A stretch of DNA of 43,954 nt from a virus. Positions within the stretch are counted from its first letter, which is position 1; every line of letters begins with the position of its first letter. Under the pieces are notes generated by a model. The model was not told the origin of the DNA and did no database searches. It worked only from the letters and a program-made list of their open reading frames with translations. Below, in pieces: positions 1 to 43,954 of the stretch. The stretch spans positions 1-43,954 of the IMG/VR virus record IMGVR_UViG_3300037628_000191; one strand, written 5' to 3'. The position numbers were made by a program, and so were the translations under genes.

Positions 1-126
1 TTTTCGGGTACAACTGCATCGACTACATTTTCAGTCGTTAGTAACTCGGAAATCATTGTATCAATTTGATTTTGACCGGGCTTTGCAACGCTTCTATTTC
101 GCTGCGTTCTTACTTCCGAGTTGCTT
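1..126. repeat. Direct repeat, left copy (map joint)
   Basis: These 126 bases recur exactly at 43806-43931. They lie inside the baseplate J coding sequence, and the reading frame continues correctly from base 1 into base 43805. This fits an assembler overlap of a circular or circularly permuted genome better than a functional terminal repeat. The non-redundant unit is 43,805 bp. Confidence 0.9.
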
Positions 127-665
127 TGCCTGTTTGTTCCAGGGGTCGCAATTGCCGTATTTGTTACAGATTGCCAGCCAGATACAGGATCGACAATAGT
201 TGTTATCGTGCCTATGCTCGCCTCTAATACTCCTGGGTTAACATTTGTAGCCGTACCACTTGCAACGCCGCCGACAATAGTTAAGTCACTGTCGATTGTC
301 CATCTATAACCAGTATCAACAGACTCCATTCTATGGCCAGCAGTGATTAACAGTCCCTCTGCTCCGCCAATTGAGATAGGCACTGATGACGGAGTGCCCA
401 AACTGCGAGTCTTGCCCGTAGTTAAATAAAGTAAAATGTCTAATTCAGAATCGACTGCTTTATTTGGATCTTTGGAGTTGTAAGCCTTTAGCCCGATTTC
501 GTCAAGTGTAGCCCATATTTCCGAGTCACTGGCAAGCTTCAGGCCGTCCAGAACAGACGGGTCTAAATTCCACTCTGAGTCAATAGCAAGATACATTTGC
601 TGCTCTTCCAAAAACCAGTCATTTGCATTTTTAACAATGTAGCCGTTTACTGTAATCTCAGCCAT
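1..665 (-). CDS. Baseplate J-like wedge protein, N-terminal part (continues at 43805)
   Basis: The gene starts with ATG at 665, runs leftward off base 1 and continues from 43805 to the stop at 43274. The joined protein is 398 residues. It begins MAEITVNGYIVKNANDWF and carries the baseplate-J/gp47-type pattern: an N-terminal wedge domain, then a repeated beta domain with VSGWQSVTN, then a segment NSEVRTQRNRS followed by an amphipathic helix. J-like proteins dimerise with the gp25/W-like wedge protein to form the arms of the contractile-tail baseplate. The start overlaps the end of the upstream gp25-like gene (658-1011), the usual W-J order. The family call is from pattern recognition. Confidence 0.85.
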   Translation of the reverse strand, partial: MAEITVNGYIVKNANDWFLEEQQMYLAIDSEWNLDPSVLDGLKLASDSEIWATLDEIGLKAYNSKDPNKAVDSELDILLYLTTGKTRSLGTPSSVPISIGGAEGLLITAGHRMESVDTGYRWTIDSDLTIVGGVASGTATNVNPGVLEASIGTITTIVDPVSGWQSVTNTAIATPGTNRQSNSEVRTQRNRSVAKPGQNQIDTMISELLTTENVVDAVVPE

Positions 666-1011
666 TAAATGACTCCTCTATTGTTAAGTTTCCGAATCTA
701 GTTGAAACGGTGCAAGCAACTGAAAATGTGCGCTTTGTAAAATCAAAGTTTGAACTGTATTCGATTATACCATTAACGCCGTTAGTTTGAGAAATTCTGC
801 GCCTAATCTCTGAATCAGCTGATCCGTTAACATTGCCTTTACCTAAAATATCTTGAAACCATCGCGTACCGTCTGTTATATCTCGAAAGTATTCGCCGTA
901 AAAAAGCTTCAATCGAGTCACAATAGTTTGCCCGATCTCTTGCTGTCCAGATATAAAATGCAGGCCGCTCGTTACAATTCCGCCCGATGATGTTAATGCC
1001 CTAACTGTCAT
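658..1011 (-). CDS. Baseplate wedge protein, gp25/W-like
   Basis: 117 residues. The pattern ITDGTRWFQDILGKG, then IRRRISQTNGVNGI, then a C-terminal beta strand (FSVACTVST) is typical of T4 gp25/P2 gpW-like wedge proteins. In that family the protein sits at the inner baseplate and caps the sheath. It overlaps the spike gene upstream by 4 bases and the J-like gene downstream by 8 bases, so the three are translationally coupled. Confidence 0.8.
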   Translation of the reverse strand: MTVRALTSSGGIVTSGLHFISGQQEIGQTIVTRLKLFYGEYFRDITDGTRWFQDILGKGNVNGSADSEIRRRISQTNGVNGIIEYSSNFDFTKRTFSVACTVSTRFGNLTIEESFNG

Positions 1012-1622
1012 TGTGGATCTCCTGATAAATCAACAACCGGAGTCCCGCCGATGTTGTAAGTTCCCGGCGCGTGATGATGGTCGTCACCTATGTTTGTCCC
1101 GTTATGTGTTAGCGTGTCTGATTCAATATCAACATTTACGCCTTTCATTTTTAAGTCGCCATTCTTTTTCAGCCAAAAATAATTTGTGCCGTCAGTGATT
1201 CTTATGCCGTCATTTTCAAAATCAGTTAGTTTATTTTTCTGCGATCGAATACCTGGTATAAAGTAAGCGTCCTGCATATCATGAAAACGTAGAATTGGGT
1301 TTGTAACTACACCGCCTTGATCATTCCACGAGTCAATGCAGCGCTGAGAGAATATCAATATCCCTTCATCGCCTGTGTTTACTTCATGCTCCACTCGATA
1401 GGTAACACCGCCTGAGAAATTAACCATGACTTCAATAATAGGAGTAATTGCAGTTTGCTCGCCGTTTTTGTTTACGCGCTTAATGCCCACTTGAATTTCG
1501 GCTAGTTGCGTTGATGGGTCAAACTTTAAAACGTGACCGGGTATCGAAGTGTTGACCGTTTGCAGTACTTCGTTAAACGCAAGCCTTAGCGCCTCACTAG
1601 CTTTGTTAGCTCTGGCTCTCAT
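1008..1622 (-). CDS. Tail spike, Gp138-type N-terminal domain
   Basis: 204 residues. The first half, with PGHVLKFDPSTQLAEIQV and a long loop to RCIDSWND, matches the OB-like N-terminal domain of Gp138/gp5-type membrane-piercing spikes. The C-terminal part has short repeating beta strands and an HHH cluster (DDHHHAPG, about residue 180), the type of His motif that binds an iron ion at the tip of trimeric spikes. No lysozyme domain is visible. It lies between hub and wedge genes, as expected. The iron-binding role is inferred from related spikes. Confidence 0.8.
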   Translation of the reverse strand: MRARANKASEALRLAFNEVLQTVNTSIPGHVLKFDPSTQLAEIQVGIKRVNKNGEQTAITPIIEVMVNFSGGVTYRVEHEVNTGDEGILIFSQRCIDSWNDQGGVVTNPILRFHDMQDAYFIPGIRSQKNKLTDFENDGIRITDGTNYFWLKKNGDLKMKGVNVDIESDTLTHNGTNIGDDHHHAPGTYNIGGTPVVDLSGDPQ

Positions 1623-2476
1623 GTATTAAACCCCGTTATTTTGCTGTTCCACTCATCGCCGTATGAGTCGCCCGAATGCTCGACCTTCAGTATACTATAA
1701 ATGCCGAGTCCCTGCGATTCTGCAATGCCTTTGAAATAAACATCGCTAAAATTAAACGTTTTATATTCTGATGTAATTTGAAATCTGCCGCCTATTTTTA
1801 TTTTAGGGCTTAGTTTTAAATCAACATCTGCGCCGACTTCGGTTATCTCGGGTGCGCCAACCATGCCGGTGAATTGGCTAACTTGATGTATTGAGCTGTC
1901 ACGGTATGAATCTGTTTTGACGACTACCAGCCTATTGTTTTCTATTATCCAGTTAAATGAATGAGCTTCAGCTAGTTTTTTTAAATAATCCATAGGGCTA
2001 CCATTCATGGCGTAACCCCTGCCATAATTTACATCTGAAAAATCTTCCTCTTTAATAACCAAAGGAAATCCCATTGCTTCAGCGAGTGCTTTTATAAGAT
2101 CCGTGAGCGCAGTGTTTTTGCCGAATGTTTTTGCTATGCTAGCGTCTTGCCTGTCAACCGCTCCGCCCATGCAGATTAATCTAACTATTCTATCAGGCCC
2201 TCTTTTCTCCCTAAAAATATTAACCACTTCACCGCGAAAAATATAATCAAGCGAATCAACATAGCCTGCTTTCAAGTCAACTTTTTGGCCACGTTTAAAT
2301 GCCTTGCCTTCAGTGTCTCGGCTAATGCCATAGATAGAAATGTCAGCATAAGAAACAAACGCGCCAAAATCATGAAGCACGTTAAACACTATTTTAAATT
2401 GCCGCCCACCCGTTTGCTCGATTAGCGTTTTTTCGTCAAGGTCTAGCTGGAATCGCCTGTCGTAGTATTCACTCAT
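1619..2476 (-). CDS. Baseplate hub protein
   Basis: 285 residues. It starts with MSEYYDRRFQLDL and contains a swapped-barrel-like N-terminal half (the pattern YADISIYGIS, a feature of small-tail hub proteins) and a segment near the middle, GSPMDYLKKLAEAHSFNWII, typical of the gp27/gp44/D hub family in compact myophages. The hub would join the tube end to the spike encoded immediately downstream. It overlaps its neighbours by 4 and 8 bases. Confidence 0.75.
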   Translation of the reverse strand: MSEYYDRRFQLDLDEKTLIEQTGGRQFKIVFNVLHDFGAFVSYADISIYGISRDTEGKAFKRGQKVDLKAGYVDSLDYIFRGEVVNIFREKRGPDRIVRLICMGGAVDRQDASIAKTFGKNTALTDLIKALAEAMGFPLVIKEEDFSDVNYGRGYAMNGSPMDYLKKLAEAHSFNWIIENNRLVVVKTDSYRDSSIHQVSQFTGMVGAPEITEVGADVDLKLSPKIKIGGRFQITSEYKTFNFSDVYFKGIAESQGLGIYSILKVEHSGDSYGDEWNSKITGFNT

Positions 2477-2756
2477 AATACGTCATCGCATTGTCAGCGC
2501 CTAGGTTGTCAATTGTTGGCTGTACGCCTGTGAAAAATATTCTCTCTGGTATGTTCGAGTATGGGCCCGTAATTTCACAATCTGGTTGTAACGACACGCC
2601 CGCCGCTTGCAATACGCCTTCAACATAAATATCCGCTTCCCATGATCCAATGTAACCGCGCCAGTTTATTCTAAATTCAAATAAGCGAGCGCCCAATTGA
2701 GAAAATACAATTTGATGTGAATTAGCAACGCCACCCTGTAACGGAATAGTGATCAT
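2469..2756 (-). CDS. Baseplate plug protein, Pam3 gp18-like
   Basis: 95 residues. The pattern MITIPLQGGVANSHQIVF, then LFEFRINWRG, then the AGVSLQPDCEIT loop is that of the small plug-type protein found next to the hub in compact-baseplate myophages such as cyanophage Pam3. Its expected place is the inside of the hub ring. It overlaps both neighbours, which supports stoichiometric co-translation. Confidence 0.65.
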   Translation of the reverse strand: MITIPLQGGVANSHQIVFSQLGARLFEFRINWRGYIGSWEADIYVEGVLQAAGVSLQPDCEITGPYSNIPERIFFTGVQPTIDNLGADNAMTYYE

Positions 2757-3409
2757 AATAAACCCTCTATAACAGCTTGAGTTTCTGGCGATACTGGCAC
2801 GCCCAATACCTCGCCCTTGTTTTGCTCGGCCGCTGCTTGCGTTTGTGATGGGTCGCCTTCGTTTAACTGACTAACTGCCGGTTGGTTATTTGTGATCGTA
2901 GTTGATAGTAACGGCAACTCTTGCATCTCTATGATTAATTCAAGGCCTCCTTCGTTTTCAACTGTGCGCGATCTGCGTAGCTTTGTAATTACCATGTTTT
3001 TTGACATATAATCAACAGAGTCAACATCAAACGGTACGCGCGCGTACATGAGCGTCACAAAGAACTCAAGCACACTCTTTGCCCTTGATTCTTCTGCGCC
3101 ACCTACAAAGCCTGCTGATAGTCCTGCGATAGCAACTCCAACCGCTGAGCTGGCAAAGTTTGACACAAAGCCTATTGCTGATTCAATTAATCCATTAGAT
3201 AGCGGGTTATTCGAAACAACAACATGCATAATTTGAGTTGCAGGCCTAATTATTCCGTGATCGGATGCATCAGCGCCTATCTCTATTGGGAATTGCGTGT
3301 AGTCAACAGTGAATTCTAGCGAGTCCTCAGTCACTGCATCAAAGCTGATCCACTCGTCATCTATACCGATGCGTGGCGGGGTCTTTGTAAATATGGAAGT
3401 TAGCGACAT
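2753..3409 (-). CDS. Putative Dit-like tail/baseplate protein
   Basis: 218 residues. N-terminal beta-rich segment (ISFDAVTEDSLEFTVDYTQFPIEIG, about residues 21-45), a central Gly/Ala-rich hydrophobic stretch (about 75-105), then another beta region ending near EMQELPLL, and a low-complexity Gln/Glu tail. Size and place, directly after the tape measure and before plug and hub, fit the Dit-like or distal-tail proteins of compact myophages. The hydrophobic insert is unusual for a Dit fold. The function is inferred mainly from position. Confidence 0.5.
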   Translation of the reverse strand: MSLTSIFTKTPPRIGIDDEWISFDAVTEDSLEFTVDYTQFPIEIGADASDHGIIRPATQIMHVVVSNNPLSNGLIESAIGFVSNFASSAVGVAIAGLSAGFVGGAEESRAKSVLEFFVTLMYARVPFDVDSVDYMSKNMVITKLRRSRTVENEGGLELIIEMQELPLLSTTITNNQPAVSQLNEGDPSQTQAAAEQNKGEVLGVPVSPETQAVIEGLL

Positions 3410-3412
3410 TTA

Positions 3413-4729
3413 TTAACCCCTGTTAGATGTTGCGAAGTCTTGCACTAGTTGCTCGTTTTGCTCGTCAAGCTGTGTTTTTACAATCGCCTTAACTGGTGCG
3501 CCGTCAAGATTTACCTCTACTTTAATTGTTTGCGCTTGCGACCTTTCCGATCTTTCCGCTCTGATTGCTTTCCTATCATGCGGCGCAAATTCCCTATCGT
3601 GCAGTATAGGCTGAGTGTAATTTTCAGTAAAACCGCCGGCCACGTCTTCAGCATCAAGCGATCTCTGAGCCTCGTCATTGCCGAAAAAAGCAAGTGTTTT
3701 TGCTATCGTCCTGCCTATGTCAACGTTTGTATCATCATCCAACTGCTTGCTTATTTCTGAGCCTATAGCCCAACCAACAGCACCGGCAGCGGCTAACAAT
3801 CCAAGCTTACCGAGCAATGCAGATGCAGCGGTTCCAGCTGTTGTCATGCCTGCTGATATTAGTCCAATTTTACCAGCCGCTGCAGTCAATCCGCCAAGCA
3901 TTTTCGCGCCACCAAGTAGCGTCATTACCGTTGATATTGTCCCGATATTGTCAGCTAAAGCGCCCCCTCCAATCTCTAGCATGGAGTTTACTACTTCTCT
4001 ATTTGCGTCTGCCCACCCATTCATACCAACCATGATTTCAGCAATAGCCGCTGTCAACGGTGTTGCTATTTTATCTGAAAATCCAGATAGGTTGGTGTTC
4101 ATGTTTTGGTATTCGTCATTAAACTTAGCAGCGGTATCTGTCATTTTTTGAGTGACGGGAGCCATTTTTTTCTGCTGATTAACGACCTTTAATATTTCAG
4201 CTCGACCCTGTGAAAGCAATCTAACTTCAGACTCACCAAAGCCCATTGCCTCTATGAATTTTTCTTTTTGCTTTCCTTGAAGTGAATTTAGTTGATCAGC
4301 AGATACGAGAAATGCATCTAAAGCACTGCCGGCGTTAAGCACTTCATTTATTTGATTGCCTATGCCGAACTTAGACATTTCACCGAGCAACTGCGCGCGC
4401 TCAAATGGCGCAAGAGTTAGGGCTTTTGATAGGTTTCTAATGGTACCTAAAAACTCGCCCTGTGTACCGCCTGCAAGACCCAGCGCTTTATCGTATGCAG
4501 CAACATCATTTGCAGCGACATTCCAGCGCTCGCCAAACTTGCCAAGTTCATCTATTCTTTCAGCAAAGCCGAACGTTAGAGCGTCAACGCCAAATGCACC
4601 CGCGACAATAGCGCCAATCTGTAGCGCTTTTGAAGCCAACCCATCAAGCGAGTTTTCAGCGCCTTGAAATGATTTCTTATCAGTTTCGAGGCCAATGCCA
4701 ATTAATAACTCTTCTATTACCTGTGCCAT
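3413..4729 (-). CDS. Tape measure protein
   Basis: 438 residues. It has N-terminal helices with a repeated pattern (GLASKALQIGAIVAGAFG), a long helical middle, and a Gly/Ala-rich hydrophobic segment at about residues 245-325. These are standard for tape measure proteins, which fix tail length and are ejected with the DNA. By the usual 1.5 angstrom per residue rule it would give a tail of roughly 65 nm, an inference only. The ATG at 4729 overlaps the stop of the frameshifted chaperone product (TAATG), the standard order chaperone then tape measure. Confidence 0.85.
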   Translation of the reverse strand: MAQVIEELLIGIGLETDKKSFQGAENSLDGLASKALQIGAIVAGAFGVDALTFGFAERIDELGKFGERWNVAANDVAAYDKALGLAGGTQGEFLGTIRNLSKALTLAPFERAQLLGEMSKFGIGNQINEVLNAGSALDAFLVSADQLNSLQGKQKEKFIEAMGFGESEVRLLSQGRAEILKVVNQQKKMAPVTQKMTDTAAKFNDEYQNMNTNLSGFSDKIATPLTAAIAEIMVGMNGWADANREVVNSMLEIGGGALADNIGTISTVMTLLGGAKMLGGLTAAAGKIGLISAGMTTAGTAASALLGKLGLLAAAGAVGWAIGSEISKQLDDDTNVDIGRTIAKTLAFFGNDEAQRSLDAEDVAGGFTENYTQPILHDREFAPHDRKAIRAERSERSQAQTIKVEVNLDGAPVKAIVKTQLDEQNEQLVQDFATSNRG

Positions 4730-5291
4730 TAACCCGCCTGCTGTTTGTTTATGAGTTTAACGCGCTCATCTATTGCAATATTGCATATAAGAGCGAAATG
4801 TATGTCATGCGTACCGTCTTGAAAATCAGAGTATTTGCAAAGGGAGCCGCAGACATTCGCAACCCCCATTGCGGGACCCATGAAAAACCAATTTACAGGA
4901 GATTTTTTTCCTGCGCTTTTAGTTCCTCGATTAGCTCCGTAACCTGATTCCCGATAGAGATAAAAAAACTTTCAAGATTCACCATTAACCCATGACATAT
5001 TAATAAAACATAACTATCAATATCACCTTGAAAGTCAGATACATTAGATGCTGATTCGCTATTAAGCTTAAAGCAAAACGGCAATACAATATCAGCAATG
5101 TGCGTGATAGTGCCTTTTTGCGCAGACATTAACAGGCCTTTAAGGATGTTAATGCTGACCTTTGGTTGTCGAGCGCTCACGCAATTAGCAAGCAATCGAG
5201 CGCCTATTGTCTCGTACAAATCAAGCTGATCAACTGCCGAAGCTTGACCATATTGATATGTGATATCGTTAACTACTATCGTTTTAATCAT
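4729..5291 (-). CDS. Tail assembly chaperone, -1 frameshift form (GT-like)
   Basis: Slippage back by one base at AAAAAAT (4908-4902) would replace the last residues NLL with a 54-residue extension that begins SPVNWFFMGPAMG and ends KLINKQQAG at a TAA overlapping the tape measure start. The total is about 187 residues. The extension fills the otherwise empty 160 bases between the two genes. This G/GT arrangement is conserved in long-tailed phages. The site is seen; the frameshift itself is inferred. Confidence 0.7.
4893..5291 (-). CDS. Tail assembly chaperone, short form (G-like)
   Basis: 132 residues, starting at the ATG at 5291, which has a GAGG ribosome site, rather than the upstream ATG at 5312. 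The protein is mostly helical and ends EELKAQEKNLL. It lies between the tube and tape measure genes, the position of lambda G-type chaperones that bind the tape measure during tail assembly. A slippery AAAAAAT lies four codons before the stop codon, and the -1 frame is open to 4729. The role is inferred from position and the frameshift architecture. Confidence 0.75.
   Translation of the reverse strand: MIKTIVVNDITYQYGQASAVDQLDLYETIGARLLANCVSARQPKVSINILKGLLMSAQKGTITHIADIVLPFCFKLNSESASNVSDFQGDIDSYVLLICHGLMVNLESFFISIGNQVTELIEELKAQEKNLL
4902..4908 (-). promoter_or_regulatory. Slippery heptamer A AAA AAT in tail chaperone gene
   Basis: In the zero frame the codons are GAA AAA AAT, so the heptamer A_AAA_AAT fits the X_XXY_YYZ rule for tandem -1 slippage. 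It is four codons before the zero-frame TAA. Confidence 0.7.
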
Positions 5292-5293
5292 TA

Positions 5294-5479
5294 TTATTCC
5301 TCTGTTGTCCACTGCATAGTGTCGCCGACTTTTAATGGCTCGCTATTACTTGTTAGTATCTTTCCGGTGTAGGAGTAACCGGCGCGATCATCGCACCAGT
5401 TATCAACCCTTGGCTCTGCGGTTAGAATTTCGGCAGATACCCCGTTTTCAAATTCAACAACGCTACCCACCTTTTCCAT
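5294..5479 (-). CDS. Small hypothetical tail-module protein
   Basis: 61 residues, acidic and beta-rich (FENGVSAEILTAEPRVDNW). It is packed between tube (1-base overlap) and chaperone (2-base gap), so it is co-expressed with tail genes. No family recognised. A role in tail assembly is inferred only from place. Confidence 0.6.
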   Translation of the reverse strand: MEKVGSVVEFENGVSAEILTAEPRVDNWCDDRAGYSYTGKILTSNSEPLKVGDTMQWTTEE

Positions 5480-5892
5480 TAACTACCACCCGTTGTGCCA
5501 ACATATTTATTGCACAATACTGAGTAGATATCGTCAGTGATTGATTGACCGCCACGGCCTATGCTTTGGCGGTTTTTCATCATACCTTCACGGCCCAAGC
5601 CAGCTTCAAGAGTGCCAAGCTGTGAGTGAGCAACCGTAATAGTTGCGCGTGAATTTTTCAGTCCCGACATAAAAGCCGAATCAGGAGATCCAGGCATTAA
5701 GTAAAAGTTAAACATTTGACCTGGCTCAATCAAATCAAGACGAGCCGCGTCACCACCCAAGCCTTTTTTCATATCGCCTAACTCGCTAGGGTAGTCGTGA
5801 TCAAATGGTGGATCGTTTTCGCCCCAGTTTGTAAGCTGGCGACCATTTACTGCCACAACTAATTTGTCATTTGAAAAATCATGAAAAGCCAT
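5479..5892 (-). CDS. Tail tube protein, DUF3277 family
   Basis: 137 residues. It has the DUF3277 features: an N-terminal MAFHDFSNDKLVVAVNGRQ followed by a Gly/Asp loop (GDMKKGLGGDAARLDLIEP), then SGLKNSRATITVAHSQLGT. The protein forms the inner tube through which DNA passes. It lies directly downstream of the sheath gene (10-base gap), the invariable sheath-tube order of contractile tails. Confidence 0.85.
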   Translation of the reverse strand: MAFHDFSNDKLVVAVNGRQLTNWGENDPPFDHDYPSELGDMKKGLGGDAARLDLIEPGQMFNFYLMPGSPDSAFMSGLKNSRATITVAHSQLGTLEAGLGREGMMKNRQSIGRGGQSITDDIYSVLCNKYVGTTGGS

Positions 5893-5902
5893 TTTATACT
5901 CC

Positions 5903-7042
5903 TTAAAAAATTGTTAGGTCAATAATTGCCTTGTGGATCGCGCCAGCACGGAAGATTCGAATCCTAAGCGGCGCAGAAAAACGCTCTGTACGCTCACTAG
6001 GCGACAAATCAAGAATGTCTTCAGCAACGGTTAAAATCTCATAGCCAAGTGTGAAATCTTCAAAGCCTGTGTCTGGATTTAAATAATTACGCTCGCCTAA
6101 GTAGCCGTTATCAATGTAATCCTCACAAGCGTTTTTAGCCTCGTTGATAATTGCTTGCTGCCCTGCCAGTGTTTGGCCTGCTTTCGTGGTCGTGCCTAGT
6201 GGTACATTTGAAGTGCGCACTTTAATTGCATTAACGAATGCGGCTGCATTAAACACGTCATCAATCCATTCGTTGTTTGCGGAATGAGTAATTGAATTAA
6301 TGTATCGATTTTTTACAGTTTGACCTTGCAAGTCAACATCAGAGATAAAGCCAGTTTTAACTTGTACGTCAAGCAATGCATTTTGCGCAGTGGTTGTTAA
6401 GTTAACAGCGGGTGAATTAGTGATTGTTTTGTATTCGCCCGTAATAGTTGAATTATCAACATTATAATTGACAGTCGCAAACCAAGCTAAAATAGTGAAA
6501 GCGGCGTAACGATCATCAGGGTTATATGTTGAATGCACAAAACGATAACCAAGCTGTGTCAAATCGTATGAAATCGAAGTCATATCACCCGGTACAATTG
6601 TATTAACGTCAAATGCACAGTTTGGAAAATATGTCTCGTTTGAGTTGTTCCAGCCAGCAGCTAGAATTGTATCAGCAGGATCATCATACAAGTCAATTGT
6701 GTTTAATGTAATAAACCACCAAAAACTATCTCGCGCGCGTGCGTATGTGTCAACGTATGACAGGTCAGCATCAGGCTTAACGTAGATGCGCAGCTGACGC
6801 ACGTTAGGTGTCGCCCCTAGCCATTTGTCAGCGGCTAAATATGCTTCATCAACCGATGTGAAACCATCAATTAAAATATCAGCGGTGTTTGTGTAGTCTC
6901 GATATTCATCTACAGCAAGACCTGCAGCAACGCCTTCAGTCTCGGTTATAAATAAAACGGCGAAACCGAAGTTTGCAAACCCAAGTGCGCCAGGGGCAAA
7001 CTTGGTTGAAACTTGGATTATGTTATTCACACTAAATGTCAT
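5903..7042 (-). CDS. Tail sheath protein, DUF3383 family
   Basis: 379 residues, similar in size to compact sheath proteins. The N-terminus (MTFSVNNIIQVSTKFAPGALGFANFG), the central region with FWWFITL and the C-terminal sector with the segment FTLGYEIL, then FSAPLRIRIFRAGAIHKAIIDLTIF are characteristic of DUF3383 sheaths. Polymerised around the tube, it contracts on infection. Its presence establishes the myovirus morphology. Confidence 0.88.
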   Translation of the reverse strand: MTFSVNNIIQVSTKFAPGALGFANFGFAVLFITETEGVAAGLAVDEYRDYTNTADILIDGFTSVDEAYLAADKWLGATPNVRQLRIYVKPDADLSYVDTYARARDSFWWFITLNTIDLYDDPADTILAAGWNNSNETYFPNCAFDVNTIVPGDMTSISYDLTQLGYRFVHSTYNPDDRYAAFTILAWFATVNYNVDNSTITGEYKTITNSPAVNLTTTAQNALLDVQVKTGFISDVDLQGQTVKNRYINSITHSANNEWIDDVFNAAAFVNAIKVRTSNVPLGTTTKAGQTLAGQQAIINEAKNACEDYIDNGYLGERNYLNPDTGFEDFTLGYEILTVAEDILDLSPSERTERFSAPLRIRIFRAGAIHKAIIDLTIF

Positions 7043-7053
7043 TTTTTAATCCC

Positions 7054-7617
7054 CTATGGATTTGGTAAAACTTCGATCCCTTCAATAATAACTTCGTCAT
7101 CACTGTCGAAATCCCTAATTTCAAACGGTATCTGATAGATGGCGTTTGTTGTTACTGTTGAAATTTGTTCGTAAGCTAATCTTACCACAATTTGCGCCCT
7201 TGTTTCCCAATCTTCTGATTGAAGCGCTGTGAGGTCATTAATAGGATTAACACCAGCCCATCCGACCTTGTTAATAAATAACAATTCACTAATGTCTGGT
7301 CGCTTATTTGCTTGGAATAATTGAGCTGCATAATCGTTTGCATTGCCACGGTAGAAATTAATTGTTACATCTGCAACCACTTGAGCAGCTACGGCATGAT
7401 CTAAATCATAAACGTCACCGATAGGACTCGACACAATGTCAGTATTTGATTTGCGTATGATTGCTTGTCCATGTTGACGCTTAGGGCCTTTTGTTTTAAT
7501 TGCGCAGTATTCGCCATCAGGAGCGTCTTCATTTTGGTCTGCTAGAATAACAGTGGGGCAGTTAGTAGCAGTCAAAACTATTTGTTTCATGAGTATATAA
7601 AGCTCTAAATTATCCAT
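7054..7617 (-). CDS. Neck / tail terminator-like protein (LIC_12616 type)
   Basis: 187 residues. It starts at the N-terminal helix (MDNLELYILMKQIVLTATN), followed by beta strands including YCAIKTKGPKRQHG and VVRLAYEQ. This is the layout of tail terminator or neck proteins that cap the tube and sheath and join the tail to the head. It overlaps the upstream neck gene by 8 bases and precedes the sheath gene, the usual slot for the terminator. Confidence 0.65.
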   Translation of the reverse strand: MDNLELYILMKQIVLTATNCPTVILADQNEDAPDGEYCAIKTKGPKRQHGQAIIRKSNTDIVSSPIGDVYDLDHAVAAQVVADVTINFYRGNANDYAAQLFQANKRPDISELLFINKVGWAGVNPINDLTALQSEDWETRAQIVVRLAYEQISTVTTNAIYQIPFEIRDFDSDDEVIIEGIEVLPNP

Positions 7618-7981
7618 CGATTAACACCACTGTAATTTTTGCGTAAGCTCGGCTTTCTCTAACGTCTGATTTTATCGCCTTGTATCTTTGTATGCCTGAA
7701 TTATTCGCGTCAAACTCCCAAAAAGCATCAGATGATAAAGCATGAAAATCACCATCGTTTACATATATTTTACGATAGTCCTGTACGCGCTCACCGCCTA
7801 TATTTAGATTGTTTAATTCACGATCATTAAGTGGTTGGATATTTACAGCATAAGGTAACGATGATTCAGTCCCGCTTTGCCATATTCCATCGCCATCATA
7901 ATCACCGCCAGTTTGTGTGATTTGATTTGCAGGCATAGAGATAAAATCTGCATCGATGAAGCCGCTCATATCGAGAGTCAT
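7610..7981 (-). CDS. Putative neck protein
   Basis: 123 residues, beta-rich, with the segment GDYDGDGIWQSGTESSLPYAVNIQPLNDRELNNL. A related pattern occurs in small head-closure or neck proteins of compact myophages. It overlaps its neighbours by 4 and 8 bases. Assignment to head-tail joining rests on position between the gp10-like and terminator-like genes. Confidence 0.5.
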   Translation of the reverse strand: MTLDMSGFIDADFISMPANQITQTGGDYDGDGIWQSGTESSLPYAVNIQPLNDRELNNLNIGGERVQDYRKIYVNDGDFHALSSDAFWEFDANNSGIQRYKAIKSDVRESRAYAKITVVLIDG

Positions 7982-8445
7982 AAACCTTCCTTTATATTCT
8001 CTTCTGTTATAACGTGAGTGATTGAGCCTAATAATTGGCCTGTATCAACCAATGGATTGCTAGACCCTTTAGCGCGTATTGTAGACGCTTCATTGGCAGG
8101 ATTTCGCAAACTTACAATCTTACTTTGCACCGCGTTTTGTGCAGTCAGCCCAATAAGCCTAAGTGTTTTATCTGGCCCATCTTCCGCTAGTCTTGATTTA
8201 GCAATTGCGTTAATTTCTGGAATTGCATCATCGACACCAGTACGCAAGAATGACCGCTCCGGTACGTGACCATTACCAAATTCATGTATCGCGCCTAACT
8301 GAGCCATTGAAATTCCTGACTCGTCATGTGTACCAGCATCGCCACGAATACCGATTAAAACTTTTTTGCCTTCACTGTATTTCTCAAGTGATTTCTTGAT
8401 TTTATTTCTAACCCTGCCTGAGTTTTTTACGCTCGTTTTAAGCAT
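7978..8445 (-). CDS. Neck protein, HK97 gp10-like
   Basis: 155 residues. The segment MAQLGAIHEFGNGHVPERSFLRTGVDD is the signature of gp10-like tail-completion proteins (E-x-G then P-x-R-x-F-x-R), and the C-terminal LVDTGQLLGSITHVI also matches. The protein helps link the tail to the connector. It overlaps the DUF4054-type gene upstream by 8 bases. Confidence 0.75.
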   Translation of the reverse strand: MLKTSVKNSGRVRNKIKKSLEKYSEGKKVLIGIRGDAGTHDESGISMAQLGAIHEFGNGHVPERSFLRTGVDDAIPEINAIAKSRLAEDGPDKTLRLIGLTAQNAVQSKIVSLRNPANEASTIRAKGSSNPLVDTGQLLGSITHVITEENIKEGL

Positions 8446-8806
8446 AGTTTGATTCAGCCATCATTCCGCCCGAGCCATACGGCAAAATAATTGTCCAAAA
8501 TTGCACCCCAAATGAGGTTGCTGCGTAATCACCATATCCGCCATCTTGAGCGCCTGCAACAAATCCGCTTTGTGATTCATCGCCCACCGATTTACTAGTT
8601 GCAACTACTACGGCACCAACAGATCCCGCGTTAGTACGTTGCCACATAACAAGCCTGTGAGCTGTAAATAAGCCTTGAAGTTCGTCTTGCATACAATCGT
8701 AATCACCAGTAAATTGACATTCAAACAGGTCTAAATAGCGCTGTACAACTGCATCATCTATCGTGTCAAACTGTGGGTAGAAAACTCGGAACTCTGCGAT
8801 GGTCAT
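8438..8806 (-). CDS. Head-tail adaptor, DUF4054-like
   Basis: 122 residues. The start MTIAEFRVFYPQFDTIDDAVVQRYL, followed by LQGLFTAHRLVMW and a Gly-rich end (SFGVQFWTIILPYGSGG), matches the DUF4054 connector adaptor family, which sits below the portal. It is the first gene of the neck-tail operon and is preceded by an extended -10 promoter in the gap to the rightward island. Confidence 0.75.
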   Translation of the reverse strand: MTIAEFRVFYPQFDTIDDAVVQRYLDLFECQFTGDYDCMQDELQGLFTAHRLVMWQRTNAGSVGAVVVATSKSVGDESQSGFVAGAQDGGYGDYAATSFGVQFWTIILPYGSGGMMAESNYA

Positions 8807-8841
8807 GGCAAGCCTTAAAATTAATTCTATATAGTAGTTGC

Positions 8842-8850
8842 ATTATAGCA
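8842..8850 (-). promoter_or_regulatory. Extended -10 promoter for the neck-tail operon
   Basis: On the minus strand the sequence TGCTATAAT gives a perfect TATAAT hexamer with the TGn extension, about 40 bases upstream of the DUF4054-like start codon. No good -35 element is visible, which extended -10 promoters tolerate. It overlaps the short palindrome TTGCATTATAGCAA (8838-8851). Confidence 0.5.
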
Positions 8851-8901
8851 ATACGAGGATTATTGTATAGCTACACAAGAGTAACAAGTAAGGATTGAGC
8901 A

Positions 8902-9180
8902 ATGAGTAAATCAGATTACAAAAAAGTAGTGGTGGTTAAGTGCGCTATAAAACCTACGGGCCAGCGACTTTATTTCTCAATAACAGGTGCGATACATGCA
9001 GGAGAATTTGACCATCCAGAAAAAGTAGCGCAAGGGCTAGGCATCAAGTACGAGGATGCAGTGTGCTGGGCTGTGGGCGATTGCTGGATATTTCATCGGG
9101 TAACACTTGGCAATGTCGAGCTACCATCTTATATGCATATCATTAAAGAAACTGAGAGTGATTACGAGGTGGCAAAATGA
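8902..9180 (+). CDS. Hypothetical protein, first gene of rightward island
   Basis: 92 residues, no family recognised. It contains FSITGAIHAGEFDHPEKVAQGLGIKYEDAVCWAVG and several aromatic residues. It is preceded by a ribosome site (AAGGATTGAGCA) and overlaps the next gene by 4 bases. It is read against the surrounding virion genes, so it is probably not structural. Confidence 0.7.
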   Translation: MSKSDYKKVVVVKCAIKPTGQRLYFSITGAIHAGEFDHPEKVAQGLGIKYEDAVCWAVGDCWIFHRVTLGNVELPSYMHIIKETESDYEVAK

Positions 9181-9464
9181 CTGATACAAAATTTGACCCA
9201 AACAAGTTTAAATTATTTGTTAATGGCAGAGAAATAACCGAGTTTGCTGATTCATCTGATTACGCGCGAGAAACTGAAAATCAGAAAGGTAGCAACGGAA
9301 ATCAAAGAATTATGGCACCGATTAATTTAGTCGGAATGATTGAGGAAGAAAAAGCAATCTTAGCGGCTGAAGCATTAGGCGAAACCAATGCCGAATTAAA
9401 GCAAAGAATTAAAAGCCGCATATTGAAAATGCAAAAGGAGAGTGGCAATGGCAGACATAAGTAG
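9177..9464 (+). CDS. Hypothetical protein
   Basis: 95 residues, unrecognised. The first 30 residues begin TKFDPNKFKLFVNGREITEF; the second half is a charged helix (AELKQRIKSRILKMQKES). Start overlaps the previous stop (ATGA), end overlaps the next gene. Part of the rightward island. Confidence 0.65.
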   Translation: MTDTKFDPNKFKLFVNGREITEFADSSDYARETENQKGSNGNQRIMAPINLVGMIEEEKAILAAEALGETNAELKQRIKSRILKMQKESGNGRHK

Positions 9465-9669
9465 GATACATAGAGAGCTAGTGGAAAGTGGCTTTTTAGT
9501 TGACATAAAAAACAAGCCTGGATGGATAAGAGAGTTAACGATAGTGAAAGAGGCGCATCCATTTTTAAAGGTTGTTGTTAGTATTGAAACGATAGATAGG
9601 CCTAATTTTGATAACACCGATAAGATAATTAACGATATTAAGAAGGCATTTAAGGAGAGTGAGCGATGA
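9448..9669 (+). CDS. Hypothetical protein
   Basis: 73 residues from the ATG at 9448, which lies 7 bases after GGAG; a GTG at 9442 would add two residues. The protein is a mixed alpha/beta pattern, MADISRIHRELVESGFLV then LKVVVSIETIDRPNFDN, with no family recognised. It is coupled to both neighbours by overlap. Confidence 0.6.
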   Translation: MADISRIHRELVESGFLVDIKNKPGWIRELTIVKEAHPFLKVVVSIETIDRPNFDNTDKIINDIKKAFKESER

Positions 9670-9845
9670 TTAACAGCATCAAAGGCATATACAACCTACA
9701 CATTTTCGGGTGGTGCGTACAGCTAAAAACACCAAGTAACAAGCCTATTTTTAGCGAAAGAAACGGACTTAAGAAATCTATACTTAGCATTAAAGGGTTT
9801 AGATTGTTTGCGTTTAAACCGCATGGTCACGGAGTTAAAAAATAA
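9666..9845 (+). CDS. Small hypothetical protein (59 residues)
   Basis: Starts MINSIKGIYNLHIFGWCVQ and ends KPHGHGVKK. It has a ribosome site (AAGGAGAGTGAGCG) at the end of the previous gene, starts 4 bases before that gene ends and shares one base with the next ATG (TAATG). It is basic and rich in aromatic residues. Kept because the tiling with its neighbours is perfect. Confidence 0.6.
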   Translation: MINSIKGIYNLHIFGWCVQLKTPSNKPIFSERNGLKKSILSIKGFRLFAFKPHGHGVKK

Positions 9846-10033
9846 TGGAAATTTTCACAGCAAAAACATTTCACGAATCACCACGCGAAGTTTACAAAGC
9901 AGCAATGAAAGGCGCGGTTAAGGTTACTCACTCGCATTTGGGGGAGAGTTTTATTTTGAAGGTTGATGACATTAAGCATCATGTTTCAGATGGGGTTATT
10001 CATAAAACGGTTATAACAGGAGAAATAAAATGA
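9845..10033 (+). CDS. Putative Phd/YefM-like small protein
   Basis: 62 residues. The pattern MEIFTAKTFHESPREVYKAA, then KVTHSHLGESFILKV, resembles the N-terminal DNA-binding domain of Phd/YefM-type antitoxins and phage relatives (a helix, then a beta hairpin of the type V-K-I-x-H). There is no evident toxin partner. It could be a regulator of the island. The resemblance is by eye only. Confidence 0.5.
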   Translation: MEIFTAKTFHESPREVYKAAMKGAVKVTHSHLGESFILKVDDIKHHVSDGVIHKTVITGEIK

Positions 10034-10236
10034 AACTCAATTACCCGCAAAAATCACCAGCTAGATCTGTGCCCGTGCTTGCTAGATTGTACGGCATTCA
10101 ATGCGATCCGATGCTGATGTATTGCGCGACAGTAAAGCCTAAAAATAAACTGCCTAGAGGCCTTGAAGTTAAATGCGAGAGGGTTAGGGTTACTTTAAGA
10201 AAGTTGATGTCAAATAAGAAAGGAGAAATAAAATGA
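10030..10236 (+). CDS. Hypothetical protein
   Basis: 68 residues, strongly basic (PRGLEVKCERVRVTLRKLM). Ribosome site GGAG at the end of the upstream gene, 4-base overlaps on both sides. No family recognised. Confidence 0.6.
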   Translation: MKLNYPQKSPARSVPVLARLYGIQCDPMLMYCATVKPKNKLPRGLEVKCERVRVTLRKLMSNKKGEIK

Positions 10237-10577
10237 ATAGCGAATACATAGAAATAACAGTGCATAGCAATGCGATATCTTATTATAAAAAGTCAATGGA
10301 TAAAAGAGAGGCGATCAGGCATGACGATAAAGATTGCGTAGTAACTAGAATAGCAAGGCTTGGATTTTTAAATTTTCATAGGGTAGAAATGTGCGTTATT
10401 AAGCTTGTTGGCTTTCCCAGTAAAGAAGAGCCGCCGATTGGAATAATGCCCAGTCATATTTTTAACGCGAATAGAGTAATAGAAATAGCCGAGGCAATAG
10501 GTCGATATTCATTGGCGGGAAAATCAATCCCTAATGAGTGGCTTGATGAGCTTAGAAATCTTAACGAGGAGAAATAA
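10233..10577 (+). CDS. Hypothetical protein, last gene of rightward island
   Basis: 114 residues, unrecognised. Ribosome site AAAGGAG before the ATG at 10233. It contains KSMDKREAIRHDDKDCVVTRIAR and a C-terminal helix region (ANRVIEIAEAIGRYSLAG). It is followed within 10 bases by a bidirectional terminator. Confidence 0.65.
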   Translation: MNSEYIEITVHSNAISYYKKSMDKREAIRHDDKDCVVTRIARLGFLNFHRVEMCVIKLVGFPSKEEPPIGIMPSHIFNANRVIEIAEAIGRYSLAGKSIPNEWLDELRNLNEEK

Positions 10578-10585
10578 GCACCAAC

Positions 10586-10613
10586 AAAAAAGGAGCAATT
10601 AAGCCCCTTTTTT
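10586..10613. terminator. Bidirectional terminator between island and capsid operon
   Basis: AAAAAAGG pairs with CCTTTTTT around an inner GC/GC pair and an AATTAA loop. It has a T run in each direction, so it can end both the rightward island and the leftward capsid transcript that meets it. Confidence 0.75.
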
Positions 10614-10630
10614 ATATTGGTGATTTTAAT

Positions 10631-10834
10631 TTAAACTAAACTAAAATCGCCACTTGCAATCCATGCCATGGCTGTAGGATTTTTATTGATTGCCACAACT
10701 TGCTCGCGTGTTACATCAACAGACTTGCCCGGTAAAACTCGGATGCCGTTAATGCTACGTAAGCCTTTTGTGTTGTTAGTGAGTTTTGATGTTGCAGCTT
10801 CTTCTTGTTTAACTTCTGGTTTATTAGCAGCCAT
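10631..10834 (-). CDS. Small capsid-module protein
   Basis: 67 residues, following the major capsid gene after 2 bases. The N-terminal part is Lys/Glu-rich and disordered-looking; the rest (NGIRVLPGKSVDVTREQVVAIN) resembles short beta-hairpin proteins seen downstream of capsid genes. No family recognised. Confidence 0.55.
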   Translation of the reverse strand: MAANKPEVKQEEAATSKLTNNTKGLRSINGIRVLPGKSVDVTREQVVAINKNPTAMAWIASGDFSLV

Positions 10835-10836
10835 GA

Positions 10837-11865
10837 TTAAAGACCCTCGATAATTGTAATTGATAGTGGGAAGTAAGCTACTACACCCGCAGTACGTAAA
10901 CGCGCGTTGATGATAGTTACTAAGTTTCGGAATTGCGGTGCCATAACGTTATATGGTAACGGCGTTTCCATTGCTACTTTCATTGAATCATTGCGGTATG
11001 CAAGGATTACATTTGTAACACCTGCGCCTGCACCCTTCATGTAAACACTAGATTCAATAGTGATTTCAGGATGGTTAATCTTGAAGCGAGCCAATGCAGA
11101 CTGGCCAGTTGAATCATCGAAAAACTGAGTATTTGCATATTCAATATCAGCAAGCGACATTACATACACGTTAGGGCTTTCGATTTCGTTTGTATCTTCA
11201 ATTTGCTGAATTTTAGGGCGAACAAGATCCGCGTAAACTTCAAGCGCTGAAGCATTTGCCACACCAGCGACTTGCCATTGAGTGCCACCAAGAACTTTTG
11301 TCGCTGCTGTTTCTTTGGTTGCATTTGGCACTGTTAACATACCAAACAACCCCGCTTTAGCATCACCCTGCCATGCGATTTTTTCAAATTTACGCTCGGC
11401 AGCGTCACGATTACCAACCATTTTACGTGATGTTAATGCTACGCCTGCCATGTTTGCACGTTCGACATCGTTTACAGAGTAGTGACAAGCTCCACCGAAT
11501 TCAGCGATACTAACAACTTCTTTTTCGCCTTTAACGTCAGTAAGTGGTAAGTCATCAGAGTAGTTTGTAATCAATTCAAACATACCAACCTGATCCGCTA
11601 CAACATAAGCGAATTCCTCAGCACCTGCTGGGGATTCTGCTTGTTGAGGGATTAAGCGACGAGCTTTGTTTTCTGGATAAGGGCGTTCTAATACTTGCGT
11701 GCGAATGTGTTGTAATTGCAACGCAAAGATCATTGATTCGCCAGCGTCCATGTGAACACCACTTAACTGCATGTTCTGCGTAATCGCGTTAGGGACAAAA
11801 TCCCAATCTTGCAATTCAACACTATCAAGATGCGGAAATGCAATTGTTTTTTTAAATTCGTTCAT
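10837..11865 (-). CDS. Major capsid protein, DUF2184 family
   Basis: 342 residues. The region about residues 65-145, with RRLIPQQAESPAGAEEFAY, then LPLTDVKGEKEVVSIAEFG, then YSVNDVERANMAG, is typical of HK97-fold DUF2184 capsid proteins with an E-loop and spine helix. The C-terminal part has VMAPQFRNLVTIINARLRTAGV, a further hallmark. It lies directly after the cement-like protein gene, and a good ribosome site precedes the ATG. Confidence 0.85.
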   Translation of the reverse strand: MNEFKKTIAFPHLDSVELQDWDFVPNAITQNMQLSGVHMDAGESMIFALQLQHIRTQVLERPYPENKARRLIPQQAESPAGAEEFAYVVADQVGMFELITNYSDDLPLTDVKGEKEVVSIAEFGGACHYSVNDVERANMAGVALTSRKMVGNRDAAERKFEKIAWQGDAKAGLFGMLTVPNATKETAATKVLGGTQWQVAGVANASALEVYADLVRPKIQQIEDTNEIESPNVYVMSLADIEYANTQFFDDSTGQSALARFKINHPEITIESSVYMKGAGAGVTNVILAYRNDSMKVAMETPLPYNVMAPQFRNLVTIINARLRTAGVVAYFPLSITIIEGL

Positions 11866-11868
11866 AAT

Positions 11869-12345
11869 TTATGCTCCTTGTAATGCTGGGAATAGTTTAA
11901 TGCGGATTAACTCACCCGCGCCGGTTGTTGCTGTTTCCGCTCGACCTACTGGTTTAGTTGTAGTGTCTGCGCCTGCTGTTGATTTAACATCACCAGGAGT
12001 GGTAGAAATCATTGCGTAAACAAGTGCGTTTTCATCAATGGCTTCTTGAGCTTCTAACCAGATTGGATCTTCTTGCGTAACAGGTAAAGCGCGATCTGCT
12101 TTCCATGCAATGTTACCGCTTAGATCTTGAATCATTGTGGTAGTCCAGATAGACGCACCAATGATGTAATCACTTTGAGCGCTTGGTAAAACTGCTTTAC
12201 CTGCGCCGTCAGTGGTTAATAGAAAGCCGGGTAAAATATCTACTGCAGCCACTTTTGTGATTGTGTTATAACCACGGCGAGAATCAGCAACAAGGCCTTT
12301 AATCGCTGGATCGGACTCGATCGCGTAAGTTGTATTTAAATGCAT
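11869..12345 (-). CDS. Capsid cement / decoration protein
   Basis: 158 residues, beta-rich with Gly and Ala. The segment AAVDILPGFLLTTDGAGKAV and the run ENALVYAMISTTPGDVKST resemble structural cement or decoration proteins (DUF2190-like) found next to capsid genes. It shares its first base with the stop of the DUF2213 gene upstream. Confidence 0.65.
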   Translation of the reverse strand: MHLNTTYAIESDPAIKGLVADSRRGYNTITKVAAVDILPGFLLTTDGAGKAVLPSAQSDYIIGASIWTTTMIQDLSGNIAWKADRALPVTQEDPIWLEAQEAIDENALVYAMISTTPGDVKSTAGADTTTKPVGRAETATTGAGELIRIKLFPALQGA

Positions 12346-13412
12346 TATTTTTCCCCTTGAGTGTAAAATGCTGAATCAGCTTTTTGCTGAACCGTTAATG
12401 TAGATGCTGAATCGTTACGCTCACCATTACCACGTTGTTTTTGTACGTTTTTACCGCCTGCAAATTCAATAGTCGCATCAAGACGAGCCATTACATAGCT
12501 ATCTTCTTCGCTATCCATTTTAGCGTTAGGCATTGCATTGACTGCTAATTCACGCGCGGAGTGGATTCCGCCATCGTCTTTGCGTAGTTTTAAAGAAGAA
12601 TCTAACTTTAACACTTTTTCGTAAGTGTCTAAAATAAGAGCTAGGTCATCACTGTCCATTTTGCCCTTATCTTCTTTTTCGCCTTTCTTCATTTTTTCAA
12701 ATAAAGCGTCATAAGTAGCTTGAAGTTTTTCAGTGTCGCCACCGTCTTTTTTGGCTTTTTCGAGATTAGCTTTCATTTCTGCTAGCTTGCTTTTGCCTGC
12801 TTCTTTATCTTCGTCAAACTTAGCCTGCATTGAATCGATGCCACCTTGTAGAAGTTGGTTTTCGGCCTCGCTGCAGTCGAGCTTTACTTTTGTCCCATTC
12901 GGGAATTTGATTTCGTACATGGTTGTTACCTTTTGGTTAATGTCAAAAGAATCACGGCGCTCGTCTGCACGAATTCCGCTAGAAGCACTACGCCCGACCG
13001 AGCATAACGCTAAATGGTTATTAAATCTTTTTACTTGGTTTTTCGCATTATCCATATTAACAAGATAACCCGCTGACAATCCGCGCATACCACCACGCAC
13101 TGCATCTAATGCTTTTTTGCTTGTTACTTTAAACTTAGCCCATAGTTGATCATCTTTACGCCATGCTTTTATTACAGAGCCGACTTGATGTTTTTGGGCT
13201 GTTTCAGGGATTAATAGATCGCGCGGGTGAGTTAGGGTCAAGGGTAAGCCTTCCCACTCATCCATGTTTTGGAATAGGGCGGATTCTTTTATAGTTTCAG
13301 TACCATCATTATAATGAAGCTTTTCTCCTGCCGTAGCAATAACGCCCTCAGCAGTGATAAACCCGTTAGAGTCCTCAACTATCTTAAATTGCTTACCCGC
13401 GTCAAATCTCAT
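12345..13412 (-). CDS. DUF2213 prohead protease/scaffold-like protein
   Basis: 355 residues. Residues 1-150 contain the DUF2213 pattern (GFITAEGVIATAGEKLHY, then PLTLTHPRDLL, then GLSAGYLV). Members are thought to act as prohead proteases in capsid maturation. After about residue 185 comes a Lys/Glu coiled coil like a scaffolding domain, so a protease-scaffold fusion is likely. Directly upstream of the cement and capsid genes. Confidence 0.75.
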   Translation of the reverse strand: MRFDAGKQFKIVEDSNGFITAEGVIATAGEKLHYNDGTETIKESALFQNMDEWEGLPLTLTHPRDLLIPETAQKHQVGSVIKAWRKDDQLWAKFKVTSKKALDAVRGGMRGLSAGYLVNMDNAKNQVKRFNNHLALCSVGRSASSGIRADERRDSFDINQKVTTMYEIKFPNGTKVKLDCSEAENQLLQGGIDSMQAKFDEDKEAGKSKLAEMKANLEKAKKDGGDTEKLQATYDALFEKMKKGEKEDKGKMDSDDLALILDTYEKVLKLDSSLKLRKDDGGIHSARELAVNAMPNAKMDSEEDSYVMARLDATIEFAGGKNVQKQRGNGERNDSASTLTVQQKADSAFYTQGEK

Positions 13413-13471
13413 TTAAACCCCTTTACATTTAAAGCCTATTGTAGCACGTTATTTTATACGTTCAAATACGG

Positions 13472-14290
13472 CTAATATTTAATAACTGACTGCGCAAAAC
13501 ATCTGCAATTTATTGGTTGACCGGGCAACTCGCCATTTAACCCTTTTGACCATTTAAATTCTTTACCTTCATTCTTAAAGTGGCTCGGTATTGCCTTTGG
13601 ATATGCCCCGCTAGGATTGCCCCTAACGCGCTCATCTTTCATTGTGCGCCAAATAGCTGTATCAATCCCAAGCTCTTTGTTTCGCTCCTCGTTAATCTGA
13701 GCGTTTAAATTTCCTATTTCATTACGCGAGATCAATTTAGCTCTGCGCCATGTGATACCCGTTTCTTTTTGAATATCCTTTGCAATGTCTTTATATAATC
13801 GACCACTACGAAAGCCGCTAGCAACCGATTTATTAATTTTATTTAGATACTCTTGCTGCATATCTTTAATCAGCAGCGTATTACCTGAGATCCAGTCCTG
13901 TGTTAATGTCACGTCACCGGCGGGCAACCTGATCGCGATACCAGTTGATCGCTCAACCGAAGTCATTATATTTTTTTCGTTTGCTAAATACGTTTTATTT
14001 GCAACACTATTAGCAAGTAAATCACCTGGAAACATTGAATTTTCGATGCCGTTGATTACAAGCAAGATATCATTAAGTGAGTCATTGCGAATGCCATCAC
14101 GCGCTTTTGTTTGCTCTTTTAATACAGGCAGCAACTTTTCTTTCACTTCAGTCGCAAGCATAGCAACAATCTTACGCAAATCAGCCGTGTATTGCCTGTC
14201 AACTGCGTGCGGGTAAGTGTTGCCTATCTTGAGAGCTTTCTCTTTACCGCTAGTGTTTAGCGGCTCAAGAATATCAGATAGCTCACTCAT
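13472..14290 (-). CDS. Minor head protein, SPP1 gp7 / Mu F-like
   Basis: 272 residues. The C-terminal third carries the family pattern: RRAKLISRNEIGNLNAQ, then AIWRTMKDERVR, and PGQPINCRCFAQ near the end. These proteins bind the portal and are injected or help in head assembly. The gene overlaps the portal gene by 8 bases, the conserved order. Confidence 0.85.
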   Translation of the reverse strand: MSELSDILEPLNTSGKEKALKIGNTYPHAVDRQYTADLRKIVAMLATEVKEKLLPVLKEQTKARDGIRNDSLNDILLVINGIENSMFPGDLLANSVANKTYLANEKNIMTSVERSTGIAIRLPAGDVTLTQDWISGNTLLIKDMQQEYLNKINKSVASGFRSGRLYKDIAKDIQKETGITWRRAKLISRNEIGNLNAQINEERNKELGIDTAIWRTMKDERVRGNPSGAYPKAIPSHFKNEGKEFKWSKGLNGELPGQPINCRCFAQSVIKY

Positions 14291-15566
14291 TATTTAGGCC
14301 AAGTAAATCAGGCGCATCGTCAGTGTCTTTTATATCCCAAACTGATAGCGTGTTTAATTGCTCTATTGCATTCTCTGGAGTAAACAGCGAGTTAATCAAT
14401 GGCACAATAGCAGCTGATGATTGTTGCATAACAAGCGATTTATCTTTGTCAGACATTTCCCACAAGCTTTCAAACGTCCATGCAGCGCCTTCGTAGCCGT
14501 CAGCTTTTAACATTGCCTCAATACATGGTGCAATTTGGTCTTGTCGAATATCCTCGATATTATCGTAATAAGTCGATTGCTCTCCGCTTGTGTCGCCATT
14601 CATACCAGCAGGAGACTCACCAAATAGAATTAAGCTAGTCATATCAGTTGCAGCAACTATCTGAGTCTTGAATTGCTCCATGATTTCAGATAAGCCTGCA
14701 ACAGTGCGATTAACAAAGTTGAAATCTTCAGCTGCGTCGATTGCAGCGACACGATAATTTGATTTTGTTTGATTGAATTTGTTAACCCTGCGTTGAAGCG
14801 CAGCAGCTGGCCCACCTTGAACGTTAGTAGATGTAAGGTTGGGAATTTTCAATATACCTATATTCAGCTCAGATAAAATATAACGTGCATCATCATAAGT
14901 TGAGGCCATGTGCTTAATCGCAGTATAAACAGACGTTACAATTGATCCGCCCCAGTATAATGTTTCTATCCATTCACGGCGAGTTAACTCAGCGCCCATA
15001 AACTTACACACGCGCGTGTAATGGAAGCGCTTGCCTTCGTATGTTTGATAGATTAGTGGTTTCATGTAGTTGGGTGATTCAAAGTCGGTATCATACGAAA
15101 CAGGATTAAGATCCCATTTATCGTATACCTCAATATCAACTAAATTACCCTTTGAGCCTGTTGTTAAAGGCAATTCAGCATCAGCATCTTTTGTAATCAT
15201 AACGATACCAGCACCACCAAACAAACGTGACCAAGCAATGGCTGTCTTGATTTTTTGGCGTAGTTGGATTTCTTTGAATTTACCGTTGATTACTTTATGT
15301 TGCGAAGGCTCTGTGAATTGCACAAATTTACGTGTCGCATCTTTAGCAGGGCGCATACAAATTTTACGCGTTAACCAATCGGTTTTATACAGATTAGTAA
15401 GCACTTGATAGTTGAGGATTGAATTTATATTTGAATAGGTGGTATTAACTGAGGAGTCAATACCCGGCACACCTTGACCAGTAGCGCCGTTTTGCCATGC
15501 ATCAACACGGTAGCCTGAGTTTTCAGGAACTAATATGCCTGCTTCATTTTGTTTGTAGTTATCCAT
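14283..15566 (-). CDS. Portal protein, DUF1073 type
   Basis: 427 residues, usual for DUF1073 portals. Recognised from YKTDWLTRKICMRPAKDATR, then the segment AIAWSRLFGGAGIVMIT, and GESPAGMNGDTSGEQSTYYD in the C-terminal half. The portal forms the dodecameric ring for DNA entry and binds the terminase. Followed by the Mu F-like gene with an 8-base overlap. Confidence 0.85.
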   Translation of the reverse strand: MDNYKQNEAGILVPENSGYRVDAWQNGATGQGVPGIDSSVNTTYSNINSILNYQVLTNLYKTDWLTRKICMRPAKDATRKFVQFTEPSQHKVINGKFKEIQLRQKIKTAIAWSRLFGGAGIVMITKDADAELPLTTGSKGNLVDIEVYDKWDLNPVSYDTDFESPNYMKPLIYQTYEGKRFHYTRVCKFMGAELTRREWIETLYWGGSIVTSVYTAIKHMASTYDDARYILSELNIGILKIPNLTSTNVQGGPAAALQRRVNKFNQTKSNYRVAAIDAAEDFNFVNRTVAGLSEIMEQFKTQIVAATDMTSLILFGESPAGMNGDTSGEQSTYYDNIEDIRQDQIAPCIEAMLKADGYEGAAWTFESLWEMSDKDKSLVMQQSSAAIVPLINSLFTPENAIEQLNTLSVWDIKDTDDAPDLLGLNNE

Positions 15567-15611
15567 AAAAACCCCGTAATTGCAATAGGCTCAATTATAA
15601 CAGGATTGCAC

Positions 15612-15782
15612 CTATCCGCAAACGTAACGGTTTTTATCCCCGTCAACCTCCTGCTTTCTCACTTGGCGAAATATTCTTATTCGGCACATTGGATTGCGCA
15701 TTGTTTGCGATCTCTGTACGTCAGTTAGCGCCAAGAATAACGACACGAATAGTAATGCTAGACAAATAATGCTCATTTTCAT
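15612..15782 (-). CDS. Small secreted or membrane protein
   Basis: 56 residues, starting at the ATG at 15782, with AGGGA 10 bases upstream. It has a hydrophobic N-terminal segment (IICLALLFVSLFLAL, residues 5-19) and a basic remainder with two Cys. It could be a signal-anchored protein; a lysis accessory role is suggested only by the adjacent holin-like gene. Confidence 0.45.
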   Translation of the reverse strand: MKMSIICLALLFVSLFLALTDVQRSQTMRNPMCRIRIFRQVRKQEVDGDKNRYVCG

Positions 15783-15786
15783 TTTT

Positions 15787-16086
15787 TTATTTCCCTATTA
15801 GTTTATCGATCCTTTCAACCTCTTCGTCAGTAGCACCCTCTTTCATTGCATTTGCAATAATATCAGCCTTAACCTCTGCCATCAGGATCTTTATATTCAA
15901 CCGGTACATTTTTGATTTTGTGTGTGCATTCCATATTGTACACCCCAGAAATACTACCGTTGTCGCCATTGTGCTGATTAGGGTTATCTGTGTTGCGTTC
16001 TCTAGTAGGTACGTTGAGAACCACCCTGTTGCCATCGCTCCGCCTGATACTTTCTGAATCCCGTCCGCCATTCCTGCCATTTTCAT
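15787..16086 (-). CDS. Holin-like two-helix membrane protein
   Basis: 99 residues from the ATG at 16086, with AAGG just upstream. A first short hydrophobic segment and KVSGGAMATGWFSTYLLE lead into a stronger membrane helix (ITLISTMATTVVFLGCTIW), followed by a charged C-terminal helix. The pattern resembles class II pinholins such as phage 21 S, but is longer. A more convincing lysis cassette lies at 34641-35674, so this could be a second holin, antiholin or other membrane protein. Confidence 0.5.
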   Translation of the reverse strand: MKMAGMADGIQKVSGGAMATGWFSTYLLENATQITLISTMATTVVFLGCTIWNAHTKSKMYRLNIKILMAEVKADIIANAMKEGATDEEVERIDKLIGK

Positions 16087-16195
16087 TTTCCTTATCGCTC
16101 TTTTCGATGCGATACATAACATAATTGCAAATTAGGCCAATAATGGCTGCAATGATTGTTACATCAGTATAGTGCGCAACAAGCCATGCCATCAT
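15869..16195 (-). CDS. Membrane-anchored hypothetical protein overlapping the holin-like gene
   Basis: 108 residues from the ATG at 16195, preceded by GAGG. Residues 5-26 (LVAHYTDVTIIAAIIGLICNYV region) form one membrane helix; the rest is polar, rich in Asn, Asp, Gly and Arg. The last 218 bases overlap the holin-like gene in another frame. The start region is well supported. The polar tail may be a genuine nested coding sequence or a chance open frame. Confidence 0.4.
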   Translation of the reverse strand: MMAWLVAHYTDVTIIAAIIGLICNYVMYRIEKSDKENENGRNGGRDSESIRRSDGNRVVLNVPTRERNTDNPNQHNGDNGSISGVYNMECTHKIKNVPVEYKDPDGRG

Positions 16196-16249
16196 CAATT
16201 CGACCTCATTAATTAGTAAAACCCAATGATAGCACGTTTTATAATCATA

Positions 16250-16522
16250 TTAAGAGGCTGCAACTAGCTCAGCAAACTCTAACAACTCATTAAGTCGCTT
16301 TGTATCTCGCCCGACCGTGTTAGTAGCAAAGCCGTGTATTTGATTCTCAGCGCCGTAAGCACTTAGCCCGCCAAATATATGCAGCTCAATTGCTTTGCGT
16401 TGTAATGGGCTTTTAATTAGCTTATTGGCTAATAGATTGAATTGTTTTGAGCTCATTGTTGGCTTTTCCTTGTCGCATTCAAAGCATAAATTATGATCGT
16501 CGTATATGTGCTTAATTGTCAC
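16250..16522 (-). CDS. TrfB/KorA-like helix-turn-helix regulator
   Basis: 90 residues. A CxxC pair near the N-terminus (CFECDKEK) is followed by PLQRKAIELHIFGGLSAYG and NTVGRDTKRLNELLEF, a pattern like the TrfB/KorA repressor DNA-binding domain of plasmids. A shorter form could start at MSSKQFNLLA (residue 23). Likely a DNA-binding regulator; target sites might be the repeated GCTAT boxes upstream of this operon. Confidence 0.5.
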   Translation of the reverse strand: MTIKHIYDDHNLCFECDKEKPTMSSKQFNLLANKLIKSPLQRKAIELHIFGGLSAYGAENQIHGFATNTVGRDTKRLNELLEFAELVAAS

Positions 16523-16538
16523 GCCCCTTTTTTACTTA

Positions 16539-16739
16539 CTATCTAAATGAATTATCGCCAGAGATGAAATCCCTTGCAAACTTCCATTTTTCATGGCATG
16601 ACGGATTCCCATAGTCCATGCATATATCGGCGCGGGTTCCGTCTGAGTTTGTGTCGCCAATGCGGCTTGCGTTTGTTATGTCGTCACCGCAAACATCACA
16701 ATAAACGCGCGTAACAGCCTCTATCTTTGTTTCCTTCAT
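16539..16739 (-). CDS. Small Cys-rich zinc-finger-like protein
   Basis: 66 residues from the ATG at 16739 with GGGGG seven bases upstream. CDVCGD (two Cys) plus a second Cys cluster ICMDYGNPSCHEKW suggest a Zn ribbon. Middle gene of a three-gene regulator operon. Function unknown. Confidence 0.6.
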   Translation of the reverse strand: MKETKIEAVTRVYCDVCGDDITNASRIGDTNSDGTRADICMDYGNPSCHEKWKFARDFISGDNSFR

Positions 16740-16787
16740 CACTGCCCCCTTATAATTAAAGCAAGGCGAGTTTCCCCGCCGTTGTTG

Positions 16788-17030
16788 CTATCTAGCAGTT
16801 ACCTTGTAGCCTCTTGTGCGGTCGCCGTATGTTGCGTTGATGTCGTTGTAAACCTCTACAAGATACACTTCTTTTAGCTCTTTTATTGCCGCTAGCGCTT
16901 TGGCTCTTGTGCATGATAAGAATGATTGTATTTGAGCTGTTGAAGTTTCAGCTCCGTTTTCATTGATAAAGTATAAAGCTTTAGCTGCTGGCTTAGTTAG
17001 TTTTAGCACTTTTTCTAGTTTGCTGTTCAT
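16788..17030 (-). CDS. Small winged-helix-like regulator
   Basis: 80 residues. PAAKALYFINENGAETSTAQIQ, then SCTRAKALAAIKELKEVYLVEV, followed by a basic beta wing (GDRTRGYKVTAR) fits a winged helix. It is the first gene after the promoter at 17073-17100 and probably regulates this cluster. No precise family identified. Confidence 0.5.
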   Translation of the reverse strand: MNSKLEKVLKLTKPAAKALYFINENGAETSTAQIQSFLSCTRAKALAAIKELKEVYLVEVYNDINATYGDRTRGYKVTAR

Positions 17031-17072
17031 AATGTTTCGCCTTGTTTGTGTGTGTTTCGTCTTGTTGAGCTA

Positions 17073-17100
17073 ATAATAGCAAATCCACGCTATTACACAA
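17073..17100 (-). promoter_or_regulatory. Leftward promoter with GCTAT boxes
   Basis: On the minus strand TTGTGT, a 16-base spacer, then TATTAT (5 of 6 to TATAAT), about 45 bases upstream of the start codon at 17030. Several GCTAT/ATAGC half-sites lie across 17069-17118, overlapping the core promoter, and suggest repressor binding. Confidence 0.6.
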
Positions 17101-17172
17101 GCGCTATTTTGCTATCAATTAAAATGAATTCCAAAGCGTGACCATTATCACATTACTTTATCAACACGCAAA

Positions 17173-17206
17173 CAAAAGCCGCTTAGCGAAATCCTAATAA
17201 GCGGCT
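17173..17206 (-). terminator. Terminator for the 417-residue gene
   Basis: Leftward RNA would form AGCCGCTTA...TAAGCGGCT followed by TTTTGTTT. It lies about 40 bases after the stop at 17244. Confidence 0.7.
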
Positions 17207-17210
17207 CTTT

Positions 17211-17236
17211 AATATCAGTTATCCCGAGCTGATATT
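17211..17236. repeat. Inverted repeat AATATCAG / CTGATATT
   Basis: Eight-base perfect arms around a ten-base loop, between the stop codon at 17244 and the terminator. It may stabilise the 3' end of the transcript or act as a binding site. Confidence 0.6.
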
Positions 17237-17243
17237 ATTAACT

Positions 17244-18497
17244 TTACCTTTCTTCGGTTATAAAATAACTATCCGCCTCAAGAGTTACATTGTCATTTCC
17301 TGAGTTATTCGCCACCTCGAAAAAAATGTAATCGTCTTTATCTAGGGTGACGTTTTCGTTAATCGTAATAAATGCCACGTCCCTATTACCCTGGAGCGCG
17401 TTTATTTGCCGCGTCTGTGGCGTAGAGTTGACAAACACACTTGCTGAATCATCCCATTTTACAATTCTAACAGCTATAAAATTACCCTGCGTCCCTTCAA
17501 TAGAAAACTGGGTCGTCACTTTATAGCCCCTAGGTTGCACGCCTAAGTGCCTTAGTTGCATGTCCGCGGGGTTATCAAAGTGTTGCAGGTCTGAGACTGT
17601 ATGAGCTGCTGATGCTATCGTGTAAAATGTGCTACCAGCAACTATTGCAGTTTGCGCCGCTGATGTAACAGTGATTCTCCCGCCCTCGAATGTGTTCGGG
17701 ACTCCTAGGTTCCCGTCCCAAGCGCAAGATAAATTTGCCTCGTCAATATTCGGAGTTATGTTTATGTCTGTTGCATTTGCTACGCCGTTCCTTGTTACGA
17801 TAGCGCCTGAAACCTGCAATGTTGACGAGTTAGGAAAGTTTGTAGAGCTAAAATCTAAAAAGCTAGCATTAGCTGGTAGGTCTAGATTTTGATTAGATCT
17901 AAATCTAGACTGCATCACAAAACCAGTGCCAGCTTTAAACAGGGTGTATGCTCCGTCTGTCAGCCCCCTTATAATTGACGTATCAATAAAATAACCACCT
18001 GACCAAGCGCCAGACAGTGTCAATTCTGGTTTACCGCCTGTCCTGCTTGTTACCCTTTCTAATCCTTGCCTATACCCGTTAACTTCTCCCATTGATGAAG
18101 GGTTAACGATCCTTACATCCTTCATTGTAAAAGCGTGCGTCCCATCTGAATCTATTATGTCAAAAACTTTTGAGTTCGCGCCTGTTTCTTCAACGCCCAT
18201 GCTTTCTAGTATTAGGCTTCCAGACCCGCCAACAGGAGATGTAAACATAGTGTGATTTGATGTGGATGAAAACAGTATGGAAATATCTGAATTGTAACCA
18301 GTAATGAACAAGCCACCCGCGGGCACTTCGACAGACTGCGATCCCATATCTGGCGAGGTATCTATAAAATACTCTTTTGTGCTGTCGAGTATTCCTGCTA
18401 AGTCGCTTGCTTGAGTTACAACTACTCTATTAGCTAAACTAGTGCCACCACCGCCCCCGCTAGACGAAACCGTTATATTTTTATCTGTAGTTGGCAT
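17244..18497 (-). CDS. Putative virion fibre/spike protein
   Basis: 417 residues from the ATG at 18497, with GGGGA upstream. A Ser/Gly linker near the start (SSSGGGGGTS), repeated short beta strands with Gly, Asn and Ser in the middle, and a C-terminal region like a jelly-roll (QFSIEGTQGNFIAVRIVKW). This composition suggests a beta-helical fibre or receptor/decorating protein. The gene sits after terL, before the head genes, so it may decorate the head. Function inferred. Confidence 0.5.
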   Translation of the reverse strand: MPTTDKNITVSSSGGGGGTSLANRVVVTQASDLAGILDSTKEYFIDTSPDMGSQSVEVPAGGLFITGYNSDISILFSSTSNHTMFTSPVGGSGSLILESMGVEETGANSKVFDIIDSDGTHAFTMKDVRIVNPSSMGEVNGYRQGLERVTSRTGGKPELTLSGAWSGGYFIDTSIIRGLTDGAYTLFKAGTGFVMQSRFRSNQNLDLPANASFLDFSSTNFPNSSTLQVSGAIVTRNGVANATDINITPNIDEANLSCAWDGNLGVPNTFEGGRITVTSAAQTAIVAGSTFYTIASAAHTVSDLQHFDNPADMQLRHLGVQPRGYKVTTQFSIEGTQGNFIAVRIVKWDDSASVFVNSTPQTRQINALQGNRDVAFITINENVTLDKDDYIFFEVANNSGNDNVTLEADSYFITEER

Positions 18498-18499
18498 GA

Positions 18500-18775
18500 T
18501 TAAGTCCCCGCTGGTGTAACTGTTAACGTGACACTGCCAGTTAAAGCATAAGCCCAAAGGAATTCAGCCGGAGCAATGGAGTAATACGAGAAATCACCAC
18601 GAAGTTTTGTGGTGCGTGATACTGGCGTTGTATCGTCCTGTCCGACTGGTTGTGCTGTGGCTTCAAGATAAATAACTTGTGATCTGCCTTGCCAGTGCTT
18701 AACTTCGCCGGCCTTATCGGTAGTCGTGATTTGTGTCCATACGCCCTGTGAGAGCGGGTGCAATGTAGATGACAT
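18500..18775 (-). CDS. Hypothetical virion-module protein
   Basis: 91 residues. It contains WTQITTTDKAGEVKHWQG and an end rich in Thr (TGSVTLTVTPAGT), a beta-sandwich-like composition. It lies just upstream of the putative fibre gene with 2 bases between them, so the two are likely partners (for example adaptor and fibre). No family recognised. Confidence 0.55.
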   Translation of the reverse strand: MSSTLHPLSQGVWTQITTTDKAGEVKHWQGRSQVIYLEATAQPVGQDDTTPVSRTTKLRGDFSYYSIAPAEFLWAYALTGSVTLTVTPAGT

Positions 18776-18809
18776 AATGTGTACCTCTTTAAATTCGATT
18801 GATGTTTAC

Positions 18810-18815
18810 ATTATA
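18810..18815 (-). promoter_or_regulatory. -10 element downstream of terL
   Basis: A perfect TATAAT on the minus strand, about 35 bases upstream of the start at 18775, in a 56-base gap. The -35 region is weak. It could give extra transcription of the fibre-like genes. Confidence 0.4.
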
Positions 18816-18831
18816 ACTTAACTGTGCGCTA

Positions 18832-20439
18832 TTACCATGATGATAGATTGTAATTGCCTTCAGTTGGAGCGTATACCATCATTACGCCGTCTGCGTCATT
18901 TGGTGATAACGATTCATCAGGCGCTTTATTTACTAGCACCTTGCCTCGGTTATCCTTCTTGTATGTTGGCTGGGAAAGCTCAGAGCACAAGTTTGTGAAG
19001 TTGGTACAGGTAGATGATATTGATATAATTTTATCTATATCGTACTGTTTGCCTTTGGTGACAGCTTCGTGAGTCTCCTTAAACAGCTCTCTAAGGTGCC
19101 ACCAGCATTGTGCTTTATAGTTGGCAAAGAATGATTCGTTTGTTCTGCCAGGAGATCCATTCTCAGGCTCAATAATATAATCTGTTTTGTTTATTACCGC
19201 GCCAGACCCGTTGAATGGTACGGCATTTATCTTATGTAATGATTCAGACTCTCTAACCTCATTAATAACCCTAGCATCACCACGACAAGCCGCGCCAAGT
19301 CCATCAGAATCAAAATCAAATTCTAAGTATCCCCTTTCTTCACAGTTATCTATAGCCAGCTGAGTAGTGGCGAATATATCATCAACATCTTTTCCGTGCC
19401 AACTAACTACGTCAGTAAGTAAGTTGCCATCTCTGAATGATTGAGAGTTTTTATCTTTGCCGCGATCTGCAACATCAAGCGCTGATTTTTTGATTCCAGT
19501 TATATCAATACCTAGTTTTAAATGAGCATCAACAGCAGATTGAACCCATGCAGACGGAATTAACACGCCTTCAATTGACGCGCTGAAGTTAATGTCAATC
19601 TCTTGGGCAACTGTTACGGCATCCAATTCGTCTACCTGTTTGTCATACCAAGCTTGATCTTTTCGAGGGTCATCGCGCCAATGAAACTCAAACGTTCGAC
19701 ACTTTCCACCCTTCGCCTTTTCAGCAAATGGGTTTGCCATGCCGTTAGGGGTTGATATATCTTGCCTACAGTTTGTAGTTTGCGATAGTGATGCCTCGAC
19801 TAGTTGTGGCCTTTCTAAAAAAGCAGCCTCATCGACAAAGTATATTGATGCCCTGTCCCCACGGCCAATCCCATCACCAGACTCACCAACGAGCGCAGAT
19901 CCCATACCAGGAAACATGATTCGCATGTGTGGCGCTGTTTTCTTCTCATCAAATCCAGATCTGAATTCAGGCGGAACTAGTCGGCTAAACATTCTTGCTT
20001 TATGGAATAGTGATTTAGGAGCGCCGATTTTATCCACGTACTCCTCTTTTCTTGAGCCGAACCCGATCACCATATCTTTGTTAAACATACAAAGCGTTGC
20101 AGCGAGGCCAACCGAAAGCCAGCTTAACCCCATATCACGGCTTTTAACTGTTGCGCCGGGCTTTTGATTCTTCCAGTTATGCATCACCCAATCAACCCAC
20201 TCTTCCTGTCTTGGAAATAATAGAAATGGGACAATAGCAGGTAGTCCGCGTTCAACATTTCGGGGATCAAACGTGCAACCCCAATCAATCATAAATTGAG
20301 CGGGGTTGTTTCTGTAGAACGCTTTAAGAAGTGGTAGCTGTTGAGGGTTGGCCCTAATCCGCTTTAACCTCTCGGCTCTGTGCACGAAAACAGCTGTGTA
20401 ATCGGGATCTTTGAAGTCGAATTCAAATGGTATAGGCAT
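18832..20439 (-). CDS. terL: Terminase large subunit
   Basis: 535 residues. The ATPase part has a Walker A-like KSRDMGLSW (about residues 99-107) and Walker B with catalytic Glu in SIYFVDEAAF (about 198-207). The nuclease part has acidic residues in LDVADRGKDK (about 321-330), DFDSDG (375-380) and NDADGVMM near the C-terminus. This protein cuts concatemers and pumps DNA into the head. It follows terS without a gap. A circularly permuted map would fit headful packaging, but the sequence alone does not settle that. Confidence 0.9.
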   Translation of the reverse strand: MPIPFEFDFKDPDYTAVFVHRAERLKRIRANPQQLPLLKAFYRNNPAQFMIDWGCTFDPRNVERGLPAIVPFLLFPRQEEWVDWVMHNWKNQKPGATVKSRDMGLSWLSVGLAATLCMFNKDMVIGFGSRKEEYVDKIGAPKSLFHKARMFSRLVPPEFRSGFDEKKTAPHMRIMFPGMGSALVGESGDGIGRGDRASIYFVDEAAFLERPQLVEASLSQTTNCRQDISTPNGMANPFAEKAKGGKCRTFEFHWRDDPRKDQAWYDKQVDELDAVTVAQEIDINFSASIEGVLIPSAWVQSAVDAHLKLGIDITGIKKSALDVADRGKDKNSQSFRDGNLLTDVVSWHGKDVDDIFATTQLAIDNCEERGYLEFDFDSDGLGAACRGDARVINEVRESESLHKINAVPFNGSGAVINKTDYIIEPENGSPGRTNESFFANYKAQCWWHLRELFKETHEAVTKGKQYDIDKIISISSTCTNFTNLCSELSQPTYKKDNRGKVLVNKAPDESLSPNDADGVMMVYAPTEGNYNLSSW

Positions 20440-21054
20440 TTATTTGCCTTCCATCATTTCGGTGTACGCGCGCGCCGCCTCTTCTGGCGATGCTGTTATA
20501 TCGATATTTCTAATAACTGAATTTACATCATGCTCAATTTTCTGTGCTGATTCCCACCCCTGCATAGTTGAAAGTTGCTTAATCGCTCCCTGCTGATCAT
20601 GCAATTCAATCTTAGGCCCCTGCTTTGTCATGGTCACCGATTTAATGCATGACATAACATTAGGATCAATCTCGTCACTATCTTTCATTTTCCAGACAGT
20701 GCCCATAATATCCTGACCCTCTTCGTCCTCGCCTAAGCAAACGTAAGAGAATGTAGCGATATCCGATACCTTTACGCGGGCGTTATTAGAAAGTATCTTG
20801 AGGGCTTCGTCACGGCTCATAACAGCATCATTTACGGCAATGCCTTTTATGGAATCCAAAAAAGCAACAACGTCATGATTAGTCAGGATTTCACTAGCTA
20901 GCTTCCTCCTGTCTGATTCATTCTTACAAGTGCCTCCTGCCTCTTTGTGATTCTCTGCCGGTTTCATGCCTGCGATATCATTCAGAGCCATTGCACGTTG
21001 TAATTTAGTAAGCTTATCAAATAACGCCTCTTGCTCCTCATTCATCTCAAACAT
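20440..21054 (-). CDS. terS: Terminase small subunit
   Basis: 204 residues from the ATG at 21054, supported by GGGGA 8 bases upstream; an in-frame ATG at 21087 lacks such a site. N-terminal helices MFEMNEEQEALFDKLTKLQRAM and then KNESDRRKLASEILT-like DNA-binding region, with a C-terminal helix (SPEEAARAYTEMMEGK). The call rests mainly on its place immediately before terL and general terS composition. It would recognise the packaging site. Confidence 0.75.
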   Translation of the reverse strand: MFEMNEEQEALFDKLTKLQRAMALNDIAGMKPAENHKEAGGTCKNESDRRKLASEILTNHDVVAFLDSIKGIAVNDAVMSRDEALKILSNNARVKVSDIATFSYVCLGEDEEGQDIMGTVWKMKDSDEIDPNVMSCIKSVTMTKQGPKIELHDQQGAIKQLSTMQGWESAQKIEHDVNSVIRNIDITASPEEAARAYTEMMEGK

Positions 21055-21056
21055 AA

Positions 21057-21224
21057 TTATTTCCCCACATAAAGACCAGCAACACAAACAGTAAATATCA
21101 CAGAAGCAACGCCACTTTGCATCCCAATATATATTTGATCCATGATAGTCCTAGTATTAACCCCCATCAAAGAAAAAATAAATACCACACTAGACAATAA
21201 AATTAACCACAACATAACTTTCAT
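21057..21224 (-). CDS. Two-helix membrane microprotein
   Basis: 55 residues, with GGAG 8 bases before the ATG at 21224. Two hydrophobic segments: MLWLILLSSVVFIFSLMGV (residues 4-22) and about residues 35-52 (GVASVIFTVCVAGLYVG). It ends 2 bases before the terS start. Could be a holin-like, superinfection-exclusion or other membrane factor; not identified. Confidence 0.6.
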   Translation of the reverse strand: MKVMLWLILLSSVVFIFSLMGVNTRTIMDQIYIGMQSGVASVIFTVCVAGLYVGK

Positions 21225-21255
21225 AATAATCTCCAAAGGTTTTTTACATTATACA

Positions 21256-21477
21256 CTATTTGCTTTCTACAAATAAAAAATAATCATACTTCTCAATTAA
21301 CTCGCCAACCGTCCACCAGCGACGACTAACACCTACATCAACAACAAAATATCCATCAGTGTGACGCGAGATACTATCATGCCTCAACACTGCATTTTGC
21401 CCACAATCATTAACCCCAATCTTAACGCCCACAAACTCCGAGCATTCGGGTATTGCGCTTTGTTTTATTAGATTCAT
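21256..21477 (-). CDS. Hypothetical protein
   Basis: 73 residues. ECSEFVGVKIGVNDCGQNAV and a WTVGELIEKYDYF end. Overlaps the upstream gene by 4 bases. No family recognised; part of the small leftward early operon. Confidence 0.6.
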   Translation of the reverse strand: MNLIKQSAIPECSEFVGVKIGVNDCGQNAVLRHDSISRHTDGYFVVDVGVSRRWWTVGELIEKYDYFLFVESK

Positions 21478-21674
21478 AACTTCACCTTTTCGTAAACCGG
21501 ACGGAATTTAGCTTTTTTTGTAATGTGATTGCTTGCCCTTGTTCGTATAAATCTGTCGTTATTGCAAATGGTTGTGCATTCGTCTTTGCTGTACACCCTG
21601 CTGTCTCGGCAACTATTGCCCGCGTAATATGTACTAAGATAACCCACAACAACAGGCTTTATTTGCTCAATCAT
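21474..21674 (-). CDS. Small Cys-containing hypothetical protein
   Basis: 66 residues, start placed at the ATG at 21674 that overlaps the TGA of the upstream microprotein. Includes YYAGNSCRDSRVYSKDECTT, basic at the C-terminus (KKAKFRPVYEKVKL). Unrecognised. Confidence 0.55.
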   Translation of the reverse strand: MIEQIKPVVVGYLSTYYAGNSCRDSRVYSKDECTTICNNDRFIRTRASNHITKKAKFRPVYEKVKL

Positions 21675-21808
21675 AATCCACCCCAATTAACAAAAAAATA
21701 ACTATAAACCCCAACACTCGAAACAGGCAGAATTAACCCAACAAAAATAATTAATAAAAATTTCTTTGTTTCGCTCGCGCTTGACTGTGCATTGTTTAAT
21801 TTATTCAT
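21671..21808 (-). CDS. Single-helix membrane microprotein
   Basis: 45 residues. A polar N-terminus (NNAQSSASETKK) precedes one strong membrane helix (FLLIIFVGLILPVSSVGVY). Start and stop both overlap neighbours as ATGA, so it is tightly coupled. Function unknown. Confidence 0.6.
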   Translation of the reverse strand: MNKLNNAQSSASETKKFLLIIFVGLILPVSSVGVYSYFFVNWGGL

Positions 21809-22026
21809 GTCCAACTAAACGCCTCTTTTACCATTTCTTTTATTTGACTGTCGAAATAAGTCCCTATATAAGCCTCAAATCCACCGTACAAGGGGATTTC
21901 AAACAGGACATACATACCTTTACAATTCACACATCTAGCTCCACCATCTTGAAACATGTTAAAGCAATGGCACTGCCCATCTTTCAGTGCTTTTATTTTA
22001 ACTATCGCTTGATTTTCATCCTCCAT
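21805..22026 (-). CDS. Hypothetical protein with four Cys/His residues
   Basis: 73 residues. CHCFNMFQDGGARCVNCKG suggests a small zinc-binding knuckle, followed by VLFEIPLYGGFEAYIGTYF. Ends by ATGA overlap with the membrane microprotein. Unrecognised. Confidence 0.6.
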   Translation of the reverse strand: MEDENQAIVKIKALKDGQCHCFNMFQDGGARCVNCKGMYVLFEIPLYGGFEAYIGTYFDSQIKEMVKEAFSWT

Positions 22027-22036
22027 AGATTACCCC

Positions 22037-22147
22037 TCATAACCCCATCAAATAATTAGAAACCGGCGCAGGTATCACGCAAATCATCGTGACGCATAAT
22101 GCAACCACAGCTATTATCATCACCACTGCAAATATTTTGCTATACAT
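22037..22147 (-). CDS. Membrane microprotein (36 residues)
   Basis: Starts at the ATG at 22147 after AAGGCGG. Nearly the whole chain is hydrophobic (FAVVMIIAVVALCVTMICVI). Third membrane microprotein in this operon. Small size makes this a tentative but well-spaced call. Confidence 0.5.
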   Translation of the reverse strand: MYSKIFAVVMIIAVVALCVTMICVIPAPVSNYLMGL

Positions 22148-22158
22148 AATCAACCGCC

Positions 22159-22377
22159 TTATGTCTGAGTGACTTTGTATTGACACGCATCAGCAGCGCA
22201 ATACCCGTTATTTACATTTAACAGGCATTCATGATCAGCCCCTAAGCAACAAAAGCTGTCAGTGTCGTTTGCTCTTTTTTCCAACTCAATAAACTCAACG
22301 CAGTTAATTAAATCTCCTGCATCGCACTTGTAACCGCTCTTTTTTAGTGATTGGACTATCTCGGGTAAAGTTTTCAT
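22159..22377 (-). CDS. Hypothetical Cys-rich protein
   Basis: 72 residues. SLKKSGYKCDAGDLINCVEF followed by CCLGADHECLLNVNNGYC: eight Cys in all, so metal binding or disulphides are possible. Between the DUF-less small genes; no family known. Confidence 0.55.
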   Translation of the reverse strand: MKTLPEIVQSLKKSGYKCDAGDLINCVEFIELEKRANDTDSFCCLGADHECLLNVNNGYCAADACQYKVTQT

Positions 22378-22379
22378 AT

Positions 22380-22604
22380 TTATAATTCCTCGTTATGATG
22401 CGGCTTAACTATCACCGGCTCTTTTTCTGAGTCGTTAAGTTGCGCGTAATTATTTTCAAACTCCATTGCAGCGCTGTCTCGTTGTGAATCACTTGGCTTG
22501 TTTTCAAAGCGCTTCTGATATGGAATCTTTCCCACTTGCGCCCTTACAAACCACGTACCGCATATTTTATTAGGGCTATCGACTGCTATATTAGTTGCTT
22601 TCAT
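22380..22604 (-). CDS. Hypothetical protein
   Basis: 74 residues. The start at the ATG at 22604 is preferred because AAGGTGG precedes it and it overlaps the upstream TGA. Basic first half (YQKRFENKPSDSQRDSAAM) and an acidic end. Unrecognised. Confidence 0.55.
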   Translation of the reverse strand: MKATNIAVDSPNKICGTWFVRAQVGKIPYQKRFENKPSDSQRDSAAMEFENNYAQLNDSEKEPVIVKPHHNEEL

Positions 22605-22816
22605 ACTGCCACCTTGTCCGCATTTCCGATGATGAATAAGCACGACAAAATCAGCTCGCTATATTCATTGTTTATGTGCACTTCTGTTTCTTCGGTAACA
22701 ATAGCAAGCGGAGCATTAACACCATTACACAAAACATCACCAACCCTCACCCCGTCCACAGCGCTCACAGCCTCGGGATATCTTTTCATAATTGCTTTTA
22801 CTGTTTCATTGCTCAT
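22601..22816 (-). CDS. Hypothetical protein
   Basis: 71 residues. MSNETVKAIMKRYPEAVSAV, then GVNAPLAIVTEETEVHIN. Ribosome site GGAGC. Overlaps the downstream start by 4 bases. Unrecognised. Confidence 0.55.
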   Translation of the reverse strand: MSNETVKAIMKRYPEAVSAVDGVRVGDVLCNGVNAPLAIVTEETEVHINNEYSELILSCLFIIGNADKVAV

Positions 22817-22827
22817 TTTTGTTGCTC

Positions 22828-23019
22828 CTAATTAAGTAAAGTAAATCCGCCCTTTGGATTAAATATAACAACGTGCGGAGTGTTATTTTTAACAATGCGA
22901 GCAATTGTCATGCGACTTCTGCCTAAAATAAACGCCACACCGATCGCGCTATCATTGTTAATTTTTAGCAATGCCTGGACTGTGGTTACATTGATTGATT
23001 TAGTCTCTGGATGTTGCAT
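22828..23019 (-). CDS. Small possible HTH protein
   Basis: 63 residues. The central part, INNDSAIGVAFILGRSRMTI, has the spacing of a helix-turn-helix, with a short beta end (HVVIFNPKGGFTLLN). It overlaps the RHH-like gene upstream by 20 bases. A regulator is possible but not proven. Confidence 0.5.
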   Translation of the reverse strand: MQHPETKSINVTTVQALLKINNDSAIGVAFILGRSRMTIARIVKNNTPHVVIFNPKGGFTLLN

Positions 23020-23146
23020 GGTCTATCTCCTTTTGAATCAAGCCTTTTAAAATTACAGAGAAAGCATTGCCTGTTTTCTTCTTCTCCGCTTCAAGCCAAT
23101 CACGCTGATCTTTAGTTGGCATAAATGTTGGCACTCGTTGAATCAT
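23000..23146 (-). CDS. Small ribbon-helix-helix-like protein
   Basis: 48 residues, with GGAGC before the ATG at 23146. RVPTFMPTKDQRDWLEAEKK gives a beta strand then helix; TGNAFSVILKGLIQKEI gives the second helix. This is the fold pattern of Arc/CopG-type regulators. It is the first gene after the divergent promoter region, as for an autoregulator. Confidence 0.6.
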   Translation of the reverse strand: MIQRVPTFMPTKDQRDWLEAEKKKTGNAFSVILKGLIQKEIDHATSRD

Positions 23147-23176
23147 TCTGTTGCTCCAATTGGTTAATGTCTAATT

Positions 23177-23205
23177 AGTATGAGCTAAGTCTTGTATAAA
23201 GTAAA
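23177..23205 (-). promoter_or_regulatory. Putative leftward early promoter
   Basis: On the minus strand TTTACT, 17 bases, CATACT (4 of 6 each), about 30 bases before the RHH-like gene. The inverted repeat GTATAAA/TTTATAC (23194-23219) overlaps the -35 side and could be an operator. Confidence 0.4.
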
Positions 23206-23219
23206 GCTAATATTTATAC
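23194..23219. repeat. Inverted repeat GTATAAA...TTTATAC
   Basis: Seven-base perfect arms separated by 12 bases, located between divergent promoters. Suitable as an operator for a dimeric regulator such as the adjacent RHH-like protein; inference only. Confidence 0.5.
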
Positions 23220-23229
23220 ATTATTTATA

Positions 23230-23258
23230 TTGACATTCATTTAAACTAAGCGCATATT
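23230..23258 (+). promoter_or_regulatory. Rightward early promoter
   Basis: TTGACA (perfect -35), 17-base spacer, CATATT (4 of 6), about 34 bases before the start at 23292. Confidence 0.6.
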
Positions 23259-23291
23259 AATGGCTCAACAGAAACTTAACAGGGGAATAAA

Positions 23292-23423
23292 ATGGGCGAC
23301 GATTACAGATGCTATCAACGTTACGAAAAACCAGTGAGCAATTGGGATGCAGCGAAATTACCAAAGCTTGCTAAGCGCTCAACATTTACACCGCCAATGA
23401 ATAATAAAACCAAACGCTATTAA
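23292..23423 (+). CDS. Small hypothetical protein (43 residues)
   Basis: Begins MGDDYRCYQRYEKPVSNWD; strong ribosome site AGGGGA. Basic C-terminal half (KLPKLAKRS, NKTKRY). First gene of a rightward operon. No family recognised. Confidence 0.55.
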   Translation: MGDDYRCYQRYEKPVSNWDAAKLPKLAKRSTFTPPMNNKTKRY

Positions 23424-23436
23424 CAGGGAAATAAAA

Positions 23437-24231
23437 ATGACAACTCAACAACAGCAAGATATTTTGGATAATGCGCCGGAAGGTGCGACGCATTACAAGA
23501 GCGGTAACTACTACATGCCAAGCATTGACGGATATACATACCTTTTCTTTAGTCACGGAGTCGGTCACTGGGAAAAATCCAGGAATAAAAAGGAAAGGCT
23601 AGCTAATGCAACGCCACTAGCCGGCCTGCGTAAAAAGCAACAGCCTACTGTTTTTGATGCGGTTGACGCTCTTGAAGGCGGTTTACTTTGTGATTCAAAC
23701 GGACTAAAGCAAATAGCGCCTTGCTGGTCTATTACCGGAAATGGTATTGAGTATAGAGATAAGTTAATATGCACTCACGAAGAATTCAACCAATGCGTTG
23801 ATGATTTGGCTAAGTACAGAAATAAACAGCCCACAATTAACTCTCTGCACGCTTATAGACAATACGAATACGCGCAACACAAGCTAGATAACCCACAGCC
23901 TAAGCCGCGTACAAAGGTTGAGTATAAAGAAGTTAACGAATCTAACTGCTGTGTATGGGATTTAAAAGGAATGCTTGAGCGTGAATTGCTTTACACCTTG
24001 CATGGAGATGTCAAGTATCTTCTTTGCTCAAATAATGCGCCCATGCATATGTTAATTTGCTTTGATGAAGGTCGAGTTTACCGCAAAGTTGAAACTGAAA
24101 TTGACGAAAAACAAGATCAGATTGATGAAATATCAAAACTACTAACAATGAATGGTTTTGCACACGATCCCATCTGGATTAAATGCATTCAATCACACGG
24201 TCATTTAGCTAAAATTAAGCAAGGAGAATAA
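23437..24231 (+). CDS. Hypothetical early protein
   Basis: 264 residues. The N-terminus holds EGATHYKSGNYYMPSIDG and YLFFSHGVGHWEKS, a pattern seen repeatedly in unannotated early proteins of gammaproteobacterial phages. The middle is polar; residues 125-160 contain a Tyr/Gln-rich helix (HAYRQYEYAQHKLDN). The C-terminal KQDQIDEISKLLTMNG-like helix looks protein-binding. Ribosome site AGGGA. Function unknown. Confidence 0.7.
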   Translation: MTTQQQQDILDNAPEGATHYKSGNYYMPSIDGYTYLFFSHGVGHWEKSRNKKERLANATPLAGLRKKQQPTVFDAVDALEGGLLCDSNGLKQIAPCWSITGNGIEYRDKLICTHEEFNQCVDDLAKYRNKQPTINSLHAYRQYEYAQHKLDNPQPKPRTKVEYKEVNESNCCVWDLKGMLERELLYTLHGDVKYLLCSNNAPMHMLICFDEGRVYRKVETEIDEKQDQIDEISKLLTMNGFAHDPIWIKCIQSHGHLAKIKQGE

Positions 24232-24232
24232 A

Positions 24233-24502
24233 ATGAAACTAGCAGATAAATTAAGACCAGCACAATTAGATGAGCATAACGATCCAATGTATGCAGGATT
24301 AGAAACTGCACCAAAAAGCCGCATTGAAAAATTCATGCTTGATTTTGCAGAAGGTGATGATGGATTATCAATTGAAATCAAAGCAAGAGGGTACAAGGCA
24401 ATTTTGCGTGATGCAGCAACTATTACTGCAATCGGTGTTGCGGTCATACTTTGCGCTGTTTACAAGTTAGAAATTTACTGGTTTTTTAAGGGGGCTTTAT
24501 GA
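24233..24502 (+). CDS. C-terminally anchored membrane protein
   Basis: 89 residues. Soluble acidic first part, then one membrane helix near the C-terminus (ITAIGVAVILCAVYKLEIYWFF). Ribosome site AAGGAG. It overlaps the next start by 4 bases. Tail-anchored topology suggests action at the inner membrane. Confidence 0.65.
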   Translation: MKLADKLRPAQLDEHNDPMYAGLETAPKSRIEKFMLDFAEGDDGLSIEIKARGYKAILRDAATITAIGVAVILCAVYKLEIYWFFKGAL

Positions 24503-24741
24503 TTTTACGACCAATGAACGAAGCGCCGAAAGATGGCACAAAAATAATTATAATGTGGCTTACTCCTAATAATGACTGCGATGATTGCGATATTAGGATA
24601 GCAAAGTGGTGGACGCCTACCAATATAAGCCAATGGGAGCAGGGAGTGCGTCCTTGTTGGCAATATATAAGTGACAAACACTCATGCATGAGCATAAAAA
24701 AACCTATCGGATGGGCTGAAATTCCAACGGGGGCAAAATGA
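24499..24741 (+). CDS. DUF551-like small protein
   Basis: 80 residues. MNEAPKDGTKIIIMW, internal WWTPTN and the end PIGWAEIPT follow the pattern of DUF551-like phage proteins (a P-x-D-G-T start and a final W-A-x-P). Their role is unknown. Coupled to both neighbours by ATGA-type overlaps. Confidence 0.65.
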   Translation: MILRPMNEAPKDGTKIIIMWLTPNNDCDDCDIRIAKWWTPTNISQWEQGVRPCWQYISDKHSCMSIKKPIGWAEIPTGAK

Positions 24742-25016
24742 ACCCAATAACAACAGATCAACACATAACAAACATGGAAGAGGCCGCAATAATCGAATCT
24801 GAAGCACTCAAGCAATCAGAAATCATTTGCAAGCAGTTTCTAGGATCGGGCACGTACATTCACAAAGGCCATCTTTACACAATGCATGAATTTGTTGTAC
24901 GTGATGATATTGATGAAAAATATTGCGAGTCACTTATTGAGGGTCACGCGATTGATGATGATATTGATGAGAAATTGTTTTTGTTTTGTCGTGGAATCTA
25001 TGAAGGCACAGTGTAA
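24738..25016 (+). CDS. Hypothetical acidic protein
   Basis: 92 residues, very acidic (many Asp and Glu). The motif DDIDEK occurs twice (about residues 56-61 and 75-80), a small internal duplication. A DNA-mimic role is conceivable from charge alone but unproven. Last gene before a terminator. Confidence 0.6.
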   Translation: MNPITTDQHITNMEEAAIIESEALKQSEIICKQFLGSGTYIHKGHLYTMHEFVVRDDIDEKYCESLIEGHAIDDDIDEKLFLFCRGIYEGTV

Positions 25017-25035
25017 AATTAAATAACAAGCAAAC

Positions 25036-25063
25036 AAAAGCCCGTTGATGGCGGGCTTTTTTT
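25036..25063. terminator. Bidirectional terminator
   Basis: AAAAGCCCG / CGGGCTTTT stem with loop TTGATGG and a T7 run on the plus strand. It lies between converging operons ending at 25016 and 25076. Confidence 0.85.
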
Positions 25064-25075
25064 GTGGCTGGCGGT

Positions 25076-25360
25076 TTATTTAATATCGTCATTTATCTTA
25101 ACAACATCATCAACAGACCTTACAATCTCATAACGACCTTGCCACGACTCCATAAATTTAACCTCACCCTCTGTTAGTTTCTGTTTTGATAAAGGCTTTT
25201 CACCGTCCTTAATCTCAATAGCAATAGTGATCATATTCTTGCTGACTATCACATCACAGCAGTTTTTAAGCTGCGATATAATCAACACTGACCACCCTAA
25301 TTTTCTAAATGCCGCTACTATCTCCGGCTGATTTCTATCTATCCTTGCTGCTCTAATCAT
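25076..25360 (-). CDS. PD-(D/E)XK nuclease, VRR-NUC-like
   Basis: 94 residues. Asp36 (CCDVIVSKN), then Glu49 and Lys51 in IAIEIKDG form the D-(x)n-E-x-K catalytic set of small resolvase-like/VRR-NUC nucleases. The N-terminal helix QPEIVAAFRKLGWSVL is also standard. It probably cuts branched DNA during replication or recombination. Last gene of the leftward replication operon. Confidence 0.75.
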   Translation of the reverse strand: MIRAARIDRNQPEIVAAFRKLGWSVLIISQLKNCCDVIVSKNMITIAIEIKDGEKPLSKQKLTEGEVKFMESWQGRYEIVRSVDDVVKINDDIK

Positions 25361-25363
25361 CTT

Positions 25364-25618
25364 CTACCACCCCCTATCTAGTTTACGTTGTCGCTTGGCA
25401 CCTTTGCCCCTGCTTTGTTTTTGAGTGCAATGTGATTCCATAGGCGAGCTCGTTAAATCAATAATCTCACTCTCAAATTTGGCAATATAATCATTATCTG
25501 AAATATCAGCGTCATCAATATTCACAAGATCAATATCGTGATCCTTCATTACTGCCATTAACTGCAATTTCAATAAAGCGCCTATCCCAGCGCAGCCTGT
25601 AATAACCATTCTCTCCAT
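25364..25618 (-). CDS. Hypothetical protein
   Basis: 84 residues. A hydrophobic N-terminus (TGCAGIGALLKLQLMAVM), an acidic middle (DIDLVNIDDADISDND) and a strongly basic end (GKGAKRQRKLDRGW). Such bipolar charge is seen in small nucleic-acid-associated proteins. Unrecognised. Confidence 0.55.
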   Translation of the reverse strand: MERMVITGCAGIGALLKLQLMAVMKDHDIDLVNIDDADISDNDYIAKFESEIIDLTSSPMESHCTQKQSRGKGAKRQRKLDRGW

Positions 25619-25621
25619 AAT

Positions 25622-25981
25622 TCACCCCATTAATTCACGATAAAATTTAATATATTTTTCTCTCTCTGGTATAAAATTAAACCCTGGCAATAATTTACCA
25701 AACTTTTCAACGTGCGCCTTGTTCACTTGAGATTCAAAATTATCCCGCGGTGGGTGTCCAAACACAAAGCGAGTAAATCCATAATACCCATGGTCATCTT
25801 GCGTCACAGTCATTGCATTTTTAACGTGCTCGGGCTGACTATCAAGATAACGCTCGTTTACTTTTTCTGCTGATTGCCAGTTTTGCTCCCTGACAAGTTT
25901 CTTTTTTGGTGGGGTTGTTGGTGCAGTGTGATCCTGCCCAACAAAGTCGTATAGGCTTGAGCTATCTTCTTGTTTAATCAC
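25622..25981 (-). CDS. Hypothetical replication-operon protein
   Basis: 119 residues if translation starts at the GTG at 25981, which has GGGGG seven bases upstream and overlaps the end of the previous gene. A longer reading from an ATG at 26029 is open, but its first residues (MFILFWISWG) are out-of-frame sequence of the upstream gene. Contains DDHGYYGFTRFVFGHPP and FIPEREKYIKFYRELM. Unrecognised. Confidence 0.55.
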   Translation of the reverse strand: MIKQEDSSSLYDFVGQDHTAPTTPPKKKLVREQNWQSAEKVNERYLDSQPEHVKNAMTVTQDDHGYYGFTRFVFGHPPRDNFESQVNKAHVEKFGKLLPGFNFIPEREKYIKFYRELMG

Positions 25982-26189
25982 GATGCACCCCCATGAAATC
26001 CAGAATAAAATAAACATCGCTGTCATCAATTCCGCTTACTTCATGAGTTATAAATACGCCGCCCGTTTCTTTTAGAGTACCACCCATTTCTCTAACCAAC
26101 CCTGAAAACTCAGTCCATCTGAAATCTATAGCGTTTTTATTTCTAGGCGATCTTAATACTAACTGGTCGCCAAATCTGAATTTTTTCAT
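25974..26189 (-). CDS. Hypothetical small beta protein
   Basis: 71 residues, from the ATG at 26189 (GGGGA upstream; a GTG one codon earlier is possible). FRFGDQLVLRSPRNKNAID and later GVFITHEVSGIDDSDVYFI look like an SH3-like barrel. Unrecognised. Confidence 0.55.
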   Translation of the reverse strand: MKKFRFGDQLVLRSPRNKNAIDFRWTEFSGLVREMGGTLKETGGVFITHEVSGIDDSDVYFILDFMGVHRD

Positions 26190-27001
26190 CACAACATCCC
26201 CTTAATCATATCCAGTTGTCTTGCTCTCTCATCGTCTAACTGCTTAGGTGTTTTTGCTTTCCTGCCTGTACTGCCCTTTGAAATGCCTTTAAGTGGGTTA
26301 AACGTATCAACCACAACCTGTTTAGGCTTATGCTTGCCAAGTTGCTTGCACATACTGCTCATAAACTCATTTCTACCCACCTCAGCGCGCTTCTGCTTGT
26401 CTTTCTCTTGCTCTGGCGATAGTTGCACTGTTTGTGTTAGTAAGTTGCTTGGCAGTAGCTTAACGGTCTTATCAAGTGCTATCTTGCAGTATAACTCTAT
26501 AAACCTAGTGTTTGAATCTGGTGACCCTTTGGTTTTAAGTCTAAATTCTGCTTTTTCAGAAACGATCAAGCCAACATTGTCAATCTGGCTTTCGTTAGCG
26601 TTAAACAGTACTAGCGCTCTTTGTGCAAATTCTTTTATCTCCTCGGGATCAACGAAGTTATCTCCAGCGACACATAACTCTATAAATTTTCCTACCGATG
26701 GCAGCCAATCGCTTGTGCTTTGCTCGCACGCTAACAGGCCCGCTTTGATGTTTAAACTTGTCGCTGTTTTTATTTCATGGCGCATGATTGCTTTTGTCCA
26801 TGCGTTTTTCATTCGGCCTAAGTCTTCTGGCTCAGGGCATGATTGCCTCCATGCAGGGAAGTGAGGCAGCAAACTCCGAAACACTCTGTTAGTGAATTCC
26901 TTCGCTTCGGGTGTAACGGTTACCTCGTCATGTTGTTTAAATCTAGGATCTGTTTGTGCAGATTGCTGGATGTTATGCACTTGCTTTTGAATCTCGTTCA
27001 T
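26189..27001 (-). CDS. Helicase loader, lambda P-like
   Basis: 270 residues from the ATG at 27001, which is overlapped by the previous gene's TGA and preceded by AAGGAG. FRSLLPHFPAWRQSCPEPED, then KNAWTKAIMRHEI and DWLPSVGKFIELCV (about residues 95-112) match the lambda replication protein P family, which delivers the host DnaB helicase to the phage origin. The pairing with an initiator-like gene directly upstream repeats the lambda O-P layout. The call is family recognition by eye. Confidence 0.7.
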   Translation of the reverse strand: MNEIQKQVHNIQQSAQTDPRFKQHDEVTVTPEAKEFTNRVFRSLLPHFPAWRQSCPEPEDLGRMKNAWTKAIMRHEIKTATSLNIKAGLLACEQSTSDWLPSVGKFIELCVAGDNFVDPEEIKEFAQRALVLFNANESQIDNVGLIVSEKAEFRLKTKGSPDSNTRFIELYCKIALDKTVKLLPSNLLTQTVQLSPEQEKDKQKRAEVGRNEFMSSMCKQLGKHKPKQVVVDTFNPLKGISKGSTGRKAKTPKQLDDERARQLDMIKGML

Positions 27002-27786
27002 CAAAATGTCTCCTTATCGAATCTTTCCCAATCGTCATTGTCATCGTTAACAACTTTTTGATTCGTTGGCTTGTCGATTGTGTGATCATCTTCCCATCGT
27101 GATTGATTTAAATATGTTGATGGGTTCATCTTGTCGAATCCTATTTGCTGATTCTTAAATCGTGTTTCAGTGTCGGTAACCAGAAACTTTGCAAAGTGCA
27201 TTGGATCTTCAACTTTCTTCACTGACTTAATAAATGATTTTTCAGCAACTGATTTAGCTTTCTTGGTTAATTTCATGTTTGACCAAAGATAATTAAAAGC
27301 ACTATCAATTAACTCCTTTCGCTCAAAGTCTTTTAACTTCTTTTCTTCTCTAGTCTGATCTAATCTAATCTTATCTAATTCAGCACATGTCTTGACATCG
27401 CCAGCTGTTGTGGTGACATCGTCAGTTAATGTCATGACACTTTTACTCTCTAGCCACTTTCTCATTTTTGGGCTATTAGTCATTGATTTATCTAGTCTTT
27501 CAGCTAATTTAAGACAGGTAACAACGCCTTGTGAACTCTCAAAAAGACCCGCTTCTACAAGGTAATGCATGATTTCTTCAACGCGCTTTTCTTGTATAGA
27601 CAACTCAAAAGCGATCGTTTCTGCATCTTCTTTTAGATCAAAACTTAAATTATCCTTGTCAACTTCATAAGCGATTGCTTCAAGGCAAAACCAATAAATG
27701 GCATAACCATCAGCCCCATATTTACGCCGAACCTTTCTAAGCTTTAAAGAGTTTCTAGCGTCTGCATCATGCTTAAACCACTTCAT
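27001..27786 (-). CDS. Replication initiator-like protein, DUF4373 N-terminal domain
   Basis: 261 residues. The first 95 residues (MKWFKHDADARNSLKLRKVR, then YGADGYAIYWFCLEAIAYEV, then LFESSQGVVT) are the DUF4373/Lin1244-type winged-helix domain common in phage replication initiators. The C-terminal part contains FIKSVKKVEDPMHFAKFLV and an end close to primosome-binding regions. A run of TAATC-like repeats lies within the gene and could be the origin. Overlaps the loader gene by 3 bases. Confidence 0.75.
   Translation of the reverse strand: MKWFKHDADARNSLKLRKVRRKYGADGYAIYWFCLEAIAYEVDKDNLSFDLKEDAETIAFELSIQEKRVEEIMHYLVEAGLFESSQGVVTCLKLAERLDKSMTNSPKMRKWLESKSVMTLTDDVTTTAGDVKTCAELDKIRLDQTREEKKLKDFERKELIDSAFNYLWSNMKLTKKAKSVAEKSFIKSVKKVEDPMHFAKFLVTDTETRFKNQQIGFDKMNPSTYLNQSRWEDDHTIDKPTNQKVVNDDNDDWERFDKETF
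27351..27380. repeat. Iteron-like TAATC repeats in initiator gene
   Basis: The plus strand reads tagtctgatc taatctaatc ttatctaatt: about five short TAATC/TTATC/TGATC units in 30 AT-rich bases, inside the initiator gene, as for lambda ori within O. They also encode an ELDKIRLDQTR-like stretch, so coding constraint is an alternative. Confidence 0.35.
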
Positions 27787-27989
27787 AATTTAGCCTTAAT
27801 CAAAGTCTTCAAATGCTTTTCAGCTTCTTTATGGCAAACATCAAACGCTTTTTTGTTGAAGTTTCCATGGTTCAAAAAGTGATTTTTACCATGCTTTGCG
27901 GCCATTGCAATAACGCCCGCTTTTGCATCTGGGTATTTTTCGGCTAATAACTTAGCTATATTTTTATAAATAAAGTCTTCGGTTTTCAT
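27783..27989 (-). CDS. Hypothetical protein
   Basis: 68 residues, helical and basic (EKYPDAKAGVIAMAAKHGKN, then KEAEKHLKTLIKAKL). It overlaps the initiator gene by 4 bases and follows the clamp-like gene by 3, so it belongs to the replication operon. Unrecognised. Confidence 0.6.
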   Translation of the reverse strand: MKTEDFIYKNIAKLLAEKYPDAKAGVIAMAAKHGKNHFLNHGNFNKKAFDVCHKEAEKHLKTLIKAKL

Positions 27990-27992
27990 AAG

Positions 27993-28532
27993 TTACAGCC
28001 TCATTTTCATTATCACGCACTTGGCACTATTCTCTGGTGTTTTTATTTTGATAAGAACGCTGTTTTCGTGAAATTCAAACTCACCACCGCCAAACGTACT
28101 GCCGAGTGCTTTTGATGCTTTATGCACATCAGCTAAATAACCAATATTAAAACCCACAGACGTAACGCTTTCCGGCTTTCCTTTAGGTATAACACGCTTG
28201 TAATCTGGGTATCTCCCGTCAACAATAGAGAATTTAACAACCGCATCAATATCGCAACTTCTGCCATCTTTCGACATTACAACGCCATGATCGCCACCAA
28301 TAAAAACGAATTCACACGACATTGCGCGAGCAGGTATCTTCCCTCTTATTGCGAATATAGCAGGCTCAAAAGTTGATGCAGGTGATTCCACCACTATCAA
28401 CCTATGGCCATCTGTAGCAACAACTTTACCGCCGCCGATTAACAAGCCATTTAAGTAATATCTAATATCGTTTTTTGCTTGCATTGTCATTGCTGCTTTA
28501 ATTTGTCTTGCGTCTATCTCAAAGTTTTTCAT
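27993..28532 (-). CDS. Truncated DNA polymerase III beta-clamp-like protein
   Basis: 179 residues against about 366 for bacterial DnaN. DIRYYLNG (22-29), ATDGHRL (39-45) and VDGRYPDYKRVIPKG (104-118) match domain II of E. coli DnaN and its link to domain III. GFNIGYLADV (127-136) and the end VIMKMRL (173-179) match the last half of domain III, whose E. coli end is VVMPMRL. Domain I and the first half of domain III are missing. These blocks supply the clamp-binding-motif groove. The protein may be a minimal clamp, a subunit of a novel ring, or a decoy that binds clamp clients. Its neighbours are replication genes. Confidence 0.85.
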   Translation of the reverse strand: MKNFEIDARQIKAAMTMQAKNDIRYYLNGLLIGGGKVVATDGHRLIVVESPASTFEPAIFAIRGKIPARAMSCEFVFIGGDHGVVMSKDGRSCDIDAVVKFSIVDGRYPDYKRVIPKGKPESVTSVGFNIGYLADVHKASKALGSTFGGGEFEFHENSVLIKIKTPENSAKCVIMKMRL

Positions 28533-28564
28533 GTGATATAATCCTTTCGTTGATAAATGTAATT

Positions 28565-28588
28565 GCCTCGCTGATACGGGGCTTTTTT
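28565..28588 (+). terminator. Plus-strand hairpin with T run, antisense to the early operon
   Basis: GCCTCG / CGGGGC stem (one G-T pair), loop CTGATA, then TTTTTT on the plus strand. No plus-strand gene ends here, so it could stop antisense transcription, or form a leader hairpin for the clamp-like gene on the opposite strand. Confidence 0.4.
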
Positions 28589-28718
28589 ATTTCAGCAATA
28601 AACTTTCCAGCATCATGTCAACGACCTGAGATTCAGATCGCTTCTCTTCCTTTGCTTTTTTAAGTAAAGCATCTATAACCTTTGGGCTTAGTGAAAACGA
28701 CTTAACTTTCTTTTTCAT
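28587..28718 (-). CDS. Small ribbon-helix-helix-like regulator
   Basis: 43 residues. MKKKVKSFSLSPKVIDALLK gives strand and helix 1; EEKRSESQVVDMMLESLLL gives helix 2, the CopG/Arc layout. Ribosome site AAGGAG. It lies just downstream of a good promoter that overlaps a perfect inverted repeat, consistent with self-regulation. Confidence 0.65.
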   Translation of the reverse strand: MKKKVKSFSLSPKVIDALLKKAKEEKRSESQVVDMMLESLLLK

Positions 28719-28740
28719 TTTATACTCCTTGTTGTGAGTG

Positions 28741-28759
28741 GTTAATATATCTTATTAAC
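28741..28759. repeat. Operator-like inverted repeat GTTAATA/TATTAAC
   Basis: Seven-base perfect arms around five bases. It covers the -10 element of the promoter below and lies 22 bases upstream of the RHH-like gene. Confidence 0.6.
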
Positions 28760-28772
28760 AATTTATAATCAA
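28744..28772 (-). promoter_or_regulatory. Leftward promoter of the replication operon
   Basis: On the minus strand TTGATT, 17-base spacer, TATATT (5 of 6). It would transcribe the RHH-like gene and then the clamp-like and replication genes. Confidence 0.65.
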
Positions 28773-28798
28773 CACATACCACACTTTATTTAACACAC

Positions 28799-28822
28799 AA
28801 AAAAGCCGCTATCTAAGCGGCT
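28799..28822 (-). terminator. Terminator downstream of the 64-residue gene
   Basis: Leftward RNA forms AGCCGC-TTAGATA-GCGGCT followed by TTTTT. The same 19-base stem-loop occurs at 29049-29067. Confidence 0.8.
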
Positions 28823-28837
28823 GGTGGTTGCTGTTGG

Positions 28838-29032
28838 TTACGAATTTCTAAAATTGCTTTTGAAATCTCCTATTGCTTGCCATGTTTGATGCCCGAAGCC
28901 GGCTATTCCCTCTTGTATATTTTCGCCGATCATTACACACCACTGATCACCGTCTTTATACATTTTAGCCATAACTTTTATTCCGTCATTGCCGAAATCT
29001 ATCTCTATATTTGTTACGTTTTCGTTGCTCAT
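28838..29032 (-). CDS. Hypothetical protein flanked by identical hairpins
   Basis: 64 residues. NIEIDFGNDGIKVMAKMYKD followed by GDQWCVMIGENIQEGIAGFG, alternating beta and turn. Ribosome site AAGGAG. A copy of the same 19-base hairpin lies just before and just after the gene. No family recognised. Confidence 0.6.
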   Translation of the reverse strand: MSNENVTNIEIDFGNDGIKVMAKMYKDGDQWCVMIGENIQEGIAGFGHQTWQAIGDFKSNFRNS

Positions 29033-29048
29033 TTCATTCTCCTTGGTT

Positions 29049-29067
29049 AGCCGCTATCTAAGCGGCT
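29049..29067. repeat. Second copy of hairpin AGCCGCTATCTAAGCGGCT
   Basis: Exact copy of 28804-28822 but without a T run after it in the leftward direction. It lies in the leader just upstream of the AAGGAG ribosome site of the 64-residue gene. Confidence 0.8.
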
Positions 29068-29073
29068 GTTGGT

Positions 29074-29244
29074 TTATATTAAATCTACATTTTCACATCT
29101 TACACACTGCACCTCCTCGTCATCCTCAACCAATCCTATTAGGGACTCCTTGAAATTAATAGAACCAATCTCGTAAATATTTCCATCATATTCACACTGC
29201 ATTTTTGAGTGCCACTTTGTTTTATTAAATTCTGTTATTGTCAT
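29074..29244 (-). CDS. Small hypothetical protein
   Basis: 56 residues, with AAGGGGA upstream of the ATG at 29244. MTITEFNKTKWHSKMQCEYD, then ECGNxx-free acidic region (VEDDEEVQCVRC) with a C-terminal CVRC pair. Unrecognised. Confidence 0.55.
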   Translation of the reverse strand: MTITEFNKTKWHSKMQCEYDGNIYEIGSINFKESLIGLVEDDEEVQCVRCENVDLI

Positions 29245-29257
29245 TTCATTCCCCTTG

Positions 29258-29644
29258 TTAAACGCCGATTTTCTTCAGGCTTTCTTTGATTGTTTCTTTC
29301 ATTGGATCACTTAACTCATCATAAATAACGTCATCAATCAGCCGGGTTAATTGAATGACCTTAACATCCGAATCATAACGCTGCTTCATAACTGTTTTGT
29401 AGCATCGCTCTTTGACTGTTAGGTCAAACTTTAACTGCTTATTAGCATGTCGCAAAGTTGATAAATCTTCACGCAACTCATCTTTCAGCGGCGCGCTGAT
29501 TTGTTTCCAGTGTTTGTTAGGCAGAATACCCGCAATGCCTCCGCACCCTTTACAGTGCGATAATTGAGGCGTGATGCATTTCATTTTGTTGCGTTTGTAG
29601 CCCTGGTTTAATCGGCATTGGTTGCATAGGTGAAGTTCACTCAT
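29258..29644 (-). CDS. Zinc-ribbon and coiled-coil protein
   Basis: 128 residues. CNQC (about residues 7-10) and CKGCGG (about 31-36) form a likely zinc ribbon. After residue 50 the chain is helical (LKDELREDLSTLRHANKQL), probably a coiled coil. DNA or RNA binding is plausible. Its start overlaps the upstream stop (ATGA). Confidence 0.6.
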   Translation of the reverse strand: MSELHLCNQCRLNQGYKRNKMKCITPQLSHCKGCGGIAGILPNKHWKQISAPLKDELREDLSTLRHANKQLKFDLTVKERCYKTVMKQRYDSDVKVIQLTRLIDDVIYDELSDPMKETIKESLKKIGV

Positions 29645-29817
29645 TTTCTAAACTCCTTTTTGTGAAGATCGTCAACAATCTTTGTTAAAATATCCTGTTT
29701 GTTACGAATTAAATGGCCTTCATCTTTACGCTTTTTAGATATAGCCACCAGCTTAATGTTTGTATCTTTAGTGATTGGCTGTGATACAACGTTACTTTCT
29801 TTTTTAATCTTTTCCAT
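29641..29817 (-). CDS. Small ribbon-helix-helix-like regulator
   Basis: 58 residues. A flexible polar N-terminus precedes DTNIKLVAISKKRK, then RNKQDILTKIVDDLHKKE, in the order strand, helix, helix. ParG-like RHH proteins look similar. First gene after the divergent promoter at 29848-29876. Confidence 0.55.
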   Translation of the reverse strand: MEKIKKESNVVSQPITKDTNIKLVAISKKRKDEGHLIRNKQDILTKIVDDLHKKEFRK

Positions 29818-29847
29818 TTTGCTTCCTTTGTTAGTTGATTTCTACCA

Positions 29848-29876
29848 ATGTTAGTATTTACGCGCTCAATAGTCAA
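29848..29876 (-). promoter_or_regulatory. Leftward promoter
   Basis: Minus strand TTGACT, 17 bases, TAACAT, ending about 30 bases before the RHH-like gene at 29817. Confidence 0.5.
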
Positions 29877-29922
29877 CAAATAACATGCTTTAATTTATGT
29901 CTAAAAATACATCTTAATTAGC

Positions 29923-29951
29923 TTGCTTTAGTCATTCAATGGGATTAGTAT
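29923..29951 (+). promoter_or_regulatory. Putative rightward promoter
   Basis: TTGCTT, 17 bases, TAGTAT; about 30 bases before the preferred start at 29983. Moderate match, divergent to the previous one. Confidence 0.35.
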
Positions 29952-29982
29952 GTTGGGACAAATAAAACCAACGGAGAACAAA

Positions 29983-31056
29983 ATGCAAAATAAAAAACTA
30001 ACATTAGATTACTTATTTAAACGCGGCGGAAAACTTGCGCCAGGTGATGTTTACGAATTTGGTGGGCTGGATGTCACGGTCACAAAAAGCAGTCTTGGTG
30101 CAGTTAATATTCCTCAACCTTGCGACAGTGAGCGATTTATTAAGTCGCTTGCTATGCGGGGCAATGAAGGCGCGCAACCTGTTAATGATGATTTTCCTGT
30201 GTTCATTGAATACTACGATTGCAACGATGGAGAAGACGGCAGAAGGCGCGGTGTAGCATCAAGCTTTGACTACGTGAAAGACGGCGTTAAAGTTTGGTGG
30301 CCAGATATCGAAACCCTAACAAAACAACAAAACGAGGAAAGTATGGAAAAATTAACTAGCAGTGAAATCGATTGGCAAAAAAATGATGTAATGGCGATCC
30401 TTGAAGTTGGCACAAATGAAATTATCCATCGCTATGATAGCGCCGCGCATCATGAGGATAGTTGCGTGCAATATAGCGTTATGCGTGATGTTGAGTTTGT
30501 TGAGGTTGTTGAAATTAAAACTGTGCGCGATGCGATAATTCATTACAAGGCCGAGAATTCATGGGATCACATAATCTACATGGACGGCAAATTCAAAGGC
30601 TGTGATTTCGGCGAATGGGGTCAATTTTCTGTTTGTACGGGTGAGCAATTCCACGCAGAAGTAAAAGCAATGTCGCACTTTGATGGAGTTCATGCGTTTA
30701 ATGATTACATTGAATATGAAAACGAGCTTTTAGAGCCTGAGCCGTTGGTTTATATTCCCGAAGTTGGCGAGAAATCATTGTTTAAAAAAGGATTTCAAGA
30801 CGATGTTTATTATCACAAGTGCTTTATTGTAGGTAAAGGCGAGGACGGCAAATGGCTAATATTTCAAGCTTCGGATGGAAATCTTCATCAGCACTACATA
30901 GCAAACGGCGTATATAGATTTAAAAAACCAGAAACACGCACCCCCGAGCAAATCAAAAACAAAAAGCTTTCTGATTATCTTGAGGCAAACAAAGGAATGC
31001 CGGTTGAAGATCTGGCGCGTGAGATCTTGGCTGGCTTTTGTGGGGATAATGAATGA
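29983..31056 (+). CDS. Hypothetical protein upstream of the C5 methyltransferase
   Basis: 357 residues from the ATG at 29983, chosen for the GGAG 6 bases upstream; an ATG at 29950 would add 11. It appears mosaic: an N-terminal beta segment (TLDYLFKRGGKLAPGDVYEF), a middle with many acidic residues, and a Tyr-rich C-terminal part (VYYHKCFIVGKGEDGKWLIF). It overlaps the methyltransferase gene by 4 bases, so a joint role in modification is possible but not shown. Confidence 0.65.
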   Translation: MQNKKLTLDYLFKRGGKLAPGDVYEFGGLDVTVTKSSLGAVNIPQPCDSERFIKSLAMRGNEGAQPVNDDFPVFIEYYDCNDGEDGRRRGVASSFDYVKDGVKVWWPDIETLTKQQNEESMEKLTSSEIDWQKNDVMAILEVGTNEIIHRYDSAAHHEDSCVQYSVMRDVEFVEVVEIKTVRDAIIHYKAENSWDHIIYMDGKFKGCDFGEWGQFSVCTGEQFHAEVKAMSHFDGVHAFNDYIEYENELLEPEPLVYIPEVGEKSLFKKGFQDDVYYHKCFIVGKGEDGKWLIFQASDGNLHQHYIANGVYRFKKPETRTPEQIKNKKLSDYLEANKGMPVEDLAREILAGFCGDNE

Positions 31057-31958
31057 GTGGCGTTAATGTGCTGGCAATGTTTGCAGGTGGAGACATTGGA
31101 CAGCAAGCACTTAAAAATATTAGCTATAAAATTAACGAATATTACACAGCCGAAAACAACAAATACGCAAATGAGGTTGCGCTAAAAAATCACCCGTTTT
31201 CTATGCAATTAGGATGCGTGAGAATGGTTAGGCGCGCAATAACTGGTAGTGATGCGTTTATACATCGCGCTTTGAATTGCTCGTTTATATCAGACGAAAC
31301 AAAAGAGCATCTCGGCATGTGCTTGGATATTCGAGGCGTACAAATTAACCTATTAACGGCGGGCAGTCCCTGTCAGGATCTTAGCGGGCTAAAGGAAAAC
31401 GGCAAAGGATTGCAAGGGGAAAGCTCAAAACTGTTTTTTGAATTCCTGATATTAAAAAATCACTTTGATAAAGACTCAAAAGAAAAGGGTTATGAATTCA
31501 GTTATTTTTTGGAGAATGTAAGGCCTCGTAAAAAAGCTTGGCTCGATGATATTTCTGAATGCATGGGCGTTGAGCCTATTTTTATTAATAGCGATTTGTT
31601 TGTTCAGCAAAACAGACCCCGTTATTACTGGACAAATATAGAGATCGATTTATCAAGGTTGCCAACAAGGCCAGATTGGAAGGGAGATTATTACCAGTGG
31701 AGGCGCACTTACTTTAGAAAGAATCAAAGCGGTGTTTGCCCTTGCCTTACTGCTAATATGGGTACGGGCGGTCATAACGTCCCATTGCTTAGTGAGGATA
31801 AAGACGACAAAGTGCCAATTGATCAACTGGAAGTGCTGCAGGGTTACCCTGTTGGCTATACTGAAGGGGTTTCCAGAAGCCAAAGACTGATACTAATTGG
31901 CAATTCTTGGACAATGGATGTAATAGAGTTTTTCTATTCATTTTTGCCTAATCAATAG
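31053..31958 (+). CDS. DNA (cytosine-5)-methyltransferase
   Basis: 301 residues. Motif I is FAGGDIGQQAL near residue 10. Motif IV is GSPCQDLS with catalytic Cys107. Motif VI is ENV (154-156), motif VIII is QNRPRYYW (186-193), and motif X is GNSWTMDVIEFF near the C-terminus. The order is complete and the enzyme should be active. The region between VIII and X, which selects the target, is short. No restriction enzyme is nearby, so it probably protects phage DNA from host systems. Confidence 0.9.
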   Translation: MSGVNVLAMFAGGDIGQQALKNISYKINEYYTAENNKYANEVALKNHPFSMQLGCVRMVRRAITGSDAFIHRALNCSFISDETKEHLGMCLDIRGVQINLLTAGSPCQDLSGLKENGKGLQGESSKLFFEFLILKNHFDKDSKEKGYEFSYFLENVRPRKKAWLDDISECMGVEPIFINSDLFVQQNRPRYYWTNIEIDLSRLPTRPDWKGDYYQWRRTYFRKNQSGVCPCLTANMGTGGHNVPLLSEDKDDKVPIDQLEVLQGYPVGYTEGVSRSQRLILIGNSWTMDVIEFFYSFLPNQ

Positions 31959-31962
31959 CCAC

Positions 31963-31996
31963 AAAAAAGCCCGCATTATCGCGGGCTATATTTTTA
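31963..31996. terminator. Bidirectional terminator
   Basis: GCCCGC / GCGGGC stem with an A run before and a TATATTTTT run after. It lies between converging operons (stop at 31958, stop at 32004). Confidence 0.8.
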
Positions 31997-32003
31997 CTTT
32001 GGT

Positions 32004-32294
32004 TTATGCGCTCATAACTAAGTTATATAATTCTTGACCTTTTGATATCACCTTTTTATCGCCACCTTTAAGCATCAGTAAATATGCTTTCTTGGTTTCC
32101 TTGCCCCACTTGAAAGATACCTTATTTGTTATTGCGTTCGTTCTATCTTCAACGAGTCCGTGATTTTCTTTTCTGATTTTGCGCATGTATTGCAAAAACG
32201 CTTCATTTGTCATTTCAATACTTGATACTGCTTCGTGACCAAAAAACTTACCGGTTGGCAATAATTTTGCTACTTTTTCTTTAACTGTGCTCAT
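32004..32294 (-). CDS. Hypothetical protein
   Basis: 96 residues from the ATG at 32294, which has AGGAGC 8 bases upstream. An open frame continues to 32456 but there it only overlaps the next gene out of frame. Basic, with MSTVKEKVAKLLPTGKFFGH, and NEAFLQYMRKIRKENHG resembling a small helical DNA-binding domain. Unrecognised. Confidence 0.55.
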   Translation of the reverse strand: MSTVKEKVAKLLPTGKFFGHEAVSSIEMTNEAFLQYMRKIRKENHGLVEDRTNAITNKVSFKWGKETKKAYLLMLKGGDKKVISKGQELYNLVMSA

Positions 32295-32310
32295 TGTGTT
32301 GCTCCTGCTT

Positions 32311-32475
32311 TTAATGTCCGTTGTAACCGTTAAGCCATGCCTTAAAAGCCCAAAAATTAAGCTTTGGCTTTCTCTCTCTAAAGAAGTTGCTAAATAAAAC
32401 TCCTTCGTCCTTAATCGCATCACGCTGACCCATTGCATAAAAATATGCTTTGCCACTGTTGCTACGTTTGCTCAT
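32311..32475 (-). CDS. Small hypothetical protein
   Basis: 54 residues, starting MSKRSNSGKAYFYAMGQRDA, with FFRERKPKLNFWAFKAWLNG near the end. GAGG-type ribosome site. It overlaps the XRE gene by 14 bases. The Ser/Gly/Lys N-terminus and aromatic end are typical of small phage proteins (compare regulator-associated proteins); unrecognised. Confidence 0.55.
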   Translation of the reverse strand: MSKRSNSGKAYFYAMGQRDAIKDEGVLFSNFFRERKPKLNFWAFKAWLNGYNGH

Positions 32476-32701
32476 TTTCGATTTCCTCTTTTTTTAAAAC
32501 TATATCGCTGTGCTTAATATTTAAAGCCCTTGCTATGCGCTCCATTGTGTATTCAGTTGGTGATGATACTCCACGGTTTATTTTTGAAATTGTGCCCGCG
32601 TTTACTCCTGATATTTGTATCAGCTTCGGAATATCAAACCCGACCTCTAGCATAAAAAAATCAATTGCCTTGCCTCTTGGTGATAACTCTAGTTTTTGCA
32701 T
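32462..32701 (-). CDS. XRE-family HTH regulator
   Basis: 79 residues. FDIPKLIQISGVNAGTISKI is a clear Cro/CI-type helix-turn-helix, followed by NRGVSSPTEYTMERIARALN. Size fits a one-domain repressor/antirepressor. There is no matching integrase or second repressor, so it probably sets early-gene timing rather than lysogeny. Confidence 0.8.
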   Translation of the reverse strand: MQKLELSPRGKAIDFFMLEVGFDIPKLIQISGVNAGTISKINRGVSSPTEYTMERIARALNIKHSDIVLKKEEIENEQT

Positions 32702-32877
32702 GGTAAATGTACTCCGCAGTTTTTACATATTTTAAATTTAGGGCCAAACGTGTGAAAAATATCATCACGAATTGGGTTTTGCGTGATCGCTTCGTGCTTG
32801 CCGTTGTTGTGAATGCATTCGGTCATAACTAAGGCAGCGTGTATTTGGTCAATTTTTCCGATAGGTGTAATACGCAT
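32689..32877 (-). CDS. Small Cys-containing hypothetical protein
   Basis: 62 residues from the ATG at 32877 (AAGG upstream); a GTG at 32931 would give 80. Several Cys and His (TECIHNNGKHE, then ICKNCGVHLPCKN) suggest zinc binding. It overlaps the XRE gene. Confidence 0.55.
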   Translation of the reverse strand: MRITPIGKIDQIHAALVMTECIHNNGKHEAITQNPIRDDIFHTFGPKFKICKNCGVHLPCKN

Positions 32878-32917
32878 ATATTTCAACCTTGAGTTTTTGC
32901 CCTTTAGGGCGTGTTTG

Positions 32918-33181
32918 TTATTTGCTGTCACTTTCTAGCCCGCTGATGTACTCGTTAGCGATTGCCACGGATAAAGCAACTTTGAGATGGTCAAGAATCT
33001 CACGACTAGAAGTAAAAGCATCGTAAGCAGTATCATAAGCTTTATGCGCCTCACTACCTGAGAAGTCTTCACTTCCACTGCGCGTTTCAAAATGAAAGTT
33101 GATCGCATCGCCAAGGTCTGGGCGAGAAGCTTCGATTACAGAGATTGCTGATTCTAATTGCTTGCTAGTTGCTGGTTTCAT
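32918..33181 (-). CDS. Helical hypothetical protein
   Basis: 87 residues from the ATG at 33181, which follows AAAGGCG; an upstream in-frame start at 33238 would lie inside the promoter. LESAISVIEASRPDLGDAIN and later HLKVALSVAIANEYISGL are amphipathic helices. First gene of the regulator operon. Unrecognised. Confidence 0.6.
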   Translation of the reverse strand: MKPATSKQLESAISVIEASRPDLGDAINFHFETRSGSEDFSGSEAHKAYDTAYDAFTSSREILDHLKVALSVAIANEYISGLESDSK

Positions 33182-33222
33182 GACATTCGCCTTTGGGTTA
33201 GTTGTTTTGTTTCGATAACTAG

Positions 33223-33251
33223 ATAATAGAATAATCATCTACTACTGGCAA
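33223..33251 (-). promoter_or_regulatory. Leftward promoter of the regulator operon
   Basis: Minus strand TTGCCA, 17-base spacer, TATTAT (5 of 6 to consensus), about 40 bases upstream of the start at 33181. Confidence 0.7.
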
Positions 33252-33303
33252 GTACTTTTTTTAAAGAAAGTGATGTTAAGGGTGAAAGCTTGATTTAGAT
33301 CAC

Positions 33304-33330
33304 AAAAAAGCCCCAATTAAGGGGTTTTGT
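33304..33330. terminator. Terminator after ssb
   Basis: GCCCC / GGGG(C) stem with AATTAA loop. Leftward RNA ends in TTTTTT. It lies 29 bases after the tail-frame stop at 33359, and the region between contains only the -1-frame ssb tail, as expected if that tail is translated. Confidence 0.75.
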
Positions 33331-33358
33331 TTATATGATATTGATGTAAGCTGTTGAT

Positions 33359-34023
33359 TTAAAAGGGAATATCATCATCGAAGTCCATTGAAGGCTCCGT
33401 GTAAGTTACTTTCCCGGCGCCTGTTGTCCTCCGTGTGGTTGATTTTGCGGATTAGGTTGCTGTTGATTATGCGCGGGCTGTTGTTGTTGTTGTTGCTGTT
33501 GTTGAGGCGCGGGTTGATACGCGGGGGCTTGCTGAGCTTGCTGTTGAGGTGCTTGAGCTTGCTGAGGCTTGTTGCCCCAGCTTTGTTGTTGCTGTTGCGG
33601 CGCAGGTGCTTGACTAGGCGTTTGCTGTTGAAATCCACCTTGCGATTGTTGTGGCGCTTGTTGACCACCTTGCCCGCCAGTACTTGCATCCATTAATTGC
33701 AACTCAGAAACAATAATTTTAGTAGAGTAGCGATCTTGCCCAGTGGTTTTATCTTGGAATTTATCAGTTTTAAGCTTACCTTCGATATAAACCTTTGCGC
33801 CTTTCTTTAAAAATTTACCGCACATTTCACCGAACTTTCCGAAAACCGTTAGGTTATGCCATTCAGTTTCATTCTCATACTCGCCCGTCTGTTTACTTTT
33901 CCATGACTCGGTTGTGGCAATTGAGAAATTACACACGGCATTACCATTCGGCATATAACGCATTTCAGGATCTTTGCCCAGATTGCCTACTAAAATAATT
34001 TTATTTACGCTTCTATTGAACAT
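33359..34023 (-). CDS. ssb: Single-strand DNA-binding protein, predicted -1 frameshift form with acidic tip
   Basis: Slippage at GGGAAAG (33415-33409) by -1 would let ribosomes bypass the TAA at 33408-33406 and add VTYTEPSMDFDDDIPF, giving 221 residues. MDFDDDIPF is the near-universal C-terminal tip of gammaproteobacterial SSB, the docking site for many replication and repair enzymes. The -1 frame has a TAA stop only 15 codons upstream, so the shift must occur in that short window, and this heptamer is the best site in it. Alternative: an indel in the sequence. The tail and site are seen; the frameshift is inferred. Confidence 0.75.
33406..34023 (-). CDS. ssb: Single-strand DNA-binding protein, zero-frame form without acidic tip
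   Basis: 205 residues. The OB fold occupies about residues 1-113 (SVNKIILVGNLGKDPEMRYM, then FSIATTESWKSK, and EWHNLTVFGKFGEMCGKFL). The rest is a Gln/Pro/Ala-rich linker that ends QQAPGK with no acidic tip. It would bind ssDNA during phage replication but could not recruit tip-binding partners. First codons have AAGGAAATAAC upstream. The Gln tract on DNA is a TTG/CTG microsatellite. Confidence 0.85.
   Translation of the reverse strand: MFNRSVNKIILVGNLGKDPEMRYMPNGNAVCNFSIATTESWKSKQTGEYENETEWHNLTVFGKFGEMCGKFLKKGAKVYIEGKLKTDKFQDKTTGQDRYSTKIIVSELQLMDASTGGQGGQQAPQQSQGGFQQQTPSQAPAPQQQQQSWGNKPQQAQAPQQQAQQAPAYQPAPQQQQQQQQQPAHNQQQPNPQNQPHGGQQAPGK
33409..33415 (-). promoter_or_regulatory. Slippery heptamer G GGA AAG in ssb
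   Basis: Zero-frame codons CCG GGA AAG TAA: the heptamer G_GGA_AAG obeys X_XXY_YYZ and equals the site used by lambda tail genes G/GT. The stop codon follows directly. GGAGG (33432-33428) lies 12 bases upstream, at a distance like that of the frameshift-stimulating Shine-Dalgarno of dnaX. Confidence 0.75.
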
Positions 34024-34162
34024 TGTTATTTCCTTCTTTATTAATCAAATCATTCATTTTGTCATTAATTCGCGCTTGCTTCTGCTCTTTACGCATTTTA
34101 TAAATACCCAAACACGCAAGAATTAAAATTACCGCAAATGTTATTGCTAGTCCGTTATGCAT
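34013..34162 (-). CDS. Small membrane protein upstream of ssb
   Basis: 49 residues. One N-terminal membrane helix (LAITFAVILILACLGIY) then a basic helical tail (MRKEQKQARINDKMNDLI). The ATG is at 34162 and the gene ends inside the ssb start by 11 bases. Topology resembles small spanin or regulator subunits; unrecognised. Confidence 0.55.
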   Translation of the reverse strand: MHNGLAITFAVILILACLGIYKMRKEQKQARINDKMNDLINKEGNNNVQ

Positions 34163-34331
34163 TATGAAACCTCTCTGCCGCCATTAATAAATCTAACGCC
34201 TCACGAATTTTTGCTGATCCGTTATGGCCCTTTAAGTATGTGAATTGTTCAGCCGTGACAGTTGCGTTAACCTGCTTCATCTTGACCTTTGATACTGGCC
34301 GCCCTCTTCCTATTACTGGAAATTCTTTCAT
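34155..34331 (-). CDS. Ribbon-helix-helix-like regulator
   Basis: 58 residues. A basic N-terminus (GRGRPVSKVKMKQ) then VNATVTAEQFTYLKGHNG and SAKIREALDLLMAAE, the strand-helix-helix order of CopG/Arc proteins. First gene of the ssb operon, next to divergent start sites, consistent with regulation of ssb. Confidence 0.6.
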   Translation of the reverse strand: MKEFPVIGRGRPVSKVKMKQVNATVTAEQFTYLKGHNGSAKIREALDLLMAAERFHNA

Positions 34332-34348
34332 ATTTCTATTTACTCATT

Positions 34349-34377
34349 TTGAAAACGTGCTAATATTATTGTGTATT
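34349..34377 (+). promoter_or_regulatory. Putative rightward promoter of the lysis operon
   Basis: TTGAAA, 17 bases, TGTATT (4 of 6). About 47 bases before the start at 34424. Confidence 0.35.
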
Positions 34378-34423
34378 TAAATAAAGAAAGCAAGCGATCA
34401 TTTAAACTAACGGAGAAATGACA

Positions 34424-34585
34424 ATGTGCGAACAAACTATAAACAGCTTTAACAAATCAGACCTAATAAATAGAAGTGAAAAAAGAGAAAAATCGGCTCC
34501 TGTATCAATAAAACGAATGAAAAATATGCGTGACATTGAAGATAAAAAAGCAGTGTTGCAATTTGAGCGTGATAATGAATTGTAA
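34424..34585 (+). CDS. Small hypothetical charged protein
   Basis: 53 residues. The ATG at 34424 has GGAG 8 bases upstream; the ATG at 34418 is too close. MCEQTINSFNKSDLINRSEK followed by a Lys/Arg/Glu/Asp-rich helix. Precedes the lysis genes. Unrecognised. Confidence 0.5.
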   Translation: MCEQTINSFNKSDLINRSEKREKSAPVSIKRMKNMRDIEDKKAVLQFERDNEL

Positions 34586-34640
34586 GGGGTAATTTATCTC
34601 ATCAGACAATAAAGATTTATATTTTAAAGAAGAGGTTAAA

Positions 34641-35105
34641 ATGAAAGCATCAAATATAAAAGATTGGCCCAATCAATTTAAAGCGGGCGACTGGCCAGAC
34701 AAAGTTTTGGATAAAATGGACTCGTTAGTATTAACTGAGATTATTTTTCCATTGCGTGTGACGTCAGGCTTGCCAATGTGGCCTAGTGCTTTTTATAGCG
34801 CTCACATACGCGAAACTGGCGCTTCACAGCATTCTATTGAAGGCGGTAGATTATCAACGGCAACAGATATGCATGTTGCTACTATTGATAAAATGATGCG
34901 TGTGATGGCCCTTGCTGAGTCTATGCCTGGCGTGGGAGGTATTGGCATATACTTTAACACTAATACGCCTATGTTGCATTTAGATGGGCGCAAGGGGCGT
35001 TTGGTTTGGCTGTGTTACGAAGTCGCAGAGGGTAAGCCGATTTATTTATATCGTGAAAACGATCCGATTAAATTCTATAAAAAACTAGGGGAGTTGTTAG
35101 CATGA
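34641..35105 (+). CDS. Endolysin, peptidase M15-like
   Basis: 154 residues. The catalytic pattern includes SQHSIEGGRLSTATDMHV (His64, Asp76) and MLHLDGRKG (His113, Asp115), matching zinc D,D/L,D-carboxypeptidases of the M15_3 type that cut peptidoglycan cross-links. No signal peptide is seen, so release would depend on the holin encoded with a 4-base overlap downstream. This pairing strongly supports a lysis cassette. Confidence 0.8.
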   Translation: MKASNIKDWPNQFKAGDWPDKVLDKMDSLVLTEIIFPLRVTSGLPMWPSAFYSAHIRETGASQHSIEGGRLSTATDMHVATIDKMMRVMALAESMPGVGGIGIYFNTNTPMLHLDGRKGRLVWLCYEVAEGKPIYLYRENDPIKFYKKLGELLA

Positions 35106-35674
35106 AATTTTGGGACATAATCAGAAGCGTGGGCGGTGGCATAATTGAAAACGCAGTGCCAGGCGGCAATATAATTATGGGGGCTATCAATGGACTGCTA
35201 CCACCCGATAAGCAATTACCGCTGAATGCAACAGGGCAACAGGCTCAAGATGCTATTGCAGGGTTAACACCTGAATTACAAGCGCAGGTTAAAAACAAAG
35301 AGTTTGACGTGAAGATTGAGCAGATAAAGCAATCATACGACACGCTGCGCACGATGTTAACATCAGATGCAGTAAGTCCTCATTCAACACGCCCATATAT
35401 TGCAAAGGGGTCGTTTCAAGTAATAGCTTTTACTGTTGTAACGGTAATTTCAACGTGGACTTATGGGGTAATACAGGAAAATGATTCACTAGTGCAAACT
35501 GTCATGAGCGGATGGCCTTTTATACTTGCAGTAATTGCCCCGTTGGTTGTGTTGCTACACGCTTATTTTGGAGTATTAAAACAGGAGCAGAAAAACAAGT
35601 TAGAAGCTGCGACAGGTAATAAATCAATGGGAGTAATTGGCGGAATTATATCTGCATTAACCGGCAGAAAATAA
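35102..35674 (+). CDS. Holin, 3TM family
   Basis: 190 residues. An amphipathic or weakly hydrophobic N-terminus (IIRSVGGGIIENAVPGGNII), then a soluble helical part, then two clear membrane helices (FQVIAFTVVTVISTWTYGVI and about 130-152, GWPFILAVIAPLVVLLHAYF). This resembles the 3TM holin family (PF11351-like). Start overlaps the endolysin. Followed 30 bases later by a strong terminator. Confidence 0.75.
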   Translation: MKFWDIIRSVGGGIIENAVPGGNIIMGAINGLLPPDKQLPLNATGQQAQDAIAGLTPELQAQVKNKEFDVKIEQIKQSYDTLRTMLTSDAVSPHSTRPYIAKGSFQVIAFTVVTVISTWTYGVIQENDSLVQTVMSGWPFILAVIAPLVVLLHAYFGVLKQEQKNKLEAATGNKSMGVIGGIISALTGRK

Positions 35675-35703
35675 ACCAACCTGTAACAAAGACTTACAAG
35701 TTC

Positions 35704-35726
35704 AGCCACTTTCGAGTGGCTTTTTT
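35704..35726 (+). terminator. Rightward terminator of the lysis operon
   Basis: GCCACT-TTCG-AGTGGC with a UUCG tetraloop, then TTTTTT. A strong intrinsic terminator. Confidence 0.9.
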
Positions 35727-35746
35727 GCGCGTGAATTTTGGGCAAT

Positions 35747-35773
35747 AAAAAACCGGGTTTATGCCGGTTTTGT
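35747..35773 (-). terminator. Leftward terminator
   Basis: Minus strand AACCGG-CATAAAC-CCGGTT followed by TTTTATT, directly after the stop at 35775. It faces the lysis terminator. Confidence 0.8.
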
Positions 35774-35774
35774 T

Positions 35775-35993
35775 TTATTTGACCACTTTAATGCTAAATA
35801 CAACGTTGCATGTTGACATCCCTTCGTCTTTATAGGGTAGTTCCTCGACCTCTGATAATACGCCTCCCGCTCCAACTATCATTTTATATCTGTAGGTAGG
35901 GTCAATCTTATTTGTCATTATAAATTCAGCAACTGCATTTATCGCAACTGCATTACTTAGCTTGCCGTCATGATTTATTACTATTTGTGTCAT
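35775..35993 (-). CDS. Hypothetical protein
   Basis: 72 residues. SNAVAINAVAEFIMTNKIDP, then YRYKMIVGAGGVLSEVEELP, mixed alpha/beta. AAGGAAAT ribosome site. A hairpin (36015-36037) separates it from the Dam-like gene. Unrecognised. Confidence 0.6.
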   Translation of the reverse strand: MTQIVINHDGKLSNAVAINAVAEFIMTNKIDPTYRYKMIVGAGGVLSEVEELPYKDEGMSTCNVVFSIKVVK

Positions 35994-36014
35994 AATTATT
36001 TCCTTTAGTTAGCT

Positions 36015-36037
36015 AAAAACCGCGTGTTAGGCGGCTT
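36015..36037 (-). terminator. Terminator or attenuator after the Dam-like gene
   Basis: Minus strand AAGCCGC-CTAACAC-GCGGTTTTT (one G-T pair) just after the stop at 36045. Confidence 0.55.
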
Positions 36038-36044
36038 GTTTTTG

Positions 36045-36542
36045 TTAATAAATATCAGCTATATCAATATATTCAGTATCAGCATATCTCGCTAAATACG
36101 GCGACAGGTAAAACATAAATTGCGGCTTATTGTTTCCTTTGATAGAAACGCCTTCACCATCTAAAAACGAAATGCGACCACCCACGATCGGCATAATAAG
36201 AGCTTTTGCATTTATTAACTCTTTAAACCATTTTGTTGATGAGTCTGAATTAAGTATTCCCGCAACAGCATAGCCATTTACAGCCCACTTAACGCACTGC
36301 TTGACGAATGGCAAAGGCCCGCTGAAAGGCGGGTTACACCATGCTAAATCGCCATTATCTATAAGGCAACGATTCATCCATGAGTCATCAAGAAAATTAT
36401 TCTTCTCAGTAATATTTAGATCGCATACTTTGTTTTCATTGCTAGAGCATAAATCAATTTTTATATTTCCAAACTTGTTTTCAATGAAATTGATCACCTC
36501 TTTAGGTGTGCGCCATGTATCGCCTGGGCCTGTTTTGCTCAT
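36045..36542 (-). CDS. Phage Dam-type DNA adenine methyltransferase
   Basis: 165 residues. GDTWRTPKEVINFIENKFG at the N-terminus, then the IDLCSS segment and AWCNPPFSGPLPFVKQC (catalytic NPPF at 70-73, a DPPY-type motif) define the short phage Dam family (PF05869). It would methylate adenine in phage DNA, giving protection or timing. Overlaps the NinX-like gene by 4 bases. Confidence 0.8.
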   Translation of the reverse strand: MSKTGPGDTWRTPKEVINFIENKFGNIKIDLCSSNENKVCDLNITEKNNFLDDSWMNRCLIDNGDLAWCNPPFSGPLPFVKQCVKWAVNGYAVAGILNSDSSTKWFKELINAKALIMPIVGGRISFLDGEGVSIKGNNKPQFMFYLSPYLARYADTEYIDIADIY

Positions 36543-36886
36543 TTTTCACTCTCCATCATTTTTAGATATACGATTGCAGCGGCTCTAAGCTCGTTAGCGT
36601 GCGTTTCGTTATGTTGATCAGAGTTAATTCTTTTTGCCATTGGTAATAATTTGGGATTTGCTCTGTAATGAATTGATATTTTGTTTTCACGGATTAACGG
36701 GCCCATGTCTGACCAGTTGTTTATGTCGAATGACGAAGTGGTTGATCCGCCTCCGTAACCACTACTTAGCAATGCAAATGCAGTTGATGGTGGAGATGTG
36801 GAATACTTTTCTGCTAGTCCGCCACATTTAATCTTTAATATAGCTAGCGATAACTTATCATCACTCATCTTTTCATGATCAATCAT
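36539..36886 (-). CDS. NinX-like (DUF2591) protein
   Basis: 115 residues. MSDDKLSLAILKIKCGG at the start, FDINNWSDMGPLIRENKISI in the middle and ELRAAAIVYLKMMESEK at the end follow the DUF2591/NinX pattern of lambdoid phages. Function unknown. Neighbours overlap by 4 bases on each side. Confidence 0.65.
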   Translation of the reverse strand: MIDHEKMSDDKLSLAILKIKCGGLAEKYSTSPPSTAFALLSSGYGGGSTTSSFDINNWSDMGPLIRENKISIHYRANPKLLPMAKRINSDQHNETHANELRAAAIVYLKMMESEK

Positions 36887-37029
36887 TGTTTTGACTCCTT
36901 GTCTTTAGCCATATCAACAACAAGCAAGTTGCGCAAATGCTCAGCCTTCTTGCCTTTCTTATTTAAGTATTCGTGCTGCTCTTTAGATAGCGCAACAGGT
37001 AGTGATTTCTTTCTATTTGATTCAGACAT
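36883..37029 (-). CDS. Small RHH-like/basic regulator
   Basis: 48 residues from the ATG at 37029; an upstream in-frame start at 37107 would cover the promoter. MSESNRKKSLPVALSKEQHE and YLNKKGKKAEHLRNLLVVDM suggest strand-helix-helix. First gene of the Dam operon. Confidence 0.5.
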   Translation of the reverse strand: MSESNRKKSLPVALSKEQHEYLNKKGKKAEHLRNLLVVDMAKDKESKQ

Positions 37030-37057
37030 TTTAAACCCTCTAGTTAATTGAGATTTT

Positions 37058-37086
37058 ATTATGCGCTTAAAATATATTAAAAGCAA
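37058..37086 (-). promoter_or_regulatory. Leftward promoter of the Dam operon
   Basis: Minus strand TTGCTT, 17-base spacer, CATAAT (5 of 6 to consensus), 29 bases before the start at 37029. Confidence 0.65.
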
Positions 37087-37100
37087 TATCACTTTAGCTA

Positions 37101-37129
37101 TTGACACTGATATATTTTAGGATTATATT
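37101..37129 (+). promoter_or_regulatory. Rightward promoter of the recombination operon
   Basis: TTGACA, 17-base spacer, TATATT (5 of 6). The best sigma70-type match in the window, 32 bases before the start at 37162. Confidence 0.8.
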
Positions 37130-37161
37130 TGATTCAAGATTAATAAAGGAGAGGCGCAAAA

Positions 37162-37344
37162 ATGAAAACTGAAGAAATTAAGATTACCGTGGTAGATGGC
37201 GTTATTCAAAATGTCGAAGTTGGTGATATGCAAACTGGTGAGTTAACTGTAGGGGAGGCTTTGCAGGCTGTGCTTTCAAGAGTTAACAAAGTTAATCAGG
37301 GTTACTTTAGAGTTAAGAAGGATGTTAAAAATGAAAGTAATTAA
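37162..37344 (+). CDS. Small hypothetical protein
   Basis: 60 residues. MKTEEIKITVVDGVIQNVEV then a helix EALQAVLSRVNKVN. AGGAGAGGCG ribosome site. Overlaps the exonuclease start by 14 bases, so translation is coupled. Unrecognised. Confidence 0.65.
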   Translation: MKTEEIKITVVDGVIQNVEVGDMQTGELTVGEALQAVLSRVNKVNQGYFRVKKDVKNESN

Positions 37345-38188
37345 CATTGAGCAAGGAGATCCAATTTGGCATATATATCGCCATCGAAGCGTAGGCGGTA
37401 CGAGATTCCAAAATGCAGTTGGCGCGGTAATGATGGCTAGTGGTGAGATGATTGTAGGTGGGATTAAATGGGCGATCATTGATGGTAAAATTGCAAAAAC
37501 TGAATTGCTAACAGCTACAGCATTAAAAAAATGTAAGGGCGATTTGGAGTTAATCAGCAAAGCAAGAGCCGATGCTATAGCTGTAAACGCAATCAGATGC
37601 AAAGCGATTCAAGAAACATTAATGTTAAAAATGATATCTGAAAACCGTAGTCTTTTGGAGTTTGACGGGTATCAAAACGCGTCAATGGAAAGGGGTCATG
37701 CGCTTGAGCCTGCATCTGTTGCCGCGGGTAGTGAGCGATTAGGGTTAAAATTAACAACTGTGGGCATGTTGCAAAGTGATATTCATCCGTTATTGAAATA
37801 CTCGCCTGATGCTGTGCACTTCAACAAACAAGGCGTTATTGATGGCGGGTATGAAACGAAAGCGAAACAGGGCGAAATTCACATTGAATATTTAATTGCA
37901 AACAACTTGCCGAAAGAGCATTTTTGGCAATGCTTGTGCCCAATGGTGATGGATAAAGCCGTTACTTGGTGGGCGTTTGCCCACTATGATGATAGGGATA
38001 TGATTAACCCTCTATTTTTAACTGAAATTAAACGGGCTGATTACATTGAGTTAATCGAGCTTTGTGAAGCGATCATAGCTGATTTCTTTACTGAGCTACA
38101 CAGAAGAACAATTGAAATGGGCGGGTATTATACTGATCCGCTAATTGAGCAATACTGCAACGAATCAAAATCATTAACGGAGAAGTAA
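37331..38188 (+). CDS. YqaJ/lambda-exonuclease-like recombinase
   Basis: 285 residues from the ATG at 37331 with AAGG upstream. The PD-(D/E)XK core: MERGHALEP (Glu126), KYSPDAV (Asp160) and YETKAKQGE (Glu175, Lys177), followed by YLIANNLPKEHFWQCLCPMV, a typical YqaJ helix with the glutamine. It would degrade one strand of dsDNA ends to create 3' tails for annealing. The first 75 residues are an extra N-terminal region. A recognisable annealing protein is not present, so its partner may be one of the next two genes. Confidence 0.8.
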   Translation: MKVINIEQGDPIWHIYRHRSVGGTRFQNAVGAVMMASGEMIVGGIKWAIIDGKIAKTELLTATALKKCKGDLELISKARADAIAVNAIRCKAIQETLMLKMISENRSLLEFDGYQNASMERGHALEPASVAAGSERLGLKLTTVGMLQSDIHPLLKYSPDAVHFNKQGVIDGGYETKAKQGEIHIEYLIANNLPKEHFWQCLCPMVMDKAVTWWAFAHYDDRDMINPLFLTEIKRADYIELIELCEAIIADFFTELHRRTIEMGGYYTDPLIEQYCNESKSLTEK

Positions 38189-38189
38189 A

Positions 38190-38720
38190 ATGGATATGTC
38201 AAAAGCTGGTGAAGCACGAAGCGATCAGATTAACTATGTTGATTTAGGTCATGAAGGGCTTAAGGAGATTAAAGTTACAAATGCTTATTTAGTTGATGAC
38301 GGCAAAGACGGGGTTAAGGCTGTAATTGAATATGAAGGTGGTAAAGGTCGACCGTATAAGCCGAGTAAAGGTATGTTGCGCCTAATTAAGCATATTAGGG
38401 GATGGGGTGAAGAAAGTGATAATTGGGTTGGTAAATCATTATTACTAACAGGTAATCAGGATGTTGTTTGGGCTGGTAAGGCTGCGGGCGGAATACAAGT
38501 AAAAGCCATGAGCGACATTGATGTAAACGGCTTTTCTGAATTCATAGCGCTAAACGGAAAAAGCAAGCGACTATACAAGGTTGAACATTTCAATGCAACA
38601 ATCGCACAACCAACAGCCGATGATATGCAGTGGATCGAAATGGCAAAGAAAGACATTACGATATTAGACAAGCTCGAAGATAAAAACCGTCGTGCATTTA
38701 TCGAATCATTTTTAAACTAA
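38190..38720 (+). CDS. Hypothetical recombination-operon protein
   Basis: 176 residues. ARSDQINYVDLGHEGLKEIK at the start, then a beta-rich part (LLLTGNQDVVWAGKAAGG), and a C-terminal helical tail (IEMAKKDITILDKLEDKN). It lies directly after the exonuclease (ribosome site GGAG). Related proteins are common next to YqaJ genes in proteobacterial phages, but I cannot name a family. Single-strand annealing is one possibility. Confidence 0.6.
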   Translation: MDMSKAGEARSDQINYVDLGHEGLKEIKVTNAYLVDDGKDGVKAVIEYEGGKGRPYKPSKGMLRLIKHIRGWGEESDNWVGKSLLLTGNQDVVWAGKAAGGIQVKAMSDIDVNGFSEFIALNGKSKRLYKVEHFNATIAQPTADDMQWIEMAKKDITILDKLEDKNRRAFIESFLN

Positions 38721-38732
38721 CGGAGCAATAAA

Positions 38733-39746
38733 ATGAGCAATGAATTAATAGTAATCAACCAAACTACAGCGGTAGCAGTGTTATCAACTGATGATGGTGT
38801 CAAAACGCTACTTGAAAACGTACGTGCAAATATTGACAATATGGGCGGTGGCAGCATGAAAAACAAAACCAGTCGAGCTAAGATCAGATCGAATGCGTTT
38901 GCAGCTACAAAGGCATATAAAAAGATTAACGATGAAACTATCGAGCCGCTGATCGCAAATCTAACAGCTAAAATACAACCTCAACTTAATGTAATCAATG
39001 CGATTAGAGATAATCAGTCTGTGCTAAAAAGTGGACTGCAAAAGATTCGTAAAGATGTTAACGAAGACGTTGATGCATTTGAAGCTAATTTAAAGCGCGT
39101 TGAAGATGAAAAAATTGAACTTGAAAGGGTCGCTACGGTTGAAAGAGATCGTGAATTTGCAACTATGATGTATAGCGAGTATTTGGCGCAAGTTGCATTA
39201 GGCGATTCAATTTTAGTGGATTGGCAAAAAGTAGCCGATGCAAAAATTGAAGCCGATCGAGTTATCCGTGAAAAGAAAATTGCAGATGATGCTGCTGAAA
39301 CTGCTCGCTTAAAAGCTGAGTCAGATGCACGAGCTGAAATTAAGCGCATTGAAGATCAAAATAAAATGACGATTGATCACATGGAGGCGATTAATGATAA
39401 TCATGAGATTGACAAATTAAACGCTAAAGCTCTAGCCGAGCAACAAGCACAAGCGGCAGTTCAATCTAAGATTGATGCAGGTAAAGCAGAAACAAAACGC
39501 CTTGCAGATATTGAGCAAACCAAAGTTGATACAGAAAAACGCATCGTATCAGAGCGAATAGCAGCAAACAAAAAAGCGTTAGACGAGTCTAATTTGCGTG
39601 AGAAAAACAAAGCGAAGTATCAAAAAACAATGGGCGAAACTAAGCGATCAATCATGGCTTTGGGTGTGCCAGAAGAGTTCGCAACTTTGGTAACTCAAGG
39701 TTTACGCCATGGGTCTGTTGATCATGTTGGCAAGATTCAATTTTAA
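38733..39746 (+). CDS. Coiled-coil protein, DUF1351-like
   Basis: 337 residues. Mostly helical and charged from about 90 to 310, with Ala/Glu/Lys-rich heptads (AAETARLKAESDARAEIKRI). The N-terminus with SRAKIRSNAFAATKAYKKIN and the overall form resemble DUF1351-like proteins that sit in phage recombination operons. A role as partner of exonuclease or annealing protein is inferred from place. The C-terminus ends with a short globular-looking part. Confidence 0.65.
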   Translation: MSNELIVINQTTAVAVLSTDDGVKTLLENVRANIDNMGGGSMKNKTSRAKIRSNAFAATKAYKKINDETIEPLIANLTAKIQPQLNVINAIRDNQSVLKSGLQKIRKDVNEDVDAFEANLKRVEDEKIELERVATVERDREFATMMYSEYLAQVALGDSILVDWQKVADAKIEADRVIREKKIADDAAETARLKAESDARAEIKRIEDQNKMTIDHMEAINDNHEIDKLNAKALAEQQAQAAVQSKIDAGKAETKRLADIEQTKVDTEKRIVSERIAANKKALDESNLREKNKAKYQKTMGETKRSIMALGVPEEFATLVTQGLRHGSVDHVGKIQF

Positions 39747-39752
39747 TTTAGC

Positions 39753-39784
39753 CAAAAAAAATCCCTATCGCAAAATAGGGATTT
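39753..39784. terminator. Bidirectional terminator
   Basis: Ten-base perfect stem AAATCCCTAT / ATAGGGATTT with loop CGCAAA. The leftward side is followed by T8, so it is strongest for the tail-fibre operon. It also lies just after the recombination operon. Confidence 0.8.
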
Positions 39785-39801
39785 CCAACTAACAGAGGAG
39801 T

Positions 39802-39841
39802 AACACGCAAACCAACGTATTGAGGTTAGTATATGCGTGTT
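39802..39841. repeat. Nested inverted repeat near the tail-fibre end
   Basis: Outer arms AACACGCA / TGCGTGTT (8 of 8) and inner arms AACC / GGTT around AACGTATTGA. No T run, so it is not a simple terminator; it lies between two converging operons. Confidence 0.6.
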
Positions 39842-39856
39842 GTTGGATTAAATCAA

Positions 39857-40408
39857 CTACGCCCACACAACAGCTTCGATAGCCTCAATTGTTGTTGCTG
39901 CGTTAATTACTGCAACATAGGGCTTTAGCTTATCAAATCGCTGTATTCGTACATGCTCAACCATTGACGATAATAGCGCCTTAGCTTGCGTATGAGTATG
40001 CACGACTTCATTAAACCAAACGCCGTCATGCACATAAATAGATCCGCCATTCCCAGCAACTACGATGCTTTGCAGGTTGATTTGGTCAATCTCACGGCAA
40101 TCATAACTATACGTTTTATCAGTGCCTAGCGCTTCAGATTGAAACAATGTCGCTATTGCATCATCGCACTCTTTGCGCATTTCTGCGAGCTTGTTTGATC
40201 TGCATGTTTCTATGCGTGGCTCTAAAATAGGTATCAACTCATTAAACGGAAACCCGTTTTCATCATATGCGCGCTGATATCCTGCGGGCAACGACTGAAA
40301 CCAGCAAATTACACGCTCGTCATCTTGTCGGATTCTGTTTTCGCCTGCCTCTAAAAAAGTCCTGCCCGTTTTTGGTGTTTCTATTAGATCAAAAAATCTC
40401 ATTTCCAT
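39857..40408 (-). CDS. Tail fibre assembly-like protein
   Basis: 183 residues. PAGYQRAYDENGFPFNELIP in the first half and NKLAEMRKECDDAIATLFQS later, followed by TYSYDCREIDQINL-type segments, resemble DUF4376/tail-fibre assembly proteins that help fold or attach fibres. Last gene of the leftward virion block. It overlaps the fibre-tip gene by 10 bases. Confidence 0.65.
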   Translation of the reverse strand: MEMRFFDLIETPKTGRTFLEAGENRIRQDDERVICWFQSLPAGYQRAYDENGFPFNELIPILEPRIETCRSNKLAEMRKECDDAIATLFQSEALGTDKTYSYDCREIDQINLQSIVVAGNGGSIYVHDGVWFNEVVHTHTQAKALLSSMVEHVRIQRFDKLKPYVAVINAATTIEAIEAVVWA

Positions 40409-41031
40409 ACCCCTTTAACTTCCCATGCTATAGTTGATGACGTAGAGTTGCTTCCGAATACCTGCAATTGCGTTGCACTTCCAGGGTCTGTAGATAGTAC
40501 ATTTGTAGTTCCTGAGCTAGTTCTGTTTATTGCCATCTGATGAGTTTGCTCTATGAATTGAACAGGAAAATTTATCAGCACTACGTTTGATACTGAGAAG
40601 TTGATTATGCCAAATGCCTCCATAGTGCTATTCGCGTGTTTTATATAAAATCCGTTGTCAGTCTCCCCGACAATACTTCCATCGGGATATATTTTAGCTG
40701 TTGGATTTGCTCCAATTGCATCAGGGTCGATGTATGCGATTCCGTCCCAGTCTTGCCCTGCCGTGAAAACTTCAGGCGTGACCTGAGTTTGTATTTTTCT
40801 CATGGCATCAAAAATCTGTGATGCCCCAACTTCATCAACAACATCATTAGCGGCAACATTCGCCTCTGATGTGATCGAGCTAAAAAACGCAGCCCAATCA
40901 TTCAGCCAATCTTTTTCAAGATATGAGCCATCTTTCGATATATTGGTTGTTCTGTTTTTAAAGGCCCCTTCCGGCTGTTGTGGCGTGCCAGGCGTAAATC
41001 GACCAGGGTATTTCGTTTCTCTGTTTATCAT
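40399..41031 (-). CDS. Tail fibre/tip protein
   Basis: 210 residues. The N-terminal part (FTPGTPQQPEGAFKNRTTNI, then EKDWLNDWAAFF) matches fibre N-terminal domains. The C-terminal 80 residues (ITNFSVSN-like strands, HQMAINRTSSGTTNV and the end IAWEVKGVWK) match small receptor-binding tip folds such as gp53-like domains. Likely a receptor-binding protein, with its chaperone encoded directly downstream. Confidence 0.7.
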   Translation of the reverse strand: MINRETKYPGRFTPGTPQQPEGAFKNRTTNISKDGSYLEKDWLNDWAAFFSSITSEANVAANDVVDEVGASQIFDAMRKIQTQVTPEVFTAGQDWDGIAYIDPDAIGANPTAKIYPDGSIVGETDNGFYIKHANSTMEAFGIINFSVSNVVLINFPVQFIEQTHQMAINRTSSGTTNVLSTDPGSATQLQVFGSNSTSSTIAWEVKGVWK

Positions 41032-41724
41032 TTAATTAACCTCAATTAAGCCGATACACTCAGCGTTTAAATTTCCACATTCCATTTCATCATCACCGCA
41101 CTCAGCGATCCCGATGCCGTCTAGCACACCGCGTAATCTAACTCCTTGCGGTGTTGGTATTATTCCCTTTGATAGCAAATCACGCTCAATCGGCGCTATG
41201 CCGTCATAGATTTCAATAGTGAATGTCATGTCTTCACTGTCTCTAAGTCTTACTTCTTGATCAGAGCTTAAAATTATTTTTGTTGCTAATATAATACTGT
41301 CAATTGTTGCGTTGGATGTGTTTTTTGCAACTTTAGCTTTTAGTAGCGGCCTAAAGTATTGATCATCAAGCGCGCCATCATCAGATATAAATTGCACTGA
41401 ACATTGAGCTTCATCATTGTCACATTCAACACTATCATCATCACACTCAAATACTGTTAATTCGACACTACCGATAACCGACCTATTAATATCAATAACA
41501 CGACCGATAACGTTTAATTGCTCGCCTATATTGCCATCGATAGAATACGATCCAGATATAGCATCATAAGCATTGCCGATTTCAGATCCTAGCGTCGGCG
41601 TTATATTGTACCACTTAATAGTATCTTCGTCAGATCGGTACTGATTGTATACTCTGCTTGCTCGGTAGTACGGCTCCACATAGTTGCTATCTACCGTTGA
41701 AAATTCAAAATATGCAGGATTCAT
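41032..41724 (-). CDS. DUF2612-like baseplate/tail protein with clustered Cys
   Basis: 230 residues. KWYNITPTLGSEIGNAYDAI, and the run GQLNVIGRVIDINRS-like beta segments, agree with DUF2612 tail proteins that connect baseplate to fibres. A striking feature is two Cys clusters of related form: FECDDDSVECDNDEAQCS and AECGDDEMECGNLNAEC at the C-terminus. The pattern could bind metal or form knots. It lies between the 102-residue gene and the fibre tip. Confidence 0.65.
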   Translation of the reverse strand: MNPAYFEFSTVDSNYVEPYYRASRVYNQYRSDEDTIKWYNITPTLGSEIGNAYDAISGSYSIDGNIGEQLNVIGRVIDINRSVIGSVELTVFECDDDSVECDNDEAQCSVQFISDDGALDDQYFRPLLKAKVAKNTSNATIDSIILATKIILSSDQEVRLRDSEDMTFTIEIYDGIAPIERDLLSKGIIPTPQGVRLRGVLDGIGIAECGDDEMECGNLNAECIGLIEVN

Positions 41725-41736
41725 TTTAGCGCCTTG

Positions 41737-42045
41737 TTATTTTTCGCCAGCAATTTTATATAGTGGGTTATTCGCGCTGATAATTATACCGCTTAACGAG
41801 TCAATTATCGTTTTATCTTCAGTTACAATATCAGCATGAAACCCATCAATAGGCGCAACTTCTGCGTAATTACCTTTATCTGACTCGATAACTACGCCCG
41901 TAGGTTTGTTTAATTTTCCACGCACTTTAAGAAAGTAATCGTGATTCGCGGTTATTAATTCACCCTCGCTATCTGTTAGCAGTGCTTTTTTAAGTATCTG
42001 CACCATGCTTTCTTTGGTTGCTGTTTTTAGCCTGTAAATAGCCAT
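41737..42045 (-). CDS. Hypothetical tail protein
   Basis: 102 residues. MAIYRLKTATKESMVQILKK, then ANHDYFLKVRGKLNKPTGVV, mixed alpha/beta. It shares a base with the fibre gene upstream. Its bases 41795-41817 recur at the very end of the window. Unrecognised; part of the fibre region. Confidence 0.6.
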   Translation of the reverse strand: MAIYRLKTATKESMVQILKKALLTDSEGELITANHDYFLKVRGKLNKPTGVVIESDKGNYAEVAPIDGFHADIVTEDKTIIDSLSGIIISANNPLYKIAGEK

Positions 42046-43265
42046 TATTTCGGGCCTCCTTTTGCTGTGATTTCTGCTGATGATAATGCACCGTTACTGA
42101 AGAATATCTCAAAGTTTTTAAGCTCGCTGTTTAGGTGTGACGAGCTCCCTCTAGCCCCGAGCTTTATGTTTTCTGCAATATCGTAACTAACGCCGCTAAT
42201 TGCTAATGAGTCCACTACAACTCCGTCTACAGCCATTGATATGCTTGGCCCATCAAATGAAAATATTATCTTATGCGGTAAGCTATCAAGTCCTGCGTGA
42301 CTTAGGTTTACCGTGTTGGCTCCATTTGAGATGAATGCATTTATATTTCCGCTAGATTGCCTCCTCAACAGAAAACCGCTTGTTGCTGATGTAGTGTCTG
42401 ATGAATAATAAACCGCATCACCAGAGTTTGGCGTGAAAGTCGCACAATCAACAACAATACTAAACGGCTGCCCCGCTGCGGGCATGTTGCCCATCATCGG
42501 AATTGTTGCGACTGTCGCGGCTACTGTTGATGGGGCGGCAGCATCTAGTACGGGAGGGGCTATTTTATTTAAGTTGATTAAATTACACAGCGAAACAGCG
42601 CCACCTATAGTAACTGTTAGAGCCTCTCCCGCGCTAGTGAATAACAAGGGGGCGCCGTCTGTAGCAACTCCGTGTATTGTTGTTGCACTCCCGCTGCCTA
42701 TAATCCATAAAGTGTAATCGTCAGCGGCTACGTTAATTACTTGAGTTGCAGGCGCTTCGGGCGCACTAAAGAAGTTATCATACGACTCATAGCAACTTAT
42801 TCCACCGACTGTAATTGCAGGCTCATCAATACCAAGCGTTTCACTTGCGCCTGATTTGTTGATGCTTCCTGTAGCACTGGCTCTTGTGAAGTCAACCGCT
42901 TTATTTCCGTGTGCGTTTCGCGTGCCGTAGCCTGCTTGCAGTTCTATGCCATCGTTAAAAGAGATAGAAACGTCTGGACGAAGGTTCCCTGGTGATATTA
43001 GTGCCATTGTGTCGGCCACATCGTTTAAGCCTGTTATTTCTGCAGCTTCATCTCTGAAAACTTCAGTTTCATTTCTAAAGGCTTGAGTTTCATCTCTAAG
43101 TGCTTCGGCATTGTCCTCGCTAATCTTTGCATTGTCCTCGCTAATCTTTGCAGTGGCCGCGCTTCCTGATAGATCTGTGGATGCCTTGTCTACGGCTCTA
43201 AAGTTACTGTCTAGCTCAATAAAGCTTAACGGAGCGCCTTTTTCTTCTCTGTAAATAAAAGTCAT
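42045..43265 (-). CDS. Tail fibre protein with heptad linker and LamG-like tip
   Basis: 406 residues. The N-terminus MTFIYREEKGAPLSFIELDS is a common fibre attachment start. Residues 41-75 are five 7-residue repeats (KISEDNA, KISEDNA, EALRDET, QAFRNET, EVFRDEA), a trimeric coiled coil. From about residue 265 on, a concanavalin/LamG-like beta-sandwich (IVVDCATFTPNSGDAVYYSS, and HKIIFSFDGPSISMAVDGVV) may bind a surface glycan. Likely a receptor-binding fibre. Confidence 0.75.
   Translation of the reverse strand: MTFIYREEKGAPLSFIELDSNFRAVDKASTDLSGSAATAKISEDNAKISEDNAEALRDETQAFRNETEVFRDEAAEITGLNDVADTMALISPGNLRPDVSISFNDGIELQAGYGTRNAHGNKAVDFTRASATGSINKSGASETLGIDEPAITVGGISCYESYDNFFSAPEAPATQVINVAADDYTLWIIGSGSATTIHGVATDGAPLLFTSAGEALTVTIGGAVSLCNLINLNKIAPPVLDAAAPSTVAATVATIPMMGNMPAAGQPFSIVVDCATFTPNSGDAVYYSSDTTSATSGFLLRRQSSGNINAFISNGANTVNLSHAGLDSLPHKIIFSFDGPSISMAVDGVVVDSLAISGVSYDIAENIKLGARGSSSHLNSELKNFEIFFSNGALSSAEITAKGGPK
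43111..43152. repeat. Tandem 21-base repeat in the tail fibre linker
   Basis: Two identical 21-base units (ttgtcctcgctaatctttgc plus a) encode the exact repeat KISEDNA-KISEDNA; weaker copies of the same period follow. It could change fibre length by slippage. Confidence 0.85.
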
Positions 43266-43273
43266 AACCTGCC

Positions 43274-43931
43274 CTATATTATTGTTACTGTGATATTGCC
43301 CGCTGTAAATCGGGATTTCTCGTTGAATGCAATCGCCTTTACAGCTCCGCCATTTACTGAAATGTTTGATGTATATGAATTGCCGTATTGACCTACAACG
43401 CTATTCGTGGGCGTGAATAATTGACCCGAAGAAACATCATCGCCTATCCTGAAACCTTCGGCCCTAAATTGCCCCTGAGTTTCCAGATCTCCACCTGCGT
43501 ATTTGATGATCGCGTCTGCTACTAAATCCTCGATATTTCCAGGCAGGCTACCATCATCAACAAGCGTGACGACTATAATCATATCTATAAAATCAGGCCG
43601 TGAAAATGTTATGTCTTTTTTATTGCCCGTTGTCATTGATGTAACCTCGACAACGACAGGAGCATTTGCAGGGTGTAAAAATACGCCCGGTGATTTGTCA
43701 TGATAGATTGTTGTTGCGACTTCTGCATCAGCGCCGCCATCCACAATGATTGCAATTGAGTTTGCAGGCAATCCGTTACCATAAAAATTATCGGTGCCTG
43801 TGTCGTTTTCGGGTACAACTGCATCGACTACATTTTCAGTCGTTAGTAACTCGGAAATCATTGTATCAATTTGATTTTGACCGGGCTTTGCAACGCTTCT
43901 ATTTCGCTGCGTTCTTACTTCCGAGTTGCTT
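43274..43931 (-). CDS. Baseplate J-like protein, C-terminal part (partial here)
   Basis: Continuation of the gene whose N-terminal part lies at 1-665; the first 126 bases of this part are the duplicated joint. It encodes MISELLTTENVVDAVVPEND, the conserved J-domain loop with NGLPANSIAIIVDGG (A-x-S-I-x-V pattern), then DEPDFIDM-type strand and ends FTAGNITVTII. The stop at 43274 is 8 bases before the fibre gene. The reading beyond 43931 is not authentic. Confidence 0.8.
43806..43931. repeat. Direct repeat, right copy (map joint)
   Basis: Exact copy of bases 1-126. The match ends at 43931, where the sequence switches to bases found at 41795-41817 instead of continuing as at 127 onward. Confidence 0.9.
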
Positions 43932-43954
43932 AACGAGTCAATTATCGTTTTATC
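43928..43954. other. Out-of-place 27-base tail matching 41791-41817
   Basis: The last 27 bases equal 41791-41817 exactly. The first four (GCTT) are shared with the true continuation at 123-126, so the joint has 4 bp of microhomology. It implies a junction from 43931 (equivalent to 126) back to 41795. This is either a chimeric contig end or a real rearranged molecule. Confidence 0.85.

Follow-up and report, generated by a model that had tools for sequence, protein, structure and literature searches.

A marine phage ssb gene with its acidic tip in the −1 frame behind a slippery heptamer: a candidate for programmed frameshifting in single-stranded DNA-binding proteins

Introduction

The ssb gene of a marine phage ends at a stop codon before the acidic, partner-docking tip of its product, and the tip lies immediately beyond in the −1 frame, which raises the question of whether the tip has been lost or is added by a fraction of the ribosomes. 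The gene was found in IMG/VR record IMGVR_UViG_3300037628_000191, of which the whole stretch analysed (43,954 nucleotides) is referred to here as the window. The tip of the single-stranded DNA-binding protein (SSB) is a hub at which over 17 E. coli proteins of repair, recombination and replication dock, and is considered essential in E. coli, and the number of tails per SSB tetramer has been varied by engineering. In our assessment, programmed −1 frameshifting that yields both tipless and tipped SSB is the probable explanation and has good support, in the absence of any protein or ribosome data. As judged from the nucleotide sequence, this would be a known decoding device acting on a gene class for which no such description is known. 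A search of the open literature on SSB with programmed or translational frameshifting returned nothing relevant, in line with the earlier note, whose author knew of no SSB regulated in this way; most subscription papers were outside the search, so this absence is not proof. No mention of SSB was found in PRFect, nor in the accessible portion of the Atkins review.

Organization of the ssb Gene and Its Slip Site

The ssb gene was located on the minus strand at 33406..34023, where the 0-frame ORF encodes 205 aa: an OB fold is followed by a Q/P-rich linker, and the product, which corresponds to the tipless form, ends ...QQAPGK*. The OB-fold ssDNA-binding domain (33691..34008, minus strand) was recognised by its likeness to Psychromonas proteins and by a match to PF00436 (Pfam SSB), with a score of 130 bits (E 1.2e-39) against a cut-off of 26, so the product qualifies as a bacterial-type SSB. 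The 0 frame ends CAG GCG CCG GGA AAG TAA, with the slippery heptamer G_GGA_AAG at 33409..33415 (minus strand) in the correct phase for a slip and the stop TAA, read from the sequence, adjoining its 3′ side at 33406..33408 (minus strand). The −1 frame reads GGG AAA GTA ACT TAC ACG GAG CCT TCA ATG GAC TTC GAT GAT GAT ATT CCC TTT TAA. The resulting extension, VTYTEPSMDFDDDIPF with its stop TAA (33361-33359), spans 33359..33409 on the minus strand, overlaps the end of the 0-frame ORF and supplies a meaningful C-terminus, from which a tipped form of 221 aa with the junction QAPGK-VTYTEPSM is predicted. The acidic tip MDFDDDIPF (SSB-Ct; 33362..33388, minus strand) is present in the −1 frame only and is absent from the 0 frame, and the sequence EPSMDFDDDIPF is shared with most Psychromonas loci.

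Upstream of the site, a TAA at 33452..33454 (minus strand) closes the −1 frame, leaving 14 codons open, slip included, before VTYTEPSMDFDDDIPF* and confining the shift to them. An internal Shine-Dalgarno-like GGAGG was detected at 33428..33432 (minus strand), 12 nt 5′ of the heptamer, with an anti-SD duplex of −9.5 kcal/mol. The anatomy that the earlier note had described, namely G_GGA_AAG followed by TAA, a tip in the −1 frame and GGAGG 12 nt upstream, was confirmed directly on the minus-strand sequence, as was the confining −1-frame stop (TAA 33454-33452), with its distance corrected from 15 codons to 14. Across 11,072 codons of window CDSs, the ssb site is the only in-phase GGGAAAG, and none occurs at the 4,194 codon positions in other phage SSB linkers. 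On the 3′ side, a 9-bp bulged hairpin located 7 nt downstream (−8.5 kcal/mol, z −1.47) is unremarkable and was not counted as evidence. A terminator-like hairpin, CCCC TTAATT GGGG C T6, lies just 3′ of the tip ORF (33304..33324, minus strand), and was read by eye and left unscored.

Relationship to Psychromonas and Other Close Relatives

The SSBs nearest to that of the window are encoded on Psychromonas chromosomes (P. hadalis, P. marina and two more genomes), and their OB folds are 83-87% identical to its own. In these four genomes an MFS-transporter gene is located directly upstream of ssb, with an rlmJ-like gene beyond it in three (names from reading of the translations, with no family search), neighbours that mark the Psychromonas ssb loci as a chromosomal locus; the window phage probably took its ssb from a Psychromonas-like host. 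Examination of 19 Psychromonas loci showed the slippery site in none of them and an in-frame tip in 18: EPSMDFDDDIPF is identical in 17, L183 has a P to A change upstream of the tip, and L185 has no tip. The last of these (L185 3001-3525; Psychromonas sp. CD1, NZ_NDFH01000003.1) is an ssb at the usual chromosomal locus that ends QQYSTDYFSN* without an acidic tip, and it is the only full-length ssb found in the 1.7 Mb Psychromonas sp. CD1 genome.

No close relative of the window ssb with the same slippery site was found, and an exact-DNA search of IMG/VR for the window site gave no match. The nearest phage relative of the window SSB, L010 (71%), has no tip, and one of 41 records of TerL-related phages has an E. 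coli-type SSB match near that of the window (58%), the tail of which is unresolved. The earlier note had proposed to look for the arrangement in close relatives and would have given up the frameshift if these had in-frame tips and no slippery site. Taken alone, the Psychromonas loci are exactly such relatives; they are outweighed by the recurrence of the arrangement in five other phage SSBs, presented below.

Compared with the intact Psychromonas tips, the last 13 codons of the window tip carry four to nine third-position changes and at most one other, while 57-63 of 111 OB third-position sites differ between the window and its four nearest homologues. The changes in the tip are almost wholly at third positions, demonstrating that the out-of-frame tip was kept as coding sequence for nearly the whole of a long divergence. 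Such a pattern would result from a break that is very recent or from translation that has continued, and the window gene alone cannot separate the two.

The very recent break would be a true one-base deletion (e.g., G4 to G3, A4 to A3) that left a tipless SSB with a tip sequence not yet decayed. We regard this as unlikely, even though the Psychromonas relatives have the tip in frame, tipless SSBs are tolerated in phages, L010 included, and isolated breaks are known (L033 at C8, HK97 gp40, HF4s). Since the tip is commonly missing in phage SSBs, the window phage's own sequence does not rule out that it underwent a simple deletion recently. A protein can belong to PF00436 without the tip.

Recurrence in Other Phage SSBs

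IMG/VR was scanned for GGGAAAG followed by GAYGAYATHCCNTTYTRR within 10-40 nt, and 25 matches were obtained, six of which were recognised by SSB profiles. In four of the six (L263, L270, L278 and L280), a long 0-frame SSB ORF contains an in-phase G_GGA_AAG, with the tip following in the −1 frame, and in the other two (L269 and L281) the tip is in frame. The SSB of L263 is of the E. coli type, at 52% to that of the window, with a 0 frame ending ...QNQPGKPQG* and a −1 frame of AAGIDFDDDIPF, while the respective ends are ...GGQRGK and VAPQEPSLDFDDDIPF in L270, ...QNHSGK and VDKVQHFDFDDDIPF in L278, and ...QQQPGK and VITDFDDDIPF* in L280. The latter three fall into a divergent group of SSBs, relatives of HK97 gp40, with 43-60% mutual identity and no significant BLAST match to the window SSB. 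The second SSB profile was built partly from L270 and L278 themselves, which is a caveat on the recognition of matches; L278 and L263 match phrog_44 independently, and tblastn matched L270 and L280 to HK97 gp40 and its relatives. All the SSB cases found by motif share one of the six possible frame and phase combinations, the one that slippage needs. L265 and L283 (phrog_862) were rejected as SSBs; their 0 frame runs on, and the match is possibly due to chance.

A fifth case was met as a homologue, with no motif requirement, in the cultured phage 1.076.O._10N.286.51.B7 of the Vibrio collection (MG592452.1, host Shewanella). Its ssb (MG592452; GCGGGAAAGTAG) has the gene end CAAGCGGGAAAGTAG and the −1 frame GKVGSGQQPPNLGDEWDADIPF*, so that the shorter form ends QAGK and the junction of the predicted tipped form is QAGK-VGSGQQPPNLGDEWDADIPF. 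The 0-frame stop is the very next codon after the heptamer in five of the six sites (window, L270, L278, L280 and L453) and follows three codons later in L263, and it is TAA or TAG at all six. An association with SD-like elements was also observed: a strong element is located 10-15 nt upstream in four of the six sites, with best anti-SD duplexes 5-20 nt upstream of −9.5 (window), −11.9 (L263), −9.7 (L278) and −10.4 kcal/mol (L280), while it is weak in L270 and L453. Only 2.6% of positions in Q-rich phage linkers reach −9.5 kcal/mol, giving P of about 7e-6 for four of six.

Five further phage SSBs, which fall into two divergent groups and are not the nearest relatives, therefore share the arrangement; with one of the five cultured, it has the look of a genuine switch and not of a sequencing slip. 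This recurrence, cultured isolate included, supports the programmed −1 frameshift put forward in the earlier note. L270 and L280 may represent a single lineage, which leaves the count of independent origins uncertain, with at least two SSB groups involved. The out-of-frame slip arrangement was seen in one of some 20 cultured homologues examined. GGGAAAG near the tip was found in none of 369 Gammaproteobacteria genomes, and the GGGAAAGTAR variant in none of 347 genomes of one family; with no prophage copy in these host genomes, the device looks phage-specific and rare. GGGAAAG was the motif sought, and other slippery sites and looser tips are thus undercounted.

Controls and Alternative Explanations

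A one-base deletion does not predict that the same heptamer, phase and frame, with an adjacent stop in five of six, would recur in unrelated SSBs, nor does it predict the SD-like elements. The heptamer AAAAAAG, which is a longer and more indel-prone run than GGGAAAG, was used as a control, and should on this account yield out-of-frame tips more readily. All eight SSBs with AAAAAAG near the same tip have the tip in frame, against four of six out of frame for GGGAAAG (Fisher p 0.015). Among phage SSBs chosen by OB similarity, 64 have a recognised in-frame tip and a single one, L033, has its tip out of frame, where it lies behind C8 and in the other frame; this compares with the four of six at p 8e-5. 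Several of the phage SSB records are near-duplicates, so these p-values serve as guides. No in-frame GGGG precursor was found among the SSB matches, and a scan of tipless SSBs revealed no other slippery sites leading to a tip. One further AAAAAAG match, L381, was rejected, as the tip frame itself looks coding upstream.

Other irregular C-termini were observed among the SSBs. In L033 (IMG/VR, 3406-3470) DDDIPF* stands out of frame behind eight C's, possibly a phase-variable or error-prone tract. In L012, L040, L045, L087, L090, L446 and others, the tip is followed by a short extension (e.g., DDDIPFAPIGLQYGRNLLHVI*) that would bury the normally free C-terminal Phe. The SSB of L003 (2905-3460) stops after GGFAQ, and the same frame past the TAA reads GQQQGGFQQNQQAKVYGKPF*. 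HK97 gp40, an SSB (L439), has the tail DDSNPILI, while HK542 and S107 (L457/L440) have DDSIPF*, with a one-base difference breaking the HK97 tip.

A sequencing or assembly error in the metagenome contig, with the bases in dispute being GGGAAAGTAA, has to be considered because the IMG/VR record comes without reads and a low-complexity CAA/CAG linker lies just upstream; it is nevertheless very improbable. The run is only GGGAAA, and no other frame break is apparent in the window CDSs, as judged by the tight packing of ORFs across structural and replication genes, which makes a generally indel-ridden contig unlikely. A second frame break had been suspected in the chaperone region of the window, and that region proved intact. 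The same arrangement moreover came from four other metagenomes and from the cultured phage 1.076.O, which removes a metagenome artefact as the explanation of the phenomenon, though not strictly of the window contig.

Least credible of the three is the making of the tip as a free 9-residue peptide, a decoy tip, by re-initiation at the ATG of MDFDDDIPF: the window does have ACGGAG-CCTTCA-ATG with a 6 nt spacing, but E-P-S-M is conserved host coding sequence, and a start codon (ATG, GTG or TTG) is in frame in the window extension only and in none of the other five, so that re-initiation is ruled out as the mechanism shared by all the cases. Slippage at the level of transcription was discounted, the GGGAAA run being too short for it.

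Proposed Mechanism of Tip Addition

Under programmed −1 frameshifting, ribosomes that read straight on, many or even most of the total, would end at the TAA beside the heptamer and release the 205 aa SSB, which would bind ssDNA and have no partner-docking tip. At G_GGA_AAG a fraction of ribosomes is inferred to slip to GGG_AAA and to add VTYTEPSMDFDDDIPF, giving the 221 aa tipped SSB. The slip would be aided by pairing of the SD-like GGAGG with 16S rRNA and probably by the stop in the next codon, and both elements are expected, by inference, to raise the rate above that of a bare heptamer. The tipless and tipped subunits have the same OB core and are expected to assemble into mixed tetramers, so that the slip rate would set the number of tips per tetramer; the rate and the mixed tetramers are likewise inferred. 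The phage may in this way coat ssDNA while rationing the recruitment of host tip-binding enzymes, a role that is inferred too and is the least certain step.

By binomial reckoning and not by measurement, a lambda-like slip of 3% would leave about 87% of tetramers with no tip and about 12% with one, while 30-50% would give a mean of 1.2-2 tips. The statement in the earlier note that most subunits are tipless and a minority tipped is an assumption on efficiency, and the strong SD-like elements could exceed the lambda level. In E. coli, SSB tetramers deprived of two or three tails lean towards the 35 binding mode, and no fewer than two tails per tetramer suffice in vivo (PMC7145534), which indicates that tip number matters. 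A stoichiometry of few tips per tetramer is plausible and fits this published tail-number work, with no data on it from the phage.

Phages appear to set SSB tail number naturally via a frameshift. If true, this would place programmed frameshifting in a setting other than tail chaperones and transposases, would account for some of the phage SSBs that seem to lack a tip, would predict mis-annotated C-termini, and would be testable in cultured 1.076.O on Shewanella. More tentatively, and with more doubt than confidence, several phage lineages may independently have placed the SSB tip under −1 frameshift control, with tip number set translationally; this may extend to gp32-type SSBs (L388, L288), and the adjacent TAA or TAG would make this setting respond to release factor 1 and to translation status in the course of infection.

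Comparison with Known Frameshift Systems and SSB Families

An upstream Shine-Dalgarno element assists the −1 slip of E. coli dnaX (tau/gamma). The phage ssb resembles dnaX in being a replication gene with an SD-like aid and in that two forms, differing in partner binding, would mix in an oligomer; however, the shifted dnaX product is shorter and lacks the partner-binding part, whereas the ssb shift would add the tip. The two also differ in heptamer, that of dnaX being A_AAA_AAG (PMC5009743). The same review lists G_GGA_AAG as highly shift-prone in E. coli, and the comparison with the lambda G/GT site made in the earlier note holds insofar as the window heptamer is of the same shift-prone class (PMC5009743).

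As in phage lambda G/GT, the heptamer is near the gene end and a C-terminal partner-binding segment would be added to a minority of the product, the gpG:gpGT ratio being about 30:1 in lambda (PMC5009743). Unlike G/GT, the phage ssb belongs to DNA metabolism and not to tail assembly, the added part is a 16-residue docking peptide and not a domain, and a stop stands directly after the heptamer with an SD-like element before it. The window also has, separate from that of ssb, a canonical G/GT-type frameshift arrangement in its tail assembly chaperone gene at 4893-5291 (minus strand), with A_AAA_AAT at 4902-4908 near the gene end and a −1 frame (4731-4910, minus strand) open to just before the tape-measure gene.

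The window SSB shares the OB fold, the disordered linker and the tip MDFDDDIPF with E. coli-type SSBs, and differs in that its tip is not in the 0 frame, so that tipless and tipped subunits are predicted. The HK97 gp40-like SSBs (relatives of phrog_44: L270, L278, L280 and 1.076.O) share with it the end ...GK* and a GGGAAAG that is followed by the tip in the −1 frame; their OB domain, however, is divergent from that of the window, and most family members examined have in-frame tips. Two gp32-like SSBs, L388 and L288 (phrog_1192, phrog_15004), were among the AAAAAAG matches in IMG/VR; DDIPF* follows A-runs in their −1 frame (EQQEEDFLDDIPF and SSYANDDIPF), and their 0 frames extend by about 40 residues or more to give a tail with Cys. 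No cultured relatives of L388 or L288 were found by tblastn; they could represent the same trick in a third SSB family and are leads only.

At the ends of the window (1-302 and 43694-43954), a simple join is out of frame, and a baseplate J-like gene appears to be split between them, which suggests a circularly permuted or circular genome.
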